Below are positions 1 through 64,000 of a stretch of 64,000 nt of DNA, piece after piece; the stretch's first letter is position 1; the number at the start of each line of letters is the position of its first letter. The stretch is from Scatophagus argus (taxonomy: Eukaryota > Chordata > Actinopteri > Scatophagidae). The notes under the pieces are model-generated. The model saw only the letters and a program-made list of their open reading frames with translations. It searched no databases and was not told the DNA's origin. A program made the position numbers and the translations under genes. The DNA lies in contig NC_058511.1 of NCBI RefSeq assembly GCF_020382885.2, forward strand, positions 312,501-376,500, given 5' to 3'.

Positions 1-222
1 CTCTGACAACATTTTACTGAGCAACACTGAAATCCATTCTGTTTATGGTCTGTTTATGCATTCAAATGTTATTTCTGGGAGACAGTCGGCCTGGGACAGG
101 AATGGTCGGGTGTCCATATACTTTTGGCCACGCAGTGTCTCGCTCCTCAGGTTAAAAACCACCGAAGTCACGCAGCAAAGGAACACAATGATGACCTGAT
201 TTCCTGTCTCCTACTCTCAGTC

Positions 223-1565
223 ATGCTGTCCTTGGCCGCCCTCTCGCTCCGTCTTGGGGCCTCTGGTTGCCAAGGAAGCAGGCGCTCCATGGCAACCATC
301 ATCTCCGGCAACAAGACGTCCAAGTGAGTCAGTTCACATCCCACGTTTGTCCAAGTCTGGGGACCAGGGTTGAACACGTGTGAGGTCTGAGAGCTGATCC
401 TGGGTCTGTGTGTGAGCAGGTTGGTGAGGGAGAGGCTTAAGATGGAGGTGGAGAAGATGAAGAGTCACTTCTCAGGGTTCAGACCAGCTCTGGTTGTCTT
501 ACAGGTCAGACCTTCGTTCTTTATTCACAGGCTCATGGGGTCTCAAAGATGTTTTGTGTCACCTTTCAACACTTACGCAGGTGTGATGAGAAAACATTCT
601 GTCCAATCAGCTCGACCAGAATGAAACAGGTCTGGGAGCAGCTGGACCAGGAGAAGCTGGTCTGGCAGTAGCTGTTCTGGGAAGAACTGGTCTGAAACTG
701 ACTGTGTTTATTGCAGCTGCTCTTCTTCTCAGAAACTCTGATAACAAACCTTCAACCCCCCAAACCAAAACCTGAACCAGTCAGAGTGACCTGAATCTGC
801 AGGGTTGCTTCTTGCCTGAGCTTTGAGGACAACCAGTTAGCCAATCAGCTTTCAGCAACAAAGAATTGAAGTTTAAACTTGACTGTTGTAAAGCGTTGAC
901 CCTCCACTCTTCCTGTAGTTAAACCTACATTAGGGGTCCTCAAAGTGCCCTCAGAAATGTGCCCCCTGACTGCAGGTTATGAATGACAGCTTGAAATCTT
1001 CTGGCTTCATGGAAACTGAAAGTTTTGAACTGCATTTCAGGTGGGGGACCGAGACGACTCCAACCTCTACATCAGCTCCAAACTGAAGGCTGCAGCCGAG
1101 GTCAGTCAGGGCCTGACACACTGAGGCAGGGTCACCTGTTCACCTGGTCTCAGGTGCAGTGGTGGTCGTGTCAGTTAACGTGTCGGTATTAATCTGATCG
1201 TGTCGACTGATGCGGCTTCCTGACGCTGTCGGTTCCTCGTCTGCAGATTGGAATCGATGCGAAACACGTAAGGCTGCCCAACACGGCAACGCAAGACGAG
1301 GTGTGTGACGAGCCTGCCGCTGATGACATCATTCAGATCAACAGAGCGCTGACTGTTTCCCATCGTCCTGCAGGTCTTGCAGAGCATCATGTCCATTAAT
1401 GAGGACATGTCTGTCCACGGCCTGATCGTCCAGCTGCCTCTGGACTCCGTCAACCCCATCAACACTGAACTCATCACCAACTCTGTTTCTCCTGAGAAAG
1501 ACGTGGACGGGTGAGTCCTCAGATTACTGATCAGCTGACCTTCACTTCTTAACACGTGTGTTTAC

Positions 1566-1625
<60 letters not shown>

Positions 1626-1728
1626 GTCTGAGCTGCATTAATGCAGGGAAGTTGTCTCGAGGTGATCTGAATGACTGTTTCATCCCATGCACCCCCAATG
1701 GCTGCATGGAGCTCATCAGACAGACAGG

Positions 1729-1784
<56 letters not shown>

Positions 1785-2860
1785 ACACACTGGCATGTTA
1801 CCTGTCACCTCTTATTGTGCAGGTGTGTCTGTGGTGGGGAAACATGCAGTTGTGATTGGTCGCAGTAAAATCGTCGGAGCTCCGATGCACGACCTGCTGC
1901 TGTGGAACCACGCCACCGTGACCACCTGTCACTCAAAGACACCAGACCTACCTGAGCAGGTGATGTCACTCCAACACTGATGACAAGGATTCACATCATC
2001 ACTATCATCATCATCGTTATTAATACAGATCTATTTCAAATCTGAAACTGCAGCCTCAGTGTGTTTCCTGTACGTCTGATGATGCATTTCCTGTTTATGC
2101 ACAGGTGGGCCGGGCTGACATCCTGGTTGTGGGGGCAGGGAGAGCAGAGATGGTGAGAGGAGAGTGGGTGAAGGAGGGAGCTGTGGTCATCGACTGTGGA
2201 ATCAACCACATACCAGGTAAACACTAGTACTGCACCTGGTACTGCACCTGGTACTGCATGAAGTATATGAAGAATACAGTACAAATATTTCTTATCCCCA
2301 CCAGGATTCACAGGCGGTTTCAGAGACATTTCTGCCCTCATTCATTAACATTTGAACATTGATGTTCATTTGAACTTCAGCTCACTGATGTCTGCCTGTC
2401 AACATGTCTGACTCAATATGTCTGACTATTGATACAGAAGTAGGCTGGCATCTTAGTGAAATCACAACTTAAATGATGAGAATGTCTCTACAATGTGACC
2501 CCACAGCCATGCTGAGTCAGACTGATTAGAAACCTGGTTATGATGCTGTCAGTGAAACTGTGTGTGTGTGTGTGTGCATGTGGATGTCTCTGACAGATGA
2601 GATGAAGGCGAGTGGTAAACGGGTCGTTGGGGATGTCCACTATGCTTCGGCCAATCAGAGAGCGGGATTCATCACACCTGTTCCAGGAGGGGTGGGGCCA
2701 ATGACGGTGGCCATGCTCATGGAGGTCCTCAAAGACAAGTCATCGTAGTGTTTAGTTCAGTTTTTAAACAAACGTGTGTGCGTTGCTGACGGTGGTTTCG
2801 TTTCAGAACACGGTTCAGAGTGCTCAGCGTTTCCTCCTGAAGAATCAGCCGAGGAGGTGA
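223..2860 (+). CDS. mthfd1 (truncated paralogue): MTHFD1-type methylene-THF dehydrogenase/cyclohydrolase, D/C domain only
   Basis: Ten exons with matching phases: 223-323, 420-504, 1041-1100, 1247-1300, 1374-1510, 1627-1727, 1823-1959, 2105-2216, 2597-2724 and 2807-2860 (969 nt, 322 aa). The family interconverts 5,10-methylene-THF, 5,10-methenyl-THF and 10-formyl-THF using NADP. Motifs seen: DRDDSNLY then SSKLKAAAE (catalytic Tyr and Lys), [10 protein letters not shown] (Gln), PEKDVDG (Asp), [17 protein letters not shown] (dinucleotide binding) and [16 protein letters not shown]. From the second in-frame ATG at 289 the protein is 300 aa and the catalytic residues fall at Y50, K54, Q98 and D123, two less than in human MTHFD1. 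The reading frame ends with TGA at 2858, where MTHFD1 passes into its large formyl-THF synthetase domain; I find no synthetase exon downstream. The first ATG adds 22 residues rich in Leu, Ser and Arg with no acidic residue, like a mitochondrial presequence. The ATG follows a good acceptor (ctctcag), so an upstream 5'UTR exon may lie outside the window. Confidence 0.88.
1568..1623. repeat. (GT)n microsatellite abutting a 3' splice site
   Basis: An uninterrupted GT run of about 55 bases fills the end of the fifth mthfd1-like intron. The acceptor AG (1625-1626) follows almost directly, so the GT run stands where the polypyrimidine tract would be. Confidence 0.95.
1728..1790. repeat. (TC)n(AC)n compound microsatellite
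   Basis: Begins at the 5' splice site of the sixth mthfd1-like exon: a CT run followed by a CA run to about 1790. The CA part is complementary to the GT run on the other side of the exon. Confidence 0.95.
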
Positions 2861-2910
2861 GACAGGAAACACTCGAAGGTAAGACTTTACTTCCTCAGAG
2901 TAATTAAATG

Positions 2911-2916
2911 AATAAA
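2911..2916 (+). promoter_or_regulatory. polyadenylation signal AATAAA
   Basis: AATAAA 51 nt after the mthfd1-like stop codon, consistent with the transcript ending without a synthetase domain. Further AATAAA motifs occur near 3037 and 3473. Confidence 0.5.
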
Positions 2917-4082
2917 GTCTGATGATTATTTGTCTACTGCTCCTGTTGAAAGAACTGCAGTATTTGTATTCTTGACACTTGGTCTCAGTGTTTCTGGATT
3001 AAGTGACAAATTATGTGATGCAGTCTCCCCCGATCAATAAAGTTTCATTTTGATCTTCTTTCATTTAAGGGATGTGACTGAACACAGGAAGACGACAGCA
3101 GGTTCAACGTTCACAATCACAAAGTAAGAAACAGGATTAAAGTCCATGTGTCACCTGTCAGTCTGAGCTCGGGGCAGCACTCAGCAGGATGAAGAACAGT
3201 CTTTGACCTTTAAACTCCTCTGAAACTCTGTTTGGCCAGGGATCAGAGGTTGTTGTCATGGATACAGAGACATTCCAGCTGTCAACATTAACTGACCAAA
3301 TATCTGATTGATTTAATGATGATCGACCAAAACTGTCTGATGTTTAATGAACTCTTTAATGCTGCACAAATCTTTTACATAAATGTGATGTCATGTACAA
3401 TAATATGATCAAAGCTTCAGGTTTCCCCTGTTATCTCAGTTTCACATCTCCTCAGTCTGCAACACATGAATCAATAAAGTTTGAGTTAAACATTTTATTA
3501 ACTTTTCATTCATCTCATTCATTTTATTCATACACAAGAAAGAGCTCAACTTCGAAAGGCTGATAGATCGATAGATAAATTCAATAATCATTTAGTATTT
3601 AGTCTGTAATTGACACACAGTAAAAGTGTTTTTAGGCATTTTGAGTTGAAGAAGTAAACGTTAATAATCAAAATTATTCTCGTTTGAAACTAAAAAATCT
3701 AAAGTGTGTAGAAGAACAGGTTGCAACACGTGTTTGTTGGAAAACACAGCAGAGAACAAATCAGAAACTGAAGAATAAACAAATTATTACATTTAAATTA
3801 TTAAATTATTAACACAAATGACATCATACGAATCAGTTAACACAAATCAGTCATGATGACTGACTCAAAGAGAATTCAAATGACCAAGTGATTTCTTTTC
3901 CTCTTAATTCAAGGTAGAGTTTTGTCCTGAGCTGTGACTGTCAGGCAGACTAACGTCAGTCAGCTGCTCTTCGACCTGAACCTGATCGCCAGTCGGTCAC
4001 TTCGAAGCTGTTTTGTTGGTGACCAGCGAGCTGCTGGCTGCCTTCTTGTCTGTCTGTCCAAACCAGGTCATCATAGAGGGAA

Positions 4083-4175
4083 AGAGTTTGGTCTCGACCT
4101 GCTCAAATTGGAAAGTGTCAAGAGATAACTTTTGTTGTGAATTGGTGCTATATAAATAAACTGAATTGAAAGACA
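4083..4175 (+). mobile_element. retroelement 3' tail (LINE/SINE remnant)
   Basis: Contains a conserved module (cgacctgct, attggaaag, agagataacttttgttgtgaattgg, gctatataaat, aactgaattgaa). The same module appears near 24235-24330, and a shorter version at 56636-56670. It looks like the tail of one dispersed family; the exact family was not identified. Confidence 0.6.
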
Positions 4176-4354
4176 TCACTTAAAGGTTCAGTCCACAGAT
4201 TTTTTATGTGACAATTGTTAACTGTTGGCTCAACTAATTCACCTCCAGGTCGATTTAACAGAACTGTGGGACATGACCAAGAGCTCCAGGAGACCCAGAT
4301 CAGTAGCTCGGATGTTTGTAGAGTCAGCAGCCTTCCTCCTCACCCTCCTCATCA

Positions 4355-5653
4355 TCAGCTCAGCAGATCTCTGTGAATGCAGTCCGAGTCGCTCTGCTGT
4401 TCTCTGCTCAGCTGATCCACAGCGGCGTTCACAGCAGCTCGGACCAGAGAGCGAGCCATCTGAACCAGCTGCCGCTCGCTGGGCTCAAAGCCCGGGAGCA
4501 GGAGGAGATGGTTGTGGTTCTCCGAGGAGGAGCTGCCGTCCCAACATGCCTCCTCTCCATCCTCCTGAACCACATCATCTGGAGGAACCAGCTCGATCCG
4601 GATGGAGGGTTCATTAGTGGATGGTTGAAACAGGCGTGAGGTAGTTTCATCAGTCTTCTCCCTGTGAACCTCACGGGCCTCCTTGGGTGATGTGGATGAG
4701 GTCGAAACTCGATTATCAGCGTCTAGGATGACTTTGGTGGGGGCACAGAAATCCTTGTCTGTCTCTGGAGATGTGACCTCTTTCAGATTGTTAATGGGAA
4801 CCATTTTAGATCTGTTTACAGCGGCCATCAGGCCCTCCTCATTGATGCTGGTGACTGACTGGTCTTCAGTTGGCGTTCGTTCTGGACCCCGTGCTGCAGC
4901 TTGATTCTCTGTCAGCACCATCTCCACCTCCACACTCTGAACCGTCTCATGACTGTGCAGTTCAGAGGGTTCGTGTGCCTGAGCAGCCGACGAACTCGGA
5001 GCCTCCATGTTCTGAGGGACACCCCGGTGTCTGCTCACTCCTCCTCTGCTGAAAAACCTTTGCATTTTTTTACAGAAGGCCAGTGAAGGTTCAACGCCGT
5101 CGTGGTCCACCACACCTCTTTTTTGCTCGTGAGTGAGCCGAGAGTTGGACAAACTCGGGAACATTTTGAACATCCTGGCCTTAAGCCTCATCTTCCCTTT
5201 AGTGGCCTTCACGTATTTTTCTGCGCTGTCGGTCTCCTGCAGCGCCCCCTCTGGTGGAACACAATCAGTATTTTTCTTCTTCTCTGAAGTGTCCTTGACG
5301 TTGCTCTTTTGCCTTCTTTCGCAAACAACAGCAGGTGAGAGTCCCCTCCACCACCTGTGTCTGTTTACCTTCCTGTTTGTGATGTCATCCTCGCCTGCAG
5401 CCTCAGAGCGCCCCCTGCAGCTCATGTCAGACAGAACCATATTGGCAGGATCTGTCCACTCAGTGTTATCCGAGTGCGTCAGTGAGGATTCATCTCCACC
5501 AGCCATCTTGTCTTTGTGAGTCTGGGTCTCAGGTCTGTCCTCCACGCTCCTGGTCTTGGCTTTTCCCAGCAGCAGCCTTGGAGGACCAGTGAGCTTCCTC
5601 TTTAAAATCACTTTCTCCAGGTGCTTGACATCCTCTCCACTCACCGTCGCCAT
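4355..5653 (-). CDS. akap5: A-kinase anchoring protein 5 (AKAP79/150 type)
   Basis: Single-exon frame of 432 aa (human AKAP5 is 427 aa and also has one coding exon). It scaffolds PKA, calcineurin and PKC at the plasma membrane and postsynapse. The C-terminal amphipathic helix QMARSLVRAAVNAAVDQL (about residues 398-415) matches the position and spacing of the AKAP5 PKA-RII binding helix. PSIRIE at about 349-354 sits where human AKAP5 has its PxIxIT calcineurin dock. Basic/aromatic stretches near residues 155-200 (RLKARMFKMF; FCKKMQRFFSRG) resemble the membrane-targeting polybasic segments. The remainder is acidic, Ser/Thr-rich and poorly conserved, as usual for AKAPs. Its position between an MTHFD1 relative and ZBTB25 matches human 14q23. 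Identity rests on the C-terminal motifs plus synteny. Confidence 0.82.
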   Translation of the reverse strand: MATVSGEDVKHLEKVILKRKLTGPPRLLLGKAKTRSVEDRPETQTHKDKMAGGDESSLTHSDNTEWTDPANMVLSDMSCRGRSEAAGEDDITNRKVNRHRWWRGLSPAVVCERRQKSNVKDTSEKKKNTDCVPPEGALQETDSAEKYVKATKGKMRLKARMFKMFPSLSNSRLTHEQKRGVVDHDGVEPSLAFCKKMQRFFSRGGVSRHRGVPQNMEAPSSSAAQAHEPSELHSHETVQSVEVEMVLTENQAAARGPERTPTEDQSVTSINEEGLMAAVNRSKMVPINNLKEVTSPETDKDFCAPTKVILDADNRVSTSSTSPKEAREVHREKTDETTSRLFQPSTNEPSIRIELVPPDDVVQEDGEEACWDGSSSSENHNHLLLLPGFEPSERQLVQMARSLVRAAVNAAVDQLSREQQSDSDCIHRDLLS

Positions 5654-6945
5654 GACTTGTCTCCGGGGTGAAGCTCAATGATTTTTACTCTTCCTGCAGG
5701 TGTTTCAGCTCTTCTGCTGAGCTGATGATAAACCATCTGCTGCTGGCAAACACCTGGGACCCTACAGAACACAACAAACCACATTAAATCCTGCTGATGT
5801 GGAGCAGCAGCACAAAACACAGCAGATACGACTGCTAATATAAGAGTGAAATCCTGCAGCTCTGACAGCAATACCAGATGTTCTCTGATGTCCACTCAGA
5901 ATGCTGACGCTCAGAAACTCTGGACAGGACGCCATGTTTTTGTATGTGTGGACTTCAGGTGCTCTCAAAGATTTTGGTTTTTCATTTCAGTGAATTTAAT
6001 ATCCGTTTGAGAACAGGTGAGCAAAGAAAGCATTTTATTTCATTAATTATGACCACTAAAGGAGAATAAAAGTAAAATGACAGAAATTTTAGACACAGGG
6101 ACTTGGTGTAATGATGAATGTAATGAATGAAGGATCTTAAATCAGGTAAGAAAGATAAATGCAAAAACAAGATTAACGATTAAATACAAAGTCTGAAGAA
6201 TCTAACGTCACTGTGATGTTGTTGCCACAGTGGAACACAAATGAAGAAGATTTTAAAAGTCCAAAACCTTTGACAGAAGTCTTCACAGGCTGTGAGACAA
6301 CAGCATTGAACAAACAGACGAAGGAAACGAGTTGGACTCTTCAGACGTGTGTGAGAGTCTGGATGAAAAGATTTTATCACTTACCTCATTTGTTTCAGAT
6401 CATTAAGAACAAAAAATGATGATTTTCACCTCACCTTGGTCTTAATCAAATGAAGAGAAAATGATGCTCATACATTCAGACCTCATCGGGAGTCGAGGAT
6501 TCCATAAACCAAAAGCAAAAACAGTGAAAAAACTGAAAACAGTGACAGACTGCCTCCAATAAAGACTCAAAGTCATTATGTGTGCTGATCCTCAAAGAGA
6601 TCAGCTGATCACAGATCAGAGTTCATATCTTCTCTCTGCTGAGATGAGCAGCTTATCATCATTAACAGTTCAAACTGAACTAAAGTCATCAGACAAGAAA
6701 AGCTCAAATCTCACCTGAATGTGGCCCAGCTTCCTGATCAGATCTGCATCTCAGAGAAGGCACAAACACTGAGCTCATCCCTCTTTCTCCAGCCTCCACC
6801 CCAGTTTCCATAGCAACCTCACTGATTGGCGTTTTGTTTTACAGAAGGTGGTGAATAAGGGGTGAATAGCATTTGATTTTATTTCCCAAAATGAGTTTCT
6901 ACAAGACTTGATACAAGTGCAACACTTGACAGTTTTTATGTTCTA
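5654..6945. other. akap5 upstream region, no gene seen
   Basis: AT-rich sequence with only short frames. It may hold non-coding 5' exons of akap5, but no splice site could be assigned with confidence. Confidence 0.5.
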
Positions 6946-7490
6946 TGGACCAGCAGGAGGACTGGCAGGAGGACCAGCAGGAGGACCAGCAGGAGGACCA
7001 GCAGGAGGACCAGTAAAAAGACTGGCAGGAGGACTGGCAGGGGGACTGGCAGGGGGACTGGCAGGAGGACCAGTACAAAGACCAGCAGGAGGACCGGCAG
7101 GAGGACCAGCAGGAGGACCAGTACAAAGACCAGCAGGAGGACCGGCAGGGGAACTGGCAGGAGGACCAGCAGGAGGACCAGCAGGAGGACCAGTAAAAAG
7201 ACTGGCAGGAGGACTGGCAGGGGGACTGGCAGGAGGACCAGTACAAAGACCAGCAGGAGGACCGGCAGGAGGACCAGCAGGAGGACCAGTACAAAGACCA
7301 GCAGGAGGACCGGCAGGGGAACTGGCAGGAGGACCAGCAGGAGGACCAGCAGGAGGACCAGTAAAAAGACTGGCAGGGGAACTGGCAGGAGGACCAGCAG
7401 GAGGACCAGCAGGAGGACCAGTACAAAGATCAGCAGGAGGACCGGCAGGGGGACTAGCAGGAGAACCAGCAGGAGGGCCAGCAGGAAGAA
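6946..7490. repeat. 12-bp minisatellite with higher-order structure
   Basis: About 45 tandem copies of a 12-bp unit of the kind GGACCAGCAGGA, with variants GGACTGGCAGGG, GGACCGGCAGGA, GGACCAGTAAAA and AGACCAGTACAA. The GTAAAAAG variant recurs at about 7012, 7192 and 7360, so there is a second-level period of 168-180 bp. Because 12 is divisible by three, both strands stay open in some frames; this is not evidence of a gene. Confidence 0.95.
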
Positions 7491-7904
7491 CTAAACATCA
7501 CATACTTAATGGAGGAAGAGAATCAGAAAGAGGACGGCGTGTACCTTTAAGATTTCATCCCTAACTAACTGACAGAAAAACAAATGTGATGGACAACCTG
7601 TCTCTGACACACTGATCAGTGTTCAGTTATTGATCTGCTGCAGCTCCCTCTGAGCTCTCTGATGTCACATGTCGTCATCTATTTTTAAAAGTGTGAAGAA
7701 GAACCTCAGCAGCTTTTGTTTCTATAGCGATGAAGGGTAAAAATACATCGAATCTATCCCCAAGCAACAGCAGACTGACCAATCAGAACCTCTGACAGGT
7801 GAGAGCATGGAGACAGAACCTGTCACTTTTCAACATGCATGTTGTCTTTATGATTATGTTGATTTCAGGAAAATTATCCATTCATCCATTGATCCAGATA
7901 GATT

Positions 7905-8461
7905 CACTATACGGACAAAAGTATTGGGACACCTGACCTTCACACCAACAGGGACTTCAATGACGTCTCATTGTAAACACACTGACAGCTTTGCAGCTCT
8001 AACAGCTTCCACTCTTCTGTGAAGGCTTTCCACAACATGTTGGAGTGTTTCTGTGGGAATTTGTGCCCATTCATGCAGTAGAGCATTTGTGAGGTCACAC
8101 ACTGATGTTGGACCAAAAGGCCTGGCTCACAATCTCCGTTCCAGTTCATCCCAAAGGTGTTGGATGGGGTTGAGGTCAGGGCTCTGTGTGGGCCAGTCAA
8201 GTTCTTCCACACCAAACTCATCCAACCATGTCTTTATGGAGCTTTGCTTTGTGCACTGGGGCACAGTCATGCTGGAATAGAAAAGGGCCTTCAACAAACT
8301 GTTGCCACAAAGTTGGAAGCATAGCATTGTCCAACATGTCTTGGTATGCTGAAGCATTAAGGTTTCCCTTCACTGGAAGTCAGGGCCCTGAGAAACAGGT
8401 CCATACCACACCTGAAGTCAATCACAAAGAGGCATGTCCCATTACTTTTGTCTGCATAGTG
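7905..8461 (-). mobile_element. Tc1/mariner-type remnant, copy 1
   Basis: Ends are inverted: CACTATACGGACAAAAGTA on the left and TACTTTTGTCTGCATAGTG on the right. The minus strand encodes the C-terminal end of a Tc1-like transposase (DWPTQSPDLNPIQHLWDEL, including the last catalytic region) and then, after frame changes, more of the same tail. The N-terminal DNA-binding part is missing and the frame is broken, so it is a dead internal-deletion copy. Confidence 0.85.
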
Positions 8462-9779
8462 CAGATAGGTAGATAGAAAAAGCTGGTTTTAATACGATAA
8501 AATGTTTTCTTATTATATTTGTACTTTGCTGTACATTCATTACATTGTTGATGAAGTATAAATACTGTGGGGACAGTCTGAGAATGAAGTCCAAAGTATT
8601 TTCACACAGTTCAGTGTGAAAGCTACTGATTCAAACATGCTGGGAGTCCTCTGGATGTTTTATTTAGAAAGAACAAAATGAATCTTCACATCTTGTCTTG
8701 TCTGCTGAGGAATGCCTCTGGGCAGCTCGGTAATCAGCCCTCTGCTGACACCTGCTGGACACAGTCCATCACTGCAGAGAGTTTGAACAGGAAGCTGAAA
8801 AGTGCACTTCCTCTTCTCTGTCTTATCAGAGACTTGGACCTGTGCTGATGAGTTGTTTTAACTCCTCATGTTTTGTGGCAGGATTTTCCAGGTGTTGATA
8901 TCACTTGTGTGGGATTATATAATGGATGTCTTTGCTGTTCTCTGGCTATTTGAGGCCAAAAAGCTTCAGCAAGTCAGAAGTCTGTCGGATAAAGTCTTGA
9001 CCTCTGCAGCTTGTGATGATCTTCTGTATTTTGACAGAGAATATTTATTTCATATTTAAGTGAGATTTCTGATTGGTGCAAAAAAACATTTATTGTTCCA
9101 TCAATGAGAAAAACATGTCTATGTACAAAACAAAACTTCCTGTCCGGATATTTTTTTTTACAGTGAAACACAGAATGAAGACGACATCACGACTGTCAGA
9201 CATTCACCAATCAATAATCAATAACATCTGTGTGTCAACAAGTGTGTCAATGAATGCTGGTCATGTGACCACAGAGAACAAGTTAAAGGACCGTCACACT
9301 GTTTTCTAATGCACAAAGTAAAGTCAGTGTGGATACGAGCTGTAACGTCGTCTTTCTGAAGGCTTTCACAGCCTGAACACGGGAACGTTTTCACTTCTTT
9401 CAAGACAAAAATCAGACATTAGAGAAATTTCAGGATTTGGTGAATGTAAATGTTTCTTCATGTCCTTCCATCATTCAGTAAATCGAAGTCAACCTGCATC
9501 ACCACAGAGCAGCAGGTGCAGGCCGCCTTCATCCATTTCCTCCTTTAATCAGGTGTGTTTAAACCTTTTAATTCTTGATCATTGTTTCCTCTTCATTTTT
9601 CTTTGCATGTCGAGTTGAATTTTCTGTATGAAAGCTGCTGAATAAAAACCCCAACCAAAAGCTGGGATTACGTTCAAACTTTTTGTGTTCCAGTTTTCAG
9701 CTTCCTGTAGTGACAACGCTGTGCTTTGTTTAGATCAGGATCACGTTTGTTGCCTCAAACTCTCCCGACACGAAAACAC

Positions 9780-10155
9780 ACCATATAGACAAAAGTATCC
9801 AGACACTCCTCCTCATGGGGCTGCTTGTCAGGGTTTGGGCTCGGCCCCTGACTTCCAGTGAAGGGAAATCTTAATGCTTCAGCATACCAAGACATTTTGG
9901 ACAATGCTATGCTTCCAACTTTGAGATTGTGAGCCAGGCCTTTTGGTCCAACATCAGTGTGTGACCTCACAAATGCTCTACTGCATGAATGGGCACAAAT
10001 TCCCACAGAAACACTCCAACATGTTGTGGAAAGCCTTCACAGAAGAGTGGAAGCTGTTAGAGCTGCAAAGCTGTCTGTGTGTTTACAATGAGACGTCATT
10101 AAAGTCCCTGTTGGTGTGATGGGCAGCTGGCCCAATACTTTTGTCTATATAGTGT
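9780..10155 (+). mobile_element. Tc1/mariner-type remnant, copy 2
   Basis: Opposite orientation to copy 1 and more deleted. Ends CATATAGACAAAAGTAT and ATACTTTTGTCTATATAG are inverted repeats. Its interior matches the C-terminal end of copy 1 in reverse complement (CATGAATGGGCACAAATTCC in both). It can only move in trans, if at all. Confidence 0.85.
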
Positions 10156-10905
10156 ATCAGTGGTGTGCAGAAACATTTCAACTTTTTGTTCTGATGCCTC
10201 AGCTGTGAAAGATGACCGTAACCAGATGAAAGTAAACATTGAATGTGATGACTAGTCATCAGAGATTTTCACAGGAATGAACTGAAACCAGATCAACTGG
10301 TCGTCAACTGCAGTCTGATTTGAATTTTTTTTACTTTTCATCAGATTGTCATGAAGCTGCGAGCTTTGATGGAGACGACACGAGCAACCATCAGGCGAGC
10401 ACGCGAAGGCACCGCTGCTGCCTACAGACATGACTGCAGTTACAGTAAAGGAACAGTCCGTGTTTTCATACGCGTCGGATGCTCACTGAGGGGGAGTTCG
10501 CTGTTCGCTGGTGAAGATCAGGATGTTGTCAGAAAAGTCTGAAAGTCTGAGGTGACGTCCTCAGATGTTTCGTCCAACCGTCAGTCCAACATCCAAACAG
10601 TTTGTAGTGCAGAAGAAAACCAGCAAACATTCCCATCACATTCTACAGCTTTCAAGGTGATTCGAGCGGATTATTTTTCTGAGTTCCGATGGTTCAGCTC
10701 TGCCTGCCCCGGACAGCTGATGACCACAGCACCACACTATGATCACATGACTGACACACACACACCTGCGCAGGTACAGGACAGAACAAAACAACACAAA
10801 CCTCAGAGTCCAGTCTGAGAGAACCTCCCCCAGACCATGGAACCCCCTGTGAGTTCAGTCACGCCACACTGCGGAGAAACTCCTGTCATGGTTCACCTGA
10901 TGACA

Positions 10906-12534
10906 TCATTCGACAGGCACGCCGTCCACACTCTCCTGGGATATCTCAGAGTCTAGGGAGTAGCAGGAGCTACCGTTGTCCTGAGTGTCCCGGTTGACCT
11001 CCTCGGAGAGTGTGGAGGCACCCGCCGAGGCCCCGCCCCCTCCACCAGGCTCCGTGGCGCCCTCACAGAAGTGGGCGGAGGCCTGGAAGAGCTGGCTGCA
11101 GAGGCGGTTGTAGCGGTGGTAGCGGGACGGTTTGCCTGTGTGGGTGTACATGTGCTCCTGCAGCTGACTCTTGTGGGAGAAGCGCAGGCTGCAGACGGCG
11201 CAGGCGATCTTACGTTTACGTGAGTGCAAGATGGCGGGGGTGGGGCTACTTCCTCCTCCTCCTCCTCCTCCTACTCCTCCCCCCCGGCTCCTCCTTAGCT
11301 CTGCAGCCAGCTGGTTAGCGAGTGCCTGGCTTTGCCTCAGTGCCTCCTCCAGACATCCTGCATCCATCTGCTCCCGGGCCCCCGTTGGCCCCTCCTCCAC
11401 GCCGGCGTCCAGCTCGCTGCCCTGCGACAATCCCTCCATCAGGCGAGTAGGGTCGAGGGCATGACTGAACAGGTGCTCCCGCAGGCCCTCGGGGGAGGAG
11501 CAGCGCTCCCCACAACGAGGACACAGCAAGACCAGAGGCCGGTCTTTGAACAGGAGGCTCTGACTGGGACTGCTACCCTGAGCAGGAGACGGGGACCCCA
11601 ATCCCTGCCCCTCCTCCCCCTCGCCGTCCTCCCCTTCCTCTTCCTCTAAACGCTCTTGCTTTATGCGAGTCGAGATGTCCGAGTCGTCTCCTGATGCCAC
11701 TGAGCAAACATTGCGTAATGCAGAGGCCTGGCGGTCTGACGGGACTCCCTCCAGTCCAACGGCTAGGGACAGCTGTGAGTGGGTCCGGCCCCCCCGGCCG
11801 GAGGAGCGTCCATCGTCAGGGGCCCCGCGGGACACCGTGGTGGACTTGGGGACTCCAGGAGCCTCCTTGTTGGCCAGCTGGGAGGAGATCTGGATGCCAT
11901 ACAGGTTGGACATGCGGACGACGTCAGTGGCGGTGTCGGCAGCACCCTCACCAGGTTTCCGGCACAACTGGTAGGCGTGAAGGAACTTGATGCCCTCCTG
12001 CAGCCGACTCTGGTCCACCGGCTGTTTGGGACACATGCCGGTGTACATGATGTGCAGGAGGTAGCTGAAGACGTCCGGCTGGATGTCTGTGGGCTGGATC
12101 TTTATACACTCACTGAGGACAGGGGGACAGACAGAGACAACATGTCAGCTGAGAATCAATCAACAAGGTGAGACATGGTATGTTAAAACATCAGGTCGCG
12201 TCCACGTACATCAGATTTTGCTGACAAGAGTCAAAGATTCTGCCACAAAGTTAGGATTCATAAATCATCTAGAAGAAAAGCGTCTGCAGCCTGTGGCTTC
12301 ACTCTCAGGTCAGCTGTTCGTATTATTCTGTCCACCCCACCCCCAACCCACACCACCGGACCTGGACTGGTGGATGAAGATCATCTTGAAGTAGTTGGAG
12401 AAGGCAGCCAGCACAGCTCGGTGAGCCTTGAAGTAGACGTTTCCGATGGCAACAGTACAGTCGCACAGGAAGCCGAACTCCCTCTGAACGTTGAGCTGCT
12501 GCAGCAGGAAGAGGCTGTGAGACGACACCTCCAT
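10906..12534 (-). CDS. zbtb25: zinc finger and BTB domain protein 25
   Basis: Two coding exons on the minus strand, 12362-12534 and 10906-12112, joined in phase at [13 protein letters not shown], giving 459 aa (human about 435). The N-terminal BTB/POZ domain is clear: [34 protein letters not shown] and MYTG. Two C2H2 fingers follow, one around [21 protein letters not shown] and one [21 protein letters not shown] near the C-terminus, preceded by SRKRKI as in human ZBTB25. A SUMO-type IKQE motif lies in an acidic middle region, and a Gly run of ten or so residues ([11 protein letters not shown]) is a fish-specific low-complexity insert. The protein is a nuclear BTB repressor. It is divergent from zbtb1, the mammalian arrangement. 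The start is fixed by the BTB alignment. Confidence 0.93.
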
Positions 12535-13069
12535 GACCCACTCTGTGAAGACACAACACGACGTCACGATCTGCTGTGAGGCCCTGAACACACCTGTGTT
12601 CCTGACTGTGACGCCGACCTGTCCGTTACCACGGTAACTGTCTCTCTGGAACAGAAAACACAGTTTACCACGTTTTGACTAAAGCCCCACCTGGACAGGT
12701 GAGGTCACAGGTCAGCTCACTGAAGGTCACCTGAGACACACACACACACACACACACGGGGTGGGGGCGGGTGGTCTTTGGACGACAGCAAACGTCTCAG
12801 ATCCAAAGAAACCCGGAAACACCCGCGCGACCAAAAAAACAAAACAAAACCAAAATACATTTATTGCTCCGCGCGTGCACGCCGTGTCGCGCCCGCGAGG
12901 CTGCAGCCTCCTCCATCCTCTGCCTCATTCACATTCAACACGCACGTCCTCCTTCTCCTACACGCGCACAGGCGCGTGCGCAGCCCCCCTCCCGCCACGC
13001 CCCGCGCCCGCCTGTCCGCTTCGTGCACGCGCGCAGTGCCCGGCGGCCGTTAATCGGCGATTTACCGCA

Positions 13070-13200
13070 GAAATGCGCAGATTGTCTTCAATCTCCAGGA
13101 GCCGATTTGTTGCTGCAGATGATCTCGCAAAAAGTCGCGTCACGTCTCGCGAGAGGAAGGGTCAGAGGGACTGGTCACGTGACGTGAGTGTGTCACCGAC
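13070..13200 (-). promoter_or_regulatory. CpG-rich promoter, probably of zbtb25
   Basis: Within a CpG-dense stretch from about 12780 to 13200 is the palindrome TCTCGCGAGA (13145-13154), the known BANP/ZBTB33-type core promoter element. An overlapping E-box/CRE (TCACGTGACGT) follows about 20 bases away. Such motifs mark TATA-less housekeeping promoters. The distance to the zbtb25 ATG requires at least one non-coding exon, which was not mapped. Confidence 0.65.
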
Positions 13201-14489
13201 GGACGTGTAATTACTGATCAATAACGGCCCTACTGACCTGTATGAACTGATATCAAACCACGATAAATGCAGAAATAAAAGAAAGACAATTTAACGATGA
13301 AACGATAAACATAAGAAGCCTAAAACAACAACAACAATAATAATACACAGTTTTGTTCAGGCGCATTTTGCTGTCGATGCCACAAACAGCTGAACTCTAC
13401 ATGTTGTTATGACTTTGTGGTGAACTTCTGTTTAAACAGAGACGTTTCTCATCGTGTGCAGGAGAACACGAGGAGCTGCAGATGCAGAATTAAAAGTGTT
13501 GCAGAATTTAACCTTCATTTCAACAACTTCAACCTGTGACAGATTCTACGGGTTCTGAAGGTTCTCCTCACCGTATTTCCTGATTTCCATAGTACTTTCA
13601 TTTACTTCACTGCTTTAATCTGACCGCTCAGTCAGGTGTCAGCTCGGTGGGGCTGGGAATTATGGGACGTCACCAAACACTAAGACTGATACTGTAACTG
13701 GGTGAGTTCAGCACCAACAGGAGGGCGACGGAGCTGTGAGTCAAAGTCAGCACCAATCAGCCAACAGAAGCGAACACACCTGTGTGACAGGACTACAGGT
13801 GTGAAGGGATCTTCAGATCTGACGTCCACATCATGAGCTGAGCATTAAACAGCATATTATGTAGTTAGTATTAGCTCTGTCTCCACCGGTGACAACATTC
13901 AAATATTGCTAAGACATAACAGCTCTATTAAGTAAATAATCCAACCCTGACGAGGTCCATTCAGCGTTGTGAGCACTTCTACTTTCTGCTTTTGTCTCCC
14001 CCTCCTGGCAGCAACAGTAATTACACAAACAACACCACTATGAGGAGGTCACAGGTTCCATATTCCCTTCTGCTGTCACCTCACCTAATCTCAGACAGAA
14101 TAATGTGGCAGTGAAGCAGCTTATATGTGAAAGTGCTGCGCTGCAGGTTTAAGTACAGCACGGAATGCAGGACCTTTATTTGTAGTCATTACTTGTATTT
14201 CATGGAGGTTAAATACTTTTACTGAAGTAAAGCACCTGTACTAAATTGTTGAGAACTACCTGGATTTTAATGTCGTCATGTCTCCATACTATGAATAATT
14301 AAAAAGCAAAATTTAATAACCTTTGCTTGTCTTGTAATATTTGTATTAAAATAGTGACGCACGTATGTAATTAGCAAAATTAAGCGAAACCCACAAAATA
14401 AAATGTATAAATAAAAAGAGAAAGTCAAACAGCTTTACTGTAGGTTTTTTCACTATACTATGAATATTTCATATTTATTATGAAAGGCA
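13201..14489. other. zbtb25-zbtb1 spacer, no gene seen
   Basis: Falls from CpG-rich to AT-rich. A stretch around 14140-14260 resembles a dispersed teleost repeat with AAGTA motifs. No coding exon. Confidence 0.5.
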
Positions 14490-14742
14490 ACTATTTGACC
14501 GGAAGTCCTTTATTTTGTCTTCCTCGGGTTTCCTCACTAATTTGTCCGTCTTGACGGAGCGGCAGTCTGTGCGGAAGTTCTTTCATCCTGCAGGAGGAGA
14601 AGAAGAAGAAGAGGAGGCTTCTCCTTCGTCTCAACTTTCCTCCTGACACAACAAACCTCCGGAGAGGAAACTTCCTGACCACCGGGGACATCCACACACC
14701 CGCCGACAAAAGCAGCTCCTCCGCCGGCCTCTGGTACACACG
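14490..14742 (+). other. zbtb1: zbtb1 non-coding first exon and core promoter (predicted)
   Basis: An ETS site (ACCGGAAGT, 14498-14506) lies at the start of a GC-richer segment that ends in a consensus donor (ACACACG then GTGAGTAG at 14743). No other + strand gene begins here, and the next good acceptor before a zbtb1 ATG is at 17088. The exact start is inferred. Confidence 0.5.
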
Positions 14743-15659
14743 GTGAGTAGATGGGTTTCTGTCCGGCCCACTGAGCCGCCTGGCCGTGGACGCTGAAGAA
14801 AAATCCCCGCGGCCTGCTGCTCTCGATGCTAGCTGAATGCGGGTGGCAGTGCGGGGGTGGCGGGACTGTTTGCGGGAGAGATATCATTGTAAGCCGTCAC
14901 GGTAGCAGCATTTACAATCACGACATCCGGCGTTGCTTTCAAAATAAAGGGCTTAGTAATGAAGTCGAGGTTTAACGCGTCTGGGTAAGCTTCAGATGAA
15001 CACACATTCCTTATTTGTTGTGTGAACTTTAACAAGTCCAAGTTGTATTTAGGCTGTGCCCATCTAATTAGTCGATCACATTCAAGTTTGTCTGATTGAT
15101 TCCTCGTCAGTTGGTATCCTTTTAATTTTGGCGTTCACCCGCTTTAACTTCCGTCTTGTTCGATATTAGCCGTAGTTAGCTTGATTAAGCTAACCGCCGT
15201 TGAGCAGTAATCTCCATTTTAGCTCGTCAATGTGGCCGACTTGTCCCTTCTTTCTGCTTTGACACACTCTGTCCTATTCAGTGTACACTCTCACCGATAC
15301 ACACGGCTCTTTGTCGGGTCTCTCAGGGCAGGTTTCACGGCGAATGACAGCCGGTGAATGCGTGAATGTACCCCCGCACGCCCGCGGCAGCACCGCGGGG
15401 GTGGACGGTGAGCTGAGAGCCGCTGCGGCTCAATTACAGCAGACCGACTCACCGTGACTTGAAGAGCTCTGATTTTACACCTCTTTACAAGGTATTCTGG
15501 TGTGGTGTTACAGCTAAAACCTTACTGAAAGTATTAAAGTTTTCTTGAGAGGTGAAGCACTTAAATCATGCTCAGTAGTTTCAATTACAGTGCATTTAAA
15601 GCATTTATTTTATTTCACTGGTGTGTTTGTTGACTTGTTAACTTTAAGCGTGAAAATAA

Positions 15660-16280
15660 ATACACCGATCAATCACAACATTAAAACCACTGACAGGTGA
15701 AGTGAATAACATTAACCATCTGTTAAAACTGCAGTGTTCTGGAGGGAAACCTTTGGGTTCAGTCGTGTGGATGTTCTTTGACACACACCACCCACCTAAA
15801 CACTGCAGACCAAATACTCACCCCTCCCCCATGGCGACAGCGCTTCCTGTCAGCAGCAGCCATTTCAATGTACCCCGTCACATTTCAAAAACAGCTCAGG
15901 ACTTTCTCACGGACCACAACAAGCCTGGAGACTCCTCAGGTCCCAACCTGATTGAGAATGGATGGCTTCCTCTGGAATGAGCTGAATCCACCCTCCCAAC
16001 AGGTGGAGCCTGGAGGCCCCATCCTCAATGCACAGTACCCAAAGGATCCAACATTTTGAAGCCAGTGACCACAAAATACCCCCAGAGGTCCTGTGTCCCT
16101 TCCTCTGACAGGTTAGCTGGGGCCTCCAGGTTGGAGGCTACACCTGGTAGCAGGGTGGATTGGGCTGCTGCTGACGGGAAGAGCCATCATAGGAGGAGGA
16201 GGTTTGGCCTGCAGTATTTAGGTTGGTGTTGTGTGTCAAAAAACATCCACGATAGCCAGAACCCAAAGGTTCCCCCCAAA
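15660..16280. repeat. dispersed repeat in zbtb1 intron 1
   Basis: Begins with a block (cacaacattaaaaccactga caggtgaagtgaat) that I recognise as recurrent in fish genomes. It is followed by decayed coding-like sequence (frames interrupted by stops), probably an old DNA-transposon copy. Family not determined. Confidence 0.4.
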
Positions 16281-17093
16281 GAACTGTAAACACATGATTA
16301 ATGTGCGTTACTTCACCTTGCTCTTACACCCATGGTCACCACTCTGTAGTCCTTCCCAAAGCACTATCTGATTGGTCACGAGTAACACCAACATTGACAG
16401 CTGCTGTGATCGACAGGTAGAGTAACTGGAGCCGTTCTGTGTGTCAAAGAGAAGGCAGCAGATAATTTTTCCATGATGGGAAAACAGGCCAGTTTCCCAG
16501 TTGAACCACTGGAAATGAAGTCGCAGCCAACAGGATTTCACTCAGTGGAGGCAAAAGTGGCATATCTTAAATAAAGTAAAACTGCACTCAGATGCAGAAC
16601 GCAGAACGCTGAATGGGTAAAAGCTGATAGAAATAAACATACAGTGTTTGTGTTTTTATTGTCTGTCGGATGGCTCACACATGACTCAGCTCATAATGTA
16701 GTGTGTGTTATGTTATGATTTGTGATTTCAAAAATTTCTTTATGTCCACTCAAACAAATCAGCAAAAGCAAATTATTAAAATACAAATCCATTCTGAAAA
16801 GCCCCAGGATGTAAAGAGGACTGACTGTCAACTCTGAAGTCACTTGATTCTGAGGATGACATTTTCTTCTTCTCTGATGTAGGAGCTAAATGACTGAAGT
16901 CACACCTCTTCATCATTCACGTCTGATTTTGATGAGTCATAGCCGGATGGTTCTGCCTCGCTGAGCACAACCAGCCAAAAGTTATGAAATGCTCTGCAGT
17001 GTAATAAAAGTCGACCGCAGAGAAACCTCACAGCAGAAAGAATGTCGCTGTTTAATTTCTCCCTTCATGTCTTCCTCCGTTGTCTGCAGGGCG

Positions 17094-19148
17094 ATGGCGA
17101 GGCCGAGCCACAGCGATCATGTCCTCCAGCAGCTCAACAACCAGCGGGAGTGGGGCTTCCTGTGTGACTGTCTCATTGCCATCGGTGACATCTATTTTAG
17201 GGCACACAAGGCTGTCCTGGCGGCCTGCAGCTCCTACTTCAGGATGATGTTCATCCGCGACCAGCAGGGGGCGGGCCGCCTGGACCTCAGTAACATGCAG
17301 ATCAGTGCAGAGTGCTTCGACCTCATCCTGCAGCTCATGTACCTCGGACGCATTGTTGTGGGGAGCTATGAATTCGATGAGCTCAAGGCTTCCATGGCGT
17401 ACCTGCAGATGTACTACATCCCAGACTCGCTGGAGGATCTCAGGGACATCAGGAGCTCCAACCTCACCCCATCCTCCTCGGCCTCCTCCTCGTCCAGTTC
17501 TTCGACCGGCCCTGTTGGTGGGAAAATGATGTTTGGGGTGCGCATGTATGAGCAGCAGAGGCCTCCGGCACCAGATGCAGAGCGTCTACCAAAAGCTGTC
17601 AACAGTACTGCTGTGCGTCCAGCTGTTTCAGCGACTGTCAGCAGACCAGTTGTGGTGGAGGAGGTGGTGAACACACCTCTCATAGTGGCACCGTTGGTGG
17701 TGGATGGAGGAGTCGAGCAGCCATGCGATTTGAGAAAGAGGTCCAGCGGCAAGAGTTCGACTCTCAAAGACCGTCCACGGTTTGGCCGCACCTACACCTG
17801 CGATGACTGCGGCTTTGTCTTCAGCTGCGAAAAGCTTCTGATTGAACACATCCTGACCTGCACTAACAGGAAGGCCTTTCATCAGCCGAGAGGGAACACT
17901 GAAGGTGACAATGACTCCAGCAAAGCTGAGAGCTCCACCTCTGAGAGCACAGAAGAACCCAGGGTCATCTGTAAAGGCGAGGATGAATGGCCCGAGGCCA
18001 AGGCCAACACTGAGCTCGCCATCAGGTCGGTGGCAGCAGGGACAGACGGTGAGTCCGGATCAACTCGCAGCATCTCCATTAAGACAGAACCAGAAGAAAA
18101 TACTTTCCCTGAGATAGAAGTGGTCCGGGTCGGTGAACACACCAACAGAGACTGTAGCGCACGCTTTAATGAAGCCACACGTAAAGATATGCAGAGGGAG
18201 AAAACTGGATCAGACCGAGAACCAGAGCCCGGTGTCTCAGGTATGGATAACAGCAACGAGCCTTTTGAAGGCCACATGTCCAGCAGTGAAGATTCAACAG
18301 TCCCTGCAAAGCTTCGTAAGGTCAAAGACGAGAAGCAGGACACCGACTGTGCCCCCTGTGAACTCTGTGGTGCTCTGTTACCAGAGGAGGATAAGTCGGC
18401 CCACTATCTGTCCAACCACATGGGCCATATATGTGCCTGTGGGAGGTGTGGCCAGGTTCTGATCAAAGGCCGCCAGCTCCAGGAACATGCAGAGCGCTGT
18501 GGTGAAACGCAGGGCGGCGAGTCAGATTCCCACGGGGAGGATGAGGCGTCCCTGCTCGAGGAGCCACAGGGGATGGAGGAGGGGCTGCTGGAGGCGGCCG
18601 ACCTGGCCTGCTCTCACTGCGGTCTGCTGTTCCAGAATGAGAGCCTGGCACTGGAGCACGCCCTGTCCTGCCACGATCAGGAGCTGTTCCGCCCGGTGCT
18701 GCTGGAGGAGGGCGGAGAAGCCGATCACCGCCGCAAACACTTCTGCAGCATCTGTGGCAAAGGCTTTTACCAGCGTTGCCACCTGCGGGAGCACTACACC
18801 GTCCACACCAAGGAGAAGCAGTTCACCTGCCAGACCTGCGGGAAGCAGTTCCTGCGGGAGCGCCAGCTCAGGCTGCACACCGACATGCACAAAGGCATGG
18901 CACGCTATGTGTGCCCCGTCTGCGACCAGGGAACGTTCCTCAAACACGACCACGTCCGACACATGATCTCCCACCTGTCGGCCGGGGAAACCATCTGCCA
19001 GGTGTGCTTTCAGATCTTCCCTGGTGGAGAACAGCTGGAGAAACACATGGACGTCCACCTGTACATCTGCGGCGTCTGTGGTGAGAAGTTCCGTCTCCGT
19101 AAAGACATGAGGAGCCACTATAACTCCAAGCACACCAAGAGACTATAG
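17094..19148 (+). CDS. zbtb1: zinc finger and BTB domain protein 1
   Basis: One coding exon, 684 aa (human 713). The ATG at 17094 follows the acceptor TCTGCAG at 17084-17090, and MARPSHSDHVLQQLNNQREW aligns with the human N-terminus, so the longer open frame from 16989 is 5' intron sequence. The BTB domain spans about residues 1-115. Then comes a C2HC finger (CDDCGFVFSCEKLLIEHILTC) at about 240, the UBZ-like ubiquitin-binding finger of this family, then acidic and SUMO-type segments (IKTEPEE). Eight further fingers lie between about 420 and 680, including CSICGKGFYQRCHLREHYTVH and CQTCGKQFLRERQLRLHTDMH, nearly identical to human. The human protein is a chromatin regulator needed for lymphoid development and DNA-damage tolerance; that role is from the family. 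Confidence 0.95.
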   Translation: MARPSHSDHVLQQLNNQREWGFLCDCLIAIGDIYFRAHKAVLAACSSYFRMMFIRDQQGAGRLDLSNMQISAECFDLILQLMYLGRIVVGSYEFDELKASMAYLQMYYIPDSLEDLRDIRSSNLTPSSSASSSSSSSTGPVGGKMMFGVRMYEQQRPPAPDAERLPKAVNSTAVRPAVSATVSRPVVVEEVVNTPLIVAPLVVDGGVEQPCDLRKRSSGKSSTLKDRPRFGRTYTCDDCGFVFSCEKLLIEHILTCTNRKAFHQPRGNTEGDNDSSKAESSTSESTEEPRVICKGEDEWPEAKANTELAIRSVAAGTDGESGSTRSISIKTEPEENTFPEIEVVRVGEHTNRDCSARFNEATRKDMQREKTGSDREPEPGVSGMDNSNEPFEGHMSSSEDSTVPAKLRKVKDEKQDTDCAPCELCGALLPEEDKSAHYLSNHMGHICACGRCGQVLIKGRQLQEHAERCGETQGGESDSHGEDEASLLEEPQGMEEGLLEAADLACSHCGLLFQNESLALEHALSCHDQELFRPVLLEEGGEADHRRKHFCSICGKGFYQRCHLREHYTVHTKEKQFTCQTCGKQFLRERQLRLHTDMHKGMARYVCPVCDQGTFLKHDHVRHMISHLSAGETICQVCFQIFPGGEQLEKHMDVHLYICGVCGEKFRLRKDMRSHYNSKHTKRL

Positions 19149-22100
19149 GAACAATTTGGACCGTCCTCTGCATTTATACTAGTTTGTTACTTAAAAAAAA
19201 AAGCCATAAATGTGAGAACAAATGTATGCACTTGAACACCAAAAAGAGAACTTTTTAATCTGCACTTTGAAACTATATGCATAACCTAAACAGGCGTTCA
19301 CACTGCGAGCGGCGGGGCAGATTATTGATCACTCCGTGGTGACTCTTTCTGCAGCATTTTCCTTTGAAAGCCGTTCAGTGTAGAGTCGGGACGTTTCCAT
19401 CAGCTGATTGGAGTCAGGATCAGCTCCTGTCAATGAACCGGCCACATCTGACAGACAAAGTTTAGCTAACCCTCCCCAGCCACTGTTGGATGTCAGCACC
19501 GGTCACAGCTAACTAACAAGTAGATGTAGCTTTTGATTTAGAATATTTATAAAGAACCTGCGATTTTTATATACAGGATGATTCATACATGATTATTTGG
19601 ATTACAGGTTATTTGAACAGTAACAGGTGGCTGTTTTTTTCATATCCACAGTCTAACATAATTCTTTAAGATGTCCAGAAGCCCAAAGAAATCAAAGAAA
19701 ACTAGCAGCTGGCGAATTAACGATAAATGTTCTGTCTAGAACCTAAACTGGTAGTCCTACTTGACTTTACCAAAGGCAAGCTGGCAGATAGAGAGAGAAG
19801 CTCCTCTCTACATGTGTTTGTTTTGTGACTTTCGTGACTTGTCAACAGGCCTAACGAGAAAAAACTCCCATCATGCCTCTGCACCTGTTCAGTTCACAAT
19901 TGTGTTACTCACAGTGTGAAAGTATGGTAAAATCATGTCGTGAACTCCAGGAGAAATGAAAGCTGGCGTATCCTCAGAGAGCTCCTGGTTCCTGAGGCTG
20001 TGCTCTGCAGAGGGAGGAGCCTCAGGTTCTCCGAGTGGTGAACGAGAAGACGCCCAATTCAGTTTCCCTTTGGAGTGACGTGTCAAAGGGTCTGTCAGCA
20101 TTTCAGAGGGCTGCAACGCCTTGAGCTTTGATGTCAGCTTATCTCACAGAATACTAAAATCTCTGAAGATTAAACACTTTGAGTTTTTCAAGTTGTAGTT
20201 AGCGAGCGCAGTTGGTTTTCAGATTCTTTGTTTTGTGACTCTGATAGTACACTGACTCATACGCTTCTTCCCTTTGCTTTCAGTTCGGCTTTGTGTCGCA
20301 GTGATGCGGCCCTCGCTGTCCGATACGCTCTGTGTTCAGTGCCTTTACTGTGACAGTGTGCTGTCTCTGTTGTTTCCTTCCTGTCTTTTTGGCGGTGGTG
20401 CGTGTTGGGGGGCTGGACAGGCACAAGTGAGGCCCCCCATTTCGAAGTGAATATTTAGAAATCTCATTGTGGAAAAGGCAGCAGTTCTATGCTGGACTGC
20501 ATTGCATCGATGTTTAAGGTCTTCTCAGGCTGGTGCCGTTTGGTCCAGTTGTATCAGACTTTCAGCAGATCTGAGCTCCACATAAGACCACATCACAAGG
20601 CTGATGTTTCAGGTCCAACCCATAGTCTTGAACCAGACTAATTCAGATAATTTGCCTCATCTTGGTTAAAGAACATTGGAGCCAGATGAAAATTGTTCAC
20701 CATTTCAGAACGTGCCTAAATCAATTTAAAAAGGACCTAAACCAAATGAACTAGCTAAAACCATTTTAGAAGCAATCAAAACCTGTTCAGAACCCACTAC
20801 ATTAGTCCGCAACCAGTTGAAACCAGTTTCAGAAAATCCTAGGTACCAATGTGATGTGTTCTTAAAAAAAACAAACAAAAAAAACCAAAAACGGTCCAGA
20901 CATAAAAACAAGGTCAGAACCAACTGAAACCAGTCTAGAAGCATCCTGAACCAGCTACAAGTATTTCATATCCACTTCAGTACCATTTCAGAACCAGCTA
21001 ACCAGTCATAAATCATTTCAGACAAAGCCACTTCACATTAACTAGTTGGAAGACTATTGTAAACCAGTCCTGAACCAGCTAACACCAGTACTGAACCAAC
21101 CAAACAAGTTTGGAATTTGGCTGAACCAAGTCAGACCCACCACAGGTACTTCAAAACCAACTTAAACAGTTTCAGTCCAGCACTATCCAATCCAGAGTGA
21201 ACCTCTTCAACCTGTCCAGTTTCAAGCAAACCAGATATTTCAAAATTACATGAACATGAACCTTCCCAAACCAGTTCAGGACCAACTCAGACCAGTTCCA
21301 ACCGTTTTCATGCTGTCGTCTTGTTTTTCTTTGTTGGAATCACAGTCAGAGGTTCATTTAATTTGCAAAGACTGAAGAGAAACTGATGAGGTCCAGATGT
21401 TTCTATGAACTCAGCTGCTTTCAGATGTGCATTTGGTGCTGCCACAAACCAGTTCAGAATCAAACTAAACCCGTTTAATGAAAGGGCACAAGGTTGGGTC
21501 ACTTTAAAACCACCTTAAACAAATTGGGAACCAGATCCAAACTGACTGGGACCAGCTCAGAACCGGTTGAAAGAGTTCCTAACCTGTCCAGTACTGACTG
21601 ATATCAGATTACCTCCCATGAAAACTAGTCCAGTTCACTTCAGCCTAAACCCTTTCAAAACCAAACCTGAATGAATGCATTTGTGTGTGCAGACTTCTTT
21701 GTGTGTTCAGGTGATTTTTGTTGCTCTGGGGTTTTTCTCACTGACGTTCAGTTTGTGGAGTTTTGAAAGATGCCGCTTCGTTCTCTTGGAATAAACTCAA
21801 ACATTTCTTAAGCTCTCAATAAACCAAGTGAATTTCTGTTTGTGAAGAAGAGTCTGGATGTTTTTCTTTTCACTTTTCTCTGAATGTTTGTGCTTCATTC
21901 ACACTCTGCCTGAAATCTTTTTCTGTTTTTTAGATTTTTATCTAAATCTGGTTTCCTTTCTTTGAGTTGGCCTGGGTCAGTTTCTGACCACCACCTTGCA
22001 GAGATTTCAAAAGGTGCTGCTGACTGTGTGAGCTGTTTGTTCAGATGTCCAGTGTTTTGGTACAAACATCGAACTGCATTAGCCAGTGTTTGAATCCCTC

Positions 22101-22199
22101 CTTCATATATGACAAACTGATTTCCGTTCACCTCTAACCCCCCGGCATCTGCTGTGACAGAAGGATAATTTATCAGTAGTTAGTTAGTGCAGTCTGTCT
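19149..22199. other. zbtb1 3' region, no gene seen
   Basis: Likely a long zbtb1 3'UTR followed by intergenic DNA. Candidate polyadenylation motifs AATAAA are at 21790 and 21818. The middle is a degenerate repeat listed separately. Confidence 0.5.
20600..21680. repeat. degenerate AACCAG/CAGTTCAGAACC repeat
   Basis: About 1.1 kb in which GAACCA, AACCAGTT and TTTCAGAACC recur every 10-30 bases without a fixed register. It reads as a very old, decayed tandem array, or a sequence kept low-complexity by another process. Confidence 0.7.
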
Positions 22200-23590
22200 C
22201 CAGTCTGTTTTTGTCCAGAGCTGTGGCGCTACGGTAAGCGTCCTACGTCACTTCCTGTTGTTGTGTGTTACGGGTGTTGCCACCAGCTCCGTGTTGCTCT
22301 TTAAGTTGTTTTATTAACTGCTACAGCTAGTAATTTCACATTGTTACTTTAAACGCCTGTTCAAGTTAAACATTTATTCACTCGCTTTAGCGATTTTCAC
22401 GCTAATCTTGTAATCATTTAGCGTTCGTTAAACTCCGCTAAGCTAGCTTAGCCTGTTCATTAGCGATGGCTGCTCTGTTCGCCTCAGCCTCTCCTGCTCT
22501 CTCCTGCTTGGTGTGTCACATGTTCAGCTGTTCCTCTGCCTCCTTTAGTGAAAGTGGTAAATGTAATAAATGTAGTTTACTTGTAGCGCTGGAGGCGAGG
22601 CTTAGTGGATTAGAAACGCGGCTCCGCACCATGGAAACAAAGTCTTTAGCTACTGTAGTTAGCCTGCCCGCATTAGCCGGTGCAGACCGATAGCTTCCGA
22701 GCAGCCGGGAAACCAGGGAGGCTGGGTGACTGTACGGAGGAAGCATAGTCCTAAGCACAAGCCCACGGTTCACCCCCAACCTCTTCATGTTTCCAACAAG
22801 TTCCCCCCACTCAGAGAAACCATCTCTGGTGATTGGCAGCTCTGTAGTCAGAAACGTGAAGTTAGCGACACCAGCGACCACAGTCAAATGCGTTCCTGGG
22901 CCCTGAGCGGGCGACGTTGAATCTTATCTAAAACTGCTGGCTCAGGATAAGCGTAAACACGGTAAAATAGTAATACATGTCGGCGGTGATGACACCCGCC
23001 AACCCAGAGTTGAGACCAGGAGGCAGAGTTGCAGTCCTACACGCTTCTCTGCGCTTCCATTGGAACAGTTATCCACCCAATATCCCATAGAGACTGCCTG
23101 TCCCCGACCACCTAAATTAATTAAATCACATACAAAAAGAGGAGTTATACATAGAAATCTAATAAAGATTAACACATCTGACCATCACTTAATAACTTTT
23201 GAATTTGTATTATTTGACTACATACCACCAAGGAAAAACTCCTACACTGGATACCTGTCTGATAGTGCTGTAGCTAAATTTAAGGAATCAATTCTGTTGT
23301 CACTGACTTCAGTATGGTGTCCCAGTACTGCTGAACATTACAACACTAAAGAAAAGTCTTATGCCAATTGTAGGCCACGGTATATGGTATAATACTGAGG
23401 TTCACATGTTAAATGCAATGTTGCAGTATGGTTACCTGTAAAATCCAGGATAGAGTTTAAAATTCTTCTCCTCACATATAAAGTCCTGAACAGCCAGGCA
23501 CCATCATATCTTAAGGAGTCGATACTTCCCTATTGTCCCACCAGGGCTTTACGTTCCCAAGATTAGATATAGATTTTTTATTATTATTAT
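22200..23590 (+). mobile_element. internally deleted LINE (CR1/L2-like)
   Basis: Order resembles a whole element with pieces missing: a possible 5' UTR, a short ORF1-like frame from 22466 with a Cys-rich motif (CNKCSLLVALEARLSGLETR), decayed sequence with IVIHVGGDDTR (the GNDT-like block of esterase-type ORF1), a short piece LITFEFVLFDY, and finally LPVKSRIEFKILLLTYKVLN from the end of a reverse-transcriptase ORF. Stops and deletions make it non-functional. Confidence 0.7.
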
Positions 23591-25007
23591 TTTTTAGATA
23601 AAGTATTTATTCACTTTGAGACGTGTGACTGTCAGGTGTTGGCTGCTCTCTCTTTCAGCTTGCAATTCACTGTGTGTCCACATGAGGGAGCTGTAGGATA
23701 AACTCAAGGTGTTTCAGCTGTCAATCTGTGACCCTCTCATCAGTCCAAAGAACCAGAAGGGACCTGAGCCATGCCGTGCCAGGGAGGGCTAAATTGGGGC
23801 CTCGCCCACCTGCAGTGTTCAGGCCGCATGACTGGACGGCTCAGGTTGATTGACAGGTCTGTTAATAATGGGCCCAATAAAGTCTCTGCTCTTTATACAC
23901 ACTTTTAACTTGCAAACATATAGCAATTACTGTTCAAAGATGATCGATAATGTAAATATGGCTGTGATGTATGTTATTGTTTTTAAGATGATTGACTGGA
24001 AACAAGCAATTTACAGAATTAGGTTGCATCCTTACACGCTAGTAAAAACTTCAGTGAAGTTTAAATCTGTCTAGTTTTTGATAAATGGTTGTCGTAACGT
24101 TAGCTTTGTCATGTGGTTCAGTTAGGTACACAACAGCTTCACCTGCCAAATATTTAGGCTGGTAAAAAATGTGTACCAAAGAACAGGTTTGTGAGCTGGA
24201 ATGCTGGGCTCTCTGTATTTCAATTTAGAGTTTGGACTCGACCTGCTCTAATTGGAAAGCGTCATGAGATAACTTTTGTTGTGAATTGGCGCTATATAAA
24301 TGAACTGAATTGAACTGAATTGAATAACCCGTTTTTGTGAAGTGATAATAAAACTGCACTTAGGAAACAGTTGGTCCAAGGCCAAGTTAGCACAAGGCCA
24401 CAGTAGCACAGGGCTAAATTTCAACTTAAAGTCTTCCACGTGTTAATTGGCAAAGCTAATGCTTCTGTGGCAGTCTGAAGGGTTTCAAACAAACAACTCC
24501 AGCTCCTGAACTGGGTTCAAAATGACATCAGTGAAACAGTTCAGTGTAGTTCAGGACACGATGGATAATCCGATCGTCCTCTGACGGGATTAAAACGAGC
24601 CGAGCTGCAATCAGCCGGAAACGTTGTTAAAGTGATGGGCTGGCATGTTCACGTCTCCCTGTTTGAAACGCAAAAAAAAAAAAATCAATCAGCTTCAAGG
24701 GAACAGCAAAGTGATTGGAGGGTTTGAAACCTTTTGTTCACAGCTCCCCATATTTCAGATTAAAGCTCTCTGTTACTCAGGTTAACCGTTGATAGATTAC
24801 TGACTAACAGAAGAGCTGCTTCCTTGTCCCTCAGAGGTGACTGTAGGGACACCAAGTCCCTTCACCTGATGGATCCTCACAGCCAGTTGATGTGTATGGT
24901 CAGTAATTCAGTGTTTTAGTTGTATTTATGGTGAATCGTGTTCATTAACACACACTATTTGTCCATTTGTGAGTCCAACAGACTGATTTGTCAGTCGTAA
25001 TTTGATA
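23591..25007. other. intergenic, repeat debris
   Basis: AT-rich sequence without a supported gene. It contains the LINE tail at 24228-24330. Confidence 0.5.
24228..24330 (+). mobile_element. retroelement 3' tail, second copy
   Basis: Same module as at 4083-4175 (cgacctgctctaattggaaa, gagataacttttgttgtgaa, gcgctatataaatgaactga) followed by an AATTGAACTG repeat. It may be the displaced tail of the LINE at 22200-23590. Confidence 0.6.
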
Positions 25008-25600
25008 AGATAAGATGAACTTTATTGATCCCGCAGTGTGGAAATTTACTTGTCGTGGCAGCTCACAAGAACAGAAAAAGAGTGCAAAAAGTGTGTAAAA
25101 ACTGTTACAAAAATTATGTAGAGGTAATAAATTAAATTAACAAATTAACAGTAATTTAAAAAATTTCAAATTAACAGCACAGCAAACACAGTATAATATA
25201 CAGCTCTATCCAAGTCCTCATAAGGGAGGAAAACAGGACCAGACTGTTGAGCTGTACAGTCTAACAGCAGTGGGAATGAAGGAGCTGCTGTAGCTCCTTC
25301 CTACACTGAGGGTGTAGCAGTCTGCCGCTGAAGGAGCTGCTCAGAGCCTCCACTGTCTGATGCAGAGGGTGAGAGGTGTTGTCCATGATGGATGTCAGCT
25401 TGGCTAACGTCCTCCTCTCACCCACCTCCTCCACAGAGTCCAGTGGGCAGCCCAGGACAGAGCTGGCCCTCCTGACCAGCTTGTTCAGTCTCTTCCTGTC
25501 CCGGTCCCCAACAGACCACAGCGTAGTGAACAGCAGAGGCTACCACAGAGTCATAAAAAGTCCTTAGGAGGGGCCTGCACAATCCAAAGGACATTATTCT
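25008..25600 (-). mobile_element. LINE 3' end (Rex1/CR1-like), minus strand
   Basis: Reverse complement encodes the C-terminal end of a fish LINE reverse transcriptase polyprotein (RKRLNKLVRRASSVLGCPLD, then VEEVGERRTLAKLTSIMD and HPLHQTVEALSSSFSGRLL). It ends in AATAAAGTTCATCTTATCTT, a tail typical of these elements. The 5' part is absent. Confidence 0.8.
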
Positions 25601-25795
25601 ATAGATGTTTCAGTTCTGGTTTGGTAATTAATGAATGTCAATGGTTGTGTTTGGATCAGACAATTAATGAATAACAATTAAGCAAACACTGTTAGTAAAG
25701 TTTGAAGTCCAGGGTTCAGACGTGAACTTTCATAAACAACCAGCCTGAATGTTTGAGTCTTTTACAGTCAGTCCGGGTTTCCTCGAGTTGACACG

Positions 25796-26801
25796 ATGTC
25801 CTGCTGGTTTCTGTTCCTGTTGGTGGCATGTGCTGTGGTCGGAGCTCAGATTCTTATCATCGAAAATGAAGATGGTCTGCTTTTAAATCCAGAGAAAACA
25901 ACAGTAGACGACATGAGAATCCTGCTGCTACAGCTGAAAGCCAGAGTGGAGACCCTGGAGAAACAGCTTGAAGACAGAGGTCAGTCTGCTCACGACTAAG
26001 ATGATGATGTGTTCACTGTCCCAACCAGCCATCCAAAGTTGATCTAAAATGGCAGTTATTACTGAACGTGTTAATGTAATGAGCAGGCATTTTGTTGTCA
26101 AGTGACCCCAGAGGGAAGGTCATGTTGTTAATGTAGGGCAGTTAATGTAAAGGCAAATACGCGCCATACGTGGATGCACTGCCACTGATGAGTCCGGGGT
26201 GTCCCTAAAAGTCCAGGTGTCCAGGACAAGTGGGTTAGCGTGGCTGCAGACCTTCTGTGTGTCTCCCTGCAGATAAAGGCCAGGTGGCGTTTTCGGCCTC
26301 CCTCTTCACTACTGAGGATTGGACCCATCATGGGCCTTTTAACACTGAGACCACGCTGGTGTTCAGGAAGGTGATGACAAACATCGGAAATGGTTACAAC
26401 CCGAACACGGGTACGACTCGCCTGTTTAGGTTCTGTCCATCAGCAGTGAGCTGGGACACATCAGGAACAAATAATGTTTGGCTTGTTTTTTAAAGGAATT
26501 GAGGTTTGCTTTGTTTGCTGTGACTGCAGGCATCTTCACAGCCCCTGTGAAGGGGCTCTACTACATCCGGTTCACGGGCTGTGTTGGCTCCTCGGGGGCC
26601 ATGAACACAGCGCTGATAAAGAACGGTCAGAACATGTTTGCCATCTACGACTCCAGGGGCACCCATGGCAGCGCCTCCAATGGCATGACGATGGTCCTGG
26701 AGCCGGGAGACCAGCTCTCCATCACCCTGTGGCCCGGGAAGAGCATCTTTGATCAGAGTCGGCTCAGCACCTTCAGTGGCTTTCTCATCTTCCCAATGTA
26801 G
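25796..26801 (+). CDS. secreted C1q-domain protein (cerebellin/C1q-like)
   Basis: Three exons, 25796-25979, 26273-26410 and 26530-26801, phases consistent, 197 aa. Residues 1-17 form a signal peptide ([17 protein letters not shown]). Residues about 35-60 form a short coiled coil ([19 protein letters not shown]). The rest is a C1q/TNF-fold domain: [63 protein letters not shown] and FSGFLIFP at the end. There is no collagen Gly-X-Y stretch, so it belongs to the short, collagen-less C1q-like proteins, which are very numerous in teleosts and often linked to innate immunity or synapses. Exact orthology cannot be given. It stands alone between zbtb1 and inafm2. Confidence 0.88.
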
Positions 26802-27979
26802 GTGGAGACCAAGACACCCATGAACACCATGGAAATGGTGGAGAAGGGCGTCCAGATCAAGGTCCTGAACCCACAAACCCATCTGGACACTCTGTGAAAC
26901 ACATAATATCTCCTGTACAAAACATTCACAGATAAACATCAGAAGGATTAAAAGGCAGGTCAGCGGAACCGAATGGGAAAACAAAAACAGTAAACTTCAA
27001 AACACATTTCGAAACACTGAGTGAATGATTTTACAAAGCCTCGTATCAAAGTTAGACTTTAAGGTCTTTATTGAATAAGATAAACCAAAGACTGGTTTTG
27101 TTGAAATGTTTTGCAGGAAACATCAGGTCTGACACCCTCAGACCAATTAAAGTTTGTTTCATGAACTTCCTGTCTTACTGAGTCTGGTTCCACAGGGGTA
27201 CAGCGTGGGCTTGTGGTTTCCTCTTTCCATTGAAACGCTGCACATTCGCACACAGCAGGCCTTCACGTGCAGATTTCTAACGTCATCTGTTTGCACCTCC
27301 TTGACTTTAATGCCTGAGTTCATTAAATCTCACCTGCAGTCTCAGTACAAAAGATCAGCTTCAGATCAATCAGCAGAACAACTAAAGGAACAAGTACTCA
27401 TATAATTTACTTAAGTACAAGTACTCGCAGCTTGATGTGGTTAAAGTATCAGCAGTAAAAAGTACAGTAGTGTTATCGGCTTCATGTAGTAAAACATATA
27501 TTTCCCTCTGAGATGAAGTAGAAATATCAAGTAGCACAAAATGAAAATACTCAAAGTATCTCAGAAAGTGTCTGCTGTAGTAACAGTACTCTGGCAAATG
27601 TCCTTAGTTATTTTGGAGAATGTTTAGATGGTTCTGAAAAATGCTGAGCGTGATGTGAAGTAAACAGGACGTGAAGTTAATTACTAACGAGTTTCTTCCT
27701 TCCTGAGTTTAAATCACCAGACAGAAGAACATCAGATGGCAGCCAGAGCTTTTATTTAGAACATGAACAAAAAGAACAAAAATTTACTGTTTCCTTTAAA
27801 TACTGAGAATATTAAACATGATGAACTCAACCAGTAAACAGCGGATTTCATATTCCAGGATGTTAAATAATAATGAAACAACTAAACTATATAATACTGC
27901 AGTTTATTTACAAACAGACCAAAGTGTTTTTGAAATTTTGGACATCAACGAAAACCATTTTACTTTGAAAAAGTAATTA
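26802..27979. other. spacer between C1q gene and inafm2
   Basis: Contains the probable 3'UTRs of the two convergent genes and the AAGTACAAGTAC-type repeat at 27380-27610. No further gene seen. Confidence 0.5.
27380..27610. repeat. dispersed AAGTACAAGTACT-type teleost repeat
   Basis: Blocks such as ACTTAAGTACAAGTACTC, AGCAGTAAAAAGTACA, GAAGTAGAAATATCAAGTAG and AAATACTCAAAGTA belong to a repeat common in fish. Weaker relatives occur at about 14150-14250 and 63190-63360. Class not determined. Confidence 0.5.
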
Positions 27980-30569
<2,590 letters not shown>

Positions 30570-33500
30570 TTACTCATCCAGGCCCTTCTTGGAGGACCCG
30601 TCCCTGGTCTTTGCCCTCAGCTTGTTCACCTGCGACTCTGCAATGTCTGCCCTCTCCTCAGCCTCCTCCATTTCATGCTGCAGCTTGCGGAGTTTGGCCA
30701 TGTTGGAGTTTGCAGCCTCCTCTGCTTCCTCGGCTGCACGTTTGTAGGACTTGACCTTCAGTTGCAGCTTGTCGACCAGGTCCTGGAGACGAGCCATGTT
30801 CTTGCGGTCTTCTTCAGTCTGGTAGGTGAGCTCCTTGATGCGGCGTTCATACTTGCGAACGCCCTTGACAGACTCCGTTCCCCTCCTCTGCTCTGCCTCG
30901 AGTTCGATTTCCAGCTCTTTGATGCGAGCCTCCAGTTTCTGGAGCTGTTTCTTGCCACCCTTCATGGCAATCTGCTCAGCCTCATCCAGCCGGTGCTGCA
31001 GGTCTTTGATGGTCTGCTCCATGTTCTTCTTCATGCGCTCCAGATGTGCGCTGGTGTCCTGCTCCTTCTTTAACTCCTCAGCCATCATGGCTGCATCTGT
31101 GATGGCCTTCTTTGCCTTCTCCTCAGCATTACGGTTCTCCTGTATGGCCTCCTCAATCTCACTCTGCAGGTGCAGGAGGTCTGCCTCATGCTTCTTTTTC
31201 TGGTTGATCAAGCTGGTGTTTTGGGAGTGCAGGAGTTGCATGCGCTCCGTAGCATCAGTCAGCTCCTGTTCGGCCAGTTTCCGACTTCTTTCTGTCTGCT
31301 CAAGGGCAGCTCTCACCTCCTCTAGCTCAGCCTGAATCAGGTTGTTTCGGCGTTCCAGGATAGCAATGTTCTCCCTTAGGTCATCATTGCAATGCTGTGC
31401 ATCGTCCAGCTGTAGCTGAGAGTCCTTCAGAAATGCCTGGAGGCTCTTGAGCTGTTTCTGGGCATCAGCTGCTTGCCTGTTAGCTTGGCTGAGCTGGATC
31501 TCCATCTCGTTGAGGTCACCTTCCATCTTCTTCTTGACTCTCAGGGACTCATTGCGGCTCCTGGTTTCAGATTCCAGAGAGGACTGAAGTGACTCAAGCA
31601 TTCGTTGGTAGTTCCTCTTTGCCTGCTCCATTTCTTCATCTTTCTCAGCCAGCTTGCGCTCCATGTCGGCCTTCACTTGGTTGAACTCCAGCTGGGCTCG
31701 GAGGATCTTGCTTTCTTCATGCTCCAGAGATCCTTCTGCCTCCTCAAGTGCTGACTGAAGCTCAGCTTTTTCTTGCTCAAGCTGCTTCCGGATCTTCTCC
31801 AGTTCATGAGCACTCCTGCCGCCCTCTCCCAACTGGTCAGTGAGGTCTGAGATCTCTTCTTGGAGGTTCTTGTTCTCTCTCTTCATTGTCTCAAGTTGAT
31901 CCAGGCACTCCTCGTATGCATTCCTCAGCTTGAAAAGTTCGGTGCTCAGAGACCGAGCCTCCTTCTGTGAGGCCTCCAGCTCACACTGTGACTCCTCAAA
32001 CTTTTGCTTCCACTCTGCCATGACTTTGTCAAAGGCTCTTTGTTTTTTGTCCAGGGCCGCTGATGCTGCATTGGATCTCTCAAGGTCCAACATCAGGTCT
32101 TCAATCTCATTTTGGAGGCGGTGCTTTGTCTTCTCAAGGGACGAACACTTTGCATTCACAGCTTCAATGGCCTCCTCAGCTTCCTGCAGTCTTTGAACCA
32201 GCTTCTTTTTTGCTTCTTCCAGTTCCTCTGTTCTCTGAATTCCATCAGTTTCATATTTTGTCCTCCATGCTGAGATCTCTGTGTTGGATTTGGACAGAGC
32301 TCTCTGCAGCTCAGCCTTCGCCTCCTGCTCCTCCTCAAACTGCTCTCGGAGCAGATCACAGTCATGACGAGCAGATTGTACAGCATGAGCAAGGGCATTC
32401 TTTGCCTTGACTTCTTCCTCCAGCTGTCTGCGTAGATCTTCTACCTGCTGGTTGTATGAGTTCTTCCCCCTGGTCAACTGTGATATCAGACACTCCTTCT
32501 CCTCCAGCTGCCGTCCAAACTCACTGTTCTCAGTGAGAAGCTTGGCCCTCTGGGTAGTCAAGTCATTGATGGTCCGTTGAGCTTCCTCATATTTATTCTT
32601 GTACTCATTCATGTTGTCCTCCATTGTGCGGCACATCTTTTCCATGTTTGACTTGGCCTTCACCACACTTTCCATGTTAGAAGACAAGTCATCCAGCTCA
32701 AGCTTCAGCTCACTCTTTTCTTTCTCCAGCTTCTGCTTCACGCGTTGCAGATTATCAATCTGTTCGCCAAGTTCGGCAACACTGTCAGCATGTTTCTTCC
32801 TCAGAGAGGCAGCAGTGGCTTCATGTTGGAGTGTAGATTCCTCCAGTTCCCTACGCAGCTTCTGAAATTCAGCATCTCTCTTCTTATTCAGCTCCACCTG
32901 TGCTGATGTTGCTCCACCAGCCTCCTCCAGGCGCTCGCTGATGTCCTCCAGCTCACGGGAAAGATCAGAACGCTGCTTCTCAACTTTGGCCCTGGCTGCA
33001 CGCTCAGCATCCAGCTCCTCTTCTAGTTCCTCAATTCTTGCCTGGTTTTCTTTCAGCTTCTTCTGGAGCTGAACGGAGGCAACCTGCTCATCTTCCAGCC
33101 TTGAATTTATCTGGACAATCTCAAAGTCCTTTTTCTTAAGTTTTTCCTCCAGCTGCTGTTTGTCATTCTCCAAGTCCATCAAACTCTCCTGGGTCAGTTT
33201 CAGGTCTCCTTCGAGCTTCCTCTTTGAGCGCTCGAGGTCCATTCTGACTTTCTTCTCTTGCTCTAAGGAGCCCTCTAGATCATCCACCTGTTGCTCCAGT
33301 TTAGCTTTGGCTTTGGTCAAGCTGTTGGCTTTGTCCTCTTCACTCTGAAGATCATCCAGTGTCTGCTGGTGAGCCTCCTGCAGTGCCTTCTTCTCTTTGG
33401 TTAGCTTCATGATGTTTTCATCCTGGGAAGCCATCTCCTCTGTCAAGTTTTTCACCTTATTTTCTGTCGCATGTTTCTCTTTTTCGACCTTGGCCAAAGT

Positions 33501-36374
33501 CAGCTCCAGATCATCTATATCTTTCTTCAGCTCAGAGCATTCATCTTCAAGCTTCCGTTTCTTAGCTGTGAGATCTGCATTTAGCTCCTCTTCATCTTCC
33601 AGTCGTTCTGTCATCTCTTTCAGCTTGGCTTCAAGTTGAATCTTGCTCTTTATAAGTTGTTCACAGCGTTCTTCAGCGTCTGTTAGTGTATCCTGTTCAG
33701 ACTGAATTTGAAGAGTCAGGTCATTCTTCTCTTGGAGAAGAGTCACTATCTTCTCCTCAAGTTCCTTCCGTCTTGTTTCTGATTTTTCCAGAGTTTCTTT
33801 CAGCTTGTTGAACTCATCTTTCATGTTGGCCATCTCCTTCTCAGACTCAGCACTCTTTAGCAAGGGTTTGATTTTGAAGAAAAGCTTCATCCAGGGCCAG
33901 TTCTTTACACCTAGGAAAGAGCGAAGGTTCCACTGGATGACCATCAGGGCATCTCTGCGTTCAACAAGCTTAGCAAACTGTGCCCTCATGAGGATTGCCC
34001 GGGCGTTAGCCTGGATTCTGGTGATGATTCGAGACAATTGCTCATCTCGCATCTCCTCCAGTGTCCCCAGCAGGCCAGCTTTAAAGAAAACTTTGGTGTG
34101 GCCAAACTTATATTGAGTGTGATCGATGTCCAGTGATCCCAGCAACTTTTCAGCACTCTTCTTGCAGTCAATGAACTGGCCTTCAGGGATAGCAGAAGCA
34201 TTTAGAATCCTGTACCGTTGTTTGAAGTCACCGTAGAGCACTCTGTTTGGGAAGCCCTTCCTACAGATTCTGATGCCTTCCAGGACACCATTACAGCGCA
34301 GCTGGTGCATCACAAGGCAGTTGTCCATGACCCCTGGAGTTTTCCTCTCATTTGGAATTAGACAGCGGACAAAGTGAGGATGTGTGGTCTTCAGATTGGT
34401 CATTAGTTTGTTCAGGTTTTCCCTGTGAAGTGCAGACACAGTCTGGAACGAGGAGCCTTTCTTCTTGGTTCCTTTGCTACCTCCTTTATCACTGCTGTCA
34501 GTGCCTGAATAGCTTGAAAACAGCAGGCTGAGGAGCTTCAGAGATGATTTCTGGTAAAGACCAACCACAGTTTCATTCAGGGGGTCTTTGTTTTTGACCA
34601 ACCAGTTGGTGATATTGTAGTCCACCGTGCCAGCATAATGAACCAGGGCAAAATGAGCCTCTGCTTTTCCCTTTGCAGCCCTTGGCTTTTCAAACATCTT
34701 GTTCTTGCCTAGATGATTATCATAGAGCTTGGACTTGAAGGTCTGGTCACTTGCTTTGGGAAACATGCATTCCTCCTCCAGAATCGACAGAATCCCCAGC
34801 GGTTTCTCAATGAGGTCAATACAAGCTTGTAAGTCCATCCCAAAGTCAATGAATTCCCAGTCAATACCTTCTTTTTTGTATTCTTCTTGCTCCAAAACAA
34901 ACATGTGATGATTGAAAAACTGTTGCAGTTTCTCGTTGGTGTAGTTGATGCACAGCTGCTCAAAAGTGTTGAAATCAAAGATCTCAAATCCTGCAATGTC
35001 CAGCACCCCTATGAAGTACTGCCGATGCTGTTTTGTGTCCAGGGATTGGTTGATTCTCACCACCATCCAGTTGAACATCTTTTCATACACTGACTTAGCC
35101 AGAGCACCGAGGGCGTAGTAGACTTGGTCCACACTTTGGCCTTTCGTGACATATTCATTTCCTACTTTGACTCTGGGATGGCATAGCCCTTTGATGAGGT
35201 CAGCAGAGTTTAGCCCCATTAGGTATGCTGATTTATCAGCAGCCTCAGTCCCATCCGGCTCAGCCTGTTCCTCACGCTGCTTCTGTTTGAACTTCATGTT
35301 GCCATAGTGCATGATGGCGCCCGTCAGTTTATAGACTCCCATCTTCTCTTCTGGAGTGAAGCCGAGCACATCAAAAGCACTGTCAGTGGCTATCAGCTCC
35401 TCTGAGTCATTGATGGAGGCGACTGATACCTCTCCTTGGGAGATGTAGGAGTAGTCGTATGGGTTGTTAGTGATCAGCAGCATGTCCAACAGTTCTGGCT
35501 TCTGGTTGGACAGGATCTGATAGAAGATGTGGTAATTTCTCTCAGCCTTGAGCTGAAAGGTGACGCGTGACTTCTCCAGCAGGTATGTCTCAATGTCAGC
35601 AGATGACAGCTTGCCACTTGTGCCAAAGTGAATTCGGATGAATTTTCCAAAACGCGATGAATTGTCATTTCTCAGTGTTTTGGCGTTGCCGAAGGCTTCC
35701 AACGCTGGGTTTGCCTGGATGATTTGATCCTCCAATGTACCCTTGCTGGTGTCCTTTTTGCCTCCACCACCAACTGCAGCAATGCTGGCAAAGTACTGGA
35801 TGACCCTCTTGGTGTTCACAGTCTTCCCAGCTCCTGATTCTCCAGTGATGAGGACAGACTGGTTCTCCCTGTCAGTCAACATGTACTGGTAGGCATTATC
35901 AGAGATGGAAAAGATATGAGGGGGAGCCTCACTTCTTTTCTTCCCTCTATAAGCTGCCACAACCTCAGCGTCATAGACAGGTAGCCATTTGTAGGGATTG
36001 ACGGTGACGCAGAAGAGCCCAGAGTAAGTGTAGATCATCCAGGCAGCATAACGCTCTTTGAGGTTAAACAACACAGCAGGCTCATGGAGGAAAGTGAACA
36101 TTGCCATGTCTTCGATTTTATCGAATTTTGGCGGGTTCTGGGGGTGGACGTCTGACTCCCTCACAGTTACTGTTGTTCCATCCTCCTTCTTGACAGTCAC
36201 CATCCCTCCGTCTTTGCTTTGGATTTGTCCCTTCACATATTCCACCTTATCATCGACTACAAAACATTCAGTCTTGATGTCAAAAGGTCGAGTCTGTGCC
36301 TCCAGACGCTCCTTTTCTGACTTTCTCAGGTAAGGCGCAGCCTTTCCGAACTCAGCCATCAGAGAGTCACCCAT
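30570..36374 (-). CDS. sarcomeric myosin heavy chain, ventricular/cardiac type, intronless
   Basis: One uninterrupted frame of 1934 aa, the normal length of a muscle myosin heavy chain. The start is set at 36374 because [20 protein letters not shown] is the cardiac/ventricular N-terminus and the context is ACCATGG; the frame stays open 127 codons upstream, but that part has no myosin likeness. Motor domain: P-loop GESGAGKT (about 178-185), switch [11 protein letters not shown], switch [21 protein letters not shown], loop 2 with [11 protein letters not shown]-helix region [15 protein letters not shown], and lever/IQ helix ending [16 protein letters not shown]. The rod is a complete heptad coiled coil ending SSKKGLDE, like fish ventricular myosin (vmhc). 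No frameshift, stop or lost ATPase residue was seen. Paralogous genes carry about 35-40 introns, so this is most simply an old retrocopy kept under selection. No poly(A) remnant was found. Confidence 0.95.
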
Positions 36375-36470
36375 GGTGAAGGTTTGCAGCAGAAGATGGA
36401 TCAGTCTAAGAGGAGTGTTTTCTCCGGTGACTCGGATGCAGGACTGCAGACACTTCACAGTAGGTGGATG

Positions 36471-36476
36471 TTTATA
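36471..36476 (-). promoter_or_regulatory. TATA box of the intronless myosin (candidate)
   Basis: TATAAA on the minus strand (in CCTTTATAAACATCC), about 97 nt upstream of the myosin ATG. It would give a short 5'UTR of roughly 65 nt. A pyrimidine-rich AG (CTCCTCTTAG) between it and the ATG could alternatively be a 5'UTR splice acceptor. Confidence 0.45.
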
Positions 36477-37539
36477 AAGGCTCCCTGTGGACCAAACTAG
36501 GAGATAAGTGCTGAATAGAAAAAACTCAAAAGCTGACACTAAATTTGTCTTGTGATGTGAAAGCACCATGAGGGCAGTTTCAGGACCTTTGGGTGTTAAA
36601 GTCCATTTAAGGAAAAGAAGTGTTTCTCTCCTTATCTGCCCACTGATAGGGACTAACGCCTCTTCATTTAGACTCTGCTCAGCTTCTACTGGTGCTGGCA
36701 ACAGTCCACAATTTTTTCTACAATATAATCCTTCACCTGCAGCAGTTTGAGGCAACTTTTAAAAGCAAAGCTCATAAGAAAAAACATTTAATTTGCCTAC
36801 ATTTATTTAGTCAATTCTTAGGTGTCAAAATGCTTAGTCATATCTGATTCTGCCTCCCTGAAAAAGAGGATTCAGTGGTCTGCAACCTGTAAATACAATA
36901 GTTGGTACTATAAAGTACTAATATATGTATAATAACTTCCTTAGTAATATTCAGGCACACTGATTTGCAGTAGTAGTATCATTACACTCAGTATTGTACT
37001 TCATATTATCCAATTATTGAATCTAAAACACATTTTCTTAAAATAAATAAAAATATTATTTCACGCATTTTAAAAGAAAACTGAACAATTTCCTGATGGA
37101 AACAGCTTGGAACAAGTGGTTTATCTCACCTTAATGTCTTGATTGGTTCATTAGGTTAAATGGAGACTAAATGACGAAAAAGTTTTTGGCTCTGATCTGA
37201 ACATGGAGTGTGTGGTCGGAATGTGAATGGGATATGAAGCGTGTGGTTTGACGGGCTCAAGTGTTTTGTCTCTTTATCTCTGACAGTCCAGGCTCATCAG
37301 CCTGCAAATAGAAACCAGTGACACTTGAGCCAGTGTTTTTATCCCATGTGGACGATACCTCAGACTGCAGCACAGTAAGCTCTTATAACATCGGTATCGA
37401 ACCTGAGTACTGCTGTGCTACAGACTACAAGGTTTTATCCCTTTCCTGTCCAGTGAAAATCATGTTTTGTGACAAACTGAAGAATGAATTTTTTCTTTTT
37501 GTGCTGAGAAAATCTCCTCCTTCAGTTGAATTAGCTCCT

Positions 37540-38010
37540 TAAAAAGCCTGAAAACAGGCTGTTTGAGCTCACGAACCTGTTTGGAGGTCCTGGTTCTCCC
37601 AGGATGGCTGGGCTCCCAACACATGAGGATCTGATAGAACCTGATGCTCTGCTGGACATTAAAGCAGCCATCAGAAAGGAGCTCAGATGAGCTCCAAGAG
37701 CAACAATCACATTAATATCAAACCCACGACGCACCACAGAGCGACACAGGAAATCATTCCTGCCTGTCGCCATCAAACTGTTAAACTCTGCACTGTGACG
37801 GACACACTCACTTTATATATTCAATGTATATATTGTTTTTACACATGTACATACCTGTACTTTTAGATTTTAGATTTATACTTATCTTGTTTTGTTTATC
37901 CTATTTTTATACCTTTCACTTTTCTTTCCTGGTCGGGAATACTGCAAGTGCAAAGTCTGTACGAAAAAGAATTTCCCTTCGGGGATAAATAAAGGAATTC
38001 TGATTCTGAA
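37540..38010 (+). mobile_element. LINE 3' end (L2-like), plus strand
   Basis: The end of a decayed reverse-transcriptase ORF (TTHHRATQEIIPACRHQ-like in frame pieces) is followed by a 3' UTR with TTTCCCTTCGGGGATAAATA and a terminal GGAATTCTGATTCTGA, the kind of end seen on L2-type elements. Confidence 0.7.
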
Positions 38011-38418
38011 ACATCAGATGTAACAGGAACACACTGACACAGAACAGTTCACTCATTATGTTTTAAGGATTAACAATAAATACAGTCTGTAACATCTGAG
38101 GACACAAACAATCAGAAGAATCAACATTTCATATCAAATACAGAGATTTTACATTTAAGCTTTTAAAATGTTTTCTTCGTGTCATGTAAAATAGTTTTAT
38201 TTCTCTTATTTCTTTTACATGATGCTACAGTCCATAAAACAGATGCAAATTTAAAAAGTTTCTTTGTTTTACTGTACATGGACGTCTGTAGGGTGGAAAA
38301 AGCTTGTGGTATTTTAGGTGAACTAAACCTTTAACGGAGTTTTCACTTCGATTCAATTCCGGGACCATCGGAATTTTCTGACGTAAAACAGATGAAGAGT
38401 GTTGAGTGTGACTCGCTG

Positions 38419-38420
<2 letters not shown>

Positions 38421-38454
<34 letters not shown>
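38421..38454. repeat. (CA)n microsatellite
   Basis: Perfect CA run of about 34 bases in the region downstream of pak6. Confidence 0.95.
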
Positions 38455-38456
<2 letters not shown>

Positions 38457-39519
38457 TGTTAAAATAGCAGCTGATCATCTTCATGTTATCAGAGTCACTG
38501 AGTGCAGTCTGATAAACTGATCCCAGAGCTGCACATTTAAAACAAAACAAAAAATAAGAAACTAACCTAAATATGATAATGTGACCCCTAACCGTGTACT
38601 CATCACTCCGCAGACAACTGGAGCTCGTAATGACCAGAGAAATGGTTCAAAAGAGGAGACATGAACACAATAGTTTTATTAACTATTGAAAACAACTAAC
38701 TATTTAAACAACATGTGCAAAAAAGTTACATTCTGTGTAAAACTGTGCAAGTTTTCAAAATAATTCCAAAAAACAACAACTTTTCAATCATTCACCATCA
38801 ACACAACAACATTCTGGGAAAATAATCCCAAACAAAAACATGGAAACAGGATGTGTTTGTAACAAAATGAAAGCATCTTCAACTTCTGGAAACCTGAAAT
38901 GTTAAAATATTAAAAGGCCTCATTTCACTGTTAAAAACTTCAGCACAGAAGGTCAACCAGGAAGCGGCGTATCCGTTTATTCATAGATAAATCTGAGCAA
39001 ACTCGATTCATACTTCCCAAGTATGAAATTGAACAGATCTTGAGCTCAGGGACTCCCACCGACCAAAACCCCAATGGTCAGTTCAGCCCTGCGCTAACTT
39101 GAACATTAATTACCTTTGTACAGTGTAAGTTTATAGGAAAAGTCTTTTCGGTCCGGAGTGCATCACGTGACTTTGTAATTTCACAGTTTCAGACTATGCT
39201 GGACTGGCTTCAAAGCCTGGTGCTTCTCTGGATGCTATTTTAACAGGTTGACCATTACCTGATCGCTTCCTCTTCTCAGGTGAGAGGTGAGTTTTCAGGT
39301 GAAATCAGCGGCTTCAGGAAACCAACAAACCGTCCTACAGCTGGAGGTCAAAGTTCACAACCTGTCAGGTTGCAGCAGCTCAGTCTGCATCCTGCTGTCC
39401 TGATTTCACAGTACACAGCAACCAATGAGAAACTGAACTGAACATATCCCGAGTACTCTGGCAGTATGAGGTATGATCTGGTGAGTATCTCGGCTGTGTC
39501 TCAGGTGAGTTTCAGGTGT

Positions 39520-45176
<5,657 letters not shown>

Positions 45177-45439
45177 CGCCGCCGCAACACAGTGATGACG
45201 GCTGAGCGGCAGCGAGACCTGAGGAAGACAACAGGAAGCAGCACAGTCAGAAGAACAGTGCTGCTTATTGGACCGAGACATGATGGAGGTCAAATTACAC
45301 AAACACACACAGAGGAAAAAACCCACGTGCATTCACCGTAAACACACACGCACACAGAAACACACACTCGTCATGTCTGTAAACATCACAGCTTCTCTTC
45401 CTGTTCCCAGGTGGTTTACCTGAGCAGAGTCACATGACC

Positions 45440-45442
<3 letters not shown>

Positions 45443-45482
<40 letters not shown>
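45443..45482. repeat. (TC)n microsatellite
   Basis: CT run of about 40 bases upstream of the pak6 initiator exon. Confidence 0.95.
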
Positions 45483-45484
<2 letters not shown>

Positions 45485-48400
45485 GTCAAACACAAACCGA
45501 CCAAACAGCCCAGGTGAGACCTTACCTGTCTGCATCATCAACTGTTTACCTTGCAGCAGCTGTCACAGCGCTAAAGGACACATCGTTAATCACTTTTCTG
45601 ATTGGCTCTGTTTGGCCCACCTGCTCCTGGCTAGCTGCACCCCCACCCCCACCCTCACCCCCTTGATGGGCCAAATGAAGAAATCAAACACATAAAATCA
45701 TTTTTTCTAAAAGGTTTCTGTCCTCTTAGGTAGTTCTTATCACACTGATGTTTGTTCGTCGGCCATGTTTACTGATGATCGTCACATGGTGCTGCAGCAC
45801 CGTGCCGACAGTTAACATACTAATGTCTCTCAGCTGGATGTGAGTCAGTGTCACAGGCGAACCGGCTCAGGCTTGTTCAAGGAAACAGAGAGGATGGAGT
45901 AGAGAGAGTCCTACCCCTCCTCCTCCACCTGTTTGCTAACTGGGAGTGGTTGAGGATCTGGATGATCTGATCCGGTCAGTCAGACCAGTAGAGTCAGCTG
46001 ACCTGAGCTCCACATGGATGATCCCATCGCTCTGTGAGTCTGGATGTGGACATCAACAGCTGTTTGATCACCAGCTCAACAAGCTGTTGCAGATCCAGAC
46101 CGGATGTTTATCCAGGGAGGGCCTGAGGTGAACCTGGACCACAGGCTGCTGCTGTGTCTCAGCCAATCAGAGAACAGCAGCTGCTTTTCTGTCAGCTCAG
46201 TAACATGAAGAGTCCCTCCAGGTTGCAAACAGCACCTGAGAGCTGACACACAGTGAATGGACTGCAACCTGTAGGCTGGGTGGAGCTGGAGCTCTGGGAT
46301 TTAAACAACAGACTGGTTTCTGTTTCCAGTCACTCCCAGCCTACAAACTGGGTGAAGCACAACAATAACACGATAACTTCGGCTGCTGTCGTGTTCACGA
46401 CTGTCTAATCTGAGGATTTAAACCACAAAACTCAGTACTCAGTAGTGCTCAGGTCTGCTCAGGTCTCATCCAAATCCCGACGACCCAAACGAACCAACCA
46501 ATCAGCCGGGCTCATTCCCAAAACAACAACAAAGACCAGCTCACATGACAACACACAGAGACGCAGTGTGACGTCATTCATTCAGAGCTCCATCACCCCG
46601 TCAGGTCAAACAGCTGTTGGCTGCTGTGTTAACAGAATTCATGATGTTACTGGACTCTAATCATTCACATGCTCATCATTTCAGTGTCGCAGCTTTTTAA
46701 ATGACTTTCTACACCGCCGGATGGCTTAACCTTTAATAAAGCCTGAATTACTTTAGTCAGATTTTATGGGAAGTCAGGAGTCAGTAAGTAATCGATTACT
46801 TCACGGTTACGACTTTATCCTCTGATGCTTTCAGTCCTAATGAGTGCAGAACTTTAATGTAGTATTTTTCTTCCGAGGTGTTGCTGCTCTTACTACAGTA
46901 CTCTGTGTGTGTGTGTGTGTGTGTGTGAGCAGGGTGTGACCGACATACCTGAAGAATCAAACCGACACACTACATGACCAGACAGCTCCACCGTGACTCC
47001 TCAGTCTGACTGAGACAACAACAGGCTCAGGGTGATTCACTCAGAGCAGACGGCAGCTCTGTACGACACGCTGCTCCCCCAGTGCATCATGGGAGGAAAC
47101 GGTTGTTCATTGGTGTGATGAGAGAACACCCAGGTCAGAGCACACAGCACAGCAGCGGGTGGAGCCTCACCTGAGATGAAGGCGTCTGCTCATGCTTGAG
47201 AAGCCGAGCCAGTCAGAGTCGACTGCAGCTTCTTGTCGCAGCATGAAGATGTGAGAACAGCTGAGGAGGACAGAGTGGAGGACAAAGTGTGTGGCTGTCC
47301 CAGCGGACGACAGGCTGGACAGGATGTTCACGCAGTCACATCGCTTGTTCTCTTGAAATTTTAAAGTGTCAAAATAAGACGTGGATATCCACATACTTCT
47401 GGCCATGTGGTATTTTTCACCACTGATATGTGGTGAGCTGAAACATGCTGATCCTGCAGTAAAAGGTGGGACCAAGTCCTTGTCTTATAGGTTATAAAAG
47501 TTAGTTTCAAGTCCCGAGTCACAACCTATAAGACTCAAGTCTCAAACTTGGAGATCTGAATCCTAAACGAGTCCTAATGTGCTAATGTAACATGTCACCT
47601 ACAGCAGGGACTCAACACTGTCAACACCAAGTCAGGTGTCTACCTGTACAGGTAGACCCACATGCTTAAACACTCTGAGCAAAAAAAGGGTTTTCTAAGA
47701 AACCACAACATTCAGTCCGCTTTGACCTTCACACACACCATGCAGTGTAGAAGTGTGTCAAGTGAGACCCCTCAATTAGTCTAGATGGACTTGTCCAACA
47801 AGAACAAACAGTCTTGGCCAAGAACCAGGTCTCAGGTTCTATCCAGAACGTTCTACAATGAAAAACCAAAGAGGGGAGCAGAGTCCACTTGACCTGAGCT
47901 GATCCACAGTGAAGATCAGTTAGGAGTTTCATTCATCTTTAACATGTACTACCAGATGTTCCATGAAGTGGTTCCACACAGCCAGGTACAGCAGAGTCTT
48001 TATCACAGGGTTCTTTACATCCACAGTTCTGGTTGGTTCTGGTTAGAACTACTGTCACTGAAAACCACAGACCCTAAAGACCAACAACACCGACGGTGCA
48101 GTACTACTGCAGTATAACATCAGAACACACGCCAGGTTAATTTTCTGGTGCTACAAAGAACCCTTTTTATTTGTTAATATGAAAGGTCCAAATGGTTTAT
48201 TGAGTCATGCTGTAGAGAACATTTGTCAGAGGTTCTTTGTCTTTGATGAACTTTGCAGATCTCATAGAGTAGAAGTAGAGGATGTGAAGGTTCTAACAGA
48301 GCTCTTTACAGGTACAGGACTTTATTATTTTTTTTATGAAAAACAGACTCTTGAAAAGGTTCTTCACAAGCCAGCAAGGGGGGCATAGAACTATTTGTCT

Positions 48401-48503
48401 GGTTCTGCTGAGAACCTTTCTTGTACTCTATAGTCAGTTTTCTCAGCTGTGTAGAACCGTCACAGTTTACACCTTACAAGTCTGAACATGTTGACAGACT
48501 TAC

Positions 48504-48640
48504 CTGTCCAGCAGAGTCCAGGCACGTCCAGGTGAGCCCAGGTGAGTCCAGATGTGTTTGCTCTGATCGGCTGCTGCTGCTGTCGTTCTCCTACTCACAC
48601 ACACGACTCTGCTGTTGCTCCCCCCCCTTTCTCTCCCTCG
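48504..48640 (-). other. pak6: pak6 non-coding first exon (candidate)
   Basis: Sense strand ends CTCTGCTGGACAG then GTAAGTCTG, a perfect donor. A run of short direct repeats (CACCTGG.CTCACCTGG) and a purine-rich upstream flank precede it. No other minus-strand gene begins here, so it is assigned to pak6 by position. Confidence 0.4.
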
Positions 48641-49690
48641 CTCTCTCTCTGTCCCTCCCCCTCGATCATCTCTGTTTCACCTGGTGTCAGGTATGGAAGA
48701 AAAAAAGTGGAGGAAGGTGGAGTTTACTCTGATTGACAGTTTTTTTGCTTCCTTCTCCAAATTCAAATTCATATATGTTTTCTTTCCAGAACTTGACTGA
48801 CTGAACTTCAAACTTCAGGAGTAAAGCAGAAACCTGAGGGACATTTTGGACATGGTTTGGTGTGAGATATATGTCCTGCTGATGACTCACTTCAACTGAA
48901 ACCAAAGTGAAGCAGCCAAAATGAAAGCCTCACAAGTGAACGCTAATGTGATTGTTAATGTGAGCTGATACAGAAACAGATTTTTATTTTTAGATCTCAT
49001 CGTTTACACTTGGAATTTACCCAGAATACAGATAGTCGAAATTTTGGTTTTATTAAATTATCTGTTAGGCCGGATGATAACTATCACACATAAAACTCTC
49101 CAAACTCAAAGACACAAAGTGAAGCGTCTCCTCTCCCTCTGCAGGCTGCAGCTTGTCTCGCTGTCCCCTCAGGCTGAGGAGGACGATGACTCAACCCGAC
49201 TCACCTCAAACCTCTACACGATTAACACAGTTACAGCGAAATACTTCAGGGTTAACAGCTAAAGAGATCCCCAAAGCTCAGAGCTAGTTATAGGCCCACA
49301 AAATACACTTTTATGTGTTTTAATATTGCAAAAGTATTCACTAAATGTACATACTCAAAGTGAGAAAACCCCTGCAGACCCACTGACATGACTGTTTTGT
49401 CTGTGGGTTCACACAATATTCAAGCTACAAGAGTCCAGACTGCGCTCATCCTTTACTTTGAGTGGAATGACCCTTAAAAGGACAACCTGTTGAATACTGC
49501 CACCTGCTGGGACACTTGTGTTACAACATTCTGGTTAACAGGTTGCTTCATGTGAATCTTCTCTTTAGGTTTTTAAACTGTCCTGGTTAACTTTTTGTTT
49601 GAGTCATTTTCTAGGTGAAATTGTGGCCCATAATTCTGCTTATTGATGGAGCAGAAACAGCAGAACAGTTGTATTTTAGAAAAAAAAAAC

Positions 49691-49696
49691 TTTATT
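49691..49696 (-). promoter_or_regulatory. bub1b: bub1b polyadenylation signal
   Basis: AATAAA on the minus strand about 60 nt after the bub1b stop codon. Confidence 0.6.
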
Positions 49697-49754
49697 TAGT
49701 TGCACATGGAAAAACACATTCATAAAGACAAACAGAGAACAAACAGATGAAGCT

Positions 49755-50900
49755 TCAGTGGTAAAGTGCTGACAGTTGCTCCTCCAGCTCCAACAGGACA
49801 GACGACGATGAGCCAACGCCAGGATTTAGCAACGAGCGAAAAAACCTCCTCCACATCCTGGAGTACATGTCGCTGCAGAGTGAGAAAGGAAGAGTCAGAC
49901 AGGAAGAGTCAGTCAGGGAGGAAGAGTCAGAGAGGGACAGTGAGAAAGGAAGAGTCAGAGAGGAAGAGTCATTCAGAGAGGAAGAGTAAGACAGAGAGGA
50001 AGAGTCAGAGAGGAAGAGTCACTCAGAGAGGAAGAGTCAGACAGAGAGGAAGAGTCAGTCAGGGAGGAAGAGTCAGAGAGGAAGAGTCAGGGAGGAAGAG
50101 TCAGACAGAGAGGAAGAGTCAGAGAGGGACAGTGAAAAAGGAAGAGTCAGAGAGGAAGAGTCACTCAGAGAAGAAGAGTCAGTCAGGGAGGAAGAGTCAG
50201 AAAGGAAGAGTCACTCAGAGAGGAAGAGTCACACAGAAAGAGTCAGAGAGGAAGAGTCACTCAGAGAGGAAGAGTCAGAGAGGGAAGAGTCACTACAGTG
50301 AAACATTCAGTACCAGGGTTCGTCTCCACTGAACTGCTCTGCCGTCCAGCCGCCGGCATCTTTAATGGAAACCATCCGGCTGTTGGTTAGGAGGAGGTGG
50401 ACCGTTTCGGCCACGCCTACCAGGTCCACCTGACAGGTGGAGAAAGAGGGAGGGGTTAGAATCTACCAATCCCAGTGAAGGGGGAGTGGTCAGTACAGCG
50501 TGGACAGATGTTTTATAGTACCAGCTGTGGCGGGGCGTCCGGCTCCAAGAGGCCCACATTGATATATTTCTGAGCTGACAGGACCTGCTGGACAGATGTA
50601 ACATCCTGCTGGAGGTTCAGGTCCACAGAGGATGACCAGTCCAACGGGAAGACACAATCAGGACTCAAGACACATCTGGAGGAACAACAATACAATCCAA
50701 TTACTTCTGTTTTTCTTTTCACAAAATCACAAGACTCTTCCCCCTCCTCTTCCTGTGCCGACTCACCTGTGAGAACAGGCGAGGATGTTTGGCTGCAGAG
50801 CTGCGTGCAACAGCCCGCAGGAGTGCAGCTGTGACACCAGCTGCAACAGAGCAACAGATTTACGACCGACCAGCAGCTCGGTGGGCGCACACTCCGTCAG

Positions 50901-50936
<36 letters not shown>

Positions 50937-53784
50937 CAGCGTTTAATCTGCTTCATGTGTCTTTGTAATGTCAAGTGGAGGTGAACATCCTGCCAGATGA
51001 GGGAGAAAAGCTGTAGACATGAACAGGAAGTGACTCACAGAAAACATGTGATCGGTTCGGGCCGTGTAGATAGTGATGCAACCATCCAGGAACAGGAAAC
51101 AGCTGATCAGAGGAAGGCTGCCGGCGGTGGACGAACTCCTCTTCAGACGCTGAAACTGATGGAAATCCCAGGGGATGGAGCAGCTGTCCACCTGCACAGG
51201 AAACACAGGACACCACAACCATCGCCATGGAGACCGCAGGGCTGGACTCACTCAGTCCTGGTTTAGTTGTCGTTAACCGTTTTCAAAAACTTTATCACTA
51301 ATTACTAATCAGCCCGAGTACTTGTATGTAAGTACTGCGATGTGTACAGACAGCATTCAGAGGGATGATGTTATGTGGGTCCAGTAAAGTCTCACCTTGA
51401 TGAAAACAGAGTCGTCCTCTGTAGCTCCTTTATAGATGGAGAAACTTCCTCCATCCACCACTCTGGAGTAGATGTGGTGCACCACGCCCCCTGGTGGACA
51501 CAACCCAACACACATCCAATAAATAATAAGTATGATTTGTCCACAGCAGTGCAGGATTTCATGTTTCTTGAGCCAAAACTGATCATGACACATATGAATA
51601 CTGCAGTAGTAATCACAGTAACTGTGTGTAGAGTAGTATTTAGAGTATTTATTTACAGTAGAGTTAGTACAGAAACAAACATCTTCTGTTTTCTGCCCTG
51701 AGCCTGAAGGTTACCCAGCTGCAGCCAGCTGTGCTCCTCCACAGTAGGGAGAGGATGGGGCTCTGAGTGCAAGTCAAGACAGGAAGTGACATCACAGAGG
51801 TCCAGCAGCCGCTGCCGCACATCTGGGTCGCAGGCATCTATGGCGCCTCCAGCTGGTAAGAACAGGTTTGAATAGGAGCAGTAAGCAAAGTGATTCAAAG
51901 CAAAGTGGTCCTCAGAGTACCACTGAAATACATACAGTCAATAACAACTCAATCGGTGACCTCACCAGGTGATGGAGTGCGGTTCACCTCCACCTCCTGC
52001 TCCTCCTCCTCCTGGTGTTCTTGCAGTAGACTGCAGCCTCCCAGTGAGGTCAGGGAGTTGGTCTCCACGCTGGTCTCCTGGATTGGACTCAGCTTCTTTC
52101 TGGTTTTTGACACTGGTTCGGGACGGCGGGTCTCTGCCTCGGTCAGAAGGTCTATGGTCTCCCCCTTCTGATGACCTGATGTTCACATCAGGAGGACTGA
52201 GTCAGGCCATGCTAATCAGTGAGCAACAGCGAAGACTCAGTGAGGAAGTGAGTCCCCTGCAGTGTGAATGAAGACGAAGAGGGGGAGGAAGAGGAGCTGA
52301 CGCATGAAAACACAGTCAGCATGTTGACACGTCTGATCTCACCTGTAGGAGATTTGTTGAACTGAAAGTTGTTCTGTGCAGCAGAAGAATCGTGGGGTTC
52401 AGTCTGCAGTGAAGACACGACGTGTGGACAAACACTGAATCAAAGTGACTCACCAAGACAGACGAACTGAGAGAAGACACAAACCTGATCGTGTTCAGAC
52501 ACGCCCGCAGCACCTGAGAGACAAACGAAGACCTCAAACAGCTGATGACTAAACTGAGACAGGAGATGGTCAGACTCACCCAGACCAGGATCACAGACTC
52601 ACACTCACCTGGTTGTGGATACTGGATCTTCAGACACAGCGCGCTCTCGTCGGGACGGAGGAAAACGTCATCCTGCAGCTTGTCTCTGTTTAATGAGACA
52701 AAGAGTTTGACTTCAGCTGACTTACACCAGAGGAGACCAGCTGTGCTTTTATTACCCAGCAGGCTGTGCTGCAGCGGACTGCGACTCATCGTATATCTGG
52801 AAGGGAGAGACGGCCGGACCACATCCTCTGATCTGAGAGGCCGAACCTTCAGGGACCACCTGCAGGGAGACCACTGGTTTGTCTAAGGTCACAGGGAGCA
52901 GTTCACCGACTTCTGTCTGATAACAGACAGTTCAGAAACATATTCTTGTAACAGAATGGGGAGTTTGTTATCTGTAGTACGTCGGTACGTATCTGCAGTA
53001 GTGTCAGTATCAGTGTATCAGTCCACCTGTTGTTGAGACTTTCTCAGCAGTAAAAGTTTCTTCTTCTCCTCCAACTCCACACTAAGCTGCTCCTTCAGCT
53101 CCTTCAGACATCTCAGTTTCTCTAAAGGAAAAAACCATCACTAGTCCTGAGGTCAGTGAACGTGTCATGAGGTCAGTGAGCGTGTCGGTGAGTGTGTCAT
53201 GAGGTCAGTGAACACACCGTCAAGTTGAAAGCTTTGCTGCTTGTTGTATCTTTCAGCTCTGAGCTCTTCAAAGCTGAACTCTGTTCCTCCTCTCATCAGC
53301 AGCTCTTTACAGTATGCACTCCTCTGATTGGCGCCACACTCCTGCTGAAGCCCCGCCCCTCCGCCCAGGTGTGTCTGTACCGAGGACTCGCTCTGATGGG
53401 CCGACCTGCTGCCACAACAGGCAAATGGGTGGAGGAGTTCAAGATGCGGAGCTGATAGTTCTATGAGTCAGCGGTTTGAATGATGAATCGGTTTTGTTTT
53501 TGTTCCAGACACATTGTGGTAAAGTGGAAGGTTTCGTAGCCTGCGTCATGTGATTAAACTACTGCTGATGCTCAAACCCTATTGGCTCACAAAACATCAA
53601 ACCACAGACTGCAAAGTCAACATATAAACCCCGCCCCCAGTCACATGTATGTGCCAGAGCCAATGAAGCACAAACTCGTCTGGTTCACAGATTCATCCTT
53701 TTGTCCTCTCTGGGCTTCTGTACTGAAACACACTTACTGCGTGTAGACAGACGGTCCCACCTGCATCAGCAACCCCTCAGCCAT
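49755..53784 (-). CDS. bub1b: BUBR1-like checkpoint pseudokinase, N-terminally short form
   Basis: Sixteen minus-strand exons join in phase: 53738-53784, 53218-53405, 53027-53121, 52860-52916, 52756-52796, 52609-52685, 52485-52513, 52343-52403, 51966-52175, 51715-51852, 51396-51490, 51039-51191, 50767-50900, 50522-50675, 50314-50429 and 49755-49872 (1713 nt, 570 aa; human about 1050). Seen in order: GLEBS Bub3-binding motif ([20 protein letters not shown]), a coiled segment, [10 protein letters not shown] = KARD with the LxxIxE dock for PP2A-B56, then the BUBR1 C-terminal kinase fold ([36 protein letters not shown]). HGD is replaced by HAA and DFS by LDW, so it cannot be an active kinase. The TPR domain and both KEN boxes of BUBR1 are not found before the spint1 gene. 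The first exon and ATG are the least certain part. The family works at kinetochores in attachment and checkpoint signalling. Confidence 0.85.
49880..50295. repeat. GAGGAAGAGTCAGA-type minisatellite in the last bub1b intron
   Basis: Irregular units of 13-18 bases built from GAGGAAGAGTCA and GAGAGG or CTCAGAGA make up nearly the whole last intron (49873-50313). On the sense strand it is a pyrimidine-rich array (GACTCTTCCTC) leading into the acceptor. Confidence 0.92.
50903..50933. repeat. (CA)n microsatellite in a bub1b intron
   Basis: CA run next to the acceptor of exon 50767-50900; on the sense strand it is a GT run directly upstream of CTGACGG. Confidence 0.95.
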
Positions 53785-54172
53785 GACCGCACCTGGATCT
53801 GCCGGACCAATCAGAACACAGCTGTCAGTCTGAACCAGTCACTCATCAGCTCATGTTCAACATTCACAGAAGACTTCACAAAGCTGTCGTGAAAGCACAA
53901 GTAACAGTAACCACTGAATGAGAATGTACTGACCGTTTGTGTTCAACTCAACAACAAAAATTGACAGAAATGAGTGGTTACTGTTTAAAACCTGGGAGCG
54001 TTCAGTGTGTTGTTGAGAGTTCGTTACTGATAGCTTCAGCTGAACCAGAGGTCACGGCTCACTAACGTCCAGATGTTACTCTAGATGACCGCAATCATTC
54101 AGAAACTGCCTCAGATGATTTCTAAGACTACAGCACCCCCTGGTGGATTCCTTGTGAACTGTATTTAGCGGA

Positions 54173-54197
54173 ACTTCCGTCTTCCGCTTCCGGCGCG
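54173..54197. promoter_or_regulatory. ETS-site cluster, likely bub1b promoter
   Basis: Three ETS cores in a row (minus strand: CCGGAAGCGGAAGACGGAAG) in a CpG-containing stretch, typical of TATA-less housekeeping promoters. It lies about 0.4 kb upstream of the first bub1b coding exon. It could also fire to the right. Confidence 0.5.
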
Positions 54198-54700
54198 TTT
54201 GTTTGTTGTGGTGCATGGATCGCGGTGACGCATTCGCTGCACTTTGCTAGCAGTTTATCCTGCAGGGAGCGAATTTACTGAAATGATTCACTTCGTCTCT
54301 TTTGTTGTCCTTCTGTTCTGTCCAGTTTAACTGAGAAGTACGAGGCGAGCTTAACTTGAGCTGCTAGCACGTCGGCGTCCTAACTTTAACATTAGCGTCC
54401 TCTGGAAGCGGCTTGAGGTACAAGGATTTGTTTTATTGTAAGAAGTGCGAGTTTATATTTTATGTACGGAACAAAAGGGGATGTGTTTCACTGCATGTTA
54501 TTTACTTTAAGCAATACTGCACAGTCGTCTAGTTTAGTCAGTAACTGTGAGCTTAAGTTGATTGAATGCGTTGTGTTTTATGCATGACCTTTAATTGAAC
54601 TATAACCTTTTTCAATGCAGGGCTTGTTATATTTCACGGTGCTTATCGTCTGCGTTTGCTCTTGACCTCATATACACCGAAGATCTCAATAAAGACACAT
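54198..54700 (+). ncRNA. possible short two-exon non-coding transcript
   Basis: To the right of the ETS cluster is a GC-richer block ending in a weak donor (CTTGAG/GTACAAG, 54420). Then come a good acceptor (TTTTTCAATGCAG, 54620) and an AATAAA at 54689. No reading frame of note. Purely a signal-based suggestion. Confidence 0.2.
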
Positions 54701-55011
54701 CACCTGCTCGAAGCTCGTCGCGTCTTCGTTCATGTGCCAAAGGGGGCGCTACAGTTACAATCCTGCTGCACAGCTTTTCAACTTTAAGACTGCTTCCTGA
54801 GTGTCGCACGACGTGAGCCGGAGTGAAGGGTTTGTGAATATCATTTCACAGTCAGCCTCAGTCAGACGACTTTCTATTTTCAACACACATCTGCCCCCTA
54901 AACGGAAAACGTCAGAGATTTCGGCGAGGGTGCCGATCAAGTCAGTTAGCAGTTTAACATCAGCAACAAGCTTTAGCTTTAGCTTCAGTGTTTTCGTGGT
55001 TTTCTTCTTAC

Positions 55012-55140
55012 CTTTCAGTTCAGTAATGTCCAAAGAAACAAAACACTATTCAAAACACCTCGCTGTCAAAGCTGCTTTAAAAACGTCCCGCGGCGGCTCT
55101 GATTGGACGATTCGGCGACAAGAATTTGCGTCACTTCCGC
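55012..55140 (-). promoter_or_regulatory. second minus-strand promoter with first exon (candidate)
   Basis: Minus strand order: GCGGAAGTGACGC (ETS plus CRE half, 55129-55140), CCAAT (55102-55106), then an exon-like stretch with the donor CTGAAAG/GTAAGAAG at 55012. No ATG in a useful frame, so a non-coding first exon. It could be a distal bub1b promoter or belong to a separate transcript. Confidence 0.45.
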
Positions 55141-55363
55141 TATGGGGTTACATGTGTTCATACTGCCTCCGCTGGTTGAAGTGTGTACTGCATGTTGGCA
55201 GCTTCTAATGCACTAATTACACGTACAATGTAATTAATAGCACAGTTACAGGTAATCACAAAAAAACACTGATCGTACAGTCACTTCAGCTTCAATCTGA
55301 AAAATAAAAACTAGATGGATTAGTGAAAAAATCTTTTATTTTGAAGAGCCATTGTGTGGATTT

Positions 55364-56175
55364 AAGATAAGAACTTTATTGATCCTGAAGAAAATTGTTA
55401 TGCCAGGGGTGCAATACAAAGAGGCGTGCAAAAGAGACAAGCGCTGCTCAGTATGGTGTCTGAGGTGGTGTTCTGCAGCCTCACGTACTGTGGCCGGCCA
55501 ATGAGGTAGTCCCCAATCCAGGTGACCAGGAGTCATTCACCTGCATGTCCAGGAGCTTACTGCAGAGTAGAGCAGGTCTTATTGTGTTGAAAGCACTGGA
55601 AAAGTCGAAGAACATGACTCTCACAGTGCTGCCTGCCCTGTCCAGGTGTGCGTAGGCTCTGTGCAGCAGGTAGATGATGGTGTCATCAGCTCCAATACAT
55701 GGCTGGTATGCGAATTGTAGGGGGTCCAGGTATGGTTCCACCACTGATCGGACGTGCTTTAGGACCAGCCTCTCCAGTGACGTCATGGCGTGTGATGTCA
55801 AGGCCACGAGTCTGTAGTCACTGTGTGAGTTTGGGTGGTTGTTCTTCGGCACTGGAACCAGACGTGTTGTTTTCCACGGAGCAGGAACGACCATCATGCT
55901 CAGGCTCAGTTGGAAAATGTGCAGACAAACATCACACAGCTGGGCCGCACATCCTTTCAGGAGTTTGGGGCTCAAGCTGAGCTCCATCCTCACAGCATCC
56001 CTGCTGTTGGTGAATGGAGGCTCTGACCTGTTAGGAAAAGACAGTGGAGGTGGAGGGGTGGAGGCTGAGGTCCACAGTGGTGAGGAGGTGTGGGTGAGGG
56101 ATGGGAAGTGTCCACAACTTCAAACCTGTTGAAGAACAGGTTTAACTCGTTGGCCTCTTGTTGGTCTCCTACCAT
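55364..56175 (-). mobile_element. LINE reverse-transcriptase fragment (Rex1/CR1-like)
   Basis: Minus-strand frame with classical RT blocks: TTRLVPVPKNNHPNSHSDYR, LVALTSHAMTSLERLVLKHV, DPLQFAYQPCIGADDTIIYL and VRVMFFDFSSAFNTI. It breaks before the catalytic YxDD block, then jumps to a 3' tail with GGATCAATAAAGTTCTTATC. Upstream, a second piece (ANELNLFFNRFEV) is frame-shifted. It is a 5'- and internally truncated dead copy. Confidence 0.88.
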
Positions 56176-56416
56176 CATGGATTTAGGGGCATCTGTGAGC
56201 AGAAATTGAATATACTAATCATAATCGTGTTTTCATTAATGTATAATCAGCTGAAACTAAGAATTGTTGTGTTTTTGTTGCCTTATGAGCCTTTTCTATC
56301 TTCATTTTGCTGAAGAATAGTCATTAAAAACTATACTATGCTCTCAGCACAGTTTAATATTTCCTTATAAACAGACACAGTGCTTCTAAAGAGTTTGATC
56401 AAGACTTGCTCTACAT

Positions 56417-56620
56417 CAGGCATCTCAAACTGGTCCACAGGAGGGCCGGTGTGGCTGCAGGTTTTCTTTCCAACCAAGTAGCAGCACACCAGACTTGACT
56501 CATTTAATCAACTGATCTCCGTCTTCAGACAGTTGATTGGTCAAACGGTGTGCTCTTGGTTGGTTGGCACAAAAACCTGCAGCCACACCGGCCCTCCTGT
56601 GGACCAGTTTGAGATGCCTG
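56417..56620. mobile_element. fold-back MITE, hAT-like
   Basis: 204 bp with terminal inverted repeats of about 50 bp: CAGGCATCTCAAACTGGTCC on the left and GGACCAGTTTGAGATGCCTG on the right, continuing inward through GGAGGGCCGGTGTGGCTGCA. It is flanked by an 8-bp duplication (CTCTACAT at 56409-56416, CTCTACAG at 56621-56628, 7 of 8). The 8-bp duplication and CAG..CTG ends point to the hAT superfamily. No coding capacity. Confidence 0.88.
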
Positions 56621-57474
56621 CTCTACAGAGACAACTGTAGTTGTGATTTGGCATTATATAAATGAATTGAAAAACAACAAACCAAATCCAATCAGCTCTG
56701 AATGAGTTTAATTCAAGTGTTCATTGATTCCGCTTAACAACAACTGATGGATTTGAGACAAAACTTAGCATCTCTGCAGGACTCACACACAAAGAACATC
56801 CAGAGTCCTCCAAGAAAATAAAGGTGATGCAGTGTTAAACACTTTCTGTTTCCAGTCTTATCCACAAGGGGGCGTTACAACAACAACATTATTTTACTAC
56901 TTGATGGTGATGTTTTTGTATTTACTGTGTGAACAAGGCGCCTCCTTCTCGGCTTCCTTCAGCATTAGTAGTAGCGGAACAGAAATGACCGCACGGTGAA
57001 TGCAAATGTGCCCAAATAATAAATTAAAGCCGATGAGATTCAGGTGAAACATTAAACATCAATGAATCTGTTCAGATTTACTGATTCCAGATCGGCCAAC
57101 GATGATTTGATCTTTCATGACAGGCACACTCGGTGATTACTTTATTATTAATAATGCATGATGTCACTTGTGAGATGAGTGTATTTCCGGCTTTCTCCGG
57201 AGTCACCACACCTGAGTGACGTCAGGCTAATTGGCCCCGTCGGAGGAGTGTCTTCATGTACTTCCTGTTTGTGAGCAGGTGAGACACACCTGAGGGTCAG
57301 AGAAACAACAGAGCACACAGAGCACTTTATACTGACTGCTTTTTGAACGATTTCGCTTTTATTAACAGCTGAACGAACAAAAAAATCGCTTCCCGCTCTT
57401 CTGTCGACGCGTGAATCTTTAGAGCGAAGCGGTGCGACGCGTCTGGAGGCTGAAAACCCACACTGACTTTGAAA

Positions 57475-60094
57475 ATGCCTCCCCCCTCCTCTTCCTCCCT
57501 CTTCCTCCCTCTCCTCCTCCTCGTCCTCCTCCATCCCCTGCGGACCACCGGAGAGACAGAGGACGCGCATTGCAGCGAGACCTTCCGCTCCGCTCAGGAG
57601 AACTTCGTGCTGGACGCGGAGGACGCGGTGAAGGAAGGAGCGGCTCTGCTGGCCACCGCGCATGTGCGCTCCGCGGAGGACTGTGAGCGCTTGTGCTGTG
57701 ACGACCCACGCTGCAACCTGGTGCTGCTGGAGCCGCGCGGCACCGGAGCGGCAGCGGCCGACAACCACACCTGCGTCCTGTTCAGCTGCGTCCACAGAAA
57801 TCGGTTCGTGTGCCGGTTCGTGAACCTGGCCGGATACCAGAGCTACATCAAAGAGTCTGTGTTCCTGAAACATCTGCAGGGACCGCAGGGAGCAGGTGAG
57901 TTCGCACTACAGGACCAATATCTACCGGCAGATCAGATCCGTATCAGAGGTGTATGTTCAGCACCGCGTCAGACCACAAGGTCGTCTGTGGAGAGATTCA
58001 TACAGAATCACTCCAGCTGTTCCAGCCAATAGGACTACACACTAGGAGGAGGCTGATGGAGACACCTGAGTCAGCTGTTGCACCTGAGCACACCTGAACA
58101 CACGTCACTGTGGAGGCGCATCACGCTGAAGTATGTACTACTTCAGCAGAAGTATTCGTACCTCACTGGCGACACACCAAACCTCAGTTTACCTCACGAT
58201 GCTGTCAGTTAGCTTAGCGTAGCTTAGCGTAGCTTAGCGTAGCTTAGCTTCATCACGATCTGCACTCCAAACACACAGATTTTAACATGCAGAGCACGAA
58301 GGATCAGCAGGTAACTTTAATACATCACTTGCTCCTGATACTTCAGTGACTTCCTGTTTGCACAGGTGACCCAGGTGAGGACGACACCAGACATGACGTC
58401 ACAGCTGAGACATTTCTTTTAATTTTTCAGCCTGATTCAGGAAACGGAAGGAAAGCGATTGAGACGCGTCAGAAGTTCAGTTCACAGCAGCTTGTAAAGT
58501 CACTGAGCCTAAAACATGTTTTTTACTTCACAGACAAAGTGTGTATCTGCCTCATCTCAGCTGTGATTGGTTATCCCTGTGAATCACACGAACAGATGAA
58601 CTGAGGTCATGTGACCCTAAATAATTTACACACACACACACACACAACCTTTGTACTGAAACATCATGTGTGTCTCCAGACGAGCAGGCCCCGCCCATCG
58701 CCATCGCAGGTCGTGATGCCGTCGTTCAGCCCGGAGAGACGGTGACGCTCAACGGCATCCAGAGCCTGGCGCTCGGCAACGCCCACATCACAGACTACCA
58801 GTGGACCCTGCAGAGCAGAGCTGATGGCGTCAAGATGGAGGTAAGAACTGCTGAGTCATGGGGGGCCGGAGCTTAACACAGGTAGCTGTAACCAATGAGA
58901 TGGTTTGTGTTCAGCGCAGCAGCATCCATGATGCCAAACTCGCACCTGTCACTGTGCGTCTGTGCGAATAAAGATTTAAATGAAGTCATTTGTGAACGTG
59001 ACTCTGCAGAAGACGGAGCTACCTGACCAGGTGCGACTCTCCAACCTGGAGCCCGGCTCGTACGTCTTCCAGCTGACCGTCACCGACTCCAACGGCCGAT
59101 CACACGCTGACACAGTCACCGTCCTCGTCCTCAGCCCAGAGATGTCCAGCTGTGAGTGCTCATGGGAAATGTAGTTCACTGTAAACAGGAACCTCGTGAC
59201 TGTTCAGATCAAGTTATTGATCAGTCAAACTCTGCTGCATTGACAGGTTATTGATTTTCTGATGAAAACAGAATCAGTTTCTGTGTTCAGTGAAGTCAAT
59301 CAGTTTGTGTTTTCACACTGGTGATTCATACCTTGACTCAGACTGGTCCGACTGGAATACCTCACACACACACACGCACACACACACACGATGAACCTGC
59401 CCTGTGAGGCCCTGAGGCTTTATGAGTCTTTCCCAAATAAACACTCAGTTCAAGCTGATCTGGGTTCAGCTCCAGTTTCAGGCTGTAAAAGGTTGAGTAA
59501 CATGTGACCGTTGGCATGTTGCCATGGTTACCCGACACACCCCGGGCTATGGGTTAATGTTTAAATCCATCATCCAGTACAGTCCTAACTCCGTACTACT
59601 TTGCAGTAGTACAGAGTTAGGACTGACTGTTTTAGCAGGCAGTACACCGATAGTAGTAGTACTTGTGTAATATATAATATTTCTTTGTGGAAATAAAGAA
59701 ATACACTGAATGAAAGCTAACCTGTGAAACTCCTGTCCTGTGTGTCAGTGTTCTGTCGGGCTCCGGAGAAGGTCGGTCCGTGTCGCGCTGCATTTCCTCG
59801 CTGGCGTTACGACGCCGCGACGGGCGACTGCAAGCAGTTTGTGTTCGGAGGCTGTAAACCAAACTTAAACAACTTCCTGTCCAAGGGCGAGTGCTTGTCT
59901 GCTTGCAGAGGAGTCACAGGTAAGCCGCACTCCTGACCACACGCACACACATATACACACACACACAGATTACTACTCGTCTCTGTTTTGTGTCCACAGT
60001 GTCTTCAGAGAGGAGCCTCGCTCTGCCTGCTGCTGGTCAGTCTCACAGTCCCTTCACATCAGCCTTTGCAACATGTTTAGGACGTACAGGATAA

Positions 60095-60142
<48 letters not shown>

Positions 60143-62130
60143 AGGTGTGTGGCTCACAATGTCCTTCCAATCAGCTGATCTGTGGAAATGGCTGCTGTCT
60201 GGACAGAACTCTGGAGTGTGATGGTCTGAAGCACTGCAGCGACGGATCAGACGAGGAGCTCTGCAGCCAACGTAACACACACACACACACACACACACTT
60301 AAACCTGAAACAAGTCTGAACCCTCAGGTAGTTCTGCACAATGTCAGGACAAGACAAAATGTCCTCCCTCATTCACTTTGGGCCTCACAAAGATAGACAG
60401 CTCTGACCTTTGTCTTCCTCCTCTTCCTCAGTGAACCAGACCTTCACCCGCCTGCTGAACATCGACGTGAACCAGAGAAAAGGTCAGCTGTTTGGTCTTT
60501 TTATCTCTGAATTCCCTGCTAGCGCTCAATGCTAACAAGCTACATGCTAATGACGCCCCGCCCCCCAGCAGCTCGGTGCACAGAGCCCCCTCACACCGGA
60601 CCGTGCCGGGCGAGTCACACCCGCTGGTACTACGACCCCATGAACAGGAAGTGCTCTCGTTTCACCTATGGCGGCTGTGACGCAAACGGGAACAACTTTG
60701 AGAAAGAAAACAAATGCAGCGAGACCTGCGATGGAGTGACTGGTACTAAATACACACAAATACACGCAGGACAGTACCATGTAATACCGTGTAGTACTGC
60801 TATGTACAAATGTACTCAGAGGTCCACAGATCTATACATTATTATTGTTACAGTACCATGTAATATCTCACTGTCCGATGTAAGCCACATGTTCATATCA
60901 TCTGTTTTTATATTTTCACTGCATCAGTCAAGATTTGTTCATTTTTAGTATTTTACAACAGGCTGTTTAACAAAAGTAAGTTGCTACTCACAGAAGATTC
61001 ATAAAAAGCAGACGGTTTTTATATTGAAAAAGGATGAGTTCAGGAGTCTCACAGCCTGAGGACAGGAGCTGATCTGTGGTCTGCTGGCGTGACAGCAGGT
61101 AGCTGCGTACCTGTTGTCGGGTGGCTGTAGGGTGAACAGGCTGCAACTGGGCGCCTACAGACACCTCACTGACATCACCGACGCTCTGCCGGGTTCCAGT
61201 GATCTGGGCAGAGGACGGCACACCGAGCAACCGGTGTTGGCCAAAAGACACATTTTTAACTACTGTATTTACTTCCATGTAGTACCACATAGGAGCCCTG
61301 CGACTGACTGGCGACCAGTCCAGGGTGAACCCGCCTCTCGCCAGTAGTCAGCTGGGATTGGCTCCAGCCCCCCGCGACCCTGATGGGTAAGCGGCGTAGA
61401 GACTGGATGGATAGGACCACATAGGACCACATGTTTATGGAGCCCATATCATCCCATGTGGTCCCATTTACAGTGGTTCCATATAGTGCCATACCATAAT
61501 ACCTTCCGCTGCCTCTAGTGCTTCCTTCAAGTTCTTCTTTCCTGATGGGAAAATACAGATGTTTATGTTAATGTTTGTTTATCACATCATGACAGATGTG
61601 CACTCAGCACACACAGTGCTGTGTGGCACCATTCAGTGCTGCAGGTGCTGGTGTGTAGTACCACGCATTGTGTAGTATTTGTGATTGGGACTGTCTGTGT
61701 GTGTTTCTGCAGAGCGTAACGTCTTTTTCAGAGGGATGTTTGACCGTTTTGACAAACAAGAAGAAAGTGACTCCAGTAAGAAATTTTACTTCATCTCTTT
61801 TTCCAAAGTGATCACCTTTAATGTCCAGGGATGAAGTCTACACTGACACTTTGTTAAATTTCAAAGCAAGCACAAAGTGGTGGATTTCTAAGTTTTACTT
61901 CTCAGTGGGGTCAGCTGACAGGAAGTGAATGCGTTGTCTCTTCCTCAGGTAACATAGCACTGGCAGTTCTCCTGACGGTGGCCATTTTGGCTCTGTTGGC
62001 GATCCTTGCCTACTGCTTCCTGAAGTCCAAAAAGAAGCACGCCCATAGGCCTGTGGCCACAAGCCCCGCCCATGTGGCGCTGTCAGAGGGGGACACGCTT
62101 GTTTACAACAGCACCACCAAACCGGCATGA
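57475..62130 (+). CDS. spint1: Kunitz-type protease inhibitor 1 (HAI-1)
   Basis: Ten exons: 57475-57895, 58680-58840, 59010-59151, 59749-59919, 60000-60035, 60143-60271, 60432-60482, 60569-60742, 61713-61775 and 61949-62130; total 1530 nt, 509 aa (human HAI-1 is similar). Order: signal peptide with Leu core, MANSC-type Cys domain (CERLCCDDPRCNLVLLEP), PKD-like domain (GETVTLNG, LEPGSYVFQLTVTD), Kunitz 1 (VGPCRAAFPRWRYD, FVFGGC), LDL-receptor class A module (CGNGCCLDRTLECDG, CSDGSDEELC), Kunitz 2 (GPCRASHTRWYYDP, FTYGGC), a membrane helix (LAVLLTVAILALLAILAYCF) and a short Lys/His-rich tail. The P1 residue is Arg in both Kunitz domains. It inhibits HGF activator, matriptase and related trypsin-like proteases at the epithelial surface. 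The internal exons all end in phase 1, so domains can be skipped without frameshift. The start is the ATG at 57475. Confidence 0.96.
58210..58250. repeat. 10-bp tandem repeat in spint1 intron 1
   Basis: TAGCTTAGCG repeated about four times. Confidence 0.9.
59580..59625. repeat. 20-bp inverted repeat in spint1 intron 3
   Basis: CAGTCCTAACTCCGTACTAC, six-base loop, then its reverse complement with one mismatch. It would form a strong hairpin in RNA. Confidence 0.85.
60099..60136. repeat. (GT)n run upstream of the spint1 LDLa exon
   Basis: GT run of about 38 bases ending seven bases before the acceptor AG of exon 60143-60271. Confidence 0.95.
60275..60298. repeat. (CA)n run downstream of the spint1 LDLa exon
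   Basis: CA run beginning four bases after the exon end, complementary to the GT run before the exon. Confidence 0.95.
61285..61410 (+). mobile_element. partial copy of the tRNA-like dispersed repeat
   Basis: Shares GACTGGCGACCAGTCCAGGG, TGAACCCGCCTCTCGCC and CAGCTGGGATTGGCTCCAG-type modules with 29588-29945, opposite orientation; it lacks the tRNA-like part. Confidence 0.7.
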
Positions 62131-62781
62131 AATCACCACGGCGACACCACCAGCTGCTGTTCTGCGGTTTCTCTCATTAACATTTTTGAAGAGAAAATGA
62201 CACAAAAATGTGTTCAGTTTTCTGTTCACTTTTGGCAGAATTTCAACAACTTGTTTATGCTCTGACTTTTCATTTAGCGCCATCATCAGATCAACATTTT
62301 AATGTGTTCAACACTCGGGTTTATGAATAAACAGCTACAGAGGTAATGACGTTCACATCAGCCTCAGCTGCTCTTTGTGTTTACTGCTAATTAGCCAGCA
62401 TGCTAACCTAATGGTGACCACAGTAAAACATTAGCTAAACATGCTGATGTTAGCATGTTGCTCCAGGGTGGCTTCACATATTTCACCTTCCTGTTTTCCT
62501 CCATTTCCTTCTGGTTTTCTGTTGTTGTTTTCCTCCATAAAGAAGCGTCAGTGGCATCACTTTGGTTTGTTTGGTGAATGAATCACGTTCACTTGCACAT
62601 GTTTTTACAGTGTGTCGGGTTTCTGTTCTAATCTGTTTGATATCAGGTTGTGTTTAATATATTTATGAATTTTTCTCATTCAGATTTAAAATGCGAAAAC
62701 TGTTTTCAGCCGTTTGACTGTAAATATGAAGTTATGTGTGTTGTTTAATTAGTTTAACACATTTTTAATCTCCACTTTGTC

Positions 62782-62787
62782 AATAAA
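62782..62787 (+). promoter_or_regulatory. spint1: spint1 polyadenylation signal
   Basis: AATAAA about 650 nt after the stop codon, followed by a G/T-containing stretch. A weaker candidate lies at about 62326. Confidence 0.55.
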
Positions 62788-64000
62788 GTCATGCTGGAAC
62801 AAGAACAAAGACAGTTTCTCCTTTTCTGAGCGATGTGAGAGACATCTCAACGCAATCTTTGACGTGTTTTTTCTCGGGCTTTCAGACTTTTCAACCACTT
62901 AAATTGTTTCCATGGCAACTGAGGACGACCATGAGGTGTGTCTGAACATTTGAAAATTGATTAGCAAACATAAAGATCACATCCTCCAGTATGTTTTGGA
63001 GCTTTGTAATCAGTTGTTATTATTGTCAGTTGTTATGATTGTAATTTCCGTAAGGTGTTAATTATTCACTGCAGGTGCTATACACTGTAAAAACTGTCAG
63101 AAATTCCAGATTTAGTTAAAAAATTACAAAGCTGATGAATTTAGTGTTCACTAATTAATACAAGACATTTGAAGGTTGTAATTCACTGTGGAAACACATA
63201 CGTACTTTGCATACTACTGGGGAGTAGCAGCACCATATATTAATATCTCATTTTATGTTTTATAACTTAAAAAGTATCTAGTAAAGAGTAAGTCTCAGGT
63301 AACCTGAGTACAGTGAACATTACTGGGACTTAAATCCAGTACTTGGGTAAAAGCATTTGCCGACGCTCCAGCAGAGGTGAAGCAGATCCCGTCTGAGCGT
63401 CTCTCAGGTTTCTGTTGTCTGACAGGCTGAAACTCGTCTGCTGAGCTCATGATGTTCAAACTGGTTTTGTGTTTACTGACATCCTGTTGTTCTTCTTCAC
63501 TTTCATGAACTGATTCAAGTATTTGAACGCATCCAAACCTCAGATAGGTTCACATTGTTTTTAACATGTTTGTTTTCTTTCGTTTCTGTCTCGCATAAAG
63601 TGCAACAAAAACACGTTTTTGTTGCACTTTATGTAAGACTTTTTCACACAGCAGTTTTCTTTGTGTCCAGCAGGGGGAGATACAGTGCCAGAGGTCATAC
63701 AAGTTATATTATGTCCATACACCTCTGAAGAAAACGTACACTCAAATGCTTTGGGCCAGAAAGCAGCAGACCTTCCTGTGGTATGTGATATATCACATTA
63801 CACTCCTTATACTAATAAGTACTTGTACTCAAATTGTACTGCACTGTTGTGTTGCTCTGCTGCCCCCCAGTGGTCACAAAGAGATCGATGCACCTTTAAA
63901 TTTAAATGAACTACCATTAAACCTCAGCACTACAAACACACATATAAACAGATATTTAAATAGTTTGATCGGAACAAAGTGTAGCCAAAGTGAGAAATAA
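62788..64000. other. downstream of spint1, no gene seen
   Basis: AT-rich. It contains a weak copy of the AAGTA-type repeat near 63190-63360 and a perfect hairpin at 63594-63633. Confidence 0.5.
63594..63633. repeat. perfect 19-bp hairpin
   Basis: CATAAAGTGCAACAAAAAC, two-base loop AC, and the exact reverse complement. Confidence 0.95.

Follow-up and report, generated by a model that had tools for sequence, protein, structure and literature searches.

How a complete sarcomeric myosin heavy chain gene of Scatophagus argus comes to lack introns, and which of the cardiac myosins it encodes, was addressed by analyzing the gene within a stretch of 64 kb of DNA (the window). In the reading that we favor, with a probability of roughly 0.8 for its parts taken jointly, the gene would be the orthologue of myh6 (amhc), would have arisen by early retroposition, and would serve as an atrial motor.

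The intronless gene, its protein, and its neighbors

The myosin is encoded by a single open frame of 5805 bases on the minus strand, which starts with the ATG at 36374, stops with the TAA ending at 30570, and comprises 1934 codons without an internal stop (Table 1). Each of the remaining five frames over this region contains 50 to 158 stops, the longest open run being 169 codons. When compared with PDB sequences using phmmer, residues 1 to 1934 aligned in one stretch with residues 1 to 1934 of a full-length Myosin-7 chain, and the Pfam domains Myosin_N, Myosin_head, and Myosin_tail_1 were identified, i.e., N-terminal domain, motor head, and full coiled-coil tail are present in one chain of about 1935 amino acids. 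Specifically, the alignment of motor residues 1 to 780 with Myosin-7 has three gap columns, a pair near residue 209 and a single one near residue 627, which we take to be surface loops 1 and 2, and the rod alignment pairs 1098 residues of the S. argus protein with 1097 of Myosin-7. Because motor and rod align nearly gap-free, there is neither a retained intron nor a gap the size of an exon. The motor landmark motifs are present in the translation. In sarcomeric myosins of class II, two chains dimerise via the rod, form thick filaments, and pull actin using ATP, and the encoded protein would be an ordinary member of this class. The sequence-only reading had proposed a complete and intact cardiac-type MYH gene without introns; the 1934-codon frame and the end-to-end match to Myosin-7 confirm this, including the exact coordinates.

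Table 1. Features of the myosin locus (positions within the window)
Feature	Position	Strand	Remarks
Intronless sarcomeric (cardiac-type) myosin heavy chain CDS, probable fish myh6/amhc	30570..36374	-	Frame, homology, domains
TATAAA, possible core promoter, unproven	36471..36476	-	102 bases upstream of ATG
CArG-type element CCTTAAATGG, possible SRF site, unproven	36603..36612	-	238 bases upstream of ATG
AATAAA, possible polyadenylation signal	30089..30094	-	476 bases after stop
myh6_F459 primer site	35893..35916	-	CDS start 459, 2 mismatches, sole site in window
myh6_F507 primer site	35846..35868	-	CDS start 507, 2 mismatches, sole site in window
myh6_R1325 reverse primer site	35053..35075	+	Exact match, CDS position 1322 here
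myh6_R1322 reverse primer site	35056..35078	+	Exact match, CDS position 1319 here
InaF-motif frame (inafm2-type)	27980-28549	-
p21-binding and kinase (PAK-type) gene, in pieces	39520 to 45332	-

Family membership was compared by phmmer bit scores among chains with solved structures, of which Myosin-7 scored 3504.6, Myosin-4 3273.6, and Myosin-11 1374.9 over the full length. Within this set, the cardiac myosins (MYH6/7) are nearer than fast skeletal or smooth/non-muscle myosins, and the bit scores rule out a skeletal or smooth-muscle identity. Among the PDB chains, the motor is closest to Myosin-6 (664/767 residues, 86.6% identity), compared with 84.9% for Myosin-7 (661/779). At 52 gap-free sites distinguishing the two, for which chains 8zbk_A (MYH6) and 8q6t_A (MYH7) were taken to be mammalian, the S. 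argus protein agrees with Myosin-6 in 25 cases, with Myosin-7 in 13, and with neither in 14. The resemblance to mammalian MYH6 and MYH7 thus consists in the end-to-end alignment and these motor identities, whereas the genes of mammals are divided into about 40 exons and the fish gene lacks introns. The human genes also differ in location, being described as a MYH7/MYH6 tandem pair on chromosome 14.

The sequence-only reading had placed the gene between inafm2 and pak6 and away from the usual myosin clusters; the InaF-motif frame and the PAK-type pieces agree with this location, and tblastn found no second myosin anywhere in the 64-kb window. The nearest gene upstream of the myosin is split into exons. 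No relatives were found among 2 pattern matches in viral_contigs and 8 in genome_contigs. The strand of the myosin gene, minus, had gone unmentioned in that reading.

Correspondence to the fish myh6 marker

The fish myh6 gene and its long exon are a known phylogenetic marker that is already in use. As described by Li et al. (2007), the marker was derived from long uninterrupted exons common to zebrafish and fugu and corresponds to exon ENSDARE00000025410. All four myh6 primers of that study match the S. argus gene, the forward primers at the positions given in their names and the reverse primers one codon off. The reverse primers translate as MVVRI, the residues present in this gene, vs. MVTRI in the PDB chains of Myosin-6 and Myosin-7. 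Because the four marker primers land in it, the gene can be identified, with high probability, as the orthologue of fish myh6/amhc, a judgment drawn from primer mapping, which is strong evidence, yet not a gene tree with the zebrafish sequence. Zebrafish myh6 (amhc, weak atrium) shares with it the four primer sites, a long intron-free exon, and the cardiac Myosin-6 type; the difference is that, to judge from the primer names, the S. argus gene is one codon shorter between 507 and 1300. The text of Li et al. gives 5811 bp for the longest exon, with the gene unspecified; this amounts to 1936 codons and a stop codon, as long as a complete MYH coding sequence, and we infer from this maximum that the entire zebrafish myh6 coding sequence is one exon.

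The label "vmhc-like" given to the gene from its sequence did not hold. The motor leans slightly to Myosin-6 over Myosin-7 and the myh6 primers map in register, which together point to myh6/amhc (atrial) itself rather than to a copy of vmhc (ventricular). The accompanying remark that intronless fish myosins may have been mentioned before fits the long myh6 exon, which has been in use as a phylogenetic marker from 2007 onwards. Zebrafish vmhc and vmhcl are likewise cardiac sarcomeric myosins, but published descriptions set them apart as ventricular, as a tandem on chromosome 2, and, for vmhcl, as possessing introns (13 exons or more, to judge from a passage in which the "13th exon" was targeted). 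The naming is disputed: PMC8783688 contains the proposal that vmhc, not amhc, is the zebrafish homologue of MYH6 and vmhcl that of MYH7. Consequently, fish "myh6" may stand in a more complex relationship to mammalian MYH6 than simple orthology, and alignments pairing the fish gene with tetrapod "myh6" may mix paralogues.

Zebrafish amhc, i.e., myh6, is described as the predominant atrial isoform and serves as an atrium-restricted marker; by analogy, atrial expression would be expected in S. argus. That an old myh6 retrogene has here acquired an altered main role, e.g., in the whole heart or in slow skeletal muscle, is improbable in view of these zebrafish descriptions, although cardiac myosins do change tissue between vertebrates, Xenopus myh6 being reported as strongly expressed in the embryonic heart and less so in jaw muscle.

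Probable retroposition and the absence of introns

The S. argus gene is devoid of introns, whereas there are many in the family, as in zebrafish vmhcl and in Xenopus myh6, for which a splice donor after the first coding exon is described. This absence is most simply explained by retroposition, an event inferred rather than seen, because neither a poly(A) remnant (no run of ≥8 A in 1569 bases downstream) nor a convincing target-site duplication between the flanks (576 and 669 bases searched) was found. Two A/T-rich 11-base words are common to both flanks, and 25 of 500 shuffles did equally well. Poly(A) remnants and target-site duplications are usually lost in old copies. In neutral simulations with 10% substitution, about 24 stops are expected in the frame (20 simulations, minimum 14), so that its intactness goes beyond neutral expectation, as for a functional retrogene. 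Retroposition followed by retention under selection, as the sequence-only reading had suggested, is thus well supported by the intact intronless frame. A recent processed pseudogene was ruled out by the intact frame and the stop simulation.

The missing insertion hallmarks would also fit an in-place loss of the introns, by recombination of the gene's cDNA with its own locus and without a new insertion site. This route is unlikely, as the simultaneous in-place loss of every intron is rarer than retroposition, and the window holds no second myosin, while zebrafish vmhcl/vmhc and human MYH7/MYH6 stand in tandem. In its favor, the TATAAA and the CArG-like element upstream are what an old promoter might have, but they are weak. 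Specifically, a scan of the 500 bases upstream of the ATG for 11 patterns, read on both strands, matched a single CArG-type element, a palindrome that counts on either strand (0.08 expected per 500 shuffled bases), a TATAAA (0.66 expected per 500 shuffled bases on both strands; not significant), GATA at three sites against 1.5 expected, an E-box, and a T-box-like site, and did not find MEF2, NKX, MCAT, NR2F, CCAAT, or TATAWAW patterns. These patterns are too weak to carry weight. The flank search found no firm splice signals around the gene; a donor-like CAG/GTTAGT begins 18 bases past the stop, an acceptor-like run ends 137 bases short of the ATG, and the two could delimit introns in the untranslated regions.

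A younger retrocopy of vmhc or vmhcl, confined to relatives of S. argus, would share the intronless and intact state, but is highly improbable, given the in-register match of the primers to the myh6 marker exon, the lean of the motor to Myosin-6, and the single myh6 exon on record across ray-finned fishes. An assembly artefact, i.e., cDNA contamination within the contig, for which the intron-free sequence is the sole point, can be dismissed, since the flanks are continuous on both sides and unique in the window except for one 120-base repeat downstream, a run of ≥8 A is missing from the 1569 bases downstream, and the single myh6 exon has been independently recorded in many fishes.

Probable age and consequences of the putative myh6 retrogene

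According to the retroposition reading, the spliced mRNA of a cardiac myosin heavy chain would have been reverse-transcribed and inserted elsewhere at an early stage of ray-finned fish evolution, before the split between gar/bowfin and teleosts and probably also before that of paddlefish. The copy would then have acquired heart expression and become the myosin motor of atrial muscle, with the ventricle served by other cardiac genes (vmhcl/vmhc in zebrafish). Broughton et al. state that "single exons were sequenced" and list myh6 for 40 of the 52 ray-finned fishes, of which 22 were sequenced by these authors; their table has single-exon myh6 fragments for gar, bowfin, and paddlefish and none for bichirs, and is also blank for two sturgeons, eight teleosts, both lungfishes, and both chondrichthyans. 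The bichir absence is weak evidence, because PCR success decides the entries, that for paddlefish included, and ten other ray-finned fishes are blank too. Taken together, the single exons of gar, bowfin, and paddlefish and the lack of one for bichirs date the copy event early, probably to around 300 million years ago or more. The sequence-only reading had confined the event to "this lineage", which is too narrow, since a single myh6 exon is on record for many fishes, zebrafish, fugu, and these three among them.

The chances are about even that one retroposition in stem Actinopteri, some 384 to 355 million years ago (mean node ages of Broughton et al.), supplied nearly all ray-finned fishes with their atrial motor, and that the retrocopy, not the intron-bearing original, took over the atrial role. 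If so, the gene would rank with the longest and oldest functional retrogenes of vertebrates, and the atrial/ventricular myosin split of fishes would be independent of the mammalian MYH6/MYH7 pair. A retroposed myh6 would offer a simple origin for distinct atrial and ventricular myosins in fishes. A 5.8-kb coding sequence that has remained without introns for perhaps 300 million years or longer would test the importance of introns for myosin expression, and fish myh6, an essential and strongly expressed muscle gene, would hence provide a clean natural test.

The intronless state may also explain why myh6 passes as a "single-copy" marker despite the large gene family. The first screen described by Li et al. 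was limited to exons of >800 bp, and intron-split paralogues would escape it because only such exons were compared. Their relaxed BLAST against the zebrafish genome likewise yielded no alignable myh6 paralogue, an observation that the screen leaves unexplained.

In the passages of openly licensed papers that were consulted, fish myh6 is not called intronless or a retrogene, and PMC3155783 and PMC3091775, which treat intronless genes and zebrafish retrocopies, do not contain the term "myosin" in their main text. A parallel exists in teleost rhodopsin, likewise a core tissue gene of fishes without introns, to which "intronless" refers in the relevant passage of PMC10297432, rather than to myh6. 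The two proteins are unrelated. Among fish genes, the intronless rhodopsin of teleosts is a retrogene, and the myosin exceeds rhodopsin about fivefold in length.

Structure and surroundings of the myosin gene

The myosin heavy chain gene encodes the Pfam domains Myosin_N, Myosin_head, and Myosin_tail_1, and the remaining five frames over it contain 50 to 158 stops. Full-length Myosin-7 (PDB chain 8q6t_A) aligned with its protein in one stretch over the entire length, with 3 gap columns in the motor and a rod of 1098 residues against 1097; the gene thus lacks no exon-sized piece and retains no intron. No further myosin was found within the 64-kb window. The neighbors are of the inafm2, PAK, and SPINT1 types, and the surroundings thus represent ordinary genomic sequence; the names inafm2, pak6, and spint1 are domain-based assignments rather than named-sequence matches. 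Since the pieces of the PAK-type gene lie in separate frames, this gene has introns.

Features of the window
Feature	Position	Strand	Remark
Myosin heavy chain gene	36374 to 30570	minus	single open frame, 1934 codons + stop
InaF-motif frame, inafm2 type	27980-28549	minus	downstream of myosin gene
PAK-type gene	between 39520 and 45332	minus	upstream of myosin gene; p21-binding and kinase domain pieces
SPINT1-type gene	beyond PAK-type gene	plus	MANEC and Kunitz domains in separate frames
TATAAA	-102 from myosin ATG		weak candidate element
CArG-type element	-238 from myosin ATG		weak candidate element
AATAAA	+476 after myosin stop		weak candidate element
Donor-like CAG/GTTAGT	30544-30552	minus	begins 18 bases after myosin stop
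Acceptor-like pyrimidine run, terminal CAG	36511-36524	minus	ends 137 bases before myosin ATG
Dispersed repeat, copy 1	29590-29709		~0.9 kb 3' of myosin stop
Dispersed repeat, copy 2	61295-61412		near SPINT1-type gene
Reverse transcriptase fragment	55481-56119	minus	RVT_1, E 3.1e-8
12-base tandem repeat	6947-7486		45 copies (GGACCAGCAGGA)
Purine-rich imperfect tandem array	49877-50292		periods 14-50 bases
ZBTB-type gene (BTB + C2H2 zinc finger)	10906-12678	minus	BTB and C2H2 domains in separate frames
ZBTB-type gene (BTB + C2H2 zinc finger)	16965-19148	plus

The two dispersed repeat copies lie on opposite strands and share 90% identity over 120 bases. The reverse transcriptase fragment presumably belongs to a non-LTR element. 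Several frames are open on both strands of the 12-base repeat.

Correspondence to the fish myh6 marker

In Li et al. 2007 (PMC1838417), the zebrafish and fugu genomes were screened for conserved single exons of >800 bp, and one marker developed was myh6 (exon ENSDARE00000025410). Within the window, each of the four published myh6 primers matched only the myosin gene with up to 3 mismatches allowed. Primers myh6_F459 and myh6_F507 start at coding positions 459 and 507 (2 mismatches each). Primers myh6_R1325 and myh6_R1322 show no mismatch, and their sites lie at 1322 and 1319, each a codon short of the position in the name. From this agreement in numbering, the zebrafish exon in its annotation of that time would start at the start codon and span at least 1325 bases. 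The largest zebrafish marker exon in the same paper measures 5811 bp, equal to 1936 codons plus stop and long enough for just one entire myosin heavy chain; we infer that this exon is myh6. The reverse primers and the window gene encode MVVRI, versus MVTRI in the Myosin-6 (8zbk_A) and Myosin-7 chains. The window gene is thus no novelty: in all likelihood it is orthologous to a zebrafish gene that has been studied in depth, and its long exon has served fish phylogeny since 2007 (PMC1838417). In the parts of open-access texts searched, no statement was found on fish myh6 as an intronless retrogene or on its age.

The marker was rated single-copy, with no alignable paralogues, despite the large myosin family (PMC1838417 and PMC3682800). 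Screening of exons >800 bp only may be the reason for this verdict, but a relaxed BLAST search in PMC1838417 yielded no alignable myh6 paralogue either. The tetrapod sequences in both alignments may be paralogous.

Origin, retention, and age

The complete lack of introns, the absence of an adjacent myosin, and the introns of its relatives point to retroposition as the origin of the gene; loss of introns in place is a less probable alternative. No poly(A) tract was found in the 1569 bases downstream, and the two A/T-rich 11-base words common to both flanks were equaled by 25 of 500 shuffles, so that a target-site duplication cannot be claimed. Loss of both marks is expected for an old event. 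The TATAAA, CArG-type, and AATAAA candidates are weakly consistent with a self-contained gene, and the donor- and acceptor-like sites could mark UTR introns of an otherwise intronless gene.

In 20 simulations of a neutral copy at 10% substitution, about 24 stops arose (minimum, 14), 4.3% of random substitutions creating a stop in this frame; the frameshift rate in the computation was an assumed value. Drift does not readily account for an intact frame together with a motor of 85 to 87% identity.

Broughton et al. 2013 (PMC3682800) sequenced their markers as single exons, and their Appendix 2 records myh6 in 45 of 61 taxa. By our own count, these include 40 of 52 ray-finned fishes. Of the 40, 22 were sequenced in that study, paddlefish (Polyodon) and the gar Lepisosteus platostomus among them, while the other 18, bowfin and L. 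osseus included, come from databases. Of the 12 ray-finned fishes with a blank entry, eight are teleosts, two are sturgeons, and the remaining two are the bichirs sampled. The entries of both lungfishes and of both chondrichthyans are blank as well, and the sequences given for tetrapods and coelacanth were taken from databases and are uninformative on introns. Amia is among the 14 taxa amplified by Li et al. (PMC1838417). Betancur-R et al. 2013 (PMC3644299) list myh6 among nuclear exons; we read the accompanying numbers, 874 and 789, as those of taxa and bases. A copy event older than crown Neopterygii (mean, 328 million years; range, 296 to 358) follows from the intron-free fragment of gar and bowfin, and one older than crown Actinopteri (355; 326 to 381) from that of paddlefish. 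Absence in bichirs, for which PCR failure is weak evidence, would if real place it after crown Actinopterygii (384; 375 to 398; ages from PMC3682800).

Relation to cardiac myosins and probable role

By bit score, the whole protein is a cardiac-type myosin (Myosin-7, 3504.6; Myosin-4, 3273.6; Myosin-11, 1374.9). The motor alone matched Myosin-6 best (1547.6 versus 1528.5 for the best Myosin-7; identities, 664/767 and 661/779), and at the 52 gap-free sites differing between the two it agrees with Myosin-6 at 25, with Myosin-7 at 13, and with neither at 14, the PDB chains being assumed mammalian (species absent from the search output). Human MYH6 and MYH7 lie in tandem, a pair attributed to duplication on the tetrapod side (passages among PMC7914448, PMC4729522, PMC2786259, and PMC8783688), and the Myosin-6 leaning alone is therefore no proof of MYH6 orthology. 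The proposal in PMC8783688 that zebrafish vmhc is the MYH6 homologue and vmhcl the MYH7 homologue argues against simple name transfer; it bears on mammalian homology, not on the window gene being fish amhc.

In passages of the same four sources, zebrafish vmhcl and vmhc are ventricular and lie in tandem on chromosome 2; the vmhcl exon targeted is given as the 13th and, elsewhere in the same paper, as exon 2 (PMC8783688). Zebrafish myh6 is amhc, an atrium-restricted marker mutated in weak atrium, and the window gene would thus, via orthology, most likely encode an atrial thick filament motor.
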